From IMG/VR virus record IMGVR_UViG_3300025110_000013, positions 1-61,889 of that record: 61,889 nt of DNA. One strand, given 5' to 3'. Under the pieces are notes generated by a model. The model ran no database searches and was not told the origin of the DNA. It saw only the letters and a program-made list of their open reading frames with translations. Made by a program: the position numbers and the translations under genes. Position 1 is the stretch's first letter. Every line of letters begins with the position of its first letter. Of the stretch, positions 1 through 61,889 are shown one piece after another. This stretch comes from a virus.

Positions 1-203
1 CGATACACTTTATGTTTACCCTCATGGATAATTATGTATCGTAGATTCGCATCGCTAATAGCTTCGATCATCTCCATACCGTACTTCTCATCGCGCCCAT
101 TGGTACACGCTGTCGGTATGTTCGGATCAACTTCTCTACTACCGATCATGTATATACCTGTCATTGGCAGATACATCGGCTCTCCCATCACCTTAACAAC
201 GGC
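1..203. repeat. Left copy of 203-bp terminal direct repeat
   Basis: Bases 1-203 match 61687-61889 with two differences: position 3 (A versus G) and position 77 (T versus C). The repeat lies inside the VWA gene. The first difference is silent (Tyr codon) and the second changes Met to Val on the minus strand. It shows that the contig closes on itself. Whether it is a physical terminal repeat or an assembly overlap of a circularly permuted genome cannot be told from sequence alone. Confidence 0.95.
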
Positions 204-248
204 CTTGGTCAACCGCTGTTGTGGTGTTAGTTGGTCAAATAACCCCAT
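1..248 (-). CDS. VWA-domain / putative metallopeptidase protein, N-terminal part (continues at 61686)
   Basis: This is the first 82 codons of the gene that continues at the right end of the window (60561-61889). Joining base 1 to base 61686 keeps the frame and gives a 457-residue protein. The start ATG at 248 is preceded by AGGAGATC, a good ribosome binding site, and adds 19 residues (beginning MGLFDQLTPQQRLTK) upstream of the first Met available in the right-hand copy. Only at this end can the true start be seen. This part already carries the HEGKH (HExxH) motif. It is the third gene of a MoxR/DUF3150/VWA set, 9 bp after the 258-530 gene. Confidence 0.85.
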   Translation of the reverse strand, partial: MGLFDQLTPQQRLTKAVVKVMGEPMYLPMTGIYMIGSREVDPNIPTACTNGRDEKYGMEMIEAISDANLRYIIIHEGKHKVY

Positions 249-257
249 CGTGATCTC

Positions 258-530
258 CTATAGTTTCGTTACGTTGTTAGTAACTGTTATGGTGTACCCT
301 AATAACTTAAGGTCATCCACAACCGATTGAGTTAGCGTCGGTCTATTGCCCTTGGTAGTCCCTGCTATCCTTGCGAATATCTTGGACTTCTCGCAATCAG
401 GGCGTATGTGAGTACACCCAAATGCGTAGGTCAGTTGAACTTTAAGCTCCATCGCTTCCTTGAACTCCGTTTTCGTGTACTCTAACTCTTGAAAAGAATC
501 CATCTCATATCCTTGTGTATCTACACTCAT
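258..530 (-). CDS. Hypothetical protein, 90 aa
   Basis: The protein has 90 residues, is soluble, and has no family I recognise. It lies between the MoxR ATPase (10 bp upstream) and the VWA gene (9 bp downstream), so it is almost certainly in the same operon and may serve the same AAA+/VWA machine. The start has a GGAGGTCAGAT ribosome binding site. Codons 2-6 overlap a GTGTA-NN-TACAC dyad (513-527), also found at the start of the DUF3150-like gene, so translation start and a possible operator coincide. Confidence 0.75.
   Translation of the reverse strand: MSVDTQGYEMDSFQELEYTKTEFKEAMELKVQLTYAFGCTHIRPDCEKSKIFARIAGTTKGNRPTLTQSVVDDLKLLGYTITVTNNVTKL
513..527. promoter_or_regulatory. GTGTA-NN-TACAC dyad at gene start
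   Basis: TTGTGTATCTACACT covers codons 2-6 of the 258-530 gene. It is one of eight copies of the dyad, all in the early (minus-strand) block. The role as operator is inferred. Confidence 0.4.
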
Positions 531-540
531 ATCTGACCTC

Positions 541-1656
541 CTATTTCTGATCCGCTGTTGTTAAGTAGCTGTTCTTGATACACCATTCAGTGAACTTCTT
601 ATTGGTCATCACCAAGTGGTGTTCGGGGTAGTCCTTACTGCACGCACTCTGGGCAAACATCGCCTGTGCCTCTGTATCTAGCCGATCCACATAAGTCATC
701 CACGAGTCAATCAACTCTCGTGTCATTGCCCCTAAGACCTTAAACACAACCATACAAACTGCCGGTGCGTCAGGGGGTACTTTCGCACCGTTAGGATCTG
801 TCTTGATATCCTCCAGTGAGGGTAGCTGATCCGCTAACTGTACAAAGGTATTCAGATCTGCCGCTGCCCTTGCACCGATGGCACCGATGAGTAAGGCAAA
901 GATCGTATCGCTATCCAGTGAGTCTTGTTTCATCAAGATGTCGGATGCCGCGTGTAAAGATCTTGGTGTACAGAACTTCGCTCGCTCTTCCCTTGGATGG
1001 AAGATGTAAGGGTTTTCCGATGGATCTTTAACATCCTCGAAAGACTGAAAGACTTGTGGGTACTCCTTAACAAACCCCAATACCGAGGGGTGTAACTTAT
1101 TAGGGACACCGAAATCAACGATCCATTCTTCCCACGTAGGCTTACGTACCTGTATAGATATAACCGCGTTACGTTTGTGCGCTTCCATCAAGTCACCCAC
1201 GTTCTCTGCACCAAGGTTAGTTGTACAGAACACGATGCTTTCGGGATGTAACTCGTACGTACCGATCTTTCTTTCAAGCATCACTCGACGCAATGCCGAT
1301 TGAACCGCTCGGTTACACTTACCGATCTCATCCAACATTAGGATGATAGGTTGGTTGATGTGCGCTCCCAACTCTTCGTTAGTCAGGTAACGTATGAACT
1401 GACCCTCACCATCGATCATCTGTACGTTCGGGATCATAATGTCCCCTAAGTCCTTAGTCGTACAGTCGAAGTAACATAGCTGGTGCTTGGGTAATCTCTT
1501 ACCTAATACGGGTAACAGTGAGGACTTACCAGTACCCATGTGACCTTCCAGTATAATTGTCCTACCTTGCGTATCTTCAGTGCTTGGCCCTATGTGCTCA
1601 ATGGCATCGGCGCATTGTCGGAACCCTAGTGCGTATTGTGCTTCGTATGATTGCAT
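541..1656 (-). CDS. MoxR-type AAA+ ATPase
   Basis: This 371-residue AAA+ ATPase has a Walker A motif GHMGTGKSS at about residues 38-46 and a Walker B motif ILMLDEIGK at about 104-112. Further on are a sensor-1-like FCTTNLG and an arginine-rich region. The layout and neighbours match the MoxR clade, whose members remodel protein complexes together with VWA-domain partners bearing a MIDAS site. Here the VWA partner is encoded just downstream (248 to 60561 across the ends) and a DUF3150-like protein just upstream. Start ATG at 1656 follows AAAGGAGATCG. The substrate is unknown. It could act on host proteins, on the phage replisome or on virion assembly. The ATPase assignment is firm, the pathway is not. 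Confidence 0.85.
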   Translation of the reverse strand: MQSYEAQYALGFRQCADAIEHIGPSTEDTQGRTIILEGHMGTGKSSLLPVLGKRLPKHQLCYFDCTTKDLGDIMIPNVQMIDGEGQFIRYLTNEELGAHINQPIILMLDEIGKCNRAVQSALRRVMLERKIGTYELHPESIVFCTTNLGAENVGDLMEAHKRNAVISIQVRKPTWEEWIVDFGVPNKLHPSVLGFVKEYPQVFQSFEDVKDPSENPYIFHPREERAKFCTPRSLHAASDILMKQDSLDSDTIFALLIGAIGARAAADLNTFVQLADQLPSLEDIKTDPNGAKVPPDAPAVCMVVFKVLGAMTRELIDSWMTYVDRLDTEAQAMFAQSACSKDYPEHHLVMTNKKFTEWCIKNSYLTTADQK

Positions 1657-1674
1657 TTTATCGATCTCCTTTTA

Positions 1675-2655
1675 TTAAATGTCTAGTGATGGCAAAGAAT
1701 TAAGTACGTCATTCAGTGCCTGTTTTGTTTGTGTTCTTACACCTTCGTTATGCTTAAGCATATCCGCGTTGATCCCACGTTCGGTTATCGCTTCACGTAA
1801 CTTCTTATGGGCAACTTGCATATCCGCATTACCGTCGAAGTTGAATCGTTCAAGCACTTCTATCATGCGCTCTACGTGTTCAACCGCTGAGTTATGGAAC
1901 ACATTCCTATCGGGGTTGTTCTTATACCCACCCGAAAAGTCTAGGTCTTTGGCTAATTTACTTATGTGCTTAATCGCTTCTTCCCACACACCTTTCGTAA
2001 ACCTATCAAACCGCTCTCGCTGTTGAGTGTCTATGTAGTTGGTCGCTACATCCACACCCTCTTGGGCTATCCTAGTGATGAAGTTATCGTCAATCACATC
2101 TATCTCAAAGTCGATGTAGAACTTGGCTATCATCTCCTCCTTTGGCGGGTAGTCGTTCGGGTTGAACAACCCACCGCGCAACGCCTGATCTCTAATAACC
2201 GCATCATCGTAACCATTAGCGAATGGCCCATTGAGACACTCTAACTGCTGTTGTTTAAAACCACTTATTGTCTCGACGTACTCATTAAGGTCATTTGATG
2301 GGATCACATACCCACCCCGCTTTGACCAAGGATAAGCTAACCGATAGTGCGTGTTTCTAGCTTGGCCTTTATGGAACAACACTTTGTCCAACGGCTCGAA
2401 CCCTACCAATAATCTCTTAAGGTAGCTGTCGCTCTTAACCGAATTTGAGGTGACGTTATTAATGTCTTGGACTTGTGCCTTAGCCTTAAGGTCTTTTACT
2501 GTGAGTTTAGGTTCGCCACAATGTAGCTGTACCATTGCCATGCTCGATTGAATCGATGGCACGTAGGCATCAGGGATCTCGATGCTTTGGGGTTGGTGAA
2601 TATCCGAAAAGCTCGGATAGTTGTTTGCCGTATTTTCTTGTGTAATTACACTCAT
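1675..2655 (-). CDS. DUF3150-like protein
   Basis: The protein has 326 residues and no membrane segment. The segments LFNPNDYPPKEEMIAKF (about residues 164-180) and the helical VERMIEVLERFNFDGNADM (near 273) look like DUF3150, a family known next to MoxR ATPases and VWA proteins in phages and bacteria. I assign it from memory of that pattern plus gene order, so the family call is tentative. It overlaps the 2652-2864 gene by 4 bp (ATGA), which indicates translational coupling. Codons 2-6 contain the GTGTAATTACAC dyad. Function is unknown; a substrate adaptor of the ATPase is one possibility. Confidence 0.65.
   Translation of the reverse strand: MSVITQENTANNYPSFSDIHQPQSIEIPDAYVPSIQSSMAMVQLHCGEPKLTVKDLKAKAQVQDINNVTSNSVKSDSYLKRLLVGFEPLDKVLFHKGQARNTHYRLAYPWSKRGGYVIPSNDLNEYVETISGFKQQQLECLNGPFANGYDDAVIRDQALRGGLFNPNDYPPKEEMIAKFYIDFEIDVIDDNFITRIAQEGVDVATNYIDTQQRERFDRFTKGVWEEAIKHISKLAKDLDFSGGYKNNPDRNVFHNSAVEHVERMIEVLERFNFDGNADMQVAHKKLREAITERGINADMLKHNEGVRTQTKQALNDVLNSLPSLDI
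2638..2651. promoter_or_regulatory. GTGTA-NN-TACAC dyad at gene start
   Basis: TTGTGTAATTACAC overlaps codons 2-6 of the DUF3150-like gene, as in the 258-530 gene. This fits a binding site shared by early genes, but could also be a constraint of similar N termini (MSVITQ and MSVDTQ). Confidence 0.4.
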
Positions 2656-2864
2656 TCTTTATCTCCAGTTTGGTTTTCGTTTTGATCTTTCTCTAACTCG
2701 GCGTTGATTCGTATATCTGTTTCGGCATTGAAACGATTACGCTTTATGCGTTCATACTCCTCCATCATTGCCTCGTGTAGCCCTTTGTGCCTCTTGATAA
2801 AGGCAATCTCTTTTTCTGTCAGATTAACTGCTTCTTCAAACTCTTTTTCTATCTCGTCTGTCAT
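2652..2864 (-). CDS. Hypothetical helical protein, 70 aa
   Basis: The protein is small, charged (Glu/Lys rich) and probably all-helical, with no recognised domain. Its stop overlaps the DUF3150-like start (ATGA) and it follows the 2875-3150 gene by 10 bp, so it belongs to the early operon leading to the MoxR module. A GAAATAGAGA stretch precedes the ATG, a weak ribosome binding site. Confidence 0.7.
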   Translation of the reverse strand: MTDEIEKEFEEAVNLTEKEIAFIKRHKGLHEAMMEEYERIKRNRFNAETDIRINAELEKDQNENQTGDKE

Positions 2865-2874
2865 TCTCTATTTC

Positions 2875-3150
2875 CTATTTACCAATGTGTTGAATGTCAT
2901 CTTTCGGGATGACCTGATATGCGCCTTTGTTGTACGCGGGCGCGATTGTGTAACCGTCACTCTTAGGGTAAGACTTTACTGATGTAGCGTGAGCCTTGCC
3001 TTTGTGTGATGGATACGTGTCTACCCTGTATGCCGCGGGTAACTCTCGTCGAACCAGAGGCTTATCGTCTCTGACTCGGTAAGATCTTTTGGTGAGCCTA
3101 CGCTTCTTTCGACCTGATAAATCGCAGCTCATATTTCCGTGAATAATCAT
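2875..3150 (-). CDS. Hypothetical basic protein, 91 aa
   Basis: The protein is basic (KKRRLTKRSYRVR near residues 15-27), which would suit nucleic-acid binding, but no domain is recognised. It is the first gene of the leftward early operon after the origin-like region. The ATG at 3150 is preceded by AAGGGGGTG and directly by the dyad GTGTAGTTACAC (minus-strand sense). A second ATG eight codons in, with GGAAAT before it, is an alternative start. Confidence 0.65.
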   Translation of the reverse strand: MIIHGNMSCDLSGRKKRRLTKRSYRVRDDKPLVRRELPAAYRVDTYPSHKGKAHATSVKSYPKSDGYTIAPAYNKGAYQVIPKDDIQHIGK

Positions 3151-3162
3151 GTGTAACTACAC
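3151..3162. promoter_or_regulatory. GTGTA-NN-TACAC dyad next to start codon
   Basis: GTGTAACTACAC abuts the ATG of the 2875-3150 gene and lies between it and its ribosome binding site. It is a member of the eight-site dyad family. Confidence 0.4.
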
Positions 3163-3194
3163 CCCCTTAGTGCCGATACCGTGTCTTGTAATTC

Positions 3195-3210
3195 TTGTGT
3201 CATTACACAA
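3195..3210. promoter_or_regulatory. Palindromic operator-like site
   Basis: TTGTGTCATTACACAA differs at one central base from the perfect palindrome seen at 57459. It lies 45 bp upstream of the start of the leftward early operon. Confidence 0.45.
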
Positions 3211-3320
3211 ATTCTCCGTAAGTTATTGTCGTGAGAGCCACATATATCTCCCATTCATATATCTATTATACCATACGTGTCAAGTAGTGTCATATGGTGT
3301 TAGGTAATTGTAAGTAGTGT

Positions 3321-3689
3321 AATGTTCTATAATGTTCCATATTGTTCTAACAGGTGGGCGGGTAAGTGCTTGATAAATAAGTAATGTTCTAATGTTCGCT
3401 AAATGAGCGAAATTATGAGGGGAGGAAAATGTGCGAGAAGGGGAGAGAACATTCGTATCTTTTTTAAAGATTGAAAATGTAACCTCACTTTCTTTCTAAA
3501 AACGAACATTATAAAAATATTATATAAATATATAAATATATAAATAAATAAGAATAATACTTACCATTACTTACCATTACTTACCACTTCTACAATGTTC
3601 TTTTTTGCCTAAAAAAAAACGAACATTACGGAACATTACCCCCCATTTAGCGAACATTGCCGCCACACGGGCGTTTCGGGGCGAACATT
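3321..3689. repeat. Iteron-like AATGTTC / GAACATT cluster
   Basis: There are eleven exact copies of a heptamer. AATGTTC starts at 3321, 3331, 3383, 3391 and 3594. GAACATT starts at 3447, 3504, 3621, 3631, 3652 and 3683. Several copies extend to GTAATGTTC or GAACATTAC. Left copies are mostly in one orientation and right copies in the other, flanking the AT-rich tract. No protein in the window is an evident iteron-binding initiator. Confidence 0.75.
3505..3600. other. AT-rich tract, possible DNA unwinding element
   Basis: About 60 bp are almost purely A/T, with TATAAATATA-type runs. They are followed by tandem CTTACCATTA copies at about 3562, 3572 and 3582. The tract lies in the middle of the heptamer cluster. 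Confidence 0.5.
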
Positions 3690-3693
3690 ACCC

Positions 3694-3859
3694 GCGACGC
3701 TACGCAGAGAACTGGTTTCAGTTTCTTGTGTAATTACATAAATTTCTTAGGGAGACGCGCCACGCTGTGCGTAAGACCTTATGCAGGGGGCGACGCTACG
3801 CAGAGAACTGGTTTCGGAGCGGTGGTGTGTGGGGCGGAGCAGCGTAGAGAACTGGTTTC
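3694..3859. repeat. 26-bp direct repeats plus partial copy
   Basis: Two identical 26-bp copies (begin GCGACGCTACGC, end AACTGGTTTC) lie at 3694-3719 and 3790-3815. A third copy keeps only the last 14 bp (AGAGAACTGGTTTC, 3846-3859). Start-to-start spacing is 96 bp for the two full copies. The segment is GC-rich, unlike the AT-rich DNA just to its left. Function is unknown. Confidence 0.75.
3726..3741. promoter_or_regulatory. Palindromic operator-like site
   Basis: TTGTGTAATTACATAA is one substitution from the perfect dyad and sits between two copies of the 26-bp repeat. Confidence 0.4.
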
Positions 3860-3862
3860 AAA

Positions 3863-3878
3863 GGGAGCCGAAGCTCCC
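3863..3878 (-). terminator. UUCG-tetraloop hairpin terminator
   Basis: On the minus strand GGGAGC-TTCG-GCTCCC is followed by TTT, just downstream of the stop of the 3885-4094 gene. The stem is perfect and has an extra-stable tetraloop. The short T-run makes termination likely but not certain. Confidence 0.6.
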
Positions 3879-3884
3879 TGTTGG

Positions 3885-4094
3885 TTAAACTTTCCAAGTG
3901 CCGTGATCTGTGATCACTTTGGTGGAGACCCCGAAATAATTTGCGATCTTCTTTCGTAGGTTGTTTAGCCGGTTGTTGTACATGAGAGATCTTGTTTCTG
4001 CTTTTTTCCTTAACTTGATCTGAACTTCTAATTGCTGCTTAAGTAAACTTATTCGTATCTCGTATGCTTCCCGATCTGACATTATGTCGTTCAT
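3885..4094 (-). CDS. Hypothetical coiled-coil protein, 69 aa
   Basis: The protein is small and helical, with heptad-like Leu/Ile spacing through residues 12-55 (EIRISLLKQQLEVQIKLRKK), which suggests a coiled coil. The C-terminal part (KKIANYFGVSTKVITD) resembles a short HTH-like segment, so a small regulator is possible but unproven. AAGGAATT precedes the ATG at 4094. It has its own terminator downstream and a hairpin upstream, so it may be transcribed as a short separate unit. Confidence 0.65.
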   Translation of the reverse strand: MNDIMSDREAYEIRISLLKQQLEVQIKLRKKAETRSLMYNNRLNNLRKKIANYFGVSTKVITDHGTWKV

Positions 4095-4110
4095 AGTAAT
4101 TCCTTAGTGT

Positions 4111-4131
4111 GGGAATGCTCACGGCACTCCC
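4111..4131 (-). other. Hairpin without T-tract (copy of the 4335 terminator stem)
   Basis: GGGAATGC-TCACG-GCACTCCC lies between two small minus-strand genes. It shares loop and inner stem with the terminator at 4335-4355 but is not followed by a T-run. It could be an attenuator, an RNA processing site or a relic. Confidence 0.5.
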
Positions 4132-4139
4132 GATTTGAT

Positions 4140-4295
4140 TTAGATGATGTTGTTGTACCAAGCTAGAAATAATGCAAACGCCGCCCAAAAGGTAAATGCA
4201 ATTGAACATACAATTTTGATGTGTTGGTTCCTAAAGAAGATCCTATCCTCTTCTTTCAATCTCGCGTGCGCGATCTGTCTCTCTGTCTCTGTCAT
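4140..4295 (-). CDS. Small single-pass membrane protein, 51 aa
   Basis: This short gene starts at ATG 4295 after AAGGATACAAA and ends at 4140. The protein has a charged N-terminal 26 residues (TETERQIAHARLKEEDR), then one hydrophobic segment of about 20 residues (IVCSIAFTFWAAFALFLAW) close to the C terminus. It is an early gene by position, so a role in host takeover or superinfection exclusion at the inner membrane is conceivable. It is not recognised as any family. The dyad at 4311 sits immediately upstream of its ribosome binding site. Confidence 0.65.
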   Translation of the reverse strand: MTETERQIAHARLKEEDRIFFRNQHIKIVCSIAFTFWAAFALFLAWYNNII

Positions 4296-4310
4296 TTTGT
4301 ATCCTTAAAA

Positions 4311-4330
4311 ATTTGTGTAATTACATAAAA
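4311..4330. promoter_or_regulatory. Palindromic operator-like site
   Basis: ATTTGTGTAATTACATAAAA lies directly upstream of the ribosome binding site of the 4140-4295 gene and partly overlaps the T-tract of the preceding terminator. It is the same dyad family as at 57457. Confidence 0.45.
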
Positions 4331-4355
4331 AAGCGGGGATGCTCACGGCACCCCC
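4326..4355 (-). terminator. Rho-independent terminator
   Basis: On the minus strand GGGGGTGC-CGTGA-GCATCCCC-GC is followed by TTTTTT. It begins 8 bp after the stop of the 4363-5139 gene, which it should terminate. Confidence 0.8.
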
Positions 4356-4362
4356 ATTTGCT

Positions 4363-5139
4363 TTACTCGTCTTCTGACTCTACTTCGTCGTCTGACTCTA
4401 TGTCGTCAGGATCTGAGCCTTCTGAATCTGCCCATACTTCCTGAGATCCACCAGCTGCTAGGAATAGAAACCGGAGACATTCGCCCATCTCCATTTGGTC
4501 AGCCCCTTCGTCAGGATCTATCTCGAATAATTCATCTCTGAATTTCAAGATTGCTTCCTTCTGAGTTAGTGCCTCAACCTCTGTCTCTACAGCATCCGGC
4601 TTAGGTTTGAACGGCTTAAGGAAGTTATGAACCATGTAGTTGGCATCCTTCCTTATGGTCTGTACAGCCGTCTTCGCGTACTCGCCGTAGGTGTTACCGA
4701 TCTTAGCCGGTGTCATAGTGCGGCAAGCTTGAAACACCTTATCGAGATCAAGACCGGAATTGATCTTGACATCGGATTGCATTGCCATTCCCAACTGAAT
4801 GGGATAGATGAAATCAGATCGGCGTTTTTCGTGCTTATCGATTTCAGCCGGTGTCATCGTTGCCTTTTGATCTGACGACAATTTGGTTAGCGCAGCATAC
4901 ATTGCGTCGCCATCGATCACCTTGATCGGCGTACCTTCTTCGTCAGTATCTTCGTATGAGAATGTACCGCGAACGGCTTCTTTCCAATCTTCTGAGGATT
5001 GGTCGAGCTTGCCTTTATCCATTCCCATCTTAAGCGCAGCATCGAGTACTTCGTCTGTTAGGACATCGATATTGCTTGTTCTAGCTAACGCGCTAGAGAG
5101 TCGGTCATTTACAGTTGACAACTGTTCGTTTGATTGCAC
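4363..5139 (-). CDS. Hypothetical early protein, 258 aa
   Basis: This is the most upstream gene of the leftward block. The reading frame is open to a GTG at 5220, but that GTG has no ribosome binding site. GTG at 5139 is preceded by GGGAGATC at good spacing, so I chose it. The protein is mostly helical, with a very acidic C-terminal tail (about 20 residues, mostly Asp/Glu/Ser). No domain is recognised. It ends just before a strong terminator, so it is a single-gene transcript. First position in the early block suggests an immediate-early protein. The acidic tail could mimic nucleic acid, which is a guess. Confidence 0.7.
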   Translation of the reverse strand: MQSNEQLSTVNDRLSSALARTSNIDVLTDEVLDAALKMGMDKGKLDQSSEDWKEAVRGTFSYEDTDEEGTPIKVIDGDAMYAALTKLSSDQKATMTPAEIDKHEKRRSDFIYPIQLGMAMQSDVKINSGLDLDKVFQACRTMTPAKIGNTYGEYAKTAVQTIRKDANYMVHNFLKPFKPKPDAVETEVEALTQKEAILKFRDELFEIDPDEGADQMEMGECLRFLFLAAGGSQEVWADSEGSDPDDIESDDEVESEDE

Positions 5140-5251
5140 TGTGGCAGATCTCCCGTTAGTTAATGAAATGCCGGTGACGTTCTCGCCGCCGACACCTATA
5201 CAATAACATAACACCGCCACGTATCAAGAAATGGCATTAGATACCACCAAA

Positions 5252-5270
5252 AATGTGTATTTACACAAAT
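5252..5270. promoter_or_regulatory. Palindromic operator-like site
   Basis: AATGTGTATTTACACAAAT lies upstream of the 4363-5139 gene. On the minus strand it includes a TTGTGT that could serve as a -35 element. Confidence 0.4.
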
Positions 5271-5426
5271 TAAGACCCTACCCGTACCCCATGCACCCGA
5301 TACTGATCTGGGACTCCGCAATCTCCTAGTATTATTAATCTGTATGAATAAATCGGTATTTTCTGAGTTTCGACCCCCCACCCCCTCATATATAGGGAAC
5401 ACCCCCCTTTGGAGTCCCATAAGTAG

Positions 5427-5454
5427 TTGTAAAAAATTATTTTTGGTATATATT
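5427..5454 (+). promoter_or_regulatory. Candidate sigma70-type promoter for late block
   Basis: TTGTAA and TATATT are separated by 16 bp, with an A/T-rich spacer. The likely start would be about 25 bp before the ATG of the first late gene, giving a very short leader without a clear ribosome binding site. Confidence 0.5.
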
Positions 5455-5486
5455 CGCGTTAACGGCTAACAACCTGCGACACATAT

Positions 5487-6155
5487 ATGAGTTTAACGAT
5501 AGTCCCAGAATTGGGAGTTCCGTTTTCTCCAGAAGAATCTTACATGGACTTAAAGGTTCGCGCAGAAGCCGCTTGTAATACCGCATTAGAATTGGCAGAG
5601 CACGGATTGGATATAGAACCAACCAAAGAAGACAAGGACGTAGCGGCTAAATTGGCACTAGCCTACGCCGACGACCCCGAAAAAACCTCCAAGAAGGCGT
5701 CCTCTAAGAAGATTTCAACGCTCACGCCCGCCTCACTTATCCTAACTAACCAGATATTGAAGGAATTTGGACAGTCTGTGGTGGACAGTGCAGCCCAGAT
5801 ACGCCATTTGGTGACAAATAAGTTACTAATTGAGTCAGAAAACGCTGATCCCCGCATACGCGTGCGTGCATTAGAGCTATTAGGCAAGATTTCAGACGTT
5901 GGGTTGTTCTCGGAGAAGTCGGAAGTGACCATAACCCACCAATCTACGGACGATTTACGCGAAAAACTACGTAGTAAGCTCGAAAAACTCGTTAATCCGA
6001 CCGAATATGTGGAGGATGCGGTGATTTTAGAGGGGGAAGCCATAGATGTAGACGAGGAATTGGGCCTTCCTGACGAAGAAGAGGAAGAATACGACGACGA
6101 TGGGGATGATGACGAAGAATATGACGATGATGCAGAATGTCCGAGCCAGCCTTAG
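5487..6155 (+). CDS. Terminase small subunit-like protein
   Basis: This 222-residue protein lies immediately upstream of, and overlapping by 19 bp, the terminase large subunit. The central helical region (about 70-150) contains segments on ranked subunit repeats such as RIRVRALELLGKISDVGLF, typical of phage small terminases of this type, which recognise the packaging site. The last 40 residues are almost all Asp/Glu. Assignment rests on position and general character more than on a clear HTH motif. No Shine-Dalgarno sequence is seen before ATG 5487. It may start from a very short leader. Confidence 0.7.
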   Translation: MSLTIVPELGVPFSPEESYMDLKVRAEAACNTALELAEHGLDIEPTKEDKDVAAKLALAYADDPEKTSKKASSKKISTLTPASLILTNQILKEFGQSVVDSAAQIRHLVTNKLLIESENADPRIRVRALELLGKISDVGLFSEKSEVTITHQSTDDLREKLRSKLEKLVNPTEYVEDAVILEGEAIDVDEELGLPDEEEEEYDDDGDDDEEYDDDAECPSQP

Positions 6156-7690
6156 ACTTTACTGAGGAAGAAGTCCAGCAAATGTTGGACAATTTGGACA
6201 TTTATACGCCAGAAGAGGTCGCAGAGATCAATACGCTGGTGGATGAGCTTGCGTCACGCAGAAAAAACCAAGCAGCGTACGATGATTTGATTGAATTTTG
6301 CAAAAGAATGCAGTCGGATTTCATTGTAGGTAAACATCACAGGCTGTTGGCCGATATGCTCATGGATATTGAGCAGGGGCAGAAGGATAGAATCTGTGTC
6401 AACATCCCGCCACGGCACGGTAAGTCTAATTTAGTGTCAATTATGTACCCAGCGTGGTTTTTAGGGCGAAATCCCAATAAAAAGGTGATGATGGTGTCCC
6501 ATACCACGGATTTGGCGGTAGATTTTGGCCGTAAAGTCCGTAATTTGATCGCTACAGACGAATATAAAGAGATATTCCCCACGGTTAGCCTAGCAATAGA
6601 CTCTAAGTCAGCGGGTAGGTGGAATACGAACGTGGGTGGCGAATACTACGCCTGTGGTATTGGTTCATCCATCGCGGGTCGTGGTGCGGATCTGTTGTTG
6701 GTAGATGACCCTCACTCGGAACAGGACGTAATTAACGGGAATTTTGAGGTATTTGCGAAAGCTTACGATTGGTTCACGTTCGGTGCCCGTACTCGTCTGA
6801 TGCCCGGAGGTCGTGTAGCGATTATCCAGACCCGTTGGCATATGGACGACCTGACAGGGCGTGTGACTAAAGACATGACGAACAATGAGCGGGCCGATCA
6901 GTATGAGGTGGTGGAGTTTCCCGCTATATTGGACACGACAGATAAGGAGAGTGGGGAGTCTATACAGAAACCCCTGTGGCCGGAGTTTTTTGATCTGGAC
7001 GCGTTATTAAGAACAAAAGCGTCTATGCCGGTCTTTCAATGGAACGCCCAGTATCAGCAGGAGCCTACCGCAGAAGAGGCTGCGTTGGTGAAAAGAGAGT
7101 GGTGGCAGATATGGACTCCTGAAGATCCGCCTTCCTGTGAGTATTTAATTATGTCTCTGGATGCCGCAGCCGAGACTCATAACCGTGCAGACTATACGGC
7201 CCTCACTACGTGGGGGGTGTTTATGAATGAAGAGACCGATTCGTATAATATTATCTTGCTAAATAGTATAAAAAAGCGTATGGAGTTCCCTGAGTTAAAA
7301 GAGCTGGCGATGGATGAGTACGCTGGGTGGGAGCCGGACGCGTTTATTGTGGAGAAAAAGAGTGCGGGAACAGCCCTTTATCAAGAGATGAGGCGCATGG
7401 GATTGCCTGTACAAGAGTATACCCCTCACAGGGGGTCTGGTGATAAACTAGCGCGGCTAAACTCAGTAGCAGACATCGTAGCGTCTGGTATATGCTGGGT
7501 TCCTGAAACGAGGTGGGCTGAAGAGGTAATTGAAGAGATTGCAGGATTCCCGTTTATGAGCCATGATGACTTGGTTGACTCCACGGTTATGGCATTAATG
7601 CGCTTCAGGCAGGGCGGCTTTATTCGTCTGCCAAGTGATGAACCGGAAGAAACGGTCTACTTTAAACAACGTAGAGGCGGGTATTACTAA
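6137..7690 (+). CDS. terL: Terminase large subunit
   Basis: This 517-residue protein is the motor ATPase and nuclease that packages DNA through the portal. The ATPase half has a Walker A-like VNIPPRHGKSN at about residues 90-100 and a Walker B motif LLLVDDPHSEQD near 190-201. The C-terminal RNase H-like nuclease half starts with SLDAAAETHNRADYTAL (about residues 340-356) and has later acidic residues in DAFIVEKKSAG and SHDDLVDSTVMAL. Length and motif order are normal for the family. It overlaps the small subunit gene and abuts the portal gene by one base (TAATG), so the three are translationally coupled. Confidence 0.93.
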   Translation: MSEPALDFTEEEVQQMLDNLDIYTPEEVAEINTLVDELASRRKNQAAYDDLIEFCKRMQSDFIVGKHHRLLADMLMDIEQGQKDRICVNIPPRHGKSNLVSIMYPAWFLGRNPNKKVMMVSHTTDLAVDFGRKVRNLIATDEYKEIFPTVSLAIDSKSAGRWNTNVGGEYYACGIGSSIAGRGADLLLVDDPHSEQDVINGNFEVFAKAYDWFTFGARTRLMPGGRVAIIQTRWHMDDLTGRVTKDMTNNERADQYEVVEFPAILDTTDKESGESIQKPLWPEFFDLDALLRTKASMPVFQWNAQYQQEPTAEEAALVKREWWQIWTPEDPPSCEYLIMSLDAAAETHNRADYTALTTWGVFMNEETDSYNIILLNSIKKRMEFPELKELAMDEYAGWEPDAFIVEKKSAGTALYQEMRRMGLPVQEYTPHRGSGDKLARLNSVADIVASGICWVPETRWAEEVIEEIAGFPFMSHDDLVDSTVMALMRFRQGGFIRLPSDEPEETVYFKQRRGGYY

Positions 7691-10152
7691 TGGCGATTGA
7701 GAAAGGATTATATGCGGCACCTGATGGGTTAGAGGGTGAGTTACTGTCTAGGGAAGAGCAAGAGCTAGAAATTGAGATCGTTAACCCTGACATGGTGACA
7801 CTCGATGATGGCAGTGTAGAGATCACGATAGTACCCGGTTCAGGGATGGAAGGAGAGATGTCCTTCGATATGAATCTAGCTGATGTGCTAGATGAAAGTG
7901 ACTTAAATGAGTTATCTCAAGAGATTCTTGGTTCTATAGACGCAGATATAGATAGCCGCAAAGATTGGGCGGATACGTTTGTTAAAGGACTAGATGTACT
8001 TGGGTTTAAGTACGAAGAAAGAACAGAACCGTGGGAAGGGGCTTGTGGAGTTTACTCTACGGTCTTAGCAGAAGCGGCCATACGTTTCCAAGCGGAGACA
8101 ATGAGTGAGACCTTTCCAGCAGCAGGGCCAGTACGGACTAAAATCCTTGGGGAAGAAACGAAGGACAAGGAAGATGCTTCGTTAAGAGTTAAGGCGGATA
8201 TGAACTATGAGCTAACTGAGCGCATGGTTGAGTACCGCCCTGAACATGAGCGTCTACTGTATAGCCTTGGTCTGGCAGGATCAGCATTTAAGAAAGTATA
8301 TTTTGATCCGAACTTGGGTAGACAGGTCGCTGTCTATATCCCTGCTGAAGATGTGATAATTCCTTACGGAGCGTCGAACATTGAGACAGCAGAGCGTGTC
8401 ACCCACGTTATGCGTAAGACTAAGAATGATCTTAAGAAACTACAGGTTAGTGGGTTCTACCGAGATTTTGATTTAGGTGATCCGCAGCCGTTTCATACTG
8501 ACATAGAGAAAGCCAAGGCAGAAGAAGGCGGATTCTCTTTAACTGATGATAATCGGTTTGCAGTTTACGAAATCCATGCAGATTTAATTATTGAAGGGTT
8601 GGATGACTCTGAAGATGAAATTGCAAAGCCTTACGTTGTTACGATAGAGAAAGGTTCAGGTGAAGTATTAGGCATCCGTAGAAATTGGAATCCTGACGAC
8701 CAACTTACTTTAAAACGCCAGCATTTCGTACATTATGTTTATGTCCCCGGCTTTGGATTCTACGGGTTAGGGTTGATACATATAATAGGGGGGTACGCGA
8801 AAGCGGGTACGTCTCTTATACGGCAGTTGGTGGATGCAGGGACACTATCTAATCTTCCGGGTGGTTTAAAGGCCCGTGGCTTACGTATTAAAGGGGATGA
8901 TACCCCGATAGAGCCGGGTGAGTTTAAAGATGTAGATGTCCCGTCAGGAAGTATCCGCGACAACATTATGACGCTTCCTTACAAGGAACCGAGTCAGACT
9001 CTACTAGCACTCCTTAATCAGATTACTACAGAAGGTAGACGGTTAGGGGCAATTAGTGACATGAATATCTCTGATATGTCAGCTAATGCGCCGGTAGGTA
9101 CGACTCTGGCGTTGTTAGAACGCACCCTCAAGCCTATGGCAGCGGTACAGGCACGCGTCCACTACGCGATGAAGCAAGAGTTTAAATTGCTTAAAGCGAT
9201 TATAGAGGAGTATGCGCCCGCAGAGTACGGGTATGAGCCGGTACGAGGGGAAGTTAGCGCACGACAGGCAGATTACGCGTTAGTGGATGTAATTCCTGTT
9301 AGTGATCCTAATAGTTCCACAATGGCACAGCGGGTAGTTCAGTATCAAGCTGTCCTACAAATGTCTCAATCTGCACCTCAGATATATGATTTGCCGCAGT
9401 TACACAGACAGATGATCGAGGTGTTAGGGGTTAAGAACGCGGATAAGTTAGTGCCCACGGAAGATGATGCCAAACCGACAGATCCTGTTAGTGAGAATAT
9501 GGACGCGTTGATTGGTAAACCGATGAAAGCGTTTATCTACCAAGACCATGACGCTCATATCGCAACTCACCAAGCGTTTATACAAGATCCTATGATTGCT
9601 CAAACCATTGGGCAGAACCCACAAGCGCAACAGATTATGGCGTCCTTACAGGCGCATATAGCAGAGCACCTTGGGTTTAGATACCGCAAGCAAATAGAAG
9701 AGAAGTTAGGTGTACCATTACCGGCACCCAACGAAGAGATGCCGGAAGATATGGAAGTTAATCTGGCAAGGTTGGTGGCTGATGCTGGTAAACAGCTTAC
9801 ACAGGCCCATCAACAAGCGGCAGCGCAGCAACAAGCCCAGCAGCAAGCACAAGATCCTTTGGTGCAGATGCAACAAGCTGAGTTGCAGCTTAAAGGTCAG
9901 GAAGCGCAACGCAAAGCGCAGAAAGATCAGGCAGATATACAACTTAAAGCAGCAGAACTGGAAAGGAAGACCAAGAAGGATCAGGCAGATGCTGCGGTAG
10001 ATATGGAACAACTTAAGTTGGACAGGGAAGAGCTGGTTATCGATGCGAAAAAATCAGGCGTGAAAATGGCGGCTGATCGACGTAGAGATAATACCAAATC
10101 GGATTTGGACTTACTTAAAGTAATGAATGAGGGCAAAAAAGGTAAAGAATAA
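7690..10152 (+). CDS. Portal protein
   Basis: This 820-residue protein directly follows the terminase gene. The body (about 80-640) matches the portal type of short-tailed phages. Examples are the segment WEGACGVYSTVLAEAAIRF near 116 and the conserved loop with TEGRRLGAISDMN near 438-450. After about residue 680 comes an unusual Gln/Ala/Lys-rich coiled coil of some 130 residues, with runs such as HQQAAAQQQAQQQAQ. The protein forms the ring at the unique vertex for DNA entry and exit. The long C-terminal coiled coil would project into the capsid or form a barrel. Start ATG overlaps the terL stop. Confidence 0.88.
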   Translation: MAIEKGLYAAPDGLEGELLSREEQELEIEIVNPDMVTLDDGSVEITIVPGSGMEGEMSFDMNLADVLDESDLNELSQEILGSIDADIDSRKDWADTFVKGLDVLGFKYEERTEPWEGACGVYSTVLAEAAIRFQAETMSETFPAAGPVRTKILGEETKDKEDASLRVKADMNYELTERMVEYRPEHERLLYSLGLAGSAFKKVYFDPNLGRQVAVYIPAEDVIIPYGASNIETAERVTHVMRKTKNDLKKLQVSGFYRDFDLGDPQPFHTDIEKAKAEEGGFSLTDDNRFAVYEIHADLIIEGLDDSEDEIAKPYVVTIEKGSGEVLGIRRNWNPDDQLTLKRQHFVHYVYVPGFGFYGLGLIHIIGGYAKAGTSLIRQLVDAGTLSNLPGGLKARGLRIKGDDTPIEPGEFKDVDVPSGSIRDNIMTLPYKEPSQTLLALLNQITTEGRRLGAISDMNISDMSANAPVGTTLALLERTLKPMAAVQARVHYAMKQEFKLLKAIIEEYAPAEYGYEPVRGEVSARQADYALVDVIPVSDPNSSTMAQRVVQYQAVLQMSQSAPQIYDLPQLHRQMIEVLGVKNADKLVPTEDDAKPTDPVSENMDALIGKPMKAFIYQDHDAHIATHQAFIQDPMIAQTIGQNPQAQQIMASLQAHIAEHLGFRYRKQIEEKLGVPLPAPNEEMPEDMEVNLARLVADAGKQLTQAHQQAAAQQQAQQQAQDPLVQMQQAELQLKGQEAQRKAQKDQADIQLKAAELERKTKKDQADAAVDMEQLKLDREELVIDAKKSGVKMAADRRRDNTKSDLDLLKVMNEGKKGKE

Positions 10153-10154
10153 CT

Positions 10155-10352
10155 ATGGCAAAAACCATCTTTGATGTGCTTAAAGAAAAAATCGAGGAAG
10201 ATAAAGCCTCTGCATTAGAATTTCTTGGTGGTGGGGGAGCTAAAGACTACTCCCAGTACTCAGAAGTAACAGGTTTAATTCGGGGTCTACAAACCTGTTT
10301 AGGATACATAGATGACCTCTCGCGTAATTATTTGGAAGATGACGATGGCTAA
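10155..10352 (+). CDS. Small hypothetical protein, 65 aa
   Basis: This small acidic protein lies between portal and GroES-like genes, overlapping the latter by 8 bp. The segment EVTGLIRGLQTCLGYIDDL is helical, and similar short proteins sit after the portal in related phages. Function is unknown, but its position argues for a role in head assembly. Confidence 0.75.
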   Translation: MAKTIFDVLKEKIEEDKASALEFLGGGGAKDYSQYSEVTGLIRGLQTCLGYIDDLSRNYLEDDDG

Positions 10353-10725
10353 AGCAGCAAAATCAGTAGAGATGATGGAACAGGAACTTGAGGAACAACT
10401 ACCGAAACCTGTAGGTTATAGAGTGTTAGTAGCACTTCCCAATATCGAAGAGACTTTTGATGGTTCTGACCTGATAAAAGCAAACACGACCAAACACCAT
10501 GAGTACATTATGTCCATAATAGGGCTTGTAGTGGATATGGGTAGCGAGGCTTATGGAGATAAAGAAAGATTCTCCTCTGGGCCGTGGTGTAAACAAGGTG
10601 ATTATGTTATGTTTCGCGCCAATACGGGTACACGATTTACCGTAGGTGGGCAAGAATACCGTTTAATGAATGATGATTCTATCGAGGCAGTAGTAGCTGA
10701 TCCTCGTGGTGTACAGAGAGCATAG
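10345..10725 (+). CDS. GroES-like co-chaperonin
   Basis: The protein has 126 residues. From KPVGYRVLVALPNIEE (residue about 21) through GLVVDMGSEAYGD, GDYVMFRANTG and a final EAVVADP it follows the beta-barrel layout of Cpn10/GroES, including the region of the mobile loop (residues 37-50, less like bacterial GroES). Phage homologues such as T4 gp31 cap host GroEL to fold the capsid protein. Its place between portal and scaffold/capsid supports that. No GroEL gene is present, so it must pair with the host chaperonin. I chose ATG 10345 rather than 10312 because the latter lies deep inside the preceding gene. Confidence 0.78.
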   Translation: MAKAAKSVEMMEQELEEQLPKPVGYRVLVALPNIEETFDGSDLIKANTTKHHEYIMSIIGLVVDMGSEAYGDKERFSSGPWCKQGDYVMFRANTGTRFTVGGQEYRLMNDDSIEAVVADPRGVQRA

Positions 10726-10735
10726 GAGGTAAAAC

Positions 10736-11755
10736 ATGGCATTTCAAAAAGTAGAATACTCATTTCCAGAGGGCGAAGAGAAAGAATCGGTGGACACAGA
10801 TATAGAAATAGAAGACTCTGGTGCTATTGAAGTAGACATTTCAGGTAAAGCGCCAGAACCTGAAGCAAAAGAAGAGACGGTTGAAGAAGCTGTAGATATA
10901 GAGGTGGTTGATGACACCCCTAAAGCGGATCGAAACCGTAAACCTTCAGATCCTCCGACAGAGGTTACAGACGAAGAATTAGAGGAGTATTCTGAAAAGG
11001 TACGTAATCGTATAAAGCATTTTAGTAAAGGCTACCATGATGAACGTCGTGCTAAAGAATCTGCCCAACGGGAGAAAGACGAATTAGAACGTCTTGCTCA
11101 ACGACTTGTTGATGAAAACAAGGAATTAAAAGGCAGTGTAACTAAAAACCAAAATGCGTTATTAGAGCAAGCCAAAAAGAATACGACCGCTGAATTAGAG
11201 CAAGCGAAACAAGAATACCGCAGCGCACATGAGGTAGGTGATACAGATGCGCTGCTTAATGCTCAAGAGAAACTAACTACTGCTAAATTAAGGGCAGACA
11301 AGTTAGATAATTTTGAAATACCTTCTTTACAGGAAGACGAAACTCCTGTACAACAAGGCGAATACGACACCCGTACGCAGAATGTCGAACGTGATGTAAA
11401 AGCCGAGGAGTGGGCAGAAGCTAACCCTTGGTTTAATACAGACGATGAGATGCGTGGATACGCATACGGGTTGCATACTAAACTCATTAAAGGAGGAGTT
11501 GATCCACAAAGTGACGAATACTATGAGACTATTGATTCTCGTATGCGAACGACATTCCCTGATTACTTTCAGGAAGAACCGGAAGTTGAGAAACCGAAGC
11601 GACAATCTAACGTGGTTGCACCCGCTACGCGGAGCACAGCACCTAAAAAGGTGAAACTAACGCAAACACAAGTGGCCCTCGCCAATAGGCTTGGAGTTCC
11701 ACTAGAAGAATACGCCAAACAGGCTGCACTTGAAGAGAGGAGACAAAATGGCTGA
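10736..11755 (+). CDS. Capsid scaffolding-like protein
   Basis: This 339-residue protein is very acidic in the first 80 residues. A long charged coiled coil follows (about 90-210, rich in Glu/Lys/Arg/Gln), then a globular part and a basic C terminus. This composition, with its position before the capsid gene, is typical of scaffolding proteins that line the procapsid and leave it during packaging. There is no protease signature. AGGAGGTAAAAC before the ATG is a strong ribosome binding site, fitting a highly made protein. Confidence 0.72.
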   Translation: MAFQKVEYSFPEGEEKESVDTDIEIEDSGAIEVDISGKAPEPEAKEETVEEAVDIEVVDDTPKADRNRKPSDPPTEVTDEELEEYSEKVRNRIKHFSKGYHDERRAKESAQREKDELERLAQRLVDENKELKGSVTKNQNALLEQAKKNTTAELEQAKQEYRSAHEVGDTDALLNAQEKLTTAKLRADKLDNFEIPSLQEDETPVQQGEYDTRTQNVERDVKAEEWAEANPWFNTDDEMRGYAYGLHTKLIKGGVDPQSDEYYETIDSRMRTTFPDYFQEEPEVEKPKRQSNVVAPATRSTAPKKVKLTQTQVALANRLGVPLEEYAKQAALEERRQNG

Positions 11756-12197
11756 GAACAGACTAAATCGTGAAAACACTACTCGGGAAAAGAATGTCCG
11801 AAAGCGAGCTTGGCAGCGTCCAGAGACGTTACCATCACCTACGCCACAAGACGGATATGAGTTTCACTGGGTTCGTGTTAGCACACAGGGACTGGTCGAT
11901 GCTACTAATGTTTCTTCTAAGTTACGTGAAGGTTGGGAACCCTGTTTAGCAAAGGATCACCCCGAGATTACGATGGTCACTGTAGAGCAAGAACGCTTTG
12001 CAGATAATGTTGTAATCGGTGGATTGATGCTTTGTAAGGCTCCAAGAGAATTGGTCGAAGAACGTAATGAGTACTTTGACCAGCAAACACAATCTCAAAT
12101 GGCCTCTGTGGATAACAACCTAATGCGCGAAAATGATGCTCGTATGCCTCTATTTAATGATAGGCAATCGAAAGTCACTTTCGGACAAGGCAATTAA
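11748..12197 (+). CDS. Virion structural protein, 149 aa
   Basis: This protein starts at ATG 11748 (GAGAGGAGACAAA upstream), overlapping the scaffold stop by 8 bp. A basic N terminus (KNVRKRAWQRPETLP) is followed by GYEFHWVRVSTQGLVDATNV, a pattern I associate with conserved capsid-adjacent proteins of marine short-tailed phages. Function is not defined. It may be a head protein or a scaffold partner. Confidence 0.72.
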   Translation: MAENRLNRENTTREKNVRKRAWQRPETLPSPTPQDGYEFHWVRVSTQGLVDATNVSSKLREGWEPCLAKDHPEITMVTVEQERFADNVVIGGLMLCKAPRELVEERNEYFDQQTQSQMASVDNNLMRENDARMPLFNDRQSKVTFGQGN

Positions 12198-12222
12198 ACA
12201 TTTTAGTTTTTAGAGGTTAATT

Positions 12223-12822
12223 ATGGCATATCCTACTGTTGATGCCCCTTACGGACTAAAGCCGGTTAATTTAATCGGTGGGCAAGTTTTTGCTGGGTCT
12301 ACTCGTCAGATAAAAATCGCTTCCAACTACGGCACCGCTATTTTCTATGGTGATGTTGTTAAGTATGCAAACGATGGTACTCTGAACATTGACTCTGGCA
12401 CGACTACTGCCACTCCTATCGGGGTTTTTCTTGGGTGTACGTACACTGATCCTTCTACTAGTCAACTGACATTTAGGCAATCATATCCTGCAAGCACTGT
12501 TGCAAGTGATATTATGGCTTATGTGCTAGATGATCCTGACGCACTATTTAAAGTAGCTGCGGTATCAGGTACAACGACTGTAGCTGGTTACGGACGTACT
12601 ATCGTAAACAATAACGTATCATTGGTTCAAAATACTGGATCAAGTGTTACGGGTAATTCCAAAGTTGGTATTCTCGGTAGCTCCGCTGCAACTACTGCCA
12701 CTCTCCCTATCAGGATTGTTGATGTAGTTCCAGATACTGCTACCGCGTCAGATACCTTTGTTGAATTTATAGTTAAGTTCAACTTTGGGGATCACCAATA
12801 TTATAACGCTACTGGCGTATAG
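12223..12822 (+). CDS. Capsid-associated / decoration-type protein, 199 aa
   Basis: This protein is beta-rich, small-residue-rich (Gly, Thr, Ser, Val) and lies between scaffold and capsid genes. Motifs such as DAPYGLKPVNLIGGQ and FLGCTYTDP are typical of small structural proteins of this phage type. A trimeric decoration or head-stabilising role is likely from composition and position. No catalytic residues are visible. Confidence 0.72.
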   Translation: MAYPTVDAPYGLKPVNLIGGQVFAGSTRQIKIASNYGTAIFYGDVVKYANDGTLNIDSGTTTATPIGVFLGCTYTDPSTSQLTFRQSYPASTVASDIMAYVLDDPDALFKVAAVSGTTTVAGYGRTIVNNNVSLVQNTGSSVTGNSKVGILGSSAATTATLPIRIVDVVPDTATASDTFVEFIVKFNFGDHQYYNATGV

Positions 12823-12834
12823 GAGTAATTTAAT

Positions 12835-13743
12835 ATGGCTATTTCTCGCGCCCAACTATTAAAGGAACTCCTACCCGGACTAAACGCTTTGTTTGGTATG
12901 GAGTACGCTAAGTATGGGGAAGAGCATAAGGAGATTTTTGAATCAGAATCTTCTGACCGTTCTTTTGAAGAAGAAACCAAACTGTCCGGTTTCTCTGCTG
13001 CACCTGTTAAGAACGAAGGCTCTGCCATCGAGTATGACAATGCACAGGAAGCATGGACTGCTAGGTACAATCACGAAACTGTGGCTATGGGCTTTAGTGT
13101 TACAGAAGAGGCTATCGAAGATAACCTTTATGACTCACTATCGTCTCGCTACACTAAAGCTTTGGCTCGCGCTATGGCGTACACCAAGCAAGTAAAAGGT
13201 GCTTCAATTTTGAACAACGCTTTTGCTGCTGGTACTACCTATGGTGATGGTCAGACTTTGTGTTCCACGGCTCACCCGTTAGTATCTGGAGGCACAAACT
13301 CTAATCGTCCTACTACAGCATCTGACCTTAACGAGACTTCATTAGAAGCCGCAGTTATTCAGATTGCCGGATGGACTGACGAAAGAAGCCTTCTTATCGC
13401 GGCACGACCCACTAAACTCATTATCCCACCCGCATTGCAATTCGTTGCGACTCGGTTGTTGGAGACTGAGGGTAGGGTTAGTACGGCAGATAATGACATC
13501 AACGCATTACGTAATAATGGTTCAATCCCAGAGGGATACGCAATTAACCATTATCTTACCGATACTGATGCGTGGTTTGTTATGACTGACATACCTAATG
13601 GTCTAAAGCACTTTACTCGTACACCAATGTCTACATCTATGGATGCTGACTTTGATACGGGTAATAGTCGTTACAAGGCCAGAGAGCGATACTCGTTTGG
13701 GGTAAGTGATCCACTTGGGATTTTTGGATCGCCCGGAGCGTAA
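12835..13743 (+). CDS. Major capsid protein (Mu gpT-like)
   Basis: This 302-residue protein has the order of segments seen in Mu-gpT-type HK97-fold capsids. A helical N-arm (RAQLLKELLPGLNALFGMEY) comes first, then an E-loop-like region and GFSVTEEAIEDNLYDSL near 86-102. DERSLLIAARPTKLIIPPAL follows near 180-199, and a C-terminal DNSRYKARERYSFG-like segment ends the protein. No protease or cleavage site is evident. A strong terminator follows at once, which probably sets high expression of the capsid part of the transcript. AGGAGTAATTTA precedes the ATG. Confidence 0.88.
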   Translation: MAISRAQLLKELLPGLNALFGMEYAKYGEEHKEIFESESSDRSFEEETKLSGFSAAPVKNEGSAIEYDNAQEAWTARYNHETVAMGFSVTEEAIEDNLYDSLSSRYTKALARAMAYTKQVKGASILNNAFAAGTTYGDGQTLCSTAHPLVSGGTNSNRPTTASDLNETSLEAAVIQIAGWTDERSLLIAARPTKLIIPPALQFVATRLLETEGRVSTADNDINALRNNGSIPEGYAINHYLTDTDAWFVMTDIPNGLKHFTRTPMSTSMDADFDTGNSRYKARERYSFGVSDPLGIFGSPGA

Positions 13744-13759
13744 TACGCAGATCGAAGAT

Positions 13760-13786
13760 GGGGGTACTTGTTACCCCCTTTTTTTT
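13760..13786 (+). terminator. Rho-independent terminator after capsid gene
   Basis: GGGGGTA-CTTGT-TACCCCC is followed by eight T residues. Downstream late genes are in the same direction, so read-through or a new promoter between 13787 and 13854 must serve them. Confidence 0.9.
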
Positions 13787-13854
13787 GTTATAAGATCAGG
13801 TTTGCCCTGACAGTTACATACCGTAGCTGACACTAGCCAAGACAGGAGACAAAC

Positions 13855-14475
13855 ATGGCTGTTACTACCTTTTCAGGCCCAGTTCGCTCGCAGAACGGGT
13901 TCCAACAAATTTCTAAAAACGCTACTACTGGAGCCGTTACGGTTACTAGTGGTGATAAAATGGCAGTTGAAGCCACTTCGGATGCTGGTATTGAAGGCAC
14001 CGCAGGAGTTTATGTAACTCAAGTTAATCGCTTAAAGAGTGATGTTGACACTAACGTAAATGTCGTTAAGACAACAATTATGATTGATCTTACAGGTTTA
14101 CGAGATGGTGGTACTGCTGGTGATATCATCGGTAAAGATGGTGACGGTGTAGCCTTTATTGGACAGGTTACCACTGCTAACCAAGGTACTGTATTCGGTG
14201 TAACCATGACTTGTGTAGAAACTCCTGCTGGCGGTGGCACAGACATAGATCTGTATTCTGCTACTGAAGGCACAGGTGTTAACGACACAGCGATTGGCGA
14301 CTTAACTGAAACTCAGATTATCAACGCTGGTGCTGCTTCCGCAGGGACTATGGTTGCTGGCGGGGACATCGCAGCAGACCAATACTTGTATTTAGTAGGC
14401 CAAGGCACAGGTCATGCTGCTTATACAGCGGGCCGGTTCCTGATTGAGATCACTGGGTACGACGTAGCATCATAA
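13855..14475 (+). CDS. Virion structural protein, 206 aa
   Basis: The protein is beta-rich, with many Gly/Thr/Ala (TTGAVTVTSGDKM, GAASAGTMVAGGD). No enzyme motif is seen. It is separated from the capsid gene by the terminator, has GACAGGAGACAAAC upstream, and is followed 10 bp later by a similar beta-rich gene. It is probably a minor head or decoration protein. The identity is not recognised. Confidence 0.72.
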   Translation: MAVTTFSGPVRSQNGFQQISKNATTGAVTVTSGDKMAVEATSDAGIEGTAGVYVTQVNRLKSDVDTNVNVVKTTIMIDLTGLRDGGTAGDIIGKDGDGVAFIGQVTTANQGTVFGVTMTCVETPAGGGTDIDLYSATEGTGVNDTAIGDLTETQIINAGAASAGTMVAGGDIAADQYLYLVGQGTGHAAYTAGRFLIEITGYDVAS

Positions 14476-14485
14476 GGAGGTAAGT

Positions 14486-15091
14486 ATGTCTTCTGACATT
14501 CAATCGACCTTTATAGAGGCCGCTACGGCAGATGCTGACGGGGTTTGTACTTCACAGACTCCATCCGGGGCTGGTAACCTCACTATAAACGGTACGTTAG
14601 CAGATGGCGGGGCGGTTACATTTGACCAGCCTCGACAAATTACTGTTACAGGCGGTAGCGATGAGTCTGGTAAAACATTTACTGTTACAGGTACGGATGA
14701 AACAGGCACTGCTGTTTCAGAAGTAATTACAGGCCCAAATGCTACTACTGTCACTAGTACAGGTTATTTTGCAACCATTAGCCAGATTGCTGTATCAGCA
14801 GCAACTGCTGGGGCCATAACAGTGGGTTCTGCGGCTACCATAGCGGCTCCTATCTTTAGAGGTAGGCTACGGCTTCGTGGTATGTATGTGGTCAATACAG
14901 GTTCAGCAGGGACTATTACGTTCAGGCAGACCTCGGCTACAGGCGCAATTAAAATGCAATTTAATACGGTATCTTCAGCCAATACGACTCAGTATCCTGA
15001 TGTACCGGATGATGGGCTATTGTTTGTGAGTGGCGGGTATGTCTTGTACACACAAACACACTTGTCTTCTATGACGTTATTTTATTCGTAG
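14486..15091 (+). CDS. Virion structural protein, 201 aa
   Basis: The protein has beta-sandwich-like composition with ITVTGGSDESGKTFTVTGTDETG near 50-72, which resembles Ig-like surface domains. A role as capsid or tail surface protein is likely. It has AAGGAGGTAAGT upstream. Confidence 0.72.
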   Translation: MSSDIQSTFIEAATADADGVCTSQTPSGAGNLTINGTLADGGAVTFDQPRQITVTGGSDESGKTFTVTGTDETGTAVSEVITGPNATTVTSTGYFATISQIAVSAATAGAITVGSAATIAAPIFRGRLRLRGMYVVNTGSAGTITFRQTSATGAIKMQFNTVSSANTTQYPDVPDDGLLFVSGGYVLYTQTHLSSMTLFYS

Positions 15092-15094
15092 AAG

Positions 15095-15424
15095 ATGCGT
15101 AGCTATTACAGAACTGGCGGGCAGGTTAAGCGTAGGAAGGCTGCAAAACGCAAACCAGATGATATGCCCGCTAGGAACAAAAAGAATTTTCGTTCTACTA
15201 AAAGTGGAGCGGGGATGACTAAAAAAGGAGTCGCAGCTTACCGAAGGAAGAACCCCGGAAGTAAGCTACAGACTGCTGTGACGGAAGATAAACCGAAAGG
15301 TAAACGAGCAGCACGAAGAAAGTCTTATTGTGCTCGCTCTGCGGGTCAGATGAAAAAATTCCCTAAAGCAGCTAAAGATCCTAATTCTAGGTTGCGACAG
15401 GCGCGGAGACGGTGGAAATGTTAA
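15095..15424 (+). CDS. Basic DUF6321-like protein, 109 aa
   Basis: This very basic protein starts MRSYYRTGGQVKRRK. The second half, GMTKKGVAAYRRKNPGSKL through KSYCARSAGQMKKF, matches the pattern I know as DUF6321, common in marine phages. It could bind packaged DNA. The N-terminal RxYYxxGG motif recurs at the start of the 17019 gene. Confidence 0.75.
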   Translation: MRSYYRTGGQVKRRKAAKRKPDDMPARNKKNFRSTKSGAGMTKKGVAAYRRKNPGSKLQTAVTEDKPKGKRAARRKSYCARSAGQMKKFPKAAKDPNSRLRQARRRWKC

Positions 15425-15425
15425 T

Positions 15426-16100
15426 ATGGCATATTTACAGAGTAACATTCCGTACTTTAAATGTTGGGTACGGAAAGAATATACACACAACCATGAGAAG
15501 TATCATGGCGAGTTTATTCATGCGATGGCGATTGCTGTCACAACAATGCCGACAAGGTGTTTAAGTTTTCAGTTAATTTTTACTGGAGCAGAGACCTATG
15601 ACGACAAAAAGAAATCAAATACACATGGAGGGGCCATGTGGGCGCGTATGCCAATTACCGCCTTGGTCGGAGATACCCCTTTTGAAGAATGGCCTGAACC
15701 AATGCCGGTATGGGCTGCACAACCTTGGGACTGTAGTTCCAGAGATCATGCAGTCTATGTATTGGACAGAACAACGCCTTGTCCTTGGTTGGCAAAGATA
15801 GATAGTGAGTTTTATCCGGCTAAATATATGTTCACAGTAGATTATACAAACAATGAAATTGCTGACGATCCTGCTCAACATAAACAGAGTCATGTGCTTG
15901 AGCTTTTAGATGCAGGAGAGTGGACAGGTAATATCGTTGCTTTACCGAATAATCGAGTGCGGGTAACTCATCCAGCTTGGTTTGAAACAGGAGAAGGTGC
16001 GCCAGATTTTAAACCGTCTCAACACATTCACTACAGTAAATCAGATTTAGACTATACACTTGATGTAAATCAGGTGTTCAACAATTTATACGCGGAGTGA
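15426..16100 (+). CDS. Hypothetical conserved phage protein, 224 aa
   Basis: The protein starts right after the preceding stop. Segments such as VRKEYTHNHEKYHGEFIHAM and FTGAETYDDKKKSNTHGGAMW suggest a well-folded conserved protein rich in His and aromatic residues. I recognise no domain. Its position within small structural genes implies a late function, perhaps virion-associated. Confidence 0.72.
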   Translation: MAYLQSNIPYFKCWVRKEYTHNHEKYHGEFIHAMAIAVTTMPTRCLSFQLIFTGAETYDDKKKSNTHGGAMWARMPITALVGDTPFEEWPEPMPVWAAQPWDCSSRDHAVYVLDRTTPCPWLAKIDSEFYPAKYMFTVDYTNNEIADDPAQHKQSHVLELLDAGEWTGNIVALPNNRVRVTHPAWFETGEGAPDFKPSQHIHYSKSDLDYTLDVNQVFNNLYAE

Positions 16101-16104
16101 CGGC

Positions 16105-17019
16105 ATGGCTAATAGAGAATCAGCGGCAGAAAGACTAGAACGTAGGAGAAGGGAAGAAGGTACAGATGGTACGGCCCAAGACCTACGAAAAATGGGTAAG
16201 GCTATAAAAGGAGCTGGTAAGGCCATGTTTGGCATAGAAGGCAATTCCCCTTCGCAAAGATTAGAACGTGCGCGAAGAGAAGAAGCAGCGGCTAAACGTA
16301 GACCTACAAGTGACATGAAAGGCGTAAAGTTGAATCGTGAAAGAGGTATGTCTAGTAGACAGACTAGCCCTAAAACTATGACTGCTGCGGAAAGAAGGGC
16401 AGCAGGTAGGACTAAGCAAAGTCGAAGGGGCACAGTAGAGGTTAAGAAGGAACCTTCTGCTTTTACAAAGGTAGAACGTCCACCTAAAACTAACATTAAG
16501 CCTCCTAAATCTGATATGAAAACTGATATGTCCGAAGGGCGGTCACAAGTATCAGCAGATAGGGGTACAGGTACTGGGCTACCCAGAACTATTGGTTCAG
16601 CTAGGAAACAAGCTGAAAAGAAGGGCACAAAAGCTAAAACTTTCATGTCTAAATCAGGTAAGGCTAAAGCCGCTGTTACCGCAGAAGAGTTGGCTAAATT
16701 CCGTAAGAAAGCTGGCAATACCAATTTAACTTACAGAGGAGCGTTACGTAAGTTCCTTAATGAGCGAGATGGTTTAACTACTAAAAAAGCTTATGAAACG
16801 AAGAAGCCCAAGAAGATGATGGGTGGCGGTATGATGAAAACCAAAGGTATGAAAGCCGGTGGTAAGATGAAGACTAAAGGTATGAAAGCCGGTGGTAAGA
16901 TGAAGACTAAAGGTTATATGGCTGGCGGTAAGATGAAGTCCAAAGGATACAAGAAAGGCGGTAAGGTTCGTGGCGCAGGTATAGCTCGTAAGGGTGTAAG
17001 ACCTGCTAAGATGTATTAA
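16105..17019 (+). CDS. Lys-rich basic protein with C-terminal 11-residue repeats, 304 aa
   Basis: The protein is strongly basic and probably disordered over most of its length. Residues 244-287 are four tandem copies of MKTKGMKAGGK-like units, followed by VRGAGIARKGVRPAKMY. The RGAG-x3-KG end recurs in the 55-residue protein at 18802. Such proteins may be packaged with or bind DNA, or be ejected. That is inference from charge. The stop overlaps the next start (TAATG). Confidence 0.75.
   Translation: MANRESAAERLERRRREEGTDGTAQDLRKMGKAIKGAGKAMFGIEGNSPSQRLERARREEAAAKRRPTSDMKGVKLNRERGMSSRQTSPKTMTAAERRAAGRTKQSRRGTVEVKKEPSAFTKVERPPKTNIKPPKSDMKTDMSEGRSQVSADRGTGTGLPRTIGSARKQAEKKGTKAKTFMSKSGKAKAAVTAEELAKFRKKAGNTNLTYRGALRKFLNERDGLTTKKAYETKKPKKMMGGGMMKTKGMKAGGKMKTKGMKAGGKMKTKGYMAGGKMKSKGYKKGGKVRGAGIARKGVRPAKMY
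16834..16965 (+). repeat. Four tandem 33-bp coding repeats
   Basis: Units start at 16834, 16867, 16900 and 16933 and encode MKTKGMKAGGK, the same again, MKTKGYMAGGK and MKSKGYKKGGK. The first two are nearly identical in DNA, which points to recent duplication. Confidence 0.85.
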
Positions 17020-17195
17020 TGCGTAGATACTATAAGTCAGGCGGGAAGATATGTGCAAAAGGTAAGGCTTGGGCTAAAAAAACCTTTGATACATATCCGT
17101 CTGCTTATGCGAATATGGCAGCATCTAAATACTGTAAAGATCCTAAGTATGGTAAGGGCAAAAAGAAAAAGACGAAGCGAAAAAAGGCAGCTTAG
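17019..17195 (+). CDS. Small basic Cys-containing protein, 58 aa
   Basis: ATG at 17019 overlaps the stop of the previous gene (TAATG), and the stop at 17195 abuts the next gene. The protein begins MRRYYKSGGKICAKG and has KKTFDTYPSAYANMAASKYC, a conserved block in marine phage small proteins, then a Lys-rich tail. It is probably virion-associated and nucleic-acid binding. Confidence 0.75.
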   Translation: MRRYYKSGGKICAKGKAWAKKTFDTYPSAYANMAASKYCKDPKYGKGKKKKTKRKKAA

Positions 17196-17525
17196 ATGGG
17201 CCAGTTGAAAAAATGGCGGGATCAAAAATGGGTTCGTATTGGTACAGATGGTAAGATCAAAGGAGAATGTGGTACTTCTAAAGATAAAAAGAACCCAGAT
17301 AGGTGTCTGCCATTAGCTAAAGCTAGATCTTTAAGTCAAGCAGATAGGGCTACAACTGCTCGCAAAAAGAAAAAAGCGGGGGCCAAAGGACAAACAGTAG
17401 TATCGAATACTAAAAAGGCAAAGGTACGAACCGCAAAACGTGGTGGTTTAATGCAAGTACGCGAAAACCATAAAGGTTGTGGCGCGGTTATGCCGGGACG
17501 TAGGAAGAAAACTCTATATGTATAA
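17196..17525 (+). CDS. Basic DUF5872-like protein, 109 aa
   Basis: The N-terminal KKWRDQKWVRIGTDGKIKGE followed by CGTSKDKKNPDRCLP is the DUF5872-type pattern. The rest is Lys/Arg-rich, with two Cys near the end. It is one of a run of four small basic proteins. Function is unknown; nucleic-acid binding is plausible. Confidence 0.75.
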   Translation: MGQLKKWRDQKWVRIGTDGKIKGECGTSKDKKNPDRCLPLAKARSLSQADRATTARKKKKAGAKGQTVVSNTKKAKVRTAKRGGLMQVRENHKGCGAVMPGRRKKTLYV

Positions 17526-17536
17526 CGGAGAACAGT

Positions 17537-17749
17537 ATGGACAAATTTGAAGTTTATCAAAACGGTAACTTTGTAGATGGTAGGCCCGTATTCCAAATTG
17601 GTGTTAAACAGGAAGACGGTTCTTACGCTATTGTAGATGGCGACTTAATGAGTGAGGAAGAAGCGAAAGTTAGGTTGGAAGAATTGCAGCCCTCTAAAAA
17701 AGCCACTGCCAAGAAAGAACCCGTTAAGAAAGCAGCTAAGAAGAAGTAG
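17537..17749 (+). CDS. Small hypothetical protein, 70 aa
   Basis: The first 50 residues look folded (FEVYQNGNFVDGRPVFQIGV). The last 20 are a Lys/Ala tail resembling histone H1-like tails. It follows the DUF5872-like gene with an AACGGAGAACAGT ribosome binding site and ends directly before the adaptor gene. Confidence 0.7.
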   Translation: MDKFEVYQNGNFVDGRPVFQIGVKQEDGSYAIVDGDLMSEEEAKVRLEELQPSKKATAKKEPVKKAAKKK

Positions 17750-18436
17750 ATGGCTACCTCTGGTACAACCGCATTTAACCCCGACTTTACCGAAATAGCG
17801 GAAGAAGCGTGGGAACGTGCTGGGCGTGAAATGCGTTCAGGTTATGACTTACGAACCGCTCGTAGGTCTATGAATTTATTGACTATTGAATGGCAAAATA
17901 GAGGGATAAATTTATGGACTATAGAAGAAGGTTCAGTCACGTTAACTGAAGGTACGTCTGAATATGATCTACCTAATGATACGGTAGACTTGCTAGAGCA
18001 CACTATTCGTACAGACTCAGGAAATGCTACTACACAGCAAGATCTTACAATAAGCCGTATTAGTGTAAGCACTTATGCGTCTATCCCTAATAAGTTATCA
18101 GAAGGTAGGCCCATACAGGTTTATGTAGAACGCCTTCGTACAACTCCTAAGATTAATGTCTGGCCTGTACCCGATAAAAGTGGGTATGTGTTCTATTATT
18201 GGCGTATGCGACGGATAGAGGACGCAGGTAACGGTGTAGAAACCGCAGACATGAACTTTCGATTTTTACCTTGTTTGATGGCGGGATTGGCTTATTACAT
18301 TTCACAAAAAGATCCTGAGTTGATGCCGCGTGTCCCTATGTTAAAAGAAATTTATGAAGAACAGTTTGCATTGGCAGCAGGAGAAGATAGAGAAAAAACT
18401 TCTGCTAGATTTGTTCCTCGTATCGGGTATGTTTAG
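17750..18436 (+). CDS. Head-tail adaptor, P22 gp4-like
   Basis: This 228-residue protein has an N-terminal helical part with IAEEAWERAGREMRSGYDLRTARRSMNLL and a central beta part. A PCLMAGLAYYISQKDPEL helix lies near 178-195. This layout is that of the tail accessory factor binding the portal in short-tailed phages. Together with the 28335 gene (gp10-like) it argues for a P22-type connector. The match is by pattern, not alignment. Confidence 0.72.
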   Translation: MATSGTTAFNPDFTEIAEEAWERAGREMRSGYDLRTARRSMNLLTIEWQNRGINLWTIEEGSVTLTEGTSEYDLPNDTVDLLEHTIRTDSGNATTQQDLTISRISVSTYASIPNKLSEGRPIQVYVERLRTTPKINVWPVPDKSGYVFYYWRMRRIEDAGNGVETADMNFRFLPCLMAGLAYYISQKDPELMPRVPMLKEIYEEQFALAAGEDREKTSARFVPRIGYV

Positions 18437-18438
18437 TT

Positions 18439-18792
18439 ATGGCGAACCGTTTTGCATCAGCCCGAAAAGCATTAGGGATTTGTGATGTTTGCGGATTCCA
18501 ATACAAGTTAAGAGAACTTAAAGACTTAATTGAGAAGGGCAGAAATACACATATAAAAGCGTGTCCTGAATGTTGGAACCCAGACCAACCACAGTTAAAA
18601 CTAGGTGATTTTCCTGTTAATGATCCGCAAGCAATACGAGATCCACGTTCAGATAGTGCAGAACTAACAGAGAGTAGGGACACCCAATGGGGGTGGAACC
18701 CGGTGGGGGTAGGAAGAGACCCGTATGATTTAACGCCTAATGATTTAATAGGAACAGGTGAAGTAGGAACAGTAACTATAGTGACCTCATAG
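18439..18792 (+). CDS. Zinc-ribbon-like structural protein, 117 aa
   Basis: Cysteines in CDVCGF (residues about 15-20) and CPECW (about 47-51) form a CxxC...CxxC zinc ribbon. It is followed by DQPQLKLGDFPVNDPQAIRDPR. Similar proteins sit beside adaptors in marine phages. The DPQAxRxPR end may dock to the connector. This is inference. Confidence 0.75.
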   Translation: MANRFASARKALGICDVCGFQYKLRELKDLIEKGRNTHIKACPECWNPDQPQLKLGDFPVNDPQAIRDPRSDSAELTESRDTQWGWNPVGVGRDPYDLTPNDLIGTGEVGTVTIVTS

Positions 18793-18801
18793 GAGCATAA
18801 G

Positions 18802-18969
18802 ATGAATGTATTTGGTATGGAAGAAGTTAAAGTCCACAAAAACAAAGGTGTGCAGCCTGTTAAAGGAGCACCTAAACCTGATATGAGCGGTGTAAAAACT
18901 TCTGGTATTAAGATGCGTGGTGCAGGTGCTGCGACTAAAGGCACGATGGTACGTGGTACGCTTGCATGA
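18802..18969 (+). CDS. Small basic protein, 55 aa
   Basis: This short gene fills the gap between the zinc-ribbon and tail genes: ATG at 18802 with AGGAGCATAAG upstream, and stop at 18969 overlapping the next ATG (ATGA). The end KMRGAGAATKGTMVRG resembles the C terminus of the 16105 protein (VRGAGIARKGVRP), so the two share a short motif, perhaps a common docking peptide. Confidence 0.7.
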   Translation: MNVFGMEEVKVHKNKGVQPVKGAPKPDMSGVKTSGIKMRGAGAATKGTMVRGTLA

Positions 18970-19604
18970 GTATGACTTACGCCCAATTAACGGCGAATAT
19001 AGAGGATATCTGTGAGACTTCCTTTACAAGCGACCAGCTTGCTATGTTTACCCAACAGGCTGAACAGACTATTTATAATACTGTACAGCTTCCTTCGCTT
19101 CGTAAAAATGTGACAGGAGCGTTGACTTCGGGTGTTAAGTACTTATCAGTACCTACAGATTATCTCTATACATTTAGTTTAGCAGTGCTTGATTCGGATG
19201 GCGCGTTTACATACCTATTAAATAAAGATGTTAATTTTATACGAGAAGCGTACCCCAACCCTTCAACTACGGGAGCGCCGAAGCATTACGCTGTATTTGA
19301 TGATTCTTCTTTTATTCTAGGGCCAACCCCGAACAGTGGGTATACGATGGAGTTGCACTACGGGTACTATCCTGAATCCATTGTTACAGCAAGCACACTA
19401 CCTTGGTTAGGAGAGAACTTTGACTCCGCTCTATTAAATGGTGCTTTAGTAGAAGCAATCAGGTTTATGAAAGGCGAGCCAGATATAGTTCAGCTTTATA
19501 ACAATATGTATTTACAATCTATAGCCCTATTAAAGAATTTAGGAGATGGTAAATTACAACAAGATACGTATCGTTCAGGTCAGTTTAGTATGCCTGTAAC
19601 ATAA
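18966..19604 (+). CDS. Phage adaptor / tail accessory protein, 212 aa
   Basis: The protein starts MTYAQLTANIEDICETSF with a following TSDQLAMFTQQAEQTIYNTV, the usual start of structural adaptor proteins in this phage group. A beta-rich middle with YLSVPTDYLYTF comes next, and a helical end. It is probably part of the tail hub or connector. It overlaps the 18802 gene by 4 bp. Confidence 0.7.
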   Translation: MSMTYAQLTANIEDICETSFTSDQLAMFTQQAEQTIYNTVQLPSLRKNVTGALTSGVKYLSVPTDYLYTFSLAVLDSDGAFTYLLNKDVNFIREAYPNPSTTGAPKHYAVFDDSSFILGPTPNSGYTMELHYGYYPESIVTASTLPWLGENFDSALLNGALVEAIRFMKGEPDIVQLYNNMYLQSIALLKNLGDGKLQQDTYRSGQFSMPVT

Positions 19605-19613
19605 AGAGGTATT

Positions 19614-19904
19614 ATGTTTAAGTTAGCAGTCGATTCAAGTATAGGGGATGTTGTTGTTAAAACGACTGAAAATAGAGGTTTGTCTCCTGAAGAACTAGCT
19701 GAACGGGCTGTTGAACAAATAGTCAGCGTTTCAGATTCGGTAGATCCTATAGTAAGGCAACAGGCAGAAGCATTTAAAAATCGCATTTATCATGTGGTTT
19801 TGGGTATTATTAAACAAGCGGTTAAGAGCGATAGAACAACGCTTGTTAACGAGTTTATTCAGCAGGGTCATTCAGATGTTGCTGATATTTTAAGGAGACT
19901 ATAA
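19614..19904 (+). CDS. Hypothetical conserved phage protein, 96 aa
   Basis: This is a helical protein with GLSPEELAERAVEQIVSV and a conserved end NEFIQQGHSDVADILRRL. It ends at the A of the next start (TAATG). Its role is unknown. The constant position beside tail genes suggests an assembly role. Confidence 0.72.
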   Translation: MFKLAVDSSIGDVVVKTTENRGLSPEELAERAVEQIVSVSDSVDPIVRQQAEAFKNRIYHVVLGIIKQAVKSDRTTLVNEFIQQGHSDVADILRRL

Positions 19905-20380
19905 TGGCTATCACGACAGCTATGGCGACCTCGTTTAAATCCGAGCTTTTACAGGGAATTCATAATTTCCAGAACGGCTCTGGTGGAGGGACGACTACTA
20001 CTACGGGTACAGGCAATACCTTTAAGATTGCTTTGTATACTAGTAGTGCAACTATGTCAGCATCTACTACTGCTTATGCAACGACTAACGAGGTTTCTGC
20101 TACAGGCACAGGGTATACCGCTGGCGGCAATACACTTACTAATGTAACTCCAAGTTCATCAGGTACAACAGCATTAACCGATTTTGCCGACAGCACTTGG
20201 TCAAGCAGTTCAATCACGGCAAGGGGGGCGTTAATTTATAATTCCTCTACTACAGCCGGTTCTGCTAACAGGGCAGTAGCTATATTGGACTTTGGAGCGG
20301 ATAAGACATCCACAAGTGGTGACTTTACTATCCAGTTTCCAGCAGCAGACGCTAGTAACGCGATTATAAGAATCGCATAG
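19904..20380 (+). CDS. Virion structural protein, 158 aa
   Basis: The protein is Thr/Ser/Gly-rich, with MATSFKSELLQGIHNF at the start and FKIALYTSSATM near 45. This pattern is seen in conserved tail or head proteins of many phages. It is beta-rich and has no catalytic motif. Confidence 0.72.
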   Translation: MAITTAMATSFKSELLQGIHNFQNGSGGGTTTTTGTGNTFKIALYTSSATMSASTTAYATTNEVSATGTGYTAGGNTLTNVTPSSSGTTALTDFADSTWSSSSITARGALIYNSSTTAGSANRAVAILDFGADKTSTSGDFTIQFPAADASNAIIRIA

Positions 20381-20390
20381 GATATAACGT

Positions 20391-21092
20391 GTGGCTGACA
20401 TTAAGGTTGCATTTAGCGGATGGAATTCGTCTTCTCATGGATGGGGTGACGGAACGTGGGGTAATGGTGAGGCAGTACCTGATGCGACAGGCACTCTTGG
20501 CACCGTCTCGATTAGCGCGGATGCGAATGTCAGCGTCACAGGAGTTGCAGGAACAGCGACCCTTGGATCGATTTCTATATCCGCTGATGCGAATGTTAGT
20601 CCTACTGGGGTATCAGGCACTGGTACTCTTGGTACGCTTACGGTCACGGGTACAGCAAATGTCACTCCCACAGGGGTGGCGGGTACAGGAACGCTTGGGT
20701 CAGTTTCAGTCTCGGCTGACGCAAATGTTTCACCCACGGGTGTTGCTGGTACAGGAGCTTTGGGATCGGTTACGGTTACGGGTACGGCGACAGTCTCTGT
20801 CACAGGCGTGGCAGGAACAACAGGGCTTGGAAGCGTCACCGCAATCACAAGCAACACAATCCCTGTTACAATGGACGCGCTTACAGGGTATATTGGAGCG
20901 GTTACGTTCGATGGAGATGCGAATGTCGTTCCAACAGGCGTTAGCGCGACAGGTGCAGTCGGTACGCCGAATATATGGAGTCTTATTGACGATGGACAAA
21001 CGCCCAATTGGGCCGCGATTAGTGATAGTCAGACACCGAATTGGTCAACTATTGATGACAGTCAAACACCGAATTGGGAAGAGGTAGCATAA
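20391..21092 (+). CDS. Repeat-rich beta structural protein (tail fibre-like), 233 aa
   Basis: GTG start at 20391. The N-terminal SGWNSSSHGWGDGTWGNGE is followed by at least six tandem units of 22-24 residues with consensus GTLGSVSVSADANVSPTGVA (residues 32-180). The C-terminal QTPNW motif occurs three times (near 201, 213 and 225). The repeats would form a regular beta structure, such as a fibre shaft or a link to the following fibre gene. DNA repeats of the same unit could mediate length changes. Confidence 0.7.
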   Translation: MADIKVAFSGWNSSSHGWGDGTWGNGEAVPDATGTLGTVSISADANVSVTGVAGTATLGSISISADANVSPTGVSGTGTLGTLTVTGTANVTPTGVAGTGTLGSVSVSADANVSPTGVAGTGALGSVTVTGTATVSVTGVAGTTGLGSVTAITSNTIPVTMDALTGYIGAVTFDGDANVVPTGVSATGAVGTPNIWSLIDDGQTPNWAAISDSQTPNWSTIDDSQTPNWEEVA

Positions 21093-24000
21093 ATGGCAAC
21101 TTACGTTAATGATCTAAGATTGAAAGAAATCGCCACTGGCGACGAATCTGGAACTTGGGGAACAAGCACAAATACAAATTTGGAGCTAATCGCTGAAAAA
21201 TTCGGGGCGGCAAGCGAGGCTCTTTCGGACGCTAGTACTGCTACCATAACGATGGCGGATGGGACTAGTGATGCCTTTCGCTCAATGGCCCTTACCCTTA
21301 CAGGATCTCTCTCACAGGCTTGTACGGTCACGTTAGCTCCAAATACTCTTTCTAACGTATGGGTAGTTCAGAACTCCGCTGGCGATACAGTCACATTAAC
21401 CGCAGGAACAGGCGCAAATGTGGTCATACCAAATGGCGGTATCCGCATGGTCGCTAGTGATGGTGCTGGCGCTGGCGCAGCGGTCACAGATGTACTCGAC
21501 GTATTAGGCGGTACAGGCAACGTAGGGCTTGGTTCGGGTGCGTTTGGCACAGGGCTTACCACAGGTACAGATAACGTAGCGATAGGTGAAGCTGCGGGTG
21601 ATGCGTTGACTAGTGGTTCTGACAATACGTTTGTTGGTGACAATGCGGGTGGTGCGACAACTACGGGAGCGCAGAACACTGCGATGGGAGAAGGTTCTCT
21701 GTTAACTAACTCCACAGGAACTCACAACACAGCGTTGGGAAGATCGGCTTTATATAGCGCAACCACGGCTGATTATAATACAGCGGTGGGCAGTGGCGCG
21801 ATGTACGCTGCGACAACTGGGGCGCAAAATGTTGCGGTTGGCCGAAATGCGTTAAATGCTGTTACTACTGGTGCTTCTAACACCGCTGTTGGGTATGAAG
21901 CACTAGACTCGAACACCACCGCCTCAAACAGCACAGCGGTTGGACATGCGGCTTTAACGGCCAACACCACTGGAGCAGAAAACACGGCTATTGGCAAGAG
22001 TTCTCTTGCAGCTAATACCACAGGAACTCAAAATGTTGGGTTGGGCAGTTCTACTTTAGATGCAAACACAACAGGCAACTACAATGTAGCATTAGGAACT
22101 AGTGCTCTGGGAGCTAACACCACCGCTTCAAACAACACAGCGGTTGGACATAATGCTCTTACGGCTAACACCACTGGGACATCTAACACTGCTGTTGGGT
22201 ATGTAGCACTTACGTCAGCCACTACCGCAGACAATAACACAGCGGTGGGCTATGGTGCAGGAGATGCTTTGACAACTGGTGGAGACAACACGGCTGTAGG
22301 TACTGTTGCTTTAAGTGCAGCTACTACGGGAACTCTTAACGTGGCAGTGGGATCAAGCGCATTAGTTTCTCTCACAACCGCAGATATGAACACGGCGGTA
22401 GGATTTAACGCAGGTGGTTCAATAACGACAGGTGAACAAAACACAATTATGGGCCACAGGGCTGGAGATGCTCTGACCACTGGTACTTATAACACTGCAT
22501 TAGGTGACTATGCGTTAAGTGCAGCCACTACTTCAACCGCTAACGTAGCTGTTGGTAAAGATGCGTTGTTACGGGTCACTACTGGAAATGGTGCTAACGT
22601 AGCAGTGGGCTACCTTGCTGGAGATCATTTAACAACAGGTGAAACTAATGTATTAGTTGGAGCTAACTCTGGTGACGCATTAACCACGGGCGGCAACAAT
22701 ATAGCAATCGGTTATGGTGCGTTAGATGCTCAAACTACTGTAAGTGGTAACACAGCGGTGGGTCATGAGGCATTAAGTGGAAACACCACTGCTGATGCAA
22801 ACGTCGCAGTTGGTTATCGTGCTGGAAAAGCAATTACAACTGGTTCAAACAACACTGGAGTGGGTTATAGAGCATTAGAAGACACAACTACAGGTATTGG
22901 GAATACAGCAGTAGGACTTGATGCTTTATCGAATAACACCACAGGAGATAGCAACACCGCTCTGGGTGCGTCTGCTTTTAGGGATCTAACTGGAGGTGGA
23001 GCAAATGTATCGATTGGTGCATCAGCAGGTTTAAGTACAACAACAGGTAATTATAATGTGTTTATGGGGTATGAAGCTGGCGAGGCTAATACCACAGGAG
23101 CAAACAATGTAGCGGTTGGATTTAGAGCATTAGAAACTACCACGACCGCCACTGAAAGCACAGCTCTTGGTATGTATGCGTTAAATAACTCTCAGGTTGG
23201 AGGTAATACGGCGGTTGGGTATTCAGCGGCGGGGGCTAACACTACTGCTACTGGCCAAACTGCTGTTGGATATAGGGCGCAAGAAGATGCTACTACTGGG
23301 GGTAACAATACCTCGGTGGGGCATTATGCAGGTCACTCAATAACGACTGCCTCCCAGTGTACGTTTGTAGGTTCTGTAGCGGGGAATTCAACAGCAGCAA
23401 CCACAGGTATTTATAACACTGGAGTTGGTTACGGCGCGTTAAATCCTGTTAGTACAGGGCAATATAACGCAGCTTTTGGTGGGTTGGCTTGTCAAAGTAT
23501 AAGTACAGGTAGCTATAACACTGGGCTTGGTGGGTATATACCGGGGGGTGGTATAACAACTGGAGATGGTAACACGATTATTGGTTACGCGGCAGCATAC
23601 AACGGTGTAACACTTGTTACAGGTTCTTATAATATTTGTATTGGAATGAACGCGCATACAAGTGCAAATAATTCCGATGCAGAAATGGTTATGGGTTACA
23701 ACGTGACTGGTGTTGGGAATAGCAACTTTACATTTGGTTATAATACTACAGACAGTAATATTCAATTTGGTGCAACAACTATCACTGCTCCTTCTGATGA
23801 GCGACTTAAAGAAGACATTCAAAATGAAAAAGTAGGTCTTCAATTTATTAATGAACTAAGACCTGTCACCTATCTTTGGAGAAAAGCTAAAGATGTGCCT
23901 TCAGAAATGAAAGCGCACGATCCTGATTCTGAAGAACGAGTAATGAACGGTAAGTATAACCACGGATTTATTGCTCAAGAAGTCAAAGAAGTGATTGATC

Positions 24001-24167
24001 GGTATGACTTGAAAGATGGTTTTGATATGTGGATGGAAGACGGTGAGGATGGAAGGCAGAGAATTGGAGAAGCGGCTTTAATGCCAATAATGGTTAAAGC
24101 AGTTCAAGAGCTTTCTTCTAAAGTAGACGATTTGGCTGAAAAACTTAATAACTGCAATTGTGAATAG
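21093..24167 (+). CDS. Tail fibre/spike with peptidase S74 chaperone domain, 1024 aa
   Basis: The N-terminal 140 residues (attachment part) start ATYVNDLRLKEIATGDESG. Residues about 145-870 are dozens of 16-32 residue units of NTAVGYxAL...TTG type, like the beta-roll heads of trimeric adhesins. Residue 901 onwards, SDERLKEDIQNEKVGLQFI then FIAQEVKEV, is the S74 intramolecular chaperone, which trimerises the fibre and cuts itself off. The Ser901-Asp902 pair is the expected self-cleavage site. It is the probable host-receptor protein. It ends with a coiled coil (VQELSSKVDDLAEKL). Confidence 0.88.
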   Translation: MATYVNDLRLKEIATGDESGTWGTSTNTNLELIAEKFGAASEALSDASTATITMADGTSDAFRSMALTLTGSLSQACTVTLAPNTLSNVWVVQNSAGDTVTLTAGTGANVVIPNGGIRMVASDGAGAGAAVTDVLDVLGGTGNVGLGSGAFGTGLTTGTDNVAIGEAAGDALTSGSDNTFVGDNAGGATTTGAQNTAMGEGSLLTNSTGTHNTALGRSALYSATTADYNTAVGSGAMYAATTGAQNVAVGRNALNAVTTGASNTAVGYEALDSNTTASNSTAVGHAALTANTTGAENTAIGKSSLAANTTGTQNVGLGSSTLDANTTGNYNVALGTSALGANTTASNNTAVGHNALTANTTGTSNTAVGYVALTSATTADNNTAVGYGAGDALTTGGDNTAVGTVALSAATTGTLNVAVGSSALVSLTTADMNTAVGFNAGGSITTGEQNTIMGHRAGDALTTGTYNTALGDYALSAATTSTANVAVGKDALLRVTTGNGANVAVGYLAGDHLTTGETNVLVGANSGDALTTGGNNIAIGYGALDAQTTVSGNTAVGHEALSGNTTADANVAVGYRAGKAITTGSNNTGVGYRALEDTTTGIGNTAVGLDALSNNTTGDSNTALGASAFRDLTGGGANVSIGASAGLSTTTGNYNVFMGYEAGEANTTGANNVAVGFRALETTTTATESTALGMYALNNSQVGGNTAVGYSAAGANTTATGQTAVGYRAQEDATTGGNNTSVGHYAGHSITTASQCTFVGSVAGNSTAATTGIYNTGVGYGALNPVSTGQYNAAFGGLACQSISTGSYNTGLGGYIPGGGITTGDGNTIIGYAAAYNGVTLVTGSYNICIGMNAHTSANNSDAEMVMGYNVTGVGNSNFTFGYNTTDSNIQFGATTITAPSDERLKEDIQNEKVGLQFINELRPVTYLWRKAKDVPSEMKAHDPDSEERVMNGKYNHGFIAQEVKEVIDRYDLKDGFDMWMEDGEDGRQRIGEAALMPIMVKAVQELSSKVDDLAEKLNNCNCE

Positions 24168-24179
24168 GAGACAAGAGCA

Positions 24180-24521
24180 ATGGCAATAAAGAAAACATTA
24201 ATACGAGCGGTTCCATCTAATGAAGACGGTAAGGTAGTTATCTGGAGTCTTACAATGAAGTACGAGCAGGGTACGGAAGGGAAAGATGATTATTATTCAA
24301 ATGAAAAAGTTGCTACTGTTCATGCGACAGAAACAAACCCAGATGAATCAACTACGACTAACTTTACAGCCAAAGCTGAAGGTGATTGGACTAAGAAAGA
24401 GCTTGAAGATCTTTGCCCAACGGCTACATGGGATGTGATATTTGCAAGTCAATATGATTCAATAATTACGAATCCCGCTAAAGAAGCTGTTTCTAATAAT
24501 GAGTTTGTGTTGCCCAGCTAA
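24180..24521 (+). CDS. Hypothetical protein, 113 aa
   Basis: This is a small beta-rich protein with KVVIWSLTMKYEQGTEG near 19-35 and WTKKELEDLCPTATWD near 73-88. Similar proteins commonly follow fibre genes. It ends by overlapping the start of the oxygenase-like gene. Function is unknown. Confidence 0.7.
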   Translation: MAIKKTLIRAVPSNEDGKVVIWSLTMKYEQGTEGKDDYYSNEKVATVHATETNPDESTTTNFTAKAEGDWTKKELEDLCPTATWDVIFASQYDSIITNPAKEAVSNNEFVLPS

Positions 24522-25225
24522 TGGAGCCGCAACCTTATCAATTTCATACGTTGCCAGCGGTATTTATGCTAGAAGCACAACTATCGGAAAGCATGGTAGG
24601 AACTCTTAACGACTACCTCGATAAGCTGATGGTAGATGAGGGCCGAATAGATCATTCGGGTACGCTCGTAGGACAGATAGGGCATGGTCAACAACTTACA
24701 ATGGATCATCTTTGTGAAGAGTTAAGTGATTTTAACATTCTAATCCAAGGGTTAGCGATGGATTACATTAAGCAGTTTTGCGCTGCGTCTGGTAATCCAT
24801 TAACAGGTAAAAGGGAGGTACTGACTGATGAGCTTTGGTCGGTACACAGCTACGAGCGAGACTACAACCCAATACACGATCATGGCACTAAAACCATTAT
24901 GGGTGTCTCTTGCACCACATGGACAAAAGTACCGCAACAAATCCTAGAGTTACCTACGGCGGGAAGCCCAGAGTACAGCTTATATAACTCTTCTGGTAAT
25001 GCAGATGGTTGTCTGGCCTTTAGCTATGGCCGTAATAGTTTATTAGATACAGAGCGGTTAGCGCCCCCGCAGAGCTTTATTATCAAGCCAGAAGTAGGAA
25101 AGCTATTGATGTTTCCTAGTTGGCTAACACACATGGTTTACCCTTTCGAGGGTGACGGAGAACGGCGCACGGTCGCTGCAAATTTAAATGTATGGAAGGT
25201 GGAAGAAGATGGAACAAGGCACTAA
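24521..25225 (+). CDS. Putative 2OG-Fe(II) oxygenase, 234 aa
   Basis: Around residues 105-121 is YERDYNPIHDHGTKTIMG, and around 190-222 LLMFPSWLTHMVYPFEG followed by RRTVAANLNVW. The two His sites (HDH and LTH) and the downstream Arg match the jelly-roll 2OG-Fe(II) oxygenase pattern with an H-x-H/D...H metal triad. In marine phages these enzymes are often near tail genes. The substrate is unknown; protein or nucleic-acid hydroxylation are options. The middle His-x-His instead of His-x-Asp is a variation seen in this subfamily. Confidence 0.68.
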   Translation: MEPQPYQFHTLPAVFMLEAQLSESMVGTLNDYLDKLMVDEGRIDHSGTLVGQIGHGQQLTMDHLCEELSDFNILIQGLAMDYIKQFCAASGNPLTGKREVLTDELWSVHSYERDYNPIHDHGTKTIMGVSCTTWTKVPQQILELPTAGSPEYSLYNSSGNADGCLAFSYGRNSLLDTERLAPPQSFIIKPEVGKLLMFPSWLTHMVYPFEGDGERRTVAANLNVWKVEEDGTRH

Positions 25226-25454
25226 GGAAGACACAGTTACGGTTACGGCTCCAGAAGAAGTTATTGAAGAGTCTGAGGTTGTTGAGCTTCCTCCGAATAT
25301 CGAACAGATTAATGCTCGACTAAACGATCTAAGAGAAGAGGTTGCTCAGATTAGCCAAGTAATCACTTCTAACCAACGTGAATTAGATACTCGTATGGCG
25401 GCATTTAACTGGTATTCGCAGCAACTAGAAGCGGCTACTGCGGAGCAACAGTAA
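25209..25454 (+). CDS. Small coiled-coil protein, 81 aa
   Basis: ATG at 25209 lies within the end of the oxygenase-like gene and is preceded by GGTGGAAGAAG. An acidic N terminus is followed by a coiled coil (NIEQINARLNDLREEVAQIS). It is probably the first gene of the lysis region or an accessory tail gene. The role is unknown. Confidence 0.68.
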   Translation: MEQGTKEDTVTVTAPEEVIEESEVVELPPNIEQINARLNDLREEVAQISQVITSNQRELDTRMAAFNWYSQQLEAATAEQQ

Positions 25455-25660
25455 TGGGCTTTATAGCTGATATCTTAATCTATGCGAGCCTCTTTGTAAC
25501 AGTGAGCAGTGCAATCTGTGCAGCTACTCCTACCCCTAAAGATAACGAGTTTATGGGCAAGTATATATACCCTATTCTTGAAACTATTGCTCTGAATATT
25601 GGTAAGGCTAAACAGGGTTCAACTGTTAATCCCATTCAGTTTACTAAAAAGACAGACTGA
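25454..25660 (+). CDS. Small membrane protein, 68 aa
   Basis: One hydrophobic segment at residues 3-25 (FIADILIYASLFVTVSSAIC) is followed by a soluble end that includes PTPKDNEFMGKYIYPILETIA. Such proteins occur beside lysis genes. A holin or antiholin role is possible. It overlaps both neighbours by one base. Confidence 0.65.
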   Translation: MGFIADILIYASLFVTVSSAICAATPTPKDNEFMGKYIYPILETIALNIGKAKQGSTVNPIQFTKKTD

Positions 25661-25887
25661 TGGCCGCTAAAAAAGCTTCTGCAAAACCCAAATCAAAGGC
25701 GACTACTTCTAAGTCACAAGAAGCTTTATCGGAAATTAAAACCCATCAAAGGGAATGCGCTATAAGGTATGAGTATATTGAGAAGCGTCTTGACGAAGGT
25801 TCAGAAAAGTTCAAGCGTTTAGAGATGCTTATATGGGGAGTATACCCATTTATAGCTGCTAGTATTTTTGCCACCAAATTCCTATGA
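25660..25887 (+). CDS. Holin-like protein (XhlA type), 75 aa
   Basis: A basic N terminus is followed by an amphipathic helix (TSKSQEALSEIKTHQRECAI ... EKRLDEGSEKFKRLEM) and a C-terminal membrane segment (LIWGVYPFIAASIFATKFL). That layout is typical of haemolysin XhlA-like lysis helpers. It is one of several candidate holins here. Confidence 0.62.
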   Translation: MAAKKASAKPKSKATTSKSQEALSEIKTHQRECAIRYEYIEKRLDEGSEKFKRLEMLIWGVYPFIAASIFATKFL

Positions 25888-25890
25888 CCG

Positions 25891-26118
25891 ATGAAAGGCG
25901 CAATTCTAGCATTTATGCTAATAACAGTCGTAGAGGGCAATGTTGTTGATGGTGCAGAGAGTATGTTGTTTAAAGACATTCATCGTTGCCAGCAGTTTGC
26001 TTACTGGATAGAACATAATTGCAGAGATGCTCTTTGCAGGGGCGGGATTAAACAGCAAAAAATAACAGCTTACTGTAAGCCGGTAATGGCTGGAGCTAAC
26101 CAAAAGTTTTGGGATTAA
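25891..26118 (+). CDS. Exported Cys-containing protein, 75 aa
   Basis: An N-terminal hydrophobic segment (MKGAILAFMLITVVEG) looks like a signal peptide. Four Cys follow in a 30-residue span (HRCQQFAYWIEHNCRDALCR and YCKP), suited to disulphides in the periplasm. It lies in the lysis region. It may regulate lysis timing or act in the envelope. Confidence 0.62.
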   Translation: MKGAILAFMLITVVEGNVVDGAESMLFKDIHRCQQFAYWIEHNCRDALCRGGIKQQKITAYCKPVMAGANQKFWD

Positions 26119-26120
26119 GC

Positions 26121-26441
26121 ATGACTAAAAAGCTACAACAAGATTCGGTATGGGCTAAATACGATATAGATAATGATGGAACCGTTAGTGATGAAGAGCT
26201 AGAACGGGCCACTCAAATGATCGAATTAGACCTTAGAGAGGAAAAGCAAGACTCCCAGAGGCGTATAGCATGGGTAGCGATGGCTTCTATGGTCGCGTAT
26301 TCGTTACTTCCTTTAATGCCGTTTGTCCCAGAGGATAGGCTTTCGACCCTTTCGTCATTAAGCGATATGTTATTTCTTAGCCAAGCTTCAATTATAGGTC
26401 TTTATTTCGGTGCTACGGCTTATATGTCTCGCAAACCCTAA
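26121..26441 (+). CDS. EF-hand holin-like membrane protein, 106 aa
   Basis: Residues 15-26 (DIDNDGTVSDEE) are a complete 12-residue EF-hand loop with acidic ligands at 1, 3, 5 and 12 and Gly at 6. Two hydrophobic segments follow (about 50-70 and 81-101). The two membrane segments and the place before the spanins suggest a holin. The EF-hand implies calcium dependence. I chose ATG 26121 because the earlier ATG at 26109 lies inside the preceding gene and has no better ribosome binding site. The function is inferred. Confidence 0.7.
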   Translation: MTKKLQQDSVWAKYDIDNDGTVSDEELERATQMIELDLREEKQDSQRRIAWVAMASMVAYSLLPLMPFVPEDRLSTLSSLSDMLFLSQASIIGLYFGATAYMSRKP

Positions 26442-26454
26442 CTGAAGGTGAGCC

Positions 26455-26919
26455 ATGATCATCGAAAGCGTAGCTGCGGCTGCGGCAATTTTAAACCAGA
26501 TTGGCAAGTTAATAGAGTCTGCTAGTGAAGCTCAAGGCGGGGCGCAACGAGTCATGTCTGCGATCCTTGATTTTGGTCAGGGCTTGGATGATCTTGAGAG
26601 AAACGAAAGAGAAAAGTTTGTTAATGTCAGCCATAGTGATCTGCTCAAAATTTCTATGATGCGTCGGCAACAGGAAAGGTACGAGAAGGATCTTGAGAAT
26701 ATGCTCATAGTGGTCGATCCAGCCCTTCACACAACCTATGTGAAAGCCAAGGCGGATCAAGCTGCAAAACGCAAACGGCACATGGAAATGCTGGCCCAGC
26801 AGAAAAAACAACGGGCAGAGCTAGTCCAACGCATTATATTGATAACAGTGATTGTAATTACCGGTTTAGTCGCTGCTGGAATTGTAGTTGGCCTAGCTAT
26901 ATTAATGTTTAAAGCGTAG
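26455..26919 (+). CDS. Membrane-anchored coiled-coil protein, 154 aa
   Basis: The N-terminal IIESVAAAAAILNQIGKLIE is weakly hydrophobic and amphipathic. A basic coiled coil covers residues 65-125, and a strong C-terminal membrane segment (IILITVIVITGLVAAGIVVG) ends the protein. It is probably a lysis-region inner-membrane protein. AAGGTGAGCC precedes the ATG. Confidence 0.68.
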   Translation: MIIESVAAAAAILNQIGKLIESASEAQGGAQRVMSAILDFGQGLDDLERNEREKFVNVSHSDLLKISMMRRQQERYEKDLENMLIVVDPALHTTYVKAKADQAAKRKRHMEMLAQQKKQRAELVQRIILITVIVITGLVAAGIVVGLAILMFKA

Positions 26920-26927
26920 GAGAAGTT

Positions 26928-27134
26928 ATGGACGTAGGAGCAACAAATCCTGCCAACCAGATAGCTTGGAGGCAGGTAGCAGAACAGAAGTACCAGAGGT
27001 TAATGGATGATCTTCAGGTTGAAGAACGCAAACAGAAAGTAGAGCAGTTAAACACTACACTGTATGTGGCTAAAAATAATAAGATACAACTTCAATCGGG
27101 GAAATCCCCGACAAACATTAATTTTTTGGTGTAA
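26928..27134 (+). CDS. Small helical protein, 68 aa
   Basis: The protein is charged and helical (KYQRLMDDLQVEERKQKVEQ), with no membrane segment. It sits between lysis genes with GGAGAAGTT upstream. Function is unknown. Confidence 0.65.
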   Translation: MDVGATNPANQIAWRQVAEQKYQRLMDDLQVEERKQKVEQLNTTLYVAKNNKIQLQSGKSPTNINFLV

Positions 27135-27136
27135 GT

Positions 27137-27577
27137 ATGGGATTTAAGTTAAGTGCAGGACTAGGGTTGGCTTTAGTTATTCTGGCAGGATCTTTCAAAA
27201 TGTACTATGACAAGACTCAAGCAGAGATTGAAGCGTTTCATTTGCAGTTGGAGCAATCGATTCAGAACCAAAAGACCTTAGAGAGTACTATTGAGCAACA
27301 GAATGAGAACTTAAAGCAAGCTGTTGAAAACCAAGAGATGATGATTAGTCAGGTTGAAAGGCTTACAAAAGAGAACATGGTGGCGCAGAACGAGGTCACT
27401 GATATCAGAAAAAAGTTCTCACGGCATTCTATGGATGTGTTGTCCATCAGAAAGCCCAAACTAATAGAAAATATTATCAATCGGGGTACGAAGTCAGTAC
27501 TCAATGATCTTAAAGACATAACCGATGAAACACAATTTGATAAAAATACTGACATTCCTGATACTCCTGCTAGTTAG
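27137..27577 (+). CDS. Inner-membrane spanin (i-spanin, Rz-like)
   Basis: An N-terminal membrane anchor (residues 4-22, KLSAGLGLALVILAGSFKM) is followed by a long coiled coil (about 27-85) and a periplasmic end. The 3' end overlaps the o-spanin gene by 53 bp in another frame, the classical Rz/Rz1 arrangement. The pair would fuse inner and outer membranes in the last step of lysis, so the host is Gram-negative. Confidence 0.78.
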   Translation: MGFKLSAGLGLALVILAGSFKMYYDKTQAEIEAFHLQLEQSIQNQKTLESTIEQQNENLKQAVENQEMMISQVERLTKENMVAQNEVTDIRKKFSRHSMDVLSIRKPKLIENIINRGTKSVLNDLKDITDETQFDKNTDIPDTPAS

Positions 27578-27920
27578 CGGATGTTCTATACTTGGTTCAA
27601 AACGGGATATTCCTGAAGTTAAGCCTGTGGAAGTGGTTACGATAGTTAAAAAAGCACCTACGTATCACCCTCCTCTTCCTAATCAAATTGACCCCGTTCC
27701 TGTTGAATGGACGGTGTTGAACGCAGAACTTATGCAAGAGTATCTGGATGACCTAAACGAGGGGAACGCACCAACAAACGTGTGGTATGCTTTAACCACC
27801 AAGGGATACGAGAATCTTTCTACCAATATGGCAGAAGTAAAAAGATATTTAAGGCAAACACTTAATATTTTAAAATACTATCGAGAATTGGATAAAGAGG
27901 AGCCTGAAGCTAATGAGTGA
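27525..27920 (+). CDS. Outer-membrane spanin lipoprotein (o-spanin, Rz1-like)
   Basis: A signal sequence with lipobox LLVSGC makes Cys20 the lipidation site. The mature chain has Pro-rich stretches (EVKPVEVV, YHPPLPNQIDPVP) and a helical C terminus. At 112 mature residues it is longer than lambda Rz1. It starts inside the i-spanin gene and overlaps the lysozyme start by 8 bp. Confidence 0.78.
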   Translation: MKHNLIKILTFLILLLVSGCSILGSKRDIPEVKPVEVVTIVKKAPTYHPPLPNQIDPVPVEWTVLNAELMQEYLDDLNEGNAPTNVWYALTTKGYENLSTNMAEVKRYLRQTLNILKYYRELDKEEPEANE

Positions 27921-28335
27921 GCAGTTAAGAGAAATGCTAAGAAGGCATGAGGGTGTGCGGAACTTCGTTTATTTGTGCAGTGAAGGCTATGAAACAATAG
28001 GTGTGGGCCGAAATATTGCTGACTCTGGGTTAGGTCTTTCTGACGATGAAGTAGATTACCTATTGGACAACGATATAAAGCGTGTAAAAGACGAATTAAA
28101 TGATGAATATTATTGGTTTGGCGGGCTTAATGAAGCAAGACAACATGCCATGATAGACCTTTCCTTTAATCTTGGTCAGACCAGATTGAGAGGGTTTAAA
28201 AAGGCTCTTGATGCTATGGCTTCTGAAGACTTTGATACAGCCGCCGATGAGTTTATGGACAGTAGGTGGGCCGAACAAGTTAAAGGCCGCGCACCAGAAG
28301 TTACTGAAATGATTAGAACAGGGGAATATTCGTAA
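27913..28335 (+). CDS. Endolysin, GH24 (T4-type) lysozyme
   Basis: This 140-residue enzyme cleaves peptidoglycan glycan strands. Glu13, Cys22 and Thr28 in EGVRNFVYLCSEGYETIGVG reproduce the E-8-D/C-5-T catalytic pattern, with Cys in place of Asp. The FNLGQTRLRGFKKAL and later SRWAEQVKGRA segments match the C-terminal lobe. There is no signal peptide, so export needs a holin. The stop overlaps the next start. Confidence 0.88.
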   Translation: MSEQLREMLRRHEGVRNFVYLCSEGYETIGVGRNIADSGLGLSDDEVDYLLDNDIKRVKDELNDEYYWFGGLNEARQHAMIDLSFNLGQTRLRGFKKALDAMASEDFDTAADEFMDSRWAEQVKGRAPEVTEMIRTGEYS

Positions 28336-30188
28336 TGCCTCTTCAGAAGTTGTCCTTTAAACCCGGAGTTAATCGAGAAAACTCTCGCTATACGAGTGAG
28401 GGCGGGTGGTACGAGTGCGATAAAGTACGTTTTCGACAAGGTACGCCTGAGAAAATAGGGGGTTGGGAACGTATATCCTCTGAAACATTCCTTGGTATTT
28501 GCCGAAAGTTATTTGCATGGGTTACGTTAACTGGCGAAAAACTTTTAGGGATGGGGACTAACCTTAAATACTACATAGAAAAAGGGGGTTCCTATTACGA
28601 TATTACCCCTTTACGCGCTACTGTATCTCTCACTAACCCTTTTACCACAGTTTCTGGTTCGGCTGTGGTTACAGTAGCAGACGCTGCTGGAGGCTATATC
28701 GATGGGGATTTTGTTACTTTTAGTGGTAGTTCCGCAGTTGGTGGGTTAACTATTACAGGTGAGTTTCAGATTACTAAAGATACGAGTGCCAATACCTATA
28801 CGATCACCTTTACTTCTGCTGCCTCTTCTTCTGCTACTGGAGGAGGTTCTGTAACTGCTAAATATCAAATTAACACTGGCCCTGAAACTTGGTCACCGTT
28901 AGTTGGATGGGGAGCTTCTACATGGGGTATTGGTACTTGGGGTGTAGGTGGTACTTCTAGTGATTCATTTAGGCACTGGAGCCAAGGTAATTTTGGTGAG
29001 GATTTAATTTTTGGTGCTAGAGGTGGCAGTATCTACTATTGGGACAATAGCACTAAGACATTAGGGACAGACAGGGCTGTAGCGTTGTCTACCATCAGTG
29101 GTGCATCTAATGCACCTACAATTCAAAATTTTATTACTATTTCAGACGTTAATCGTTTTGTGTTTTGCATGGGGGTTAATCCATTAGGAAGTTCTACATT
29201 AGACCCTATGTTGGTTCGTTGGTCTGACCAAGAGGATGCGGGTAATTGGACACCTTCTGCTACCAATCAAGCAGGTAGTTTACGTTTATCGCAGGGAGCC
29301 GAAATTATTACGTCAATCCAAGGAAGGCAAGAAGTGCTTATTTGGACAGACACGGCTATGTATTCGCTTCAATATGTAGGTGCGCCTATTGTATGGGGAG
29401 CGCAGATGCTGGGTGATAACATATCAGTAGCCTCTCCTAACGCCTGTGTTTACGTCAATAATGTTGCTTATTGGATGGGTGTAGGGGGCTTTTATAAGTA
29501 CGATGGCCGAGTCCAACCCCTAAGATGTGATGTAAAGAAGTATGTATTTAATGACTTTAATGAAGAACAATACACACAGGTCTTCTCAGGAACTAACGAA
29601 GGTTATGGGGAAGTATGGTGGTTCTATTGTTCTAGCGACACAACTGCTATTGATCGTTACGTAATTTATAACTATGAGCAGGATATTTGGTATTACGGCA
29701 CAATGGCGCGTAGTGCGTGGTTAGACTCAGGGCTGCGGGATTACCCTATTGCTGCAACGTACACTAAAAACCTAGTAGACCAAGAAAGAGGGCTAGATGA
29801 TAAAGAAACAGCAACCACATCGGCTGTAGCTGCCCACATTCAGTCTGCTCAGTTTGACTTACAAGACGGCCATCAGTTTGCCTTTATACACCGCATACTG
29901 CCCGATGTGACGTTTGATGGGTCAACCGCAGATAGTCCTGTTGTTGATTTCTCGCTCCTACCTTTACAGAACTCAGGTTCAGGATACACATCCCCTGCTT
30001 CAGAAGGTGGTTCTAGTTCAGGTTCAGTAACACGCACGGCTACTTCTCCTATTGAAGCGTTTACTTCGCAGCTAAATGTAAGGGTAAGAGGGAGGCAAAT
30101 GGCAGTTAAAATAGAATCCAGCGCAGAAGGTGTAGCATGGCAGTGGGGTGCGCCACGGCTTGATATGCGCCCAGATGGGAGAAGATAA
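28335..30188 (+). CDS. Packaged-DNA stabilisation protein, P22 gp10-like
   Basis: The protein has 617 residues. LSFKPGVNRENSRYTSEGGW at the start and VRFRQGTPEKIGGW near 33-46 are hallmark segments of the gp10-like family in short-tailed phages. It plugs or extends the portal channel below the adaptor. Many beta repeats of WGxxTWG type follow (about 190-215). It is a strong pointer to a P22-like tail machine. It starts one base inside the lysozyme stop codon. Confidence 0.8.
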   Translation: MPLQKLSFKPGVNRENSRYTSEGGWYECDKVRFRQGTPEKIGGWERISSETFLGICRKLFAWVTLTGEKLLGMGTNLKYYIEKGGSYYDITPLRATVSLTNPFTTVSGSAVVTVADAAGGYIDGDFVTFSGSSAVGGLTITGEFQITKDTSANTYTITFTSAASSSATGGGSVTAKYQINTGPETWSPLVGWGASTWGIGTWGVGGTSSDSFRHWSQGNFGEDLIFGARGGSIYYWDNSTKTLGTDRAVALSTISGASNAPTIQNFITISDVNRFVFCMGVNPLGSSTLDPMLVRWSDQEDAGNWTPSATNQAGSLRLSQGAEIITSIQGRQEVLIWTDTAMYSLQYVGAPIVWGAQMLGDNISVASPNACVYVNNVAYWMGVGGFYKYDGRVQPLRCDVKKYVFNDFNEEQYTQVFSGTNEGYGEVWWFYCSSDTTAIDRYVIYNYEQDIWYYGTMARSAWLDSGLRDYPIAATYTKNLVDQERGLDDKETATTSAVAAHIQSAQFDLQDGHQFAFIHRILPDVTFDGSTADSPVVDFSLLPLQNSGSGYTSPASEGGSSSGSVTRTATSPIEAFTSQLNVRVRGRQMAVKIESSAEGVAWQWGAPRLDMRPDGRR

Positions 30189-30379
30189 TGGCTGATACAA
30201 CTAGGTATGATATAGATTTCGTTGCTCCACAGCTCCCGTTGCCCCCTATGCAGTACGATGTGAACGCTTTTAACCAGTTTAATGGTATACTTAGTATCTA
30301 CTTTAACCAGCTTGATAATGGCTTACGACAAGCCTCTACGTCCCCTCAAGCCGAAACAGCAGGGTGGTTTTTTAGCTAA
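30188..30379 (+). CDS. Small hypothetical protein, 63 aa
   Basis: The segment LPLPPMQYDVNAFNQFNGIL followed by IYFNQLDNGLRQA is a conserved short phage protein pattern. It is tightly coupled to both neighbours by TAATG overlaps. It is probably virion-associated. Confidence 0.7.
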   Translation: MADTTRYDIDFVAPQLPLPPMQYDVNAFNQFNGILSIYFNQLDNGLRQASTSPQAETAGWFFS

Positions 30380-30702
30380 TGGCACATAACTACAAAAATG
30401 CAAAAGTAGATCTCACCGCTACTACAGTAACTACGTTGTACACTTGCCCTACAGCTACTACAGCTATTATTAAGTCAATATTGGTATCAGAGGATTCTGG
30501 TAACGCCGACACAATTACAGTAACACTTACTGATTCCTCTGCCGCTGTGTTTAGTTTGTTTAAGACTAAAGCCATAAGTGCCAATACTACTGTTGAACTA
30601 TTAACAGCACCGCTAGTAGTAGAAGAGTCTGAAATTGTAAAAGTCACCGCCGCCACCGCTAATCGTCTGCACGTAACCGCTAGTTTTCTGGAAGTTAGCT
30701 GA
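30379..30702 (+). CDS. Beta-rich structural protein, 107 aa
   Basis: The protein is Thr/Val-rich, with TVTTLYTCPTATTAIIKSIL near 16-35 and LLTAPLVVEESEIVKVTAAT, typical of small beta-sandwich virion proteins. Overlaps on both sides indicate co-translation. Confidence 0.72.
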   Translation: MAHNYKNAKVDLTATTVTTLYTCPTATTAIIKSILVSEDSGNADTITVTLTDSSAAVFSLFKTKAISANTTVELLTAPLVVEESEIVKVTAATANRLHVTASFLEVS

Positions 30703-33700
30703 TGGCTGGAAGGCCAAGTATAAGTGAAACAGATAAACTTCTTATGAAGTATCTACAAAACCCTCCTGTACAACGATTCCAAGCGGGTGGTTTACCTATA
30801 CCTATTGCACCTGTCCCAACTAATCCTGACGCTAATAGACCTATAGATCTGCCAAAAGCCCAAAGTTATGGGGGTAGCCAACGTAAAACTATAGCCACTC
30901 TTAGAATGCTAAGTAAAGTTATGAAAGCGGTGGGTATGGGTAAAGAAATATGGAGTATATTAACAGCGCCGCCACCGCCCAACCCCGGCGGTGCTCCCGG
31001 TGGCACCCCTCCGTTTATAATGAATTTTGGTGCAAATACAGAGAATAAAGATGAATATGACCGCCAAGTACAAGGCGCAATACAAAGCATGGGCGAAAAC
31101 TCTGCGGCGGGGGGTTCGGCAATGGTGGGGGCTTCATTTACTAGTGGCGCTGGGTGGACGGCAGTAAACCCTGCTATAGCCGCCTTTCTTTATATCGGAG
31201 CTAAAGTAGTAGAAGGATTTATGCCCGACCAACGACCTTTTTCCTATCAAAAATTAGATTTTATGCGTGGAAGAGGTGGTGATCATGCGGCAACTTACGA
31301 AAAGTTAATAGCAGATGGGTATAACCCTAACGATAATTTATACAATATTTTTGTTAACCAGATAAAAACACCCCAAGATTATTATGAGTTTCGAGACAAG
31401 TATTTTGTAGGTGATTTTGAAACTGACACATTTAGAAAAGACTTTGGGCTTACCGATGATAACTTTTTCCCCGTAGAAGAACCGGAATACGTAGAGTTAG
31501 CAGGTACAAGAGTCTATAACACAACCGGTAATGAAGAAGCATTTGCAGGGGTAAAGGGTCTTGTAGATAAATTTAACGAATATAAAGACGAAGGATACTC
31601 TGAACTACGGGTATTAGAAGAACTGGGCGTTGAACTTGATCCTGAAGTTATGGAGTATTTTAAGCAAGCTGATTTAGCTGCATTAGAGGAGGCTAGAGAA
31701 GCGGGCGATAAAGAAGCTTATGCAAGACTTTTAGGGGGTATGAGCGCCGGAGTTGGCGAAGCCGCGGATCAACGAGCTTATGAGAAAGCGGCAGGTATAT
31801 TAACTCGGGAAGAAGCTCTTGAGAAAATATACGATATGCCCGGAGCACAGTGGCAAAGTAAAGAATGGATGGAAGAAGTTATAGACAACTTAATGTACGG
31901 AAACACAGACGAGAGTGTTAACCGAGACGACTTCAATCAATACGAAACTGCTAAAGAACAAATAGCGGGTAGAGATTCTGGCTACAAATATTCTGGTGAT
32001 GAAAGAGAAATATATGATTGGGCAGTCAAACATACTACTGATCTAGTAAAAGCAGGTAAATTAAAAAATTATGGGGGAGCAGAAGCTTATCTTAAAGATA
32101 TAGGGTTTGGTGATGCGGCTGAATTTATTCAAGATATAGCGGATGATGTGTTTGATAGTGTATATACATTAGATGAAGGTAGAAGAGACACAGTTCCTGA
32201 ACAATATTCTCAAGCTGAACTTACCGAATTACCGAAAGAAGAACCGCCAGAATCGGTTACAAACGCTGTAGATTTAGAAAAATTAAAAGAAGCAACTAAA
32301 GTAGAAGATACACCTGAAACAGGGTTAGAAGACCCTGACGCAGATTTAGAAGAAGTAGATGTTGTTACAGGAGATGATGACCCTGATAACACAGTAGATC
32401 CTGTTGTAGAACCTCCCCCAGATTTTGAAGACCCTAAAGAAGATGATGAGGAAGAAGACGGCGGTGGAGGAGGGGGCGAGGAAACTGAAAAAGTTGATAC
32501 AGACGGAGACGGTGTGCCTGATAGCGAAGACCCGTCACCTAAAAATCCTGATATAAAAACTCAAGAAGAACAAGATGCAGCGGAAAAGAAAGCGGCTGAA
32601 GATCTAGCAAAAGCAAATGCAGCGTGGGTAAAAGCTAAGATAGAGGCTAGAGAAAAAGCAGAAGCTAAAGAAAAAGCAGACAAAGAAGCGAAAGATGCGG
32701 CTGATGCTGAACGTAGGCGGGAAAAAGGATATGACGATCTAAATGCCGGTGAAAAGCGAATATTTGAAGCAATGGAAGAGATGGGGTGGGACCCCAAGGC
32801 AAATGATATCCGAAATCGGTATTCCCGAGACGGTAGGCCCGATTACAGACTAATCTCTCAATTTTGGACGCGTCATAGTAAGTGGAAATCCCAAGATGCT
32901 AGAGAAAAACAACAAGCTAAAACGGATGCAGAAACCGCAATACGTGCAGAGATAGGTGAAGGGCATCCTTTTTATCGGGTAACAGGTCAAAATGAAGACG
33001 GGTCACTTATTTTAGTAGACCCTTTTGGTAACGTATCTTCTGGACTTCCAAGTGAAGAAGACCCAACTTTAATAAACGGCGAAAGCTACGGAGACCTTCC
33101 CGCAGACACTAACAACTCCATGCTTCCTAAATGGTTGCAAACCTATTTAAGTACAGGTACTACAGACGGTGGTACTGATGGTGGTACTGACGGTGGTACT
33201 GAAACAGGTGGTGGTACTGATGGTGGTACTACTGGAGGCGGTACTGAAACAGGTGGTGGTACTGATGGTGGTACTACTGGAGGCGGTACTGAAACAGGTG
33301 GTGGTACTGACGGGGGTACTGACACAGGTGGTACAGACGGTGGTACAGACGGTGGTACTGATGGTGGAGATGATGGTGGTACAGATACTGGTACTACTGG
33401 AGGCGGTACTGACGGTGGTACAGACGGTGGTACTGATGGTGGAGATGATGGCGGTACTGATGGTGGTGGTACAGACACAGGTGGTGGTGACGGCGGAGAC
33501 GGTACAGGAGATGGTACAGGAGATGGTACAGGGGATGGTACAGGAACAGGAGATGGAAGCGGAGACGGTACAGGGACAGGAGATGGAAGCGGGGACGGTA
33601 GTGGGAGAGGAAGTGGAGCAGGAATGGGGATGGGGCTTTTACAGTTGTTGTCAGCCCCTGATGCGTTAGGTCAAAAAGTCGATGTAAAGCCGCCAGACCC

Positions 33701-33950
33701 TACAAAGATAGACTATTTTTATGATTTTGATAGTATATTTGCTACTCCTAAACAAGCTTCGTTGTTTCCTTCGCCTTATGGTAAGATAAAACAACCAAGA
33801 CAAACACCGTCAGGGCTACAGGGAGGATTGGGGTTAGGTAATCTTTTTGCTCCCCCTGCAAATATTCCGCAACAGCCTATTAGACGAGCTAAAGGTGGGT
33901 TAATAGATACAACAACTAATGATTTATTACGAATCGTTGGAGGTAAATAA
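30702..33950 (+). CDS. Large virion-associated protein with TSP3-like and GGTD repeats, 1082 aa
   Basis: Residues 1-60 are a Pro-rich start (PPVQRFQAGGLPIPIAPVP) and 60-170 a partly hydrophobic region. Then come a long helical, acidic part and a Ca-binding DTDGDGVPDSEDPSPKNPD motif near 599-617. A Lys/Glu coiled coil covers 618-680 and a DUF-like segment 690-790, followed by about 160 residues of Gly/Thr/Asp repeats (GGTDGGT), near 820-978. The end has RRAKGGLIDTTTNDLLRI. No enzyme motif is seen. It may be an ejection or internal virion protein. The Gly-rich repeat is a flexible linker or Ca2+ sponge. Confidence 0.72.
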   Translation: MAGRPSISETDKLLMKYLQNPPVQRFQAGGLPIPIAPVPTNPDANRPIDLPKAQSYGGSQRKTIATLRMLSKVMKAVGMGKEIWSILTAPPPPNPGGAPGGTPPFIMNFGANTENKDEYDRQVQGAIQSMGENSAAGGSAMVGASFTSGAGWTAVNPAIAAFLYIGAKVVEGFMPDQRPFSYQKLDFMRGRGGDHAATYEKLIADGYNPNDNLYNIFVNQIKTPQDYYEFRDKYFVGDFETDTFRKDFGLTDDNFFPVEEPEYVELAGTRVYNTTGNEEAFAGVKGLVDKFNEYKDEGYSELRVLEELGVELDPEVMEYFKQADLAALEEAREAGDKEAYARLLGGMSAGVGEAADQRAYEKAAGILTREEALEKIYDMPGAQWQSKEWMEEVIDNLMYGNTDESVNRDDFNQYETAKEQIAGRDSGYKYSGDEREIYDWAVKHTTDLVKAGKLKNYGGAEAYLKDIGFGDAAEFIQDIADDVFDSVYTLDEGRRDTVPEQYSQAELTELPKEEPPESVTNAVDLEKLKEATKVEDTPETGLEDPDADLEEVDVVTGDDDPDNTVDPVVEPPPDFEDPKEDDEEEDGGGGGGEETEKVDTDGDGVPDSEDPSPKNPDIKTQEEQDAAEKKAAEDLAKANAAWVKAKIEAREKAEAKEKADKEAKDAADAERRREKGYDDLNAGEKRIFEAMEEMGWDPKANDIRNRYSRDGRPDYRLISQFWTRHSKWKSQDAREKQQAKTDAETAIRAEIGEGHPFYRVTGQNEDGSLILVDPFGNVSSGLPSEEDPTLINGESYGDLPADTNNSMLPKWLQTYLSTGTTDGGTDGGTDGGTETGGGTDGGTTGGGTETGGGTDGGTTGGGTETGGGTDGGTDTGGTDGGTDGGTDGGDDGGTDTGTTGGGTDGGTDGGTDGGDDGGTDGGGTDTGGGDGGDGTGDGTGDGTGDGTGTGDGSGDGTGTGDGSGDGSGRGSGAGMGMGLLQLLSAPDALGQKVDVKPPDPTKIDYFYDFDSIFATPKQASLFPSPYGKIKQPRQTPSGLQGGLGLGNLFAPPANIPQQPIRRAKGGLIDTTTNDLLRIVGGK
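33157..33620 (+). repeat. GGTGGTACTGAT-type coding repeat
   Basis: About 460 bp of degenerate tandem GGTGGTACTGAY-like units, ending in GGAGAYGGTACAG-type units. They encode (GGTD)n and then GDGTGDG runs. G-pairs every 3-6 bases make two-tier quadruplexes possible. Length variation by slippage or recombination is likely. Confidence 0.8.
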
Positions 33951-33952
33951 CA

Positions 33953-34762
33953 ATGTCATGGTGGGATAATTTAATTGATTTTGGGGGCGACCTTTTTGAC
34001 ACAGGGTTAGATTTCTTTACTAGCCCTAAAGGTCTAGCTTATTTAGGCGGTATGGGCCTTAGTATGGGTAGTTTTGGAGAGACTAAAATACCTCAAGTAG
34101 GCTACCAAGGTGGTATACCCAGCTACCAAGTTGTAAGAGATCGTGTCCCTATGGAGTACGATTCTGAAAGAAGGCCCGGAAGTATGGGGCAGCGTTATTT
34201 TTCAGATGCTATTTTTGCCGAAGGCCCGAAAGATAGAAAGCCTATGTCTGTTGAAGAAGCCCGTGCAAAATCAGCAGAACAATTAGCCGGTTTGGCCGCT
34301 TTAAACGCGGGTAATCAAGAAGCTACACGCCGCCCCGTGTACGCTGATAGTACTATGGCTTCTTCTAATCCTGCCTCTTCTGTAATTAACACCACACCTG
34401 TCGATACAGGGGAAGAAGACGAAGATGAAAACGCAATACAATTAACGGGGAATCAGACAGGCGGGGTTGCAGGAGGTATGCGAGGTGGGGGCATAGCCTA
34501 TCTAAATAAAGGGCGTTATCTTAATGGTATGACAGATGGTATGGCCGATAGAATCCCTGCTAGTATTAATGGAACCCAACCCGCCGCATTAAGCGATGGA
34601 GAGTTTGTAATCCCTGCGGATGTAGTAAGTCATTTAGGTAATGGCAATTCTAATGCAGGAGCTAAAGAACTAGACCAAATGATGAGTCGAATACGTAAAA
34701 CACGTACCGGCAACAAAAAACAAGGTAAACAAATTAAACCCAATAACTTCTTACCTGTGTGA
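33953..34762 (+). CDS. Conserved virion protein, 269 aa
   Basis: The C-terminal half, GGIAYLNKGRYLNGMTDGMAD then SDGEFVIPADVVSHLGNGNS, is a conserved block of marine phage structural proteins. It ends in a basic tail (TRTGNKKQGKQIKP). It shares the Gly-basic-hydrophobic theme with the 1082- and 633-residue neighbours. It is probably part of the internal or ejected set. Confidence 0.72.
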   Translation: MSWWDNLIDFGGDLFDTGLDFFTSPKGLAYLGGMGLSMGSFGETKIPQVGYQGGIPSYQVVRDRVPMEYDSERRPGSMGQRYFSDAIFAEGPKDRKPMSVEEARAKSAEQLAGLAALNAGNQEATRRPVYADSTMASSNPASSVINTTPVDTGEEDEDENAIQLTGNQTGGVAGGMRGGGIAYLNKGRYLNGMTDGMADRIPASINGTQPAALSDGEFVIPADVVSHLGNGNSNAGAKELDQMMSRIRKTRTGNKKQGKQIKPNNFLPV

Positions 34763-34770
34763 GGTAGATT

Positions 34771-35634
34771 ATGAGTAATGGCACAACAACAGTTCCTACA
34801 GATCCAGTAGCCGGAAAAGCAACGGGTAGCGAGTCTTCCCTTTCTAATTGGGCTGGCCCCTATGTTACCGATATGTTGGGTAAAGGTTGGGCTGCGGCTG
34901 ACATGGGGTATCAGGGATATCAAGGCCCATTAACAGCGGGAACTTCTAATTTACAAGACACTGCGTTTCAAGGTATTGGTAATTTAGCCGTACCCACTGG
35001 CGCTATGGGTGCTTTTGATGCTACTGCGGCTCAAAACTACATGAACCCTTATTTACAAGCCGCTTTACAGCCTCAATTAGCTGAAATGAGAAGACAATCA
35101 GAAATTAGTGGTCTAGCAGATACCTCCAGATTAACTAAAGCAGGGGCTTATGGCGGCACTCGTCAAGCTGTTATGGATGCAGAAAGAGACCGTGCGTTAC
35201 AAGCTAATATTGGGGCAGCAGCAGGTGCTGGGTACGCTAAAGCATTTGATAAAGCATCTGATTTATTTGGTAAAGATAGAGGGTATGGGCTTCAAGCACT
35301 AGCTGCACAACAAGCAGCGGGTAGAGAAGAACGTGCTATTGAACAAGAAGGTATAGCCGCAGATCGCGCTCAGTTTGAAGAAGAAAGAGATTTCCCATAT
35401 AAACAAGCACAGTATATGCAGTCGCTACTACAAGGTCTTCCTGTCGCTGCTCAATCCGTTTCTTACGCTCAACCTAGCAATTTAAGTAAGCTGTTAAGTG
35501 AAAGCGGCGGTATTCTTAAGTTCCTTGAGTCATTAGGTCTTGGTGGTGGCGGTGGTGGCGATGAGGCTGACCCCGGTGGTGACGCTGCGGAGACTTATGA
35601 TGCAGCGGGTAATCCTACTTATGGAGGAGGCTAA
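34771..35634 (+). CDS. Virion protein (internal/ejection candidate), 287 aa
   Basis: The protein is Ala/Gln-rich and helical. FQGIGNLAVPTGAMGAFD and YMNPYLQAALQPQLAEMRRQ are followed by ARQ-rich helices, and the end is Gly/Asp-rich. This composition is common in proteins that leave the capsid with DNA. No enzyme motif is seen. It lies between the 269- and 633-residue genes. Confidence 0.72.
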   Translation: MSNGTTTVPTDPVAGKATGSESSLSNWAGPYVTDMLGKGWAAADMGYQGYQGPLTAGTSNLQDTAFQGIGNLAVPTGAMGAFDATAAQNYMNPYLQAALQPQLAEMRRQSEISGLADTSRLTKAGAYGGTRQAVMDAERDRALQANIGAAAGAGYAKAFDKASDLFGKDRGYGLQALAAQQAAGREERAIEQEGIAADRAQFEEERDFPYKQAQYMQSLLQGLPVAAQSVSYAQPSNLSKLLSESGGILKFLESLGLGGGGGGDEADPGGDAAETYDAAGNPTYGGG

Positions 35635-35636
35635 AC

Positions 35637-37538
35637 ATGATCCCTATAGATAGACAAGTACAACAGACTATGGGTGCTTTTAGGGGTCAACCTGACAAGC
35701 TTATGCAGCGTTATAAGCAGGGTAATGACTTAATAGACCTTCTTGCTTTACAACAAATGAAGTCCGATATGGATGCGGTTAAGCAGCAGATGGTGCTGTC
35801 TCAACAGCAAATGCCGGGGACTATCAAAGACCAACGCGAACAAGAAGTACTTGCTGGATACAAAGAAAAAGCAGGGCGACAAGTCGGTGATGTCGCAAAG
35901 AATACGGCTGGACTACTTGCTCAAAGGCAAGCCTCCGCTAATGCTAATATGCAACGCCAAGGTATTATGCAGCCCACTCAAACTGCTAATAATGGTGGTT
36001 TAATGAAGATGGCGGGTGGCGGTATTGTTGGGTTTGCTAAAGGTGGTATTACTCAAGAAGAACTTATAGAACTTGGTATAACTCCAGATGGCTGGAGGAG
36101 AATGTCTGACGCAGAAAAACAAAAAGTAATAAGTGTTTTAGAAGACAGAAAAACTGCAAGCGGCGTTTTATCTACCATTACTGATATACCGGCTGAAATA
36201 TCAGATTCTTTTTCGGCAATACCGGAATATTTTTCAGATCTTGGGGGCGCTATAAGTACTACTAGAGTGGGTAAAGCTTTAGGGCTTTCTACTCCTACTG
36301 AAGAAGATACTGATTTTGGAGATGTAGTAGATGCTTTAGCAGGTAAAGGGGTAAGTAGTCCAGCAGTAGAAGCAAGAGAAGCAGAAAGAGCTAAACCTGT
36401 CCCCACTATAGAAGATATTGAAACTACAATAAGTAAAATAGATGAAGCAGAAGATAAAAAGCTAGAAGAAAGCTATCAAATGCCTCCCGGTTTAGAAGGA
36501 TTAGAGTTTCAAAAAGAACAACAACAGAAAGCAGCTCAAGCGGCAAGATTAGCCGCAGAAAACAAAGAAAAAGCAGATACCGCAAAAGCAGCGGGGGTAG
36601 CGGCTCTTACCCCACCAATACCCGCAAAAGGAATTTTTGATCCTGAAGCAGTAAAAACAATAGCAGATCCAATAATGGAAAAATACGGACTAGCAGATGT
36701 TGGAGGTAAGACATTTGCTGGGGTACGTGATGAAGCTAGAGCAGAATCTGATAGGTATTTAGATCGAGAGGGCGCAAAACAAATAAGACAAACGCAAATT
36801 GACGAACTTGACAAACTTAAACAAAAACAACTAGATCCTGAAACTTTAAAAAGAGATAACATATTACGAGGCTTAATATCAGCAGCAGGGGGCGGTAATT
36901 TTGCTGCGGTTGGGCAAGGTATATTTAATGCTGAAGATGCTCAGAATGTACAAGAACGAAATTTCTTAAAAGAAAAATTTGGTATACAAGATAACCTTTT
37001 AGATACAGATTTAGAAATAGCTGTAAAAGGTATTGATTCTGGAAATCAAGCTGTAGATATACTAGATAAACAAAAACGTGCCGCAGCAGAGATTGTACAA
37101 AATTTTAGTGTCGAACAATTAAAAGATATAAGAGAAAGATCTAAACAAGAATTTGAATCGGGGCAAAGTGCTATTGCTAATAGGCTTAAGCAAGATGAAA
37201 TAAATGCGGTTAGAGAGTATAGAAAGGCGGTTACAGACAATCAAAAATTAAATGTATTAATAGATAAAACAGCCGATATATCTACCACTATATCTGATAC
37301 TTTATCAGCAGATCCCCAACTTGCCGCTTTAAGAGCCGAAATGGAAAATGATCCTGATGATCAATCTCTTAAAGAGGAATACAAACTTTTATTAGAGCAA
37401 AAACAAGTTGAACTGCTTGATATGATTAACTTATCAGGTCTTTTCGATCTTGTAGAACAAATCCGATCTGATCTAGGACTTAGTGCTCAAAGTGGAATGC
37501 AGCCAAATCAATTTGGCCCAATGCAAGTAACACCATAA
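35637..37538 (+). CDS. Virion protein (internal/ejection candidate), 633 aa
   Basis: A helical N terminus (FRGQPDKLMQRYKQGNDLID) is followed by the KMAGGGIVGFAKGGITQEEL motif near 122-142, common in marine phage virion proteins. Long Lys/Glu/Ala coiled-coil stretches (residues 240-330 and 460-560) come next. With its neighbours it forms the likely ejectosome set. Function is not proven. Confidence 0.72.
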   Translation: MIPIDRQVQQTMGAFRGQPDKLMQRYKQGNDLIDLLALQQMKSDMDAVKQQMVLSQQQMPGTIKDQREQEVLAGYKEKAGRQVGDVAKNTAGLLAQRQASANANMQRQGIMQPTQTANNGGLMKMAGGGIVGFAKGGITQEELIELGITPDGWRRMSDAEKQKVISVLEDRKTASGVLSTITDIPAEISDSFSAIPEYFSDLGGAISTTRVGKALGLSTPTEEDTDFGDVVDALAGKGVSSPAVEAREAERAKPVPTIEDIETTISKIDEAEDKKLEESYQMPPGLEGLEFQKEQQQKAAQAARLAAENKEKADTAKAAGVAALTPPIPAKGIFDPEAVKTIADPIMEKYGLADVGGKTFAGVRDEARAESDRYLDREGAKQIRQTQIDELDKLKQKQLDPETLKRDNILRGLISAAGGGNFAAVGQGIFNAEDAQNVQERNFLKEKFGIQDNLLDTDLEIAVKGIDSGNQAVDILDKQKRAAAEIVQNFSVEQLKDIRERSKQEFESGQSAIANRLKQDEINAVREYRKAVTDNQKLNVLIDKTADISTTISDTLSADPQLAALRAEMENDPDDQSLKEEYKLLLEQKQVELLDMINLSGLFDLVEQIRSDLGLSAQSGMQPNQFGPMQVTP

Positions 37539-37547
37539 GATATCACT

Positions 37548-40500
37548 ATGCCTATATATTCTGTTGCTGGGCCGGAAGGAGAAACTTATAGCATAGAAGG
37601 GCCGGAAGGAGCTACTCGGGATCAAATAGTTGGTGAAATAATAAGGCAGCTACAAGCCCAAGAGAAAGAAGAACAAGATAAACAAAGACAGGAACAATTA
37701 GCTGGTATTAGAGAAAGTAGACGAGGTTCTGTATCTCGCGGTCTTGATATCGGTACAGATCTTATTGCTCAAGCTACAGGCTCAAGCTTAGAAGGTATTG
37801 GTAGCCTTTTAGGACTTGAAGGGCTTGAAGAATATGGTGCTGACGTTGCACTAGAAAACGAAGCTGACATCCAACGTAAGTCACTTTACCAAACCCGTTT
37901 TGATGATATCGAAGGTGTAGGAGACTTTGGCTCTTACTTAGGCGGTATTGCTGCGGAAAGTGCCCCTCAAATGGGTGCTGGCTTAACAGGTGCTGCAATA
38001 GGTACAGCAATACTTCCCGGTCTCGGTACAGTAGTAGGTGGTATAGCCGGTGCTACGCTTGCTAACCTTCCTTTCTTCTATGGTATGAACCGTGAACGCC
38101 AAAAAGAAGCTATTGATTTAGGGATTAAAACTGAAGTAGATGAAGGAGCGGCTTTCTTAACCGCTTTACCACAAGCCTTACTTGATGGTGTTGTAGATAA
38201 GTTATTACTAGGGGCGGGAAAAGGTTTTGGGTTTACTGATAAAGCAATTCGTAGTGGAGGATTGTTTACCAGAGGCGCTAAAGGCATAGGCACAGGTGTA
38301 ATTACTGAAGCTCCTACTGAAGTAGGTCAGCAAATGTTAGAACGTGCTCAAGCTGGGCTATCGTTAGACAGTGATGAAGCAATAGCAGAATACAGAGAAG
38401 CCGCAATTGCAGGTGGTTTATTAGGTGGTGCAGTTAGTGGAACAATTAATGTTGGTCGAGGAAGAATCCAACAAGAAGATACGAATGTTATAGATAAAGA
38501 TGGGGAAGATGCTACACCTATACCCACAAAAACAGCACCTGTAGGGGCAGCAGGGTTAGGTGCGCTTGCGGATGCAGAACAAGGTGACCTTACCGATGCA
38601 GATGTAGCCGAGGCTAGAAAAGAGTTAGATACGGTTAGTCAGGTACGGGATACTGATAAAAAACTAAAAGAAATAGTAACTGATGAAGACGTAGACAAAA
38701 TATTAAGTGACGCGGGTAGAGCAGAAGAAGAAACAGACAGAATAATAAATGCTACTGCGGATGCACAAGAAAAAGCTTTTGAACAAGACTATGGTATTGC
38801 GGAAACCCGCGGTGCTACTGAAACTGGAGACGAAAGGACAGTAGATCCTACAGAAGGTGTGGCAGTAGTAGAAAGGGCAGCAGATGAAGCAGTAGTAGAA
38901 GCAGAAACCCGCGGTGCTACTGACACTGGAGACGTTGAACGCGCAGATACACAAACAGAAGACGAAGCAAGAAGATTAAAAGATGAACAAACAACTGATG
39001 CGTTAGGCGTATTAGCTGAAGAACAAAGTGATTTTACCACTATATTTGCCAAAGTAGACGAAAAGTTAAACAGGCGACCTAAAGTAGTTACTGAGGAAAA
39101 AACTACCGGCGTAGAAACCGGAGCAGAAGTAGAAACCGGAGCAGAAGTAGAAACGGAAACGGAAACGGAAACGGAAACGGAAACGGAAACGGAAACGGAA
39201 ACGGAAACGGAAGTAGAGCCAGCGATAGAACCAGCAATAGAACCAACAGATAGACTTGGAACCATCGCTGAAGCAGCCGAGGCAGTAAAAGAAGAAGCGC
39301 AAGAACAAGTAGATGTAGTAGGTCAGGTAGAAGAACAAGCCATAGAAGACGCGGAGGCGTTAGTAAGGACAAAAGGTTTTAGAGACAAAAAAGCTGAAGA
39401 CTTTACAGACGAAGAGATTAGTACCTTTGCTACGGCAATACCCGCGCTAGAAAGAAATAAGATGTCTATGAAGGAGAAATCTAACTACATAGAAATGGTT
39501 TCTACCAACGACCAAGCGGATTTTACTGCTAGAGAAGGGCGGGAACCGACTAACCAAGAAAGAAATGACATATTTAATAAAGCCAAAAATGAGATAAATA
39601 ACGAACAGAGGTTAATCTCTAAACGATTAAGTAAGCTCAAAAACGATACTAAACCAATACGAACTAAGATCGAAGACGAAGCCGCTGCCATTGAAGCCGC
39701 AAAAGATAAAAAGCCTATAAGAGAAAGACTCGATACTACGACTAAGGTTAAAGAAGCAGAGGTAGGTGCGTTAGAGGCTAGAGAAGAAATAGAAGAAGGT
39801 AAAGTTGAAACCGTTGAAAAGAAGATAGAAGGCCAGAAAAAACCAATAGTTACTTCTAAAAAAGAACAAAAAGCAATACAAAAATTAAATGAAGCAATAG
39901 ACGAAAATTGGGAACAAACCCAATCTGAAGCGTATAAAGCTTATGTAGATAGTGGTAAGCAAAAAGTAAATGCCCCTAAACTACCTTCAAACCTTAGTGA
40001 CTCAGAAGCTGTAACAGAGCTTTTCTTAGGAGAAGGGAAGCTAACCGAGCAAGAACAGGATGCGCTTACTTATTTAACTGCACATCCAACCTTAGAACGT
40101 AATTTATTCGATCTAGCTTACGAGGATGCAGTAGATGCCCCTGCATATCAAGCATCAGAAGACGCTTCCCCTGCGGAAAAAGAATTTTTTGCTGGTAGGG
40201 GCGGGAAACACAGGAAAAATGCTCTTGCTTGGGTTAGAGATAACCTATCTGCTGAAGCAAATATGTGGGTAGTCAACGCAACGAAAAGTGAAATTGCTAG
40301 GCTTGATCGGAATCCGCCCCTTACCGCAGATTATTACGATGTGAATACAAAAGCATCTCCATCGCCTTTCGGGCTTGAAAAATCTGTTAACACGCCACAA
40401 GTATACGATGGTTATTTTAATGCAGCCGAAAACTTGGCTAGGATGAATGTAGCGAATGACCCTAAATTTTTAGAGTGGTTAAATAAACAACCTCAAAAAG

Positions 40501-43500
40501 AGCAGAAAAGGATAAAAGCAGAGATAAAACAGAGTATAGATAAAGCAAGGGAGATAGAAAAACAAAGTCTAGCATTGCCCAAAGACTCTGAGCTTAATCT
40601 TGATATACCAATGCACCCCATCGTTATGACTCAGTTACGTAATGGTGATCTAGCGGGTGCGCTTCGATCCTTAGCAACCACTTCATCTAACCCCCGTATA
40701 AAGAACATGGCTAAGAATCTAGCTAAAGTGGCGGGGGAAACCAAACTAGAAACTTCTAAGAACTTAAAAGCTGAAAGCGGTAAGGCGGCTAACGGTCTGT
40801 TTGACCCAGAAACTAATACAATAAAACTAGACGCTGACACAGGGTTAAATACGCATACCCTACTGCATGAGATGACCCACGCGGTTACTTCAGCACAGTT
40901 GGCAGAAGGTAAGTCTGCGGCTGCTAAACAACTTACCAAGCTCTTTAATGAAATAAAAGATCAATTAGGCACTGCATACGGTTCGCTTTCTGTAGATGAG
41001 TTTGTAGCAGAAGCTTTTGGTAACCCTACGTTCCAACAAGAGTTAGCTTCAATAACTGTCCCTAATACCTTTAAAACAGCGTGGCATAGGTTCGCAACCA
41101 TAGTATCTAACATATTAAATATAATAACAGGTCGTCCACGTATACCACTTGCGGGTAAAGGTACCACTGTAGATGCGTTTACTGACCGACTTACCACTGC
41201 ACTGTTAGCTCCAGCCCCTTCATCGCGCTTCTCTGGTGAGTTATTGATGTCGTTTAAAGAAGGCGATGCCGCTAGTACTGTAAGAAACTATGGGAGAAAT
41301 GTTGTAGAGGCAGTAAAAGACATTGACGAAAAAGTATTAGAAGAAGGGGCGGGTAAACTTTTTGATGGCGCTAAAAAAGCAGCAAAAGTAGTTGGTCTTG
41401 CAGCTCTTAATTCTCAAGCTTTAGCAGATGTGCTGACTAAAACACTAGGTGTTAAGGGTGCCTATAAGATACATCAATTAATAGAAAGGCAGTCAGGGTT
41501 AATAGATAAAGAAAACGCCATACTAGACGGTACTGCTACACAAATAGAAAGTTTTTTTAGTGCCAACCCAGATAAGAAAGAAACTTTTGACCAGCTTGTA
41601 GGTAAGAGCACAATAGAACAAGTTGATCCTTCTAAAACTAAAAGTGAAGCTGAAGCAGCTTATGATGCGGAGAAGCTTGCTGTATGGAAAGGTATGCAGC
41701 CAGATTGGAACTCTCTTGGAAAAGAAGGGCAAATTGAATATAAACGGTTAAGGGACTCGTATAAAAAGTTATTTACTAAACTTAAAGACGCTTTAGCAGC
41801 TAGATTTAATGTAATAGAAAAAGAAAACCCTAATAACGAAGCTGTTAAAGAGTTAAAGAACACACTGTACCAACGATTGATGGAGGCAGCTACGATTGAA
41901 CCTTACTTCCCATTGACTCGTACGGGGGAGCATTGGTTACGTTATACAGCAACTCCAACGGACAGTAACGGTAATCCTACGGGAGAGCCGGAAGTTACAG
42001 TGCAAGCGTTTGATACCCTAGACGCACGGACTAGACGCATACGTTATTTAAATACACTTACCCCTCAAGAAGATAATGCTTCAATAACTGAAATAGAAGA
42101 GTTTGCAAACTTAGATAGCGTAAACTTTAATAATGTAGCGCCGACTTCTTTTGTCGCTGAAATGTTAAAGGTATTAGAAACCGCAAAAGTAGAAAAAGAT
42201 GTTCAGTTACAAATAGCTAGAAACTTTATTGACGCTGTACCTGAATCTTCTTTCCTTAAGTCTCTACATAAGAGAAAAGGGGTCGCGGGGTACAACGTAG
42301 ATGCTATGGATGCGTACAGGCAAAAAGCTTATAGCATAGCTAGGCAAGCGGTGAATATAAGAATAACAGAAGAGTTGTATAGCACTCGTAATGATCTACA
42401 AAAAGAACTTAATGAAAAATTACAGCGTTCTGGAACCCTTACAGCTAAATTAGCTAATGCAAAAAGGCCCGCTGATGAGACTCGTACGCCTAGCCAAAGA
42501 GCAAAAGAAATTGCGGAGATAGAAAGACAGTTAGAAGAAGTAGGTTCTAATAGATACATTACTAAAGAAAACGTAGATACTGCCGTAAATGAGTTAACGC
42601 AACGTATCCTACAAACTACCTCCCCCGCCGATAATTGGGTAGAAAGCACAGCAAAAATAGCTAATCGTTTAGCGTTTTTAGGGACTATCGGATTCAGTGC
42701 GGCGTCTACTTTAGTTAATACTGTGCAAGTCCCTATGGTGGTAATTCCTTTCTTAGCCGGTAAAACTAACATGGCGACCGCTATGGCTGCTGCACGGATG
42801 GGTATGAATTTGTTTGGGGGAAGCGGTTTTAACCGTAAGTTACCCGTGTTAGATAGTGACAATAAGCAGAAAGATATAGAAGTTAAAGGGATGCCTTCTA
42901 TCGATAATTTCTATACCGCAGACAATGACGGTAATCTAATACTACGTGAAGACCTAGAAGACGTTAAAAATTATTACGCAATGCCTATAGATAACAAAGG
43001 CAACACTAAGATGTTATCTAAAAAGGAACTTTTAACTATCCTTAAGCCCCTAATAACAGAAGCAGGGGATAGGTCGTTACTTAATCGGTCTTTATATGCG
43101 GATACCATAGGTGTAGAACTATCAGGCAAAAAGAAAGGGAGTAAAGCTAAAAACGCATGGGATAAATTTAATCTATGGAGCGCATTACCCTTTCATACCG
43201 CCGAACGTATGAACAGGCAAGTTACTTTGGTCGCCGCTTATTTAAATGAAGTAGCAAGGTTAAACACAAACCCTAATAAAGCTAAAGGGGAAAATAATCT
43301 TAGTGAGCAACAGATATTTGAAACCGCCATAGAAACAGCTTTATATGACACACAGCAAACCAACGGTGGAGCTACGTTAGCTACTTCACCTCGTATCGCG
43401 CAAAAACATCTAGGCCGCGTTGCTATGATGTTTAAGACTTATGGCTTTACGATGTACTACCATCAGTTAAAGATGGCCCTCACTGCACTGCAACAAGCAA

Positions 43501-44441
43501 AAGAAAATGGTTTAGACGACTACACTATACGCCAAGCGAGGCGACAAGTAGTGGCAAGTTTAGGGACAACAGCGGTACTGTCAGGGTTACAAGGACTTAC
43601 TCTTGTTGGTATATTTGAAGGTTTAGCTAATCTTTTCTTAGACGATGAAGACGAAGATGCGGAAACTTATATACGAAAGTTCCTTGGTGAACCCTTGTAC
43701 AGTGGTGGGTTACAGTATTTGACCATGTTTGCGGGAGATGTTTTTGGGGAAAATACAGAACTAGATATTGCTTCTCGTATAGGTCTATCCCATTTAATAC
43801 TAGGTAACAATAAATACGATTTTAATGAGTCTGCTAAAGAAGAATTTGTGAATATATTAGGTGGCCCCGCGTTAAGTTATGGGTCATCAATAGCAAGAGG
43901 TGTAAACGATATATACAACGGTGAGTTGCAACGGGGTATAGAGAGCATTGCTCCTTCTGCCCTTCGTAATACATTAAAGACCTTTAGGTATTCTGATTTT
44001 GATGAAGGTACGGCTCGCACTAGACGCGGCGATCCTATAGTAGATGATTTGAATCTAGTACAAATGACCGCTCAATTCTTAGGGTTTGCCCCCGCAGAAT
44101 ACTCTAGGGCGCAAGAAATAAACCAAGACATCAAACGTATAGATAGGTCAGTTAACCAGAAACGTACTAAGTTGATGAAAAAATATTACGTTGCTAGGCG
44201 TATGGGGGACGCAGACGGTATAAGAGATGCAGCGGAAGAAATAAGAGACTTTAATAAACGTCATAGAAATAAAGGGCCAAAGGTAGTAATTAGCCCTGAT
44301 AGTTTAACGCGGTCTATGAAAATGCACGCAAAGACAACCGCTAAAATGTATAACGGGGTTACACTAAGTCCTAATATAAGATTGTACGCGGAAGAATTGG
44401 CTAATGAATACGACAGGTCAGGGATATTCAATGTTTTATAA
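37548..44441 (+). CDS. Giant polyvalent internal virion protein with HExxH motif, 2297 aa
   Basis: Residues 1-40 start with two GPEG units. Two Gly-rich hydrophobic stretches at about 145-170 and 285-305 could insert in membranes. Acidic repeat regions follow, including ten Glu-Thr pairs (535-554). LLHEMTHAVT at 1105-1114 is a zinc metalloprotease motif (His1107, Glu1108, His1111). The last 650 residues resemble PLxRFG/LPD-type C-terminal parts of marine phage giant proteins. It is the last late gene and the size is 11 percent of the genome. It is probably ejected into the cell at infection. Confidence 0.78.
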   Translation: MPIYSVAGPEGETYSIEGPEGATRDQIVGEIIRQLQAQEKEEQDKQRQEQLAGIRESRRGSVSRGLDIGTDLIAQATGSSLEGIGSLLGLEGLEEYGADVALENEADIQRKSLYQTRFDDIEGVGDFGSYLGGIAAESAPQMGAGLTGAAIGTAILPGLGTVVGGIAGATLANLPFFYGMNRERQKEAIDLGIKTEVDEGAAFLTALPQALLDGVVDKLLLGAGKGFGFTDKAIRSGGLFTRGAKGIGTGVITEAPTEVGQQMLERAQAGLSLDSDEAIAEYREAAIAGGLLGGAVSGTINVGRGRIQQEDTNVIDKDGEDATPIPTKTAPVGAAGLGALADAEQGDLTDADVAEARKELDTVSQVRDTDKKLKEIVTDEDVDKILSDAGRAEEETDRIINATADAQEKAFEQDYGIAETRGATETGDERTVDPTEGVAVVERAADEAVVEAETRGATDTGDVERADTQTEDEARRLKDEQTTDALGVLAEEQSDFTTIFAKVDEKLNRRPKVVTEEKTTGVETGAEVETGAEVETETETETETETETETETETEVEPAIEPAIEPTDRLGTIAEAAEAVKEEAQEQVDVVGQVEEQAIEDAEALVRTKGFRDKKAEDFTDEEISTFATAIPALERNKMSMKEKSNYIEMVSTNDQADFTAREGREPTNQERNDIFNKAKNEINNEQRLISKRLSKLKNDTKPIRTKIEDEAAAIEAAKDKKPIRERLDTTTKVKEAEVGALEAREEIEEGKVETVEKKIEGQKKPIVTSKKEQKAIQKLNEAIDENWEQTQSEAYKAYVDSGKQKVNAPKLPSNLSDSEAVTELFLGEGKLTEQEQDALTYLTAHPTLERNLFDLAYEDAVDAPAYQASEDASPAEKEFFAGRGGKHRKNALAWVRDNLSAEANMWVVNATKSEIARLDRNPPLTADYYDVNTKASPSPFGLEKSVNTPQVYDGYFNAAENLARMNVANDPKFLEWLNKQPQKEQKRIKAEIKQSIDKAREIEKQSLALPKDSELNLDIPMHPIVMTQLRNGDLAGALRSLATTSSNPRIKNMAKNLAKVAGETKLETSKNLKAESGKAANGLFDPETNTIKLDADTGLNTHTLLHEMTHAVTSAQLAEGKSAAAKQLTKLFNEIKDQLGTAYGSLSVDEFVAEAFGNPTFQQELASITVPNTFKTAWHRFATIVSNILNIITGRPRIPLAGKGTTVDAFTDRLTTALLAPAPSSRFSGELLMSFKEGDAASTVRNYGRNVVEAVKDIDEKVLEEGAGKLFDGAKKAAKVVGLAALNSQALADVLTKTLGVKGAYKIHQLIERQSGLIDKENAILDGTATQIESFFSANPDKKETFDQLVGKSTIEQVDPSKTKSEAEAAYDAEKLAVWKGMQPDWNSLGKEGQIEYKRLRDSYKKLFTKLKDALAARFNVIEKENPNNEAVKELKNTLYQRLMEAATIEPYFPLTRTGEHWLRYTATPTDSNGNPTGEPEVTVQAFDTLDARTRRIRYLNTLTPQEDNASITEIEEFANLDSVNFNNVAPTSFVAEMLKVLETAKVEKDVQLQIARNFIDAVPESSFLKSLHKRKGVAGYNVDAMDAYRQKAYSIARQAVNIRITEELYSTRNDLQKELNEKLQRSGTLTAKLANAKRPADETRTPSQRAKEIAEIERQLEEVGSNRYITKENVDTAVNELTQRILQTTSPADNWVESTAKIANRLAFLGTIGFSAASTLVNTVQVPMVVIPFLAGKTNMATAMAAARMGMNLFGGSGFNRKLPVLDSDNKQKDIEVKGMPSIDNFYTADNDGNLILREDLEDVKNYYAMPIDNKGNTKMLSKKELLTILKPLITEAGDRSLLNRSLYADTIGVELSGKKKGSKAKNAWDKFNLWSALPFHTAERMNRQVTLVAAYLNEVARLNTNPNKAKGENNLSEQQIFETAIETALYDTQQTNGGATLATSPRIAQKHLGRVAMMFKTYGFTMYYHQLKMALTALQQAKENGLDDYTIRQARRQVVASLGTTAVLSGLQGLTLVGIFEGLANLFLDDEDEDAETYIRKFLGEPLYSGGLQYLTMFAGDVFGENTELDIASRIGLSHLILGNNKYDFNESAKEEFVNILGGPALSYGSSIARGVNDIYNGELQRGIESIAPSALRNTLKTFRYSDFDEGTARTRRGDPIVDDLNLVQMTAQFLGFAPAEYSRAQEINQDIKRIDRSVNQKRTKLMKKYYVARRMGDADGIRDAAEEIRDFNKRHRNKGPKVVISPDSLTRSMKMHAKTTAKMYNGVTLSPNIRLYAEELANEYDRSGIFNVL
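39150..39209 (+). repeat. GAAACG hexanucleotide microsatellite (10 units)
   Basis: There are ten perfect tandem GAAACG units encoding (Glu-Thr)10 in the giant virion protein. Hexamer slippage would keep the frame, so protein length may vary between isolates. Confidence 0.9.
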
Positions 44442-44444
44442 GAT

Positions 44445-44520
44445 AGTCCCCTTACCGCTTGGTTATACGATAAGGGGTACTATGCTAGGGAGTAAAGTGC
44501 AAGGATAGGACTCTACCCTT
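44445..44520. terminator. Convergent terminator region
   Basis: CCCCTTA (44448) and TAAGGGG (44471) form a stem just after the last late gene. A second imperfect stem AAGGATAG / CTCTACCCTT lies at 44501-44520, just beyond the stop of the last minus-strand gene. There are no long T-runs, so efficiency is uncertain. Confidence 0.45.
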
Positions 44521-44528
44521 AAATTCTA

Positions 44529-44747
44529 TCATACGGTTCTCCAGAAACGCACACCCAATTTGCCTTTTTCTATACGAACCTTATGCTCCAAAGTCATGCC
44601 TTTAGTATGGCCTATTTGTGTAATTTCTGTTAAGACCTTATCAGTATTAATACAAGGAATGAATATGGACGCCCCAACTACCATATCCGTCCATTTAATA
44701 ACTACCCGTACGCCATCCGGTGCAACGTCATCAATCTTCCGCATCAA
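44529..44747 (-). CDS. Hypothetical protein, 72 aa
   Basis: This is the last gene of the leftward block, overlapping the PrimPol gene by 17 bp. Segments DGVRVVIKWTDMVVGASIFI and LEHKVRIEKGKLGVRFW suggest a small beta-rich fold, perhaps nucleic-acid binding. No family is recognised. Confidence 0.68.
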   Translation of the reverse strand: MMRKIDDVAPDGVRVVIKWTDMVVGASIFIPCINTDKVLTEITQIGHTKGMTLEHKVRIEKGKLGVRFWRTV

Positions 44748-47544
44748 AGTCTACACCAGAGCAATCCACGGATATAACATCAGTAGATGGTAGCCGCATA
44801 TGTGTACCTTTACCTAAACGAATCTTGTCCTTCTTCCCTTTTAACTTCTCCATTAAGTCTTGTACGAAAGAAGCGTAGTTAATCTGCTGCGCCCCACACC
44901 AAATACGTAATGGTTTAGGTAGCAGATAGGCGCGTTTTGTATCCGTCTCGTACCGTGCGACCAAAGCCCCTCTTGGTAAGGCATCAGGGACAACCAACTG
45001 ATCTAACCCGTTACCCTTATTCTGCTTACGTAAGTCATCAGTACTTTTGATCTGTAATATGTTGTTCCAGTTCTCGTTAATATACTCGTTTAAAGTCTGC
45101 TCCACAGACGCGTTCATATCGTCAAAGGAATTCTTGTTACGCTTAAGAACTGTGCGTATCCACTTATAAACTTTCTTAGTATTGTAGGGTAATAATTCAA
45201 TACGTTTACATAGTATAAGGGCCGTCAATGAACACGCAGCACCCGCAGACCAGAAGCGGTTTTCCGCTGCAAGCTCTGCCTCCTTATCTATCTTCTTCTG
45301 TACGGACTCTAATAGCTCCCTAACCTCATCTAAATTGTTAATAACGTACTGTACGAACGGTAATCCCGCGTGACCCCAATTATTAAATATGTTTTTACTG
45401 AATTCGTCAGTCTTCTCTTTATCAGTAGGGGACTTAAACATCTTATCTACTTTGTATTCTAAAATACGCTGTGCTTCTGCTTTAGGAGCGTCTTTATATA
45501 ACCCAATACGCTCTATCATACTAACATTGCCTGTGGATACAGAGTTGAAACTCCAAGCATCACCGTTATACCGCTCTGCATTGACGCTACCTGTCATCCT
45601 TCTTCTCTGCCTACCACTTACGTACTGGTAGGCTAAGTTACTCAGCTCTTTAGCACTAAGATTAGTAATCTCGTCTAAGAAGAAAGGTAGGCTGTGATAC
45701 ACCTCACCCCGATTCATCTTAGTAGCATAGGTGTCTTCTTTCTCCATTAGTAATTCTTTGGGGTTACCCCACGGAGTTAATGCTGCGTATAGTGCGGTTG
45801 TTTTGCCGTACCCTGTGTCCTTACTGTAAATATGTAAAGAGGCGCACGCTACCGGCATAAGTTCCATAAGAATAGAACCAAAAGAAGCTCCAACAACATA
45901 TTGGTAAGCCTCTTGCCCTTCTTCATTAAAAAACCCGATCATCTCCTTCCACGCATCCATAGTGCCCTTTGGTTCAAAGGCGTGGAACAACCCTGCTGTA
46001 TTAGTGGAAGGCGGGTTAAACTCTATACGATCTCCAAAGACCTCCATGTTACCTAATACAAAGGACTTCATTTCTTCGCTAGTCCAACCGAACTGCCTGT
46101 GTGCTTCATCAGCGGTTACAGTCGCCTGTAATTCATTAACCCAAGTGGTTGTATACTGCATAAGTTCATCCATTCTACCAATCGCAACGCCGTGCATTGA
46201 CATATATTTACGGAATTCTTCCTTAGAAGTGGCCGCAGTAAGAGGCACCGTAAACTCCCTTACCCCATCTTTGGGTAGGTGAAGCCGCATCACGATAGCC
46301 TCGCCTATCTCTGCATCACGTATGCGTTTAACTACATATAGGTCATTATGGTACACCATCTTTTCTTCTATCTCGCCATCCGCATCGCTAGAGCGTACAT
46401 ATATACCCCCCGTAGCCCCTCTAAAATAAGGGCGTGGGTAGTCAGGTATTACATAAGTCTGAGCAGGGGCGTTGGGTCGGTTCGCAGAGAGGGCTTCTAC
46501 TATATTATCCTCCTCTTCCGCTTCTTTTATGGCCTTACCAAGCACTATTGGGGACTTTATCTTCCCCCAATGTTTACATTCGGTACATACGTTCGGGTTA
46601 TATTCGTCAAAAGTACTGCACAGGTACGGCCCTTTTATAAGGTCTACCTTCTCCATTGTCTCTTGCTCAGAAAACTCTGGGTGCCGTTTCGATATATTCA
46701 TTATGGCTTTGTCAGAGTCTACGCAAAATTTGGCGATTGATAGCCCCGCCCTCCACATAGGTTCGCTACATTCTTCTTGTTTACCTATGATCGTACCTAG
46801 CTGCCTACAACCGTTACCCTCTCCCGTCTTGACAATTATGTCCTTAAACTTAGTTTCCATGTTGCCCATTAGCGCATCCATCATTGCGCTTGAGGGGGCG
46901 GGGGTAAATTTCTTAGGAACTGGTATCGATTCTCCACCGAGTATTTCCGCAAACTCTTCAAAGTCCACAAGTTCTGGTATCTCTACGCCCATAGGGAGTA
47001 CAGGAGTAGGCGGATCGTCTTTATGGTTATGGGTGTACGGCACACGAAGTACTCGCGCTCCATCAGAAGTTACCGCTGGATCTGGTAAGAACTTATGGAG
47101 ACCACAATAACGCTTCAGTTGTTCCGCTACAGGTAACCACTTCTCGTAGGAAACCGCCTCTGACAAAATCCAGTAAACGTGTATACCTCTGCCAGAACTA
47201 ACTATTAGAGGTTTAGGCAAGCCCACTTCTTTAGTGAACTTACGAAGTGCTTTTAGTCCTTCCGTCTGGTTTATATAATCTTTACTAGGGCCGCAATCAA
47301 TATCAAAAAAGAACGCTTTTAAGTCCTTAACATTAACTGCTTTACGGGAACCTTCTTCTTTAAAAGTTCCTAAAGCAAAATACGTATCGAATCCATTCTG
47401 GTCTAGGTTTGTTGCTGTGTGTATTAAGTCATCTATCGTTGTAAAAAATTTCTGTGTTATTTGTTCTTCTAAAAGTTTTGAAGCGAAGAGGCAATAATAA
47501 CCATCCCCGCTAAGTACCCTCTGTAGAAATGTTTTTGAATCCAT
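44731..47544 (-). CDS. PrimPol (AEP primase)-DUF927 helicase fusion, 937 aa
   Basis: The N-terminal archaeo-eukaryotic primase-like domain has FFFDIDCG (about 89-96, metal ligands Asp-x-Asp) and SSGRGIHVYWIL (about 117-128, the sxH motif). A Cys-pair CTECKHW near 338 may bind zinc. The C-terminal superfamily-3-like DUF927 domain has Walker A GYGKTTALY near 605 and Walker B LPFFLDEITN near 645. It would make primers and unwind DNA at the fork, replacing separate primase and helicase. AAAAGGGT precedes ATG 47544. The long gap to the SSB-like gene contains a hairpin. Confidence 0.82.
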   Translation of the reverse strand: MDSKTFLQRVLSGDGYYCLFASKLLEEQITQKFFTTIDDLIHTATNLDQNGFDTYFALGTFKEEGSRKAVNVKDLKAFFFDIDCGPSKDYINQTEGLKALRKFTKEVGLPKPLIVSSGRGIHVYWILSEAVSYEKWLPVAEQLKRYCGLHKFLPDPAVTSDGARVLRVPYTHNHKDDPPTPVLPMGVEIPELVDFEEFAEILGGESIPVPKKFTPAPSSAMMDALMGNMETKFKDIIVKTGEGNGCRQLGTIIGKQEECSEPMWRAGLSIAKFCVDSDKAIMNISKRHPEFSEQETMEKVDLIKGPYLCSTFDEYNPNVCTECKHWGKIKSPIVLGKAIKEAEEEDNIVEALSANRPNAPAQTYVIPDYPRPYFRGATGGIYVRSSDADGEIEEKMVYHNDLYVVKRIRDAEIGEAIVMRLHLPKDGVREFTVPLTAATSKEEFRKYMSMHGVAIGRMDELMQYTTTWVNELQATVTADEAHRQFGWTSEEMKSFVLGNMEVFGDRIEFNPPSTNTAGLFHAFEPKGTMDAWKEMIGFFNEEGQEAYQYVVGASFGSILMELMPVACASLHIYSKDTGYGKTTALYAALTPWGNPKELLMEKEDTYATKMNRGEVYHSLPFFLDEITNLSAKELSNLAYQYVSGRQRRRMTGSVNAERYNGDAWSFNSVSTGNVSMIERIGLYKDAPKAEAQRILEYKVDKMFKSPTDKEKTDEFSKNIFNNWGHAGLPFVQYVINNLDEVRELLESVQKKIDKEAELAAENRFWSAGAACSLTALILCKRIELLPYNTKKVYKWIRTVLKRNKNSFDDMNASVEQTLNEYINENWNNILQIKSTDDLRKQNKGNGLDQLVVPDALPRGALVARYETDTKRAYLLPKPLRIWCGAQQINYASFVQDLMEKLKGKKDKIRLGKGTHMRLPSTDVISVDCSGVDFDAED

Positions 47545-47577
47545 ACCCTTTTACCCATTTTACCCAATGTACGAAGA

Positions 47578-47651
47578 CACTACGGCAGGGGTAGGAAGTT
47601 ATTGGCCGTAGAACCTACCCTTTTTGACCCTACCGAGGTCTAGCCGTAGTG
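47578..47651 (-). other. Nested inverted repeats between SSB-like and PrimPol genes
   Basis: CACTACGGC (47578-47586) and GCCGTAGTG (47643-47651) can pair, and inside them GGGTAGG and CCTACCC (47589 and 47612) can pair again. The RNA would fold just ahead of the PrimPol gene. It could attenuate transcription, process the mRNA or serve as a replication site. Confidence 0.5.
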
Positions 47652-47664
47652 AAACTGTGAGGAG

Positions 47665-48372
47665 TTAGTCGTCCCACTCAGAGAGAACGTCAGCTATTTC
47701 AGACTTCTCTTCTTTAGGAGCCGCTGATTTCTTAGACATCTTCTTAGGTTCTTCGACCTCAAAAGTATCCTCTTCCTCGGAAGCAGTATCGGCAACAACT
47801 TCTTCAAACGGATTATCATCTGAAGAGTCATCCGATGCAAACCCATCAACCGCTTTAAACGGCGAGATGGACTTTCTTGGAACGTAATCTGTAACTTGCA
47901 CCCCTTTTAGACGCAGAGAAACCCCTGTTCTCTCTTTATCGATAGAGTACGGTACAAAAACAACCGCTACGTTCACTGTGCTCCCAGTAGTAAGCTCAAA
48001 ACTTTCGTCTAGTTGCTTATTCTTCGCATCGTATTGCGCGGGCGCGGGTGTCGCATTGCCATTATAGGCAGCGGCAAGTTTAGACTTAAAGGTAAACGTA
48101 CCACCTTCCTCGTCTTTCTTAAAAGGATTCTTTATCTTCTCAGGCCAAGAGTCCTCTTTCTGGCTTGCGTAGGCACCAGACATTGCCTTCCAAAGATCTT
48201 GCGCCTGACCTTTGTTCATACGAAAATCTATTTCGTACTTCGCTTGGTCATCAGTAGCGTCACAAGGTACGCTGCGCTTCTCTTTGTTGTCGAATCGGTA
48301 GGGGCGATTGATCTTAGGCCACAATGCCTCTACGTCCTCAACGATATACTGTAGGTTTTGGTTCTTATCCAT
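47665..48372 (-). CDS. SSB-like DNA-binding protein (DUF2815-type), 235 aa
   Basis: A beta-rich N-terminal half with WPKINRPYRFDNKEKRS and later VAVVFVPYSIDKERTGVSLRL fits an OB-fold of the DUF2815 type. The C-terminal 60 residues are acidic, ending LSEWDD. An acidic tail with aromatic tip is a hallmark of phage and bacterial SSBs that recruit partners. Position among replication genes supports it. GGAGAACGC precedes ATG. Confidence 0.72.
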   Translation of the reverse strand: MDKNQNLQYIVEDVEALWPKINRPYRFDNKEKRSVPCDATDDQAKYEIDFRMNKGQAQDLWKAMSGAYASQKEDSWPEKIKNPFKKDEEGGTFTFKSKLAAAYNGNATPAPAQYDAKNKQLDESFELTTGSTVNVAVVFVPYSIDKERTGVSLRLKGVQVTDYVPRKSISPFKAVDGFASDDSSDDNPFEEVVADTASEEEDTFEVEEPKKMSKKSAAPKEEKSEIADVLSEWDD

Positions 48373-48431
48373 TGCGTTCTCCTAAACGTCTTACTGTAAA
48401 CTTACTGAATAGAATGAATCTATCAACGAAG

Positions 48432-49103
48432 CTATCGAAGATAACTTGTATGATCAAACCCCTCTACCTCTTCAAACGGAGATACAACTCGATCTCCCCC
48501 TTGGACTAATGTAATAGCCTGTAAGGTACTAGGGTGCGATTCTAATTCAGCGGCTTTTTGTAGCTCTTCTTCACCTAGCACTCGCATCGGGCGAAAACGA
48601 AGCCTCGGAATGTAACCGTCCTTTTCAAAACCCATTCGGGTTACAACCGCTATGGCCGAGGTATTATGGTTGTTCAAGTGCCTAGCATAGTTTTGCATTG
48701 ACATCCATCCACTACCCGCAGGGCCAAATAGGCTCGTAGCAGGTAACTGGATTTGGTATACCTCTTCCAAGTTATCCTCCAATACAACTGCAATACGCTG
48801 TGAATATTTACAAGCTCTTGCATTATTACCACCAGATCCTTTTATGTTATGTGGACAATCGATACAACGTCCAGACTGCCTATGTGCATCAGCCACATCT
48901 GGGTCAGGTCTTTGTGTATCGGATGACCAACAAACAGGTGCTGTTGGTTTATTAGGGTCATATTGATTTGCATAATATATTCTGGAAACTCTACCCGCGT
49001 TTACGATCACCGCATCTAAAGTATCTGAATCAAATATATGCGTTTCAGTCCCGTCGATAACTTTACGGAACTTACCTTCTCTTAATGAGATACGTGCAAC
49101 CAT
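48432..49103 (-). CDS. Cys-motif replication-cluster protein, 223 aa
   Basis: The protein contains PVCWSSDTQRPDPDV and CIDCPHNIKGSGGNNARACK (about 78-97), a four-Cys site likely to bind zinc or an Fe-S cluster. The rest is beta-rich (LEEVYQIQLPATSLFGPAG). Similar proteins occur in replication blocks of short-tailed phages. Function is unknown. It overlaps the HTH gene by one base. Confidence 0.72.
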   Translation of the reverse strand: MVARISLREGKFRKVIDGTETHIFDSDTLDAVIVNAGRVSRIYYANQYDPNKPTAPVCWSSDTQRPDPDVADAHRQSGRCIDCPHNIKGSGGNNARACKYSQRIAVVLEDNLEEVYQIQLPATSLFGPAGSGWMSMQNYARHLNNHNTSAIAVVTRMGFEKDGYIPRLRFRPMRVLGEEELQKAAELESHPSTLQAITLVQGGDRVVSPFEEVEGFDHTSYLR

Positions 49104-49366
49104 TAGAAGTCTTCGTCTAAATCCGCTAGTACGTCTTTAGGATCAACTTCCTCTTGCGTAAGTGACTCTCTTGGTTTTGATTTTGGTTGCTCACCTAACA
49201 GTGCATCTGATATGAGATTTAACTCAAACCTAAAGGTCTTACCCACTTTTATGTAAGTATTCTCTGGTATGCTACCGTTTCGTATCCATGCTCTGACAGT
49301 GGACTCAGATACTTTAAAGTGATCTGCTACCTTCCTCAGTTCAACAAATTCCCGTTCTTCGGACAT
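49103..49366 (-). CDS. HTH (MerR/excisionase-like) DNA-binding protein, 87 aa
   Basis: LRKVADHFKVSESTVRAWIR (about 7-26) is a winged HTH of the HTH_17/excisionase type, followed by the wing GKTFRFELNLI. The C-terminal 30 residues are acidic. It could be the transcription factor for the GTGTA-NN-TACAC sites or an accessory replication factor. No integrase exists, so a true excisionase role is unlikely. Confidence 0.75.
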   Translation of the reverse strand: MSEEREFVELRKVADHFKVSESTVRAWIRNGSIPENTYIKVGKTFRFELNLISDALLGEQPKSKPRESLTQEEVDPKDVLADLDEDF

Positions 49367-49830
49367 TATGCCCCCTTGGCTTTTCGTACGTTAATCGAGT
49401 ATTCAGAATTAGACTGTACACCCTTGATTACCGTATCTGGGTTATCTACAAAGAACTGTTCTAAATTAGCTTGGTGGAGTCGTCCTTGTAAGAGTTCGGG
49501 ATTGCTATTTTCTTTAATAAAGTCATATACACTTCCCCAATCTGTAACAAAGTAATTGCTCTTCACCGAACGATAGAAAGTCCCCGCTTCTGTTTTAACG
49601 CTCTTAGCCCCCGTCTCGTCGCAATGAGTAAGTAACGCCTTCTTTATAACATCCTGTTGATGTTTAAGTTTATCGTCCTTATCTTCCCATTCCTTTTTGA
49701 GCTTCGCTCGTTCGTCGCGTATCTTGATAAAGACTTCAGTAGCCTTCGTTAGATAGTTCGTATCTTGCACACAAATCTCCGTACTTTGTGGTTGGGAACC
49801 GAGTATAGTGGTATCCAATATGTTATACAA
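49366..49830 (-). CDS. Hypothetical replication-cluster protein, 154 aa
   Basis: A coiled-coil helix at about 28-70 (KIRDERAKLKKEWEDKDDKL) is followed by AGTFYRSVKSNYFVTDW. It resembles, loosely, Gp157-type or Gam-like phage proteins. It overlaps the SNF2 gene by 8 bp and the HTH gene by one base. Confidence 0.7.
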   Translation of the reverse strand: MYNILDTTILGSQPQSTEICVQDTNYLTKATEVFIKIRDERAKLKKEWEDKDDKLKHQQDVIKKALLTHCDETGAKSVKTEAGTFYRSVKSNYFVTDWGSVYDFIKENSNPELLQGRLHQANLEQFFVDNPDTVIKGVQSNSEYSINVRKAKGA

Positions 49831-51358
49831 GTATTTCTTTGTATAAATCTATCATTTTTGTGTGTACGTCAATTCTATTATCAAGTAATGAGTAGACACG
49901 CTTTTCTATGAAGGAACCTTCTAGTTGTACTACCGTACATTTATGGTCTTGCCCTGCCCTATGCACCCTAGCATTGGCTTGCGCGTAGGTTTCTAAAGAG
50001 CTAGTCGGCCCCCACCACACCACTGTATTAGCAGCGGTTAATGTAATACCGTGGGCAGCAGCTTGCGGCTGTATGACAAGTACTTGAGGAAAGTCAGTTT
50101 CTTGAAATCTTTTGAATATATCGGTGCGTTTATTGACGGATACATCCCCCCTGATTACCTCCGTAGGTATACCGTCTTGTATTAATTTATCAGTGAGCAC
50201 ATCAATAACGTGCTTAAACGGGACAAAGACTAGGACTTTCTTACTAGACTCATCGATTACTTCCCGTAGCACCTTATACCTATGTTTAATGTCGAACTCT
50301 AATGCTTCTCCGTCATCCGTATAGATAGCCCCAGACGCAATCTGTAGGAGTTTATTCATTTCAACGGCAGCATTAACAGCGGTAATCCGTTCTCCCCCTG
50401 CTTGCACTACCATTTTACTCTTTAATTCGTTGTAATATTTCTTCTGTTGCCGTGTCATTTCTACAGTTCGTTTGGTGTAAACCATATCGGGTAGGTCAAG
50501 GCACTCTTCTTTTGTAAAACGTATAGCGGGCTGCAAAGCATTAAACACCCGATCAGTTGCGTCAGGTTTCGGAATCCATTTAAAGTTGGTTAGTTTGTAC
50601 ATAACTGAATCTCTAAACGCGCTAAAGAATCTAGGGACTGAGTATGGGTTGACCAATTTGGCTAGACCAAATGCGTCTAAGGGGGACTGTGCAGCGGGTG
50701 TACCTGTCATCATCCATAACCATGTGTTTGGGGTGACTAAACTGTTAAGGATTTTCCACCGTTTAGTTTGGACGTTTTTATAATGTGTCGCTTCGTCTGC
50801 AATAATCAAATCAAAGCCACCGTTTGCTATTGCATCAGCTACTATCTCCACTCCGTCATAATTAATTATGATGAACTCCGCTCCCCCCTCTATTATCTGT
50901 TTACGTTTAGCAGGTGCTCCATAAGCAACGTCTACTGAACGGTGCATTGCAAAAGTAAATAAATCTTCCCGCCACGCTGAATCCATAATAGATAAAGGAC
51001 ATATCACCAATACGCGTTTTATACGCCCTTGGTTTATTAGGTAATCAGCCGCCCATATGGCACTAGCGGTTTTGCCTGTACCCTGCTCATTAAAGCAAAA
51101 GGCTCGCTTGTTCATGGTTAGAAAAGAAGAAGTGGTTTTTTGGTGGTCGAAGGGTTTGTACTTACCCGTCCATTGATACTGCCCTTCGATTGGGGATGGG
51201 ACTTTAATATTAAGGTTTTTTAATACGTGCGACTCGTCAACCCCCCAGTTAACTAGTACTTTGTTTCCTGATAATCTCTTACTCTTAGGTATAATATCTG
51301 TTACTTTTTCGGGGTCACGTAGGTTTAATAGTATTGCTCTGTTATCTATTACCCGCAT
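49823..51358 (-). CDS. SNF2-family DNA helicase/translocase, 511 aa
   Basis: Two RecA-like lobes are visible. Motif I NEQGTGKTASAIW is at about 89-101, motif II LIIADEATHYKN near 185-196 and motif III MMTGTPAAQS near 216-225. Motif V-VI AQANARVHRAGQD lies near 462-474. It is the short SNF2 form common in phages and likely helps replication fork movement, recombination or repair. It overlaps the next gene by 8 bp. Confidence 0.87.
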   Translation of the reverse strand: MRVIDNRAILLNLRDPEKVTDIIPKSKRLSGNKVLVNWGVDESHVLKNLNIKVPSPIEGQYQWTGKYKPFDHQKTTSSFLTMNKRAFCFNEQGTGKTASAIWAADYLINQGRIKRVLVICPLSIMDSAWREDLFTFAMHRSVDVAYGAPAKRKQIIEGGAEFIIINYDGVEIVADAIANGGFDLIIADEATHYKNVQTKRWKILNSLVTPNTWLWMMTGTPAAQSPLDAFGLAKLVNPYSVPRFFSAFRDSVMYKLTNFKWIPKPDATDRVFNALQPAIRFTKEECLDLPDMVYTKRTVEMTRQQKKYYNELKSKMVVQAGGERITAVNAAVEMNKLLQIASGAIYTDDGEALEFDIKHRYKVLREVIDESSKKVLVFVPFKHVIDVLTDKLIQDGIPTEVIRGDVSVNKRTDIFKRFQETDFPQVLVIQPQAAAHGITLTAANTVVWWGPTSSLETYAQANARVHRAGQDHKCTVVQLEGSFIEKRVYSLLDNRIDVHTKMIDLYKEILV

Positions 51359-51480
51359 TTACTTCTCCGTCCACAAAAATACATCGTAAAGTGGTATCCA
51401 CAATACGAACTAAATGCCGTCTCTCGTACCCACGGACGGCGCGTGGTGGGTTCGCCCTGAAGGGGTAGGTGGGCTTTGTA

Positions 51481-51795
51481 CTAAGCTTTCCTCGTAGTAC
51501 GCTTCTTCGGTGACTTACCGTTGCGACTACGATTCTTACTTTTACTTTCTATCTTGTACCCATCGGCATTTGTGCCGCCCTTACTTAACATCCTCTTATG
51601 GCTAACGTCCTTCCCCTCTCGCTTGTCAGCCTTACCATTTTTATTTCTATCGCCGCCTGATTCCTTAGCGGTCTTATCTAATTCTCGTCTGGCGCGTTGC
51701 CGCTCCATGCGGTCTTCGTGCTCTCCGCGTTGCAACTGGAGTTGATACTCTCGTTTGTAAGGTCTTCTCTTACCTTTACCTGTTCTTTTATACAT
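51481..51795 (-). CDS. Basic protein with degenerate HNH-like core, 104 aa
   Basis: The protein is very basic (about 40 percent Lys/Arg). GKDVSHKRMLSKGGTNADGY near 62-81 echoes the HNH pattern DHxxPLSKGGxN, but the following Asn/His residues are not in usual spacing. It may be a degraded homing-type HNH or a DNA-binding protein. It overlaps none of its neighbours. The 120 bp following it up to the SNF2 gene holds no gene. Confidence 0.6.
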   Translation of the reverse strand: MYKRTGKGKRRPYKREYQLQLQRGEHEDRMERQRARRELDKTAKESGGDRNKNGKADKREGKDVSHKRMLSKGGTNADGYKIESKSKNRSRNGKSPKKRTTRKA

Positions 51796-51798
51796 TCG

Positions 51799-52470
51799 TT
51801 AGTTCCTCCCGTTGTGAGGACATTCTACCACTACGCAATGGTTTCGGCATAACCCACTTGGTTTGGGGTTCCATACGTCATTATCATACGCCAACTGCAT
51901 GGTTGTAAAATCAGAAAGCCATTTTTCCCACATATTTTCAGCATTATCTGAACTATATGTGTCTTTTATGAAGGCTTCCGCTATCACGAATAGTAAACCC
52001 GCCCTAACTTCTTCTACAAAAGGGAAGTGTTTAAAGGTAGCTAATGCCATTAATTCTAGCTGCCCCTTGTCTGCATACCTAGCAGACTTACCTGTCTTAT
52101 AGTCTACAACCCAAGCTATCTTCTTATCGACATCTAGTATAAGAAGATCTACTATTCCGCGCCACCATACGCCTCTCGCTTTAAATCCACAAGGGTCTAG
52201 GCTTTCAGTCAGCCCCATCTTATATTCGCAAAGCTTACTCCCTTCTTTCTCATTCAAGACATCCAATGCGGCCTTGGCGAATAGAAACTTCTTGGGTAAG
52301 TCCTTACTGTCGCGTACGTATTCTTCTGCGGCTTTGTGGAATTCGTTGCCGTAGTTCATCGCAAAACTAATAGGTTCTTTGTAATCTTTAGCTACCTTCA
52401 AGTGGTAAAACTGTTTAGGGCATTGCTCAAAAGACTTTATCCTACTGTATGACCAAGGGGATGCGCTCAT
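51799..52470 (-). CDS. PD-(D/E)XK nuclease, Cas4/AddB-like with Fe-S ligands, 223 aa
   Basis: SYSRIKSFEQCPKQFYHL (about 7-24) is the usual RecB/Cas4 start. The core has GIVDLLILD (about 124-132) and VVDYKTGKSARY (about 140-151, the D-YKTG motif). One Cys near the N terminus (16) and three near the C terminus (CRNHCVVVEC) match the 4Fe-4S clamp of Cas4 and AddB. It is probably a 5'-3' exonuclease in recombination. No cas genes are nearby. Confidence 0.82.
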   Translation of the reverse strand: MSASPWSYSRIKSFEQCPKQFYHLKVAKDYKEPISFAMNYGNEFHKAAEEYVRDSKDLPKKFLFAKAALDVLNEKEGSKLCEYKMGLTESLDPCGFKARGVWWRGIVDLLILDVDKKIAWVVDYKTGKSARYADKGQLELMALATFKHFPFVEEVRAGLLFVIAEAFIKDTYSSDNAENMWEKWLSDFTTMQLAYDNDVWNPKPSGLCRNHCVVVECPHNGRN

Positions 52471-52613
52471 ATGTGTATCTTATTCATAACAATTATGTAG
52501 TCTTGCGGAGGTATTTGTAGCTGACTACACACACGAAGCTGTTTTGGAGTCATCTTCTCCACCGCACTCCTCACCTGTCTCCGCCTCTTTTTATCGTGCA
52601 TCTCGTTAGTCAT
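52467..52613 (-). CDS. Small basic protein, 48 aa
   Basis: ATG 52613 overlaps the stop of the upstream gene (TAATG) with AAGGAGATATA as ribosome binding site. Its TGA overlaps the ATG of the nuclease gene (ATGA). The sequence MHDKKRRRQVRSAVEKMTPK is basic and helical. The exact coupling on both sides makes it real. Confidence 0.7.
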   Translation of the reverse strand: MTNEMHDKKRRRQVRSAVEKMTPKQLRVCSQLQIPPQDYIIVMNKIHI

Positions 52614-52855
52614 TATATCTCCTTACTTTCCGAGGGAGTTCTGCCCTTATTAAACGCTTCTATCTCAGCTTTATTAGGAATCCAGAATATGTTCTTCTCT
52701 AACCTAATCTCATGGATGGTCTTCACTATAGCGAAATCTATATTAGGAAAGTTCTTTACGTGCGTTTCTTTAGCTTCGTAAGCATCCTGTACTGAATCGT
52801 AATGCCCATCTATAAAAGGCGTCCCTAAAAATAATATGTCGTATTTACCGTTCAT
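52613..52855 (-). CDS. Hypothetical protein, 80 aa
   Basis: MNGKYDILFLGTPFIDGHYD then VQDAYEAKETHVKNFPNIDF is a compact alpha/beta-like protein. It overlaps the polymerase gene (ATGA) and the 52467 gene (TAATG). No family is recognised. Confidence 0.7.
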   Translation of the reverse strand: MNGKYDILFLGTPFIDGHYDSVQDAYEAKETHVKNFPNIDFAIVKTIHEIRLEKNIFWIPNKAEIEAFNKGRTPSESKEI

Positions 52856-54678
52856 TCACATTCTCCATAAGACCTTCCCACAAAAGCCTCGCAATCCAAA
52901 GGTAACCCTTCGGCCCAATCTGGAACCCAACGCATATACATCTCTATGTCTTGCTTCGCTTGTTCTACATCGTCCTCCTTGACGCAGCATACAATCGAGT
53001 CATGTACAGTCAGTGCTACACGATGTTTCTTTGATATCTTTAGCATCTGTTCTGCAATAATGCAACGGGCTAACGCTTGACACGCGTTCTCCACAAATTT
53101 CCCACCGTATATCTTGGCGCGTCCGTTCCTTCTTTTATATGTATACTCCATACCTTTAGAATCATTGACCCCCTTAAGATCGTCATACCGCATAAGTAAT
53201 CCAGAGGGAAGGCGCACTGCTGATAAATCACCAACCGGCTCCAGTACTTGAGGTACACCGATTGACTTCTCTTTACCTTTAGCTAACTCACGGATCATAA
53301 GCTGTGCTTCTTGCCACAAACCACTTATCTCTGCATTAGCTTCTCGATAAACCTGTATAACCCGCCGCGCTTCCTCGATGTCTATTTCAAATCCGAAAGT
53401 ACCCATCTGCGCTTGGAACTTAACCGCGCCCATGCCGTAACCACTGCCTAATATTGTGGTCTTACCAACAAACCGTTCGTCTTTAGTAACCTCTGACTCA
53501 TCTTTATTGTAGATACGGGAAGCCATCTTTACATAGACATCCTCTCCGTTGCGGAAAGAACTAACCAAATCCTCTTGCCCCGCCAACCATGCAAGTACTC
53601 TTGCCTCTATTTGAGCAGAGTCACAGTCAATCAAAACATAGCCGTCGGGAGCTATGATACTTCTCTTTAAGGTCTTACCATCAGGCCCACGACTAGGAAG
53701 GTTTTGTAAGTTAATCTTGTCATCACCACCCCATCGACCTGTATGGGCAGCGTAATATCTTACAGGCACAGGCAGTATGCCGCGTCTGGATATGTCGATA
53801 AATCGTTGGGTTCGGGTTTCTTCTAGGGTGCTTTTGTTACCAAGCCGCGCCGCTACTAAAGCTTGGATACTAATAGATGGATGTTCTTGCAGTGCTTTGA
53901 ACCCTTCATCTGTCTTAGCGAAAGCATACGTTTCTTTTCCAGTGGTAGGGCTTATCTTAGTAGGGGGAATAACGCCGTTCTTCTTTAGCAGTTCAGCAAA
54001 CTTATCGTTACTCATCAGGGATTCTTTACTAACCCCCGCCTCTATGAGTAGATCATCCTTTCTATCTCGTATCGCTATAAGGTGTTGCTCTAGCAGACCC
54101 ATATCCAAATCTAGTATGGGTTCTATAAACATACGAAGTGTAGTATCAATCACCTTAAGTTCTTGTCTGGGATAACCCGCCGCCATTATTGAAAACAATT
54201 TGTAGGTCAGTTCGACATCGTTAATACAGTAGTCGCCATACTTATCAAGGCTTACTTCGCTAAACTCTTCTCGACGCTTACCCATTGCATCGACTACTTC
54301 AGTACCCTTCTCACCAATATTATAACGCTGCGCTAATGCAGCTAGACTACCGCCAACCTCTACACCATGCAGACTTCTAGCCATACATAATGTATCGGCC
54401 CAAACCTTCGGGTGTATGTCGAACAGCCAAGACAGTATTGCGCCATCAAACATGGTGTTATGTGCAAGCACCATGCTGTTAGCCCAATCGAATTCATGTA
54501 GGTATTCTTTAGTTTGTTCAAACGTGCCGCTCGCCCACTCTGCGTACCCATCGTTTACTTTTATGCTAACGCCCACCACTTCAAAACGAGGGTCGCGTAC
54601 GTATTCTTCTGTAGTAAGTTTACTCAGTGAGAAGTCCTTACTGTAAAAGGTCTCAAAGTCTATTGTTATTAAGTCCAC
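52852..54678 (-). CDS. Family A DNA polymerase with 3'-5' exonuclease, 608 aa
   Basis: GTG start at 54678, with GGAA 9 bp upstream. The exonuclease domain has DFETFY (6-11), HNTMFDGAIL (about 73-82) and YCINDVELTYKLF (about 149-161). The polymerase domain has motif A LIDCDSAQIEARVLAWLAG near 348-366, motif B KTTILGSGYGMGAVKF near 404-419 and motif C LTVHDSIVCCV near 556-566. All catalytic acidic residues are present. It is the phage replicase and lacks a 5' nuclease domain. Confidence 0.92.
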   Translation of the reverse strand: MDLITIDFETFYSKDFSLSKLTTEEYVRDPRFEVVGVSIKVNDGYAEWASGTFEQTKEYLHEFDWANSMVLAHNTMFDGAILSWLFDIHPKVWADTLCMARSLHGVEVGGSLAALAQRYNIGEKGTEVVDAMGKRREEFSEVSLDKYGDYCINDVELTYKLFSIMAAGYPRQELKVIDTTLRMFIEPILDLDMGLLEQHLIAIRDRKDDLLIEAGVSKESLMSNDKFAELLKKNGVIPPTKISPTTGKETYAFAKTDEGFKALQEHPSISIQALVAARLGNKSTLEETRTQRFIDISRRGILPVPVRYYAAHTGRWGGDDKINLQNLPSRGPDGKTLKRSIIAPDGYVLIDCDSAQIEARVLAWLAGQEDLVSSFRNGEDVYVKMASRIYNKDESEVTKDERFVGKTTILGSGYGMGAVKFQAQMGTFGFEIDIEEARRVIQVYREANAEISGLWQEAQLMIRELAKGKEKSIGVPQVLEPVGDLSAVRLPSGLLMRYDDLKGVNDSKGMEYTYKRRNGRAKIYGGKFVENACQALARCIIAEQMLKISKKHRVALTVHDSIVCCVKEDDVEQAKQDIEMYMRWVPDWAEGLPLDCEAFVGRSYGECE

Positions 54679-54705
54679 GTTATTAGTTCCAGTAGTATTT
54701 GCATT

Positions 54706-54867
54706 TTAAGATTTAGTGAGTACGATTTTTTCTCTGTGGAAACCCCTACGTATACCCACCGCTTTAGTCATACCAATAGGTACTTGTTTAATCTCCCCTC
54801 CTTTACTCAAGAATTCTGTAACTTTATCGTTAAGTTCTTTACTTTCTTCTGCCTTCGTTTTATTCAT
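54706..54867 (-). CDS. SutA-like RNA polymerase-binding protein, 53 aa
   Basis: The frame is open up to 54978, but the upstream part is a translation of the pentamer repeat. ATG 54867 gives MNKTKAEESKELNDKVTEFL then SKGGEIKQVPIGMTKAVG. The EFLSKGGEIKQV core matches the RNA polymerase-binding segment of Pseudomonas SutA (FLSRGGKVQEI). Phage versions may tune host RNA polymerase. The ribosome binding site is weak (GGTTATTAAAA). It sits between the repeat array and the polymerase gene. Confidence 0.65.
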   Translation of the reverse strand: MNKTKAEESKELNDKVTEFLSKGGEIKQVPIGMTKAVGIRRGFHREKIVLTKS

Positions 54868-54875
54868 TTTTAATA

Positions 54876-55338
54876 ACCACACCTGCCAAACCACACACCA
54901 CCTTGACCCGCCGTAATCCACCTGATCCCAACCCGCCATACCTGCCAAACCCCAACCGAATCTACCGGACCTCTGCATAACTCAACTTGCCGCAACGCAC
55001 CTGACCTGCCTTACCGGAACCCAACAAAACTTAACGTAAACCACCTTAACTGAACATATCCTACCTGCCTTACCACACCCCATCTTGGCCCACCACAACC
55101 CATCTAAATAAACCACACCTGACCTGCCATACCGCATCGTGCCTTATCTCAACATACCCCGAGCCACCATACCTGCCTTACCTTACCTCGCCAAACCTAA
55201 CCTCGCCGCATCCAAACGCATCTGACCATGTCATAACTCGCCTTACCTGCCAAATCATGCCCCAGCCTAACCCACCAAAACCTTACAAATCCAAACCGAC
55301 CTGACCACACCTGCCAAACCAAACCGCATCCAGACCAA
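54876..55338. repeat. Degenerate pentanucleotide array with eight ACCTGCC punctuation marks
   Basis: About 460 bp are strongly strand-biased: the plus strand is rich in C and A and poor in G. Most of it reads as pentamers of CCNNN type (GG at every fifth position on the minus strand). ACCTGCC occurs at 54881, 54940, 55004, 55063, 55122, 55171, 55245 and 55309. The gaps are 59, 64, 59, 59, 49, 74 and 64 bp, all 4 modulo 5, so each copy shifts the pentamer register by one. There are stop-free stretches but no credible gene. See findings. Confidence 0.9.
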
Positions 55339-55344
55339 GCCAAT

Positions 55345-55845
55345 TTATTTTTTAAGAAACAAACTGATTGGTTCCAAGACATCCGATAACTCGGACAAGG
55401 CTTTGTATTTGTTTGTAAATGCCTCTAGCTCCTTCTTTGCGTTGTCAACTAACTGTTGTCTGCCTTCGGGATCTTTCAACATATCAAACGTGTTAAGCCA
55501 GATTCTTTGGGGCTTGCCGCCGCACTCAATCTTTGCTCGTTGAAACAAACGAATCTCTGTAGGTTCGATCTGATCCTCGTTTAACTTCTCAGTCACTACT
55601 ACTAAAGACCTTTTGATATTTTTCTCTGTTATCAATCGGAATTTATTACCCGCTATTTCGTCGTTCCATTCAAAGTCGTTATGCAAAACAGACTTTGGGC
55701 TACGAGCGTGTTCTACTAAAGAACCATCGGGGGCATAACCCCCGTGGCGTTTATTCAGAGCCTCTATTTCCTTTAGAGCAGCGTTCGCATCTGCCTTGAA
55801 AAAAGACCCCTTTCTCCATTTAACTTCGGTGTAAACAGGTTTCAT
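55345..55845 (-). CDS. Hypothetical phage protein, 166 aa
   Basis: EVKWRKGSFFKADANAALKE near the start and HARSPKSVLHNDFEWNDEIA near 46-65 reproduce a pattern seen in unnamed conserved phage proteins (WxxG...ARxPxSxLHxxFEWDD). The rest is helical. Its start overlaps the 55842-56489 gene by 4 bp, so the two likely act together. It ends right at the edge of the pentamer array. Confidence 0.72.
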   Translation of the reverse strand: MKPVYTEVKWRKGSFFKADANAALKEIEALNKRHGGYAPDGSLVEHARSPKSVLHNDFEWNDEIAGNKFRLITEKNIKRSLVVVTEKLNEDQIEPTEIRLFQRAKIECGGKPQRIWLNTFDMLKDPEGRQQLVDNAKKELEAFTNKYKALSELSDVLEPISLFLKK

Positions 55846-56489
55846 GCTGCTGTTTCCGATTCAAAGTCTATGAAGGTTTCCTTCAGTTCAATTTGATGCT
55901 TGAACTCCCTGTCAACCTCAAACCGACCATACTCACCGCCCTTTTCTGGGCGCATTTCACCTAGTCCAACACCGAAACCGGCCCTTTGTATTAGATTTAA
56001 GATGGTATTTTGTGTCAGCGATTGAGAGTCAAACTCCATCCGAACGATCATCGACCAGTTACGAAACTCAGGACGATAACGCAAATCAGTAGAACCCATG
56101 CCTACCCGAACTATGTCTTCCCGCATCAGAGGGTCTTCTGATTCAAAAGCACACAGATTGTTGACCGTATCATCAGGAATAATGAACAGGGACTTTCTAA
56201 GTAAAGTCTTTTCAAGTCCGATGTCTTTGTGAGCAGCATTGATAAAACACCTTTTCAATCCCCCTGCCGGAAACCCAAAGCGTCCATCCTCACAAACATA
56301 AGCAGCATCCCTAAACTCTTGCTCTGGGTCTCTGACATCTCGGTTCTTCACCTTCACCCCTTGGTGCTTGTCCTTCATCATCTTTATTGCTTTCATACTC
56401 CACTTATGCTCGATCAAAGCAGAGATCCCCTTGATGCGCGTGGTCAAAATCGACTGCTGCATCTCTTCAAGTTGTATTACGTTACTCAT
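55842..56489 (-). CDS. Conserved phage protein, possibly RAMP/Cas7-like, 215 aa
   Basis: ATG 56489 with AAGGAAG upstream was chosen. The frame continues to 56636 but without a ribosome binding site. LTTRIKGISALIEHKWS opens, FGFPAGGLKRCFINAA follows near 72-87, then VRVGMGSTDLRYRPEFRNW. The end is GFGVGLGEMRPEKGGEYGRF. A beta strand start, a small PxxxLRxA-type helix and a Gly-rich loop near the end recall RAMP (Cas7-type) folds. This is inference from pattern only. It pairs with the 55345 gene. Confidence 0.7.
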   Translation of the reverse strand: MSNVIQLEEMQQSILTTRIKGISALIEHKWSMKAIKMMKDKHQGVKVKNRDVRDPEQEFRDAAYVCEDGRFGFPAGGLKRCFINAAHKDIGLEKTLLRKSLFIIPDDTVNNLCAFESEDPLMREDIVRVGMGSTDLRYRPEFRNWSMIVRMEFDSQSLTQNTILNLIQRAGFGVGLGEMRPEKGGEYGRFEVDREFKHQIELKETFIDFESETAA

Positions 56490-56521
56490 TCTATCTTCCT
56501 TAGCGGCTATGCCGCGCTTTT

Positions 56522-56956
56522 TTAGTTTAGAAAGTTTCCTTTCTCTAGTCGTTTGATTTCTGCGTCTATATAAAACTTGATCTTCTTGGCATCCCGAAGT
56601 TTGTCGCTGTGCGAAGCGATGCCGTACCGATAGCATGATCTGAACACCTCACCGATCTGTGCGTTCATATCTCTATGTGAGATCAAGTCCTGTAATTCTT
56701 TAGCCCCCTTTGGAAGTTCATAGTAAGCCGCGGTGCTACCGTCCGATAAGGTCTTATCAGGAAGTTCCCAACTCAACCCCGTACCTGCTGGAGGGTGACC
56801 AACAGCAACATTATTGTCACCCGTTGTAATGTCACCACGCGCACTTCTTACTTTGTATACATAAGAAGCTGACACTCCAACCCGCGCCGCTATTTCTTTG
56901 TTAGATTTCTTAGGAGATCGGATTAATGCCTTTGCTATTTTCTCGTACTTATTCAA
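56522..56956 (-). CDS. HTH plus DUF3310-type protein, 144 aa
   Basis: The N-terminal HTH KSNKEIAARVGVSASYVYKV spans about 17-36. The C-terminal 60 residues (YYELPKGAKELQDLISHRDM, then a Lys-rich helix) fit DUF3310, a small phage domain. TTG 56956 follows GGAGCTTGATT. The ATG at 56986 has no ribosome binding site. It could be a regulator; the dyad sites are possible targets. It overlaps the VRR-NUC stop. Confidence 0.7.
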   Translation of the reverse strand: MNKYEKIAKALIRSPKKSNKEIAARVGVSASYVYKVRSARGDITTGDNNVAVGHPPAGTGLSWELPDKTLSDGSTAAYYELPKGAKELQDLISHRDMNAQIGEVFRSCYRYGIASHSDKLRDAKKIKFYIDAEIKRLEKGNFLN

Positions 56957-57269
56957 AATCAAGCTCCAGTTGTTTATCGTTTGCATCGGATGGGTTAAGA
57001 ATGTCTTGGATACTGTGCATATTCTTCTCGTTAACGATTAACGCTATGCCTTTTTGTTTCTCAATATCTTCTAGGTTTATTTGTTGGAGGGGGGTAGGAG
57101 TGTTCTTACCCGCTTTACATTCGATGCCGAAGAACTTGCCTTGGTAACATCCTACTATGTCTGGCACGCCGCTACGTCCGTACCCGCCTGTCACTGGGTA
57201 GAAGTAGTAAGCACCAAGGGCGCGTAGCTGCTTGACTACAACCTTTTTTACTTTAGCTTCGGGAGTCAT
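56949..57269 (-). CDS. VRR-NUC endonuclease, 106 aa
   Basis: The protein has the short stand-alone VRR-NUC layout. Glu near residue 4, YPVTGGYGRSGVPDIVGCY (the G-x-PD motif at about 34-39) and FFGIECKAGKNTPTPLQQ (the ExK motif at about 50-52) are followed by helix residues. It is a PD-(D/E)XK-type structure-specific nuclease, likely for branched DNA. It overlaps both neighbours. Confidence 0.85.
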   Translation of the reverse strand: MTPEAKVKKVVVKQLRALGAYYFYPVTGGYGRSGVPDIVGCYQGKFFGIECKAGKNTPTPLQQINLEDIEKQKGIALIVNEKNMHSIQDILNPSDANDKQLELDFE

Positions 57270-57429
57270 CCTTTTTCCTTCTTACCTTTTTTTCGGGTTC
57301 TTTGTTCGCTATGGAATGGTTGGCCGTTAAGGTCTTTTCGACGCGAATCAACGTATCTTTTATTTCCGTTAGCGTAGACATCACCTCCATAAAGTCCTGT
57401 TCTTCTAATTCTATTATTACTTTTGCCAT
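57253..57429 (-). CDS. Small hypothetical protein, 58 aa
   Basis: ATG 57429 with AAGGTATTT upstream was preferred over the GTG at 57510, because that one would read through the operator palindrome. The protein has an amphipathic helix (LEEQDFMEVMSTLTEIKDTL) and a basic end (KKVRRKKDDSRS). It overlaps the VRR-NUC start by 17 bp. Function is unknown. Confidence 0.62.
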   Translation of the reverse strand: MAKVIIELEEQDFMEVMSTLTEIKDTLIRVEKTLTANHSIANKEPEKKVRRKKDDSRS

Positions 57430-57456
57430 AAATACCTTGCAGAAACTGGTATCAAA

Positions 57457-57476
57457 ATTTGTGTAATTACACAAAT
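57457..57476. promoter_or_regulatory. Perfect 20-bp palindrome, operator candidate
   Basis: ATTTGTGTAATTACACAAAT is a perfect 20-bp palindrome 28 bp upstream of the 57253-57429 start. It is the best copy of the GTGTA-NN-TACAC family. Its TTGTGT (minus strand) with TACCAG 17 bp downstream could also form a weak promoter. Confidence 0.6.
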
Positions 57477-57760
57477 CTTTAGTGTTAAAAAAGAGGGGCA
57501 GGGCAGTCACGTACTAGCCGACTCCGAGCGTGCGGTTGAGGCTCCCCATCTCTGAAGAGCCGTACCCCTAAAGCTACATCGTGATAGTCGATGCGATTGG
57601 CCTAATGAACCTCATTAGCAGAGGCGTGTGGAGGCACTTCATCACATCCATTCTTTAACCTTGTACGGCACGTAAACATGAACAAACGCGGTACGAGGCG
57701 GAAATCCGTCGGACGCTATCACTCCCCCGACTTCCCTACCACACAATCAAATTATGTACT
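57477..57760 (-). other. Largely non-coding segment, possible small gene or RNA
   Basis: These 284 bp have no good long gene. On the minus strand the segment 57642-57746 can encode 34 residues (from TTG; VGGVIASDGFPPRTAFVHVY near its middle), which looks folded but has no clear ribosome binding site. Closer to 57490 a C-rich stretch is followed by TTTTTT with no evident stem. I see no tRNA. It could hold an RNA element between the 57761 gene and the VRR-NUC operon. Confidence 0.4.
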
Positions 57761-58099
57761 CTATGGGAGTATCCAAAAACTATCGATGCTCCCCTCGATA
57801 TCTGGTTCGTAGGCGGTAAACCTAGATCCTACATCCTTGACCTGTGGCTCCCTTGTCGGGTGATTATCAAGATGGCATGGTTCCCAATTCTTGAGAACGG
57901 CTACCTTGCCTTTCACCCACTCAGGCAACGTATTGAATGAATCATACAACCCATCAATATTCGAGTCAACACAATCCATACCAACACACGTTATTTCGTA
58001 CTTACCTGTATCAGGCATTTCCATTACTAGGTAATGTGTATCTTTCCCTATTAAGGTCTTACCTTCTGTTACTTCTTCTTTGTTGTTATTCGTATACAT
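57761..58099 (-). CDS. Hypothetical protein, 112 aa
   Basis: A soluble protein: GKDTHYLVMEMPDTGKYEIT, then CVGMDCVDSNIDGLYDSFNT. No family is recognised. It overlaps the 58086-58979 gene by 14 bp and is followed by the non-coding segment, so it probably ends an operon. Confidence 0.7.
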   Translation of the reverse strand: MYTNNNKEEVTEGKTLIGKDTHYLVMEMPDTGKYEITCVGMDCVDSNIDGLYDSFNTLPEWVKGKVAVLKNWEPCHLDNHPTREPQVKDVGSRFTAYEPDIEGSIDSFWILP

Positions 58100-58979
58100 A
58101 GTAAACCCCTTCTCCTACGCGCACGCCCACATCAGGGATGTACGTCTCCTGTTCTACATTATGTAAGACTGACATCTTACCCATAAGGTCTTGTGGTATG
58201 CCATCCAAAGGGTACGTCTTGTGCCCACGACCTGCTATGTACCCCCACGAATCGTTGCTGTCCATTGTAGCGGTCTGCAACTCATTCCGTTCAACCCATG
58301 CCATGACCATATCATAGTCAGTCCTGTTGAGTATACTGCTGTTCTTTCTACGTAACTCAAAGTACTTATGTAGATCCCTACCCAATGAATCGTTAAGCCA
58401 TTTGTAAGGCGAACTGCGCCCAACCGCTGTAACTAGATTCTCCAACTCATCCAATAGCGGCTTAAACCCATCCATATTGTAACTGTAGGCGCTATTAAGG
58501 TATGGGCTAATTATCTTGTGGGATTCATCAAGCAGCCGATCTTCTTCCACCCTACGTGCGGTTCTCATCTTATCCCAAGTCATCTGCCCGATCTCCGCCA
58601 TAGTCCAAGGACTCAAAGCCGTAGCGGCAATCTGCACCGCTTTGTCTAACTTCTTACTGTTACGCATGAACTGCCCATCCCCCCAACCATATCGGTTGTT
58701 CTGGATGGTACGAGAGAAGATCCAATACGTATCAATCCTAGTCTCAGGATCTTGGCGAAAGTCCCCGTACCCAATAAACCCACGCATATATGTCTCGTCT
58801 GGATGGTAGACCCACACCCTATTACTAGCCGCAACTTGCGTTACCTTAAGTCTAGGCATCTTATGTAGTAGAGCTTCCGCAAATCTTTTCAGTCCATTAG
58901 GGATATCGCCCCCTAAGATGTACGCCTTCTGGCCTTCGGATAGCTCACTAACCTTTAGGTTGTTGTTTGGTAATCCCAT
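58086..58979 (-). CDS. Hypothetical early protein, 297 aa
   Basis: ATG 58979 is preceded by AAGGAGATCAGTA, so I chose it over 59009. Helical and beta segments include VWVYHPDETYMRGFIGYGDF and TYWIFSRTIQNNRYGWGDGQ. No domain is recognised. It overlaps the HNH gene by 32 bp. With the 354-residue neighbour it forms a large-unknown pair following the VWA gene in transcription order. Confidence 0.75.
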   Translation of the reverse strand: MGLPNNNLKVSELSEGQKAYILGGDIPNGLKRFAEALLHKMPRLKVTQVAASNRVWVYHPDETYMRGFIGYGDFRQDPETRIDTYWIFSRTIQNNRYGWGDGQFMRNSKKLDKAVQIAATALSPWTMAEIGQMTWDKMRTARRVEEDRLLDESHKIISPYLNSAYSYNMDGFKPLLDELENLVTAVGRSSPYKWLNDSLGRDLHKYFELRRKNSSILNRTDYDMVMAWVERNELQTATMDSNDSWGYIAGRGHKTYPLDGIPQDLMGKMSVLHNVEQETYIPDVGVRVGEGVYYVYE

Positions 58980-59442
58980 TACTGATCTCCTTGTTATAGT
59001 CTGATACAAAATTGTTTTCGTTGTAAATGCGCTCCAGATAAATCTTATTGGTGCGGCACTTATTCCTTCCTTCCGGTGTCATGTTCAACGTCCCATAGTT
59101 GTGGGTATTGGCATGGCAATCTAGGCAAATCACCGTTACGTTTTCACGTAAGTTATTACGGTCATTGCCATCGTGGTGATGTAGCTCTAGTTGTTTTATT
59201 GGTTTACTTACACCACACTCTTCGCACGTTGTGCCGTGTCGACGAAAGAATATCTTCCGCATAGACCCTGACTTATAAGTAGAGTCTGGCTTGATCCTCG
59301 CCTCTACAGATACGTGCGCCCCTTGGCAATCGTTGGAGCAATAGATCCCTCGCTTCTGAGAGTATCGGTACATAAATATCTTACGACACTCTTCGTTCTT
59401 GCAGATGGATGTACCCCAATATTCAGGATTCTTTCTGCTCAT
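58948..59442 (-). CDS. HNH endonuclease, 164 aa
   Basis: ATG 59442 has GGGAGGTGATCCG upstream and its ATGA overlaps the stop of the 354-residue gene. A zinc ribbon CKNEECRKIF ... YCSNDC (about 14-39) comes first. CEECGVSKPIKQLELHHHDG and NVTVICLDCHANTH then give a zinc-bound HNH core. It is probably a homing or intron-less free-standing nuclease. Confidence 0.85.
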   Translation of the reverse strand: MSRKNPEYWGTSICKNEECRKIFMYRYSQKRGIYCSNDCQGAHVSVEARIKPDSTYKSGSMRKIFFRRHGTTCEECGVSKPIKQLELHHHDGNDRNNLRENVTVICLDCHANTHNYGTLNMTPEGRNKCRTNKIYLERIYNENNFVSDYNKEISNGITKQQPKG

Positions 59443-60503
59443 CGGATCACCTCCCCTACTGGCTCTTCCCACTTATGAACCAAGCCACATGACCGATTGA
59501 TAAATTGGTTGAACTTAGCGCGGAATGTCTTAAGGTCTTCTGGAGAAGTAGCCTGTTTAATCTCTGTCTCTGCCAAGAAACATACGAGTAGGGCTAACCC
59601 TTCTGGCGATTCTGAACCCCCTTTCGATACACTCTTTAATACCCTCCTAACTTCATGTCCATCCCAATTAGCGGTGCCATACAACCCCCCAATATTATTA
59701 GCATCACGCAAAACAGAAATAACACCGCAATCAATTAACACTTGCCTATGGGTGCGTACATACTCAGGATCATCTGCTGGTAAGATCGTACCCAACGCGC
59801 AGGCCCAATCCCAGAAGTTATCAATCCAAGGTTTAAGCTCTTCCTTGGCCCCCGAATCCACCCTGCTTCGCTTCTTTATTGGTGTGAATACATGACCAAT
59901 ATTGCACCAGAATTCTGTACCTTCCTCGCGCATAAGTATGATCTGTTTGTTGTCATCGCTACGATCAAACCCACGCTGCTGTAGAGTCTGGCTTTGATCC
60001 CACGTTGTCGCACCAACGTAATTACTCTTTGGTAGAAAGAACTTCTCACGCACTTTCTTATCCGTCCACGCGTATATGAACTGCTTACCGTTCTGTATAT
60101 CAAACCCAATACTTCTTGGTAAGTACTCCTCAAGAAACACATACCTACTGTTGTGCGCTCCATTACCTGTACCGTTGCGGATCTTAATTACCTCGTTACT
60201 GATCCGATCCCCTGCCTCATTCCTACCCACTACACGCTCCCACACAATAGGCGCAAGCGCATGGATTTCTCTTGACGTAGGGGTTGCGTTTGGTGTACCC
60301 CACCACTTGAATACGTCATCCCCAAAACTGTACCCATCAAGAAACGCATAGCAATTATCACTTAGCATCTTGATCCTCTGTACCTTATACCTACGATTCC
60401 CTATGGGGCGTACGTCTTGCTCCAATGTATGATTCTTACTTATCATAGGCTTCGTATTGTGATACTTAGCCCTTACTGCTTTAAAGTTATCTAAAGATTC
60501 CAT
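59439..60503 (-). CDS. Hypothetical early protein, 354 aa
   Basis: A large protein with IKMLSDNCYAFLDGYSFGDD, SIGFDIQNGKQFIYAWTDKK and TEFWCNIGHVFTPIKKRSRV. Many aromatic residues and no recognised domain. It follows the VWA gene by 57 bp in the same direction and may be part of the same early operon. It overlaps the HNH start by 4 bp. AAGGAAATACAA precedes ATG. Confidence 0.75.
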   Translation of the reverse strand: MESLDNFKAVRAKYHNTKPMISKNHTLEQDVRPIGNRRYKVQRIKMLSDNCYAFLDGYSFGDDVFKWWGTPNATPTSREIHALAPIVWERVVGRNEAGDRISNEVIKIRNGTGNGAHNSRYVFLEEYLPRSIGFDIQNGKQFIYAWTDKKVREKFFLPKSNYVGATTWDQSQTLQQRGFDRSDDNKQIILMREEGTEFWCNIGHVFTPIKKRSRVDSGAKEELKPWIDNFWDWACALGTILPADDPEYVRTHRQVLIDCGVISVLRDANNIGGLYGTANWDGHEVRRVLKSVSKGGSESPEGLALLVCFLAETEIKQATSPEDLKTFRAKFNQFINRSCGLVHKWEEPVGEVIR

Positions 60504-60560
60504 TTGTATTTCCTTGTGTTTATATACAACGCGCTTTAACCGAAAGCCTTGTTGTAAAAA

Positions 60561-61889
60561 TTAAATGTCTCCACTACTTACGTGTAAGACCTTACCGTTA
60601 TCGGGTGTAGCACCCTCGTTATCCACGATGCACCACAGTACTGGATGATCCCAAGTCCCCCACTCGTACACGTATCCATCAGTGAACACGATACTTGCGT
60701 TGGGTGTGATCTTATTATCCGCAAGATACTTTGGTACACACGTAACATCCGTACCACCCCCACCTGTGGGCTGTGTCTTCTTAGCCACATCATCAAGCTC
60801 ATCCAAGCTATACTTCTCCGCTCGGGCTACTTGTGTATCCCAATACAGAACGTGTAACTCTTTTGGCTTGACCATCTTGGCAATGTCTACCACTTCGGAT
60901 AGTTGCCGCCGCGCTTCCTCAATGCCAATCGAACCCGACATATCTATCTCGACACATAGAACCTCTACTGTCTCGGATATCGCGCTAGGGAAGTAATACC
61001 CTGCTCCTAAATACTTACGGTTAGGGGTCTTGTATGTAGACATATCATTCCCCCGACAATTGGTAACCATGAAGTCACGCATCACATCAAGCCAATTGAC
61101 CTGTGGTTTAAGTAGTGCGTCGAGATTAGTCACATCACCACCCGCACCCGCCTTACCCGCTGTCATACATCCTTGGCGTACCGCTGTATCGATGGCTTTC
61201 TCTAAGTCCTTCTTCTCCTCATCGGACATATCTTGTGCGCCTTCCCAATCATGGTCATCAAACCCTACTGCTGTGTTTTGTGAACCTGTAGTACCGCCGT
61301 CGTCGGGTTGTCCTTCTTGTGGTAAGTCCTCACCACAACCATCGCCACCTTGCCCGGTCCCCGGATCATCTATACGATCCTCATCGTCACATTCTTCACC
61401 ACCCTGACCACCTTCGCCCTCGTTATCATCGTCCTTATCTTCCTGATACAAGATGTCGAACACTTGCTTGGCGTTCATGCCTCGGAACTTCTCATCGACT
61501 AGCCCTTGGTAATCACCCGTAGGCATCTCGGCAAAGGGTACGTTCCAATCGGCCTTACCCTCCTTACGCTTACGCTCCATAATCGATTTGATCTCATCCT
61601 CGATCTCAAGATTAATCACGTAGTCGCACGCCATGTTTGCAATCCTTCCATTCTTCTCGTACAAGACCTTCCAGATTTTAAGGTGTCGGTACACTTTATG
61701 TTTACCCTCATGGATAATTATGTATCGTAGATTCGCATCGCTAATAGCTTCGATCATCTCCACACCGTACTTCTCATCGCGCCCATTGGTACACGCTGTC
61801 GGTATGTTCGGATCAACTTCTCTACTACCGATCATGTATATACCTGTCATTGGCAGATACATCGGCTCTCCCATCACCTTAACAACGGC
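60561..61889 (-). CDS. VWA-domain / putative metallopeptidase protein, main part (N terminus at 1-248)
   Basis: Together with 1-248 this makes a 457-residue protein. The N-terminal domain has HEGKH (HExxH, a zinc-peptidase-like motif as in DUF2201 proteins). An acidic, Gly-rich linker follows (about residues 155-225). The C-terminal VWA-like domain has the MIDAS start DMSGSIG and later FTDGYVYEW. MoxR AAA+ proteins work with such VWA partners, and the ATPase gene is two genes upstream. The window edge cuts the 5' end of this copy. The true start is at 248 in the left copy. Confidence 0.83.
   Translation of the reverse strand, partial: AVVKVMGEPMYLPMTGIYMIGSREVDPNIPTACTNGRDEKYGVEMIEAISDANLRYIIIHEGKHKVYRHLKIWKVLYEKNGRIANMACDYVINLEIEDEIKSIMERKRKEGKADWNVPFAEMPTGDYQGLVDEKFRGMNAKQVFDILYQEDKDDDNEGEGGQGGEECDDEDRIDDPGTGQGGDGCGEDLPQEGQPDDGGTTGSQNTAVGFDDHDWEGAQDMSDEEKKDLEKAIDTAVRQGCMTAGKAGAGGDVTNLDALLKPQVNWLDVMRDFMVTNCRGNDMSTYKTPNRKYLGAGYYFPSAISETVEVLCVEIDMSGSIGIEEARRQLSEVVDIAKMVKPKELHVLYWDTQVARAEKYSLDELDDVAKKTQPTGGGGTDVTCVPKYLADNKITPNASIVFTDGYVYEWGTWDHPVLWCIVDNEGATPDNGKVLHVSSGDI
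61687..61889. repeat. Right copy of 203-bp terminal direct repeat
   Basis: It matches 1-203, with differences at 61689 (G) and 61763 (C). See the left copy. Confidence 0.95.

Follow-up and report, generated by a model that had tools for sequence, protein, structure and literature searches.

What does a tract of non-coding, strand-biased pentamers do in the genome of a phage? The question is raised by IMG/VR virus record IMGVR_UViG_3300025110_000013, analysed over its full 61,889 nucleotides (the window), in which such a tract lies upstream of a SutA-like gene and a DNA polymerase gene (polA). A preliminary description, made from the letters alone, placed the tract at 54876-55338 and proposed a replication origin or primase-loading tract, a Chi-like recombination hotspot, or a G-rich leader RNA that a repeat-reading protein binds. 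We suggest that this tract forms the vrRNA array of a phage-carried VIPR system with seven guides, acting by the mechanism proposed below, and we place the probability of this reading at about 0.93.

The array spans approximately 54870 to 55344, slightly wider than first described, and the minus strand is its RNA sense. In this sense the array begins directly after the stop codon of the gene at 55345-55845 and ends just short of the SutA-like gene's ATG at 54867. Eight ACCTGCC heptamers (54881, 54940, 55004, 55063, 55122, 55171, 55245 and 55309), which read as GGCAGGT joints on the minus strand, are spaced by 59, 64, 59, 59, 49, 74 and 64 nt. As originally claimed, all seven spacings equal 4 modulo 5, for which the naive chance is 0.2^7 or about 1.3e-5. 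The joints delimit seven units of 64, 74, 49, 59, 59, 64 and 59 nt in RNA order, with 9-14 full pentamers between joints (Table 1). Minus-strand G autocorrelation at lag 5, compared with shuffled sequence as the preliminary description had proposed, is 0.345, against a mean of -0.002 (sd 0.045, maximum 0.149) in 1000 dinucleotide-preserving shuffles. The period of five is thus real, and the unit is not simply the CCNNN first read from the plus strand: on the minus strand it is G-K-Y-N-N, i.e., G(G/T)Y-NN. Position 1 is G in 74/80 pentamers, and position 3 is a pyrimidine in 78/80 and never G (0/80). Position 2 is G in 41/80 and T in 25/80, a G share of about half, while positions 4-5 (NN) are close to random. 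Across this clade G1 stands at 92%, Y3 at 97% and G at position 2 at 53%, and NN is near uniform and hypervariable. Each GGCA joint is a single 4-base step and, read from each GGCA, the pentamer phase stays constant with zero slips in any unit, a cleaner pattern than the loosely conserved pentamers originally described. No separate structured 3' tail is visible between units, the constant part being the last pentamer and the GGCA joint alone. Exact repeat-spacer structure, exact tandem repeats and Rfam families are absent from the array, and no Rfam CRISPR repeat family occurs anywhere in the window. Two open frames (54706-54978 and 55197-55382) overlap the array, and the tract might accordingly be read as degenerate coding sequence or as the product of simple-repeat slippage. 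A period of five has no fixed codon phase, however, and G1 and Y3 are kept across 80 pentamers among which exact tandem repeats are absent, so that such an origin is exceedingly improbable.

Table 1. Features of the array and the adjoining genes (positions in the window).
Feature	Position	Strand	Remarks
SutA-RBD small protein gene	54706..54867	-	Pfam PF20661, E 5.8e-9; follows array directly
Closing joint and array end, GGCAGGTGTGGTTATTAA	54870..54887	-	
Guide unit 7, 59 nt	54888..54946	-	decodes to P-loop; variants in L082, L083, L085
Guide unit 6, 64 nt	54947..55010	-	identical in L082
Guide unit 5, 59 nt	55011..55069	-	
Guide unit 4, 59 nt	55070..55128	-	
Guide unit 3, 49 nt	55129..55177	-	identical in L082
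Guide unit 2, 74 nt	55178..55251	-	decodes to P4-type tyrosine integrase tail
Guide unit 1, 64 nt	55252..55315	-	identical in L082 and L083
Array leader, 5 in-phase pentamers ahead of first joint	55316..55344	-	near-identical in 6 related phages
vap (Vipr-accessory) candidate, 166 aa, phrog_15946	55345..55845	-	conserved partner of Vipr gene
Vipr homologue, 215 aa, phrog_4652, RAMP/Cas7-like	55842..56489	-	fold match and profile match to SUSP1 Vipr

The two genes preceding the array link it to a known system, and the preliminary description was on the right track in pointing to their products. VIPR was described in 2026 as a CRISPR-like phage weapon, exemplified by Escherichia phage SUSP1 (PMC13142463, bioRxiv 2026.04.26.720920). 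It consists of a RAMP protein (Vipr), an accessory gene and vrRNAs of 9-16 GGY/NN pentamers, in which the NN letters base-pair with DNA and one target base is passed over, and it is proposed to be older than CRISPR (PMC13142463). The window's Vipr frame was listed as 55842-56636, with a 5' extension that is not conserved. With an AlphaFold2 model of the protein (pLDDT 81.6) as query, the top 50 Foldseek matches in the PDB are all Cas7/RAMP subunits from CRISPR complexes, Csm3 in most cases; the best has E 2.7e-5 and a TM of about 0.5. Its G-rich loop GFGVGLGEMRPEKGGEYGRF is well conserved. SUSP1 is not among the 34 tblastn matches of the window's Vipr. A profile of the Vipr family retrieves the SUSP1 Vipr with E 9.4e-14 (KT454805, 28495-29058), a gene with GGY/NN arrays on both sides, a single one upstream and the others downstream, as published. 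Because the profile finds this gene exactly at the published array locus, membership in VIPR is fixed by homology as well as by likeness. The start of the vap candidate overlaps the Vipr stop, and its product carries the motif LHxxFEWDD. Homologues occur in 34 other loci, nearly all of them retrieved as Vipr relatives. The structure model of the vap candidate (pLDDT 90) has no confident match in the PDB, and neither Pfam nor NCBIfam holds a family for it or for the window's Vipr. No Cas1/Cas2 or other cas genes were seen adjoining the array, and the neighbouring genes tested matched no Cas family save for a below-cutoff cas4-like match of an exonuclease.

The distribution of the array follows the Vipr gene. 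Relatives fetched through polA mostly lack the array, whereas nearly all those fetched through the protein at 55842-56636 carry it. The refutation set out in the preliminary description, absence of the array from related genomes, thus does not hold for relatives picked through the appropriate neighbour gene. Of 96 Vipr-family loci, which reach as low as about 23% identity and come from Proteobacteria, Firmicutes, Actinobacteria, Chloroflexi and others, bacterial genomes included, 92 have a sense-strand array. Among the four remaining loci, two sit on contigs that stop shortly past the gene (L101, L117), one has a weak array score (L152, 4.2), and in L136 an array was looked for beside the Vipr-family gene and none detected. 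Only one of 79 polA-selected control loci scores high (L022). A Vipr-like C terminus closes the sequence ahead of this array, and the locus is therefore no exception. Named phages with a Vipr gene and an adjoining array include Mycobacterium phage Saal, Gordonia phages UmaThurman and ODay, Cyanophage Cy-LDV1 and Pseudomonas phage LESphi2. A DNA element serving as replication origin, primase-loading tract or Chi-like hotspot would suit the strand bias and the proximity to polA. Yet the array tracks Vipr rather than polA across phages, lies on the Vipr sense strand and accompanies Vipr in bacterial genomes from many phyla. The free NN positions moreover hold readable target information (see below), and we give these ideas next to no weight. 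The proposed G-rich RNA with a repeat-reading protein, under selection for GG spacing, pointed in the right direction. With Vipr and array associated in many phyla, the system is readily located.

Several variants were seen among these loci. Other Vipr clades (L104-L116, L022, L119) seem to have different 4-base joints, for example GGCGGTC, GGCGGGC or GGC(A/C)GTC. Extra opposite-strand arrays lie near or beyond the sense array in L177, L166, L111 and L115, giving guides in both directions. Genomes of Caldilineaceae, Dehalococcoidia and Boseongicola (L159-L183) contain at least one Vipr-array locus, some twice per assembly. In Gordonia phage UmaThurman the annotated protein gp40 (L121, 5628-5951) sits on the array and is probably a misannotation.

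The proposed mechanism borrows RNA expression, RNP formation, DNA binding and repression from the published SUSP1 work, and these steps would apply here by analogy. Transcription in the vipr/vap direction, i.e., from the minus strand, would yield a G-rich RNA, which the Vipr homologue is expected to coat. Vipr subunits would hold the GKY positions, one per pentamer, much as Cas7 does on crRNA, with a 5-nt step. The NN of each pentamer would base-pair with the target DNA, one target base being left unread each time, such that about 11-12 pentamers would read about 33 bp of a target gene. We infer that the RNA is processed at the GGCAGGU joints, each unit between them being one guide with the constant last pentamer(s) and the joint as its end. 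The bound Vipr would then repress the target gene.

What the guides might read is clearest in unit 2, whose NN letters are AA GA AT AT CA GC TG GC GA TA TT GA AA AA. With NN taken as the first two codon bases and the skipped base as the wobble position, unit 2 decodes, together with its L085 and L091 alleles, to K(D/E)MM(H/Q)xWADY(F/L). A 20-base search pattern with a one-base skip and codon 6 left free had five exact matches in viral contigs, all five in frame in integrase C-terminal tails; a comparable 18-base pattern, by way of scale, gave a single match there. With one mismatch allowed, 398 Pseudomonadota genomes gave 14 matches, against none for the reversed pattern, and 13 of the 14 carry an MMQxWA(D/N)YL or MIQxWADYL tail. 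Twelve of these loci were read and 11 are in-frame integrase tails, while the remaining two matches show the same peptide within the match. Across both databases, 18 of 19 matches fall in the integrase tail motif. One locus (L195) matches at 22/22 guide bases across pentamers 1-11, with codon 6 counted. The zero-skip control had no match in viral contigs, and the two-skip control had none in 150 genomes in which the one-skip pattern had four. The last two pentamers mismatch the integrase targets, consistent with a constant guide end before the joint. From reading the sequences we take the matched proteins to be P4-type tyrosine integrases. By sequence, guide 2 thus spells the tail of such an integrase, and the matches support the one-base skip for this guide. 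Guide 2 would be directed against competing integrating elements through their P4-type integrase genes. Conservation of the integrase motif means that the matched loci belong to the target family and need not be the rival encountered naturally.

Guide 7 may be aimed at a primase-helicase. Unit 7 decodes to (I/M)GG(H/Q)GTGKGVF, a P-loop, which its variants also give. A strict pattern search had no match, and a relaxed search had eight, including one real P-loop, in a primase-helicase-like protein of a viral contig (L211), which matches 20/22 unit 7 bases in frame. In 120 genomes, four matches with three mismatches were chance-like. The assignment to a primase-helicase P-loop is suggestive. The core of unit 1 had one match with unmatched flanks, which we attribute to chance. 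Searches found no target for unit 5 in 114 genomes, no match under strict conditions for the conserved guide of L083/L085, and none in 150 genomes for the HGGxSTG-like guide of L084. The decoding of the latter and of L091 unit 4 as ParA was by eye and is provisional. None of the guides has a good match in the phage that carries it. Guide searches in the collected loci gave chance-level matches at skips of 0-2, and at a skip of 3 matched the arrays themselves. In a database-free codon-frame likelihood test over 132 guides, about 28 and 23 log units fell on the side of the skip rule, but shuffled guides alone yielded 15 and 16. A simpler version favoured codon positions 1-2, but carried no shuffled-guide control.

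Comparison among relatives indicates how the arrays change. Units 1, 3 and 6 are unchanged in L082 and keep their order; that array lacks units 2, 4 and 5 and has other units inserted. Unit 1 also recurs in L083, and the leader is near-invariant in six phages. The units behave as cassettes that are gained and lost whole with the shared order conserved. The pattern resembles recombination between related arrays more than addition at the leader end. A Vipr-coated RNA or leader of another purpose, such as a sponge or a regulator of the mRNA of the SutA-like and polymerase genes, would let the NN letters drift freely. The array does lie between same-direction genes, just before the SutA-like gene and polA. 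Neutral NN letters would drift, however, whereas some whole units are shared unaltered by different phages and others exchanged, and 18 of the 19 database matches of guide 2 fall in the one protein motif to which it decodes. We consider such a purpose quite unlikely, though less remote than a DNA element or a coding relic.

With the guide array as the preferred reading, we tentatively propose, at somewhat less than even odds, that phages of this clade hold exchangeable, tail-less guide cassettes against conserved protein motifs and not against single rivals. These motifs would include the integrase tail, the P-loop and possibly ParA and HGGxSTG. If so, one guide could cover a whole mobile-element gene family because the wobble base is skipped, and guide alleles would differ at a residue that varies within the target family. 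The results suggest that an environmental phage turns one of its guides on the integrases of rival integrating elements. They lend computational support to the VIPR gapped code in another lineage, independent of the published phages, and reveal arrays evolving by whole-unit gain and loss with conserved order.

Other features of the window deserve brief mention. The SutA-like frame as listed (54706-54978, minus strand) runs into the array; its likely start is the ATG at 54867, giving 53 aa. As far as tested, the gene is a neighbour and not part of the VIPR system, and a phage-borne SutA RNA polymerase-binding domain may merit attention in its own right. A Rfam Mu-gpT-DE RNA (13805-13857, plus strand, 70.4 bits) lies between structural genes, and a perfect GAAACG hexamer repeat of 10.5 copies (39150-39212, plus strand) lies within a frame of 2297 aa. 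The AAA ATPase gene (541-1656, minus strand) and the VWA/DUF2201 gene (60561-61877, minus strand) at the record ends are possibly one MoxR-like pair split by those ends.

Among known systems, TRAP-type RNA-binding rings share the five-nucleotide RNA period, but use triplet GAG/UAG repeats and a ring protein of another fold, and have no guide role. Class 1 CRISPR-Cas (Cas7/Csm3) is closer, with a RAMP protein, a multi-guide array and units gained and lost between relatives. The window differs in having no palindromic repeats or spacers, and in its 5-nt gapped code where CRISPR pairs contiguously. The closest likeness is to VIPR of SUSP1, with which the window shares a RAMP-fold Vipr, a small accessory gene, sense-strand GGY/NN arrays with hypervariable NN, and, as decoded here, a one-base skip at the wobble position and a target in a mobile element. 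In contrast to SUSP1, the window's Vipr is a distant relative, position 2 of the published GGY is relaxed to G or T, and a GGCA step joins the units end to end, without a visible separate structured tail. The VIPR description distinguishes seven types and mentions staggered arrays with overlapping vrRNAs (PMC13142463, fig. S18), and the window array may be one of these staggered arrays.
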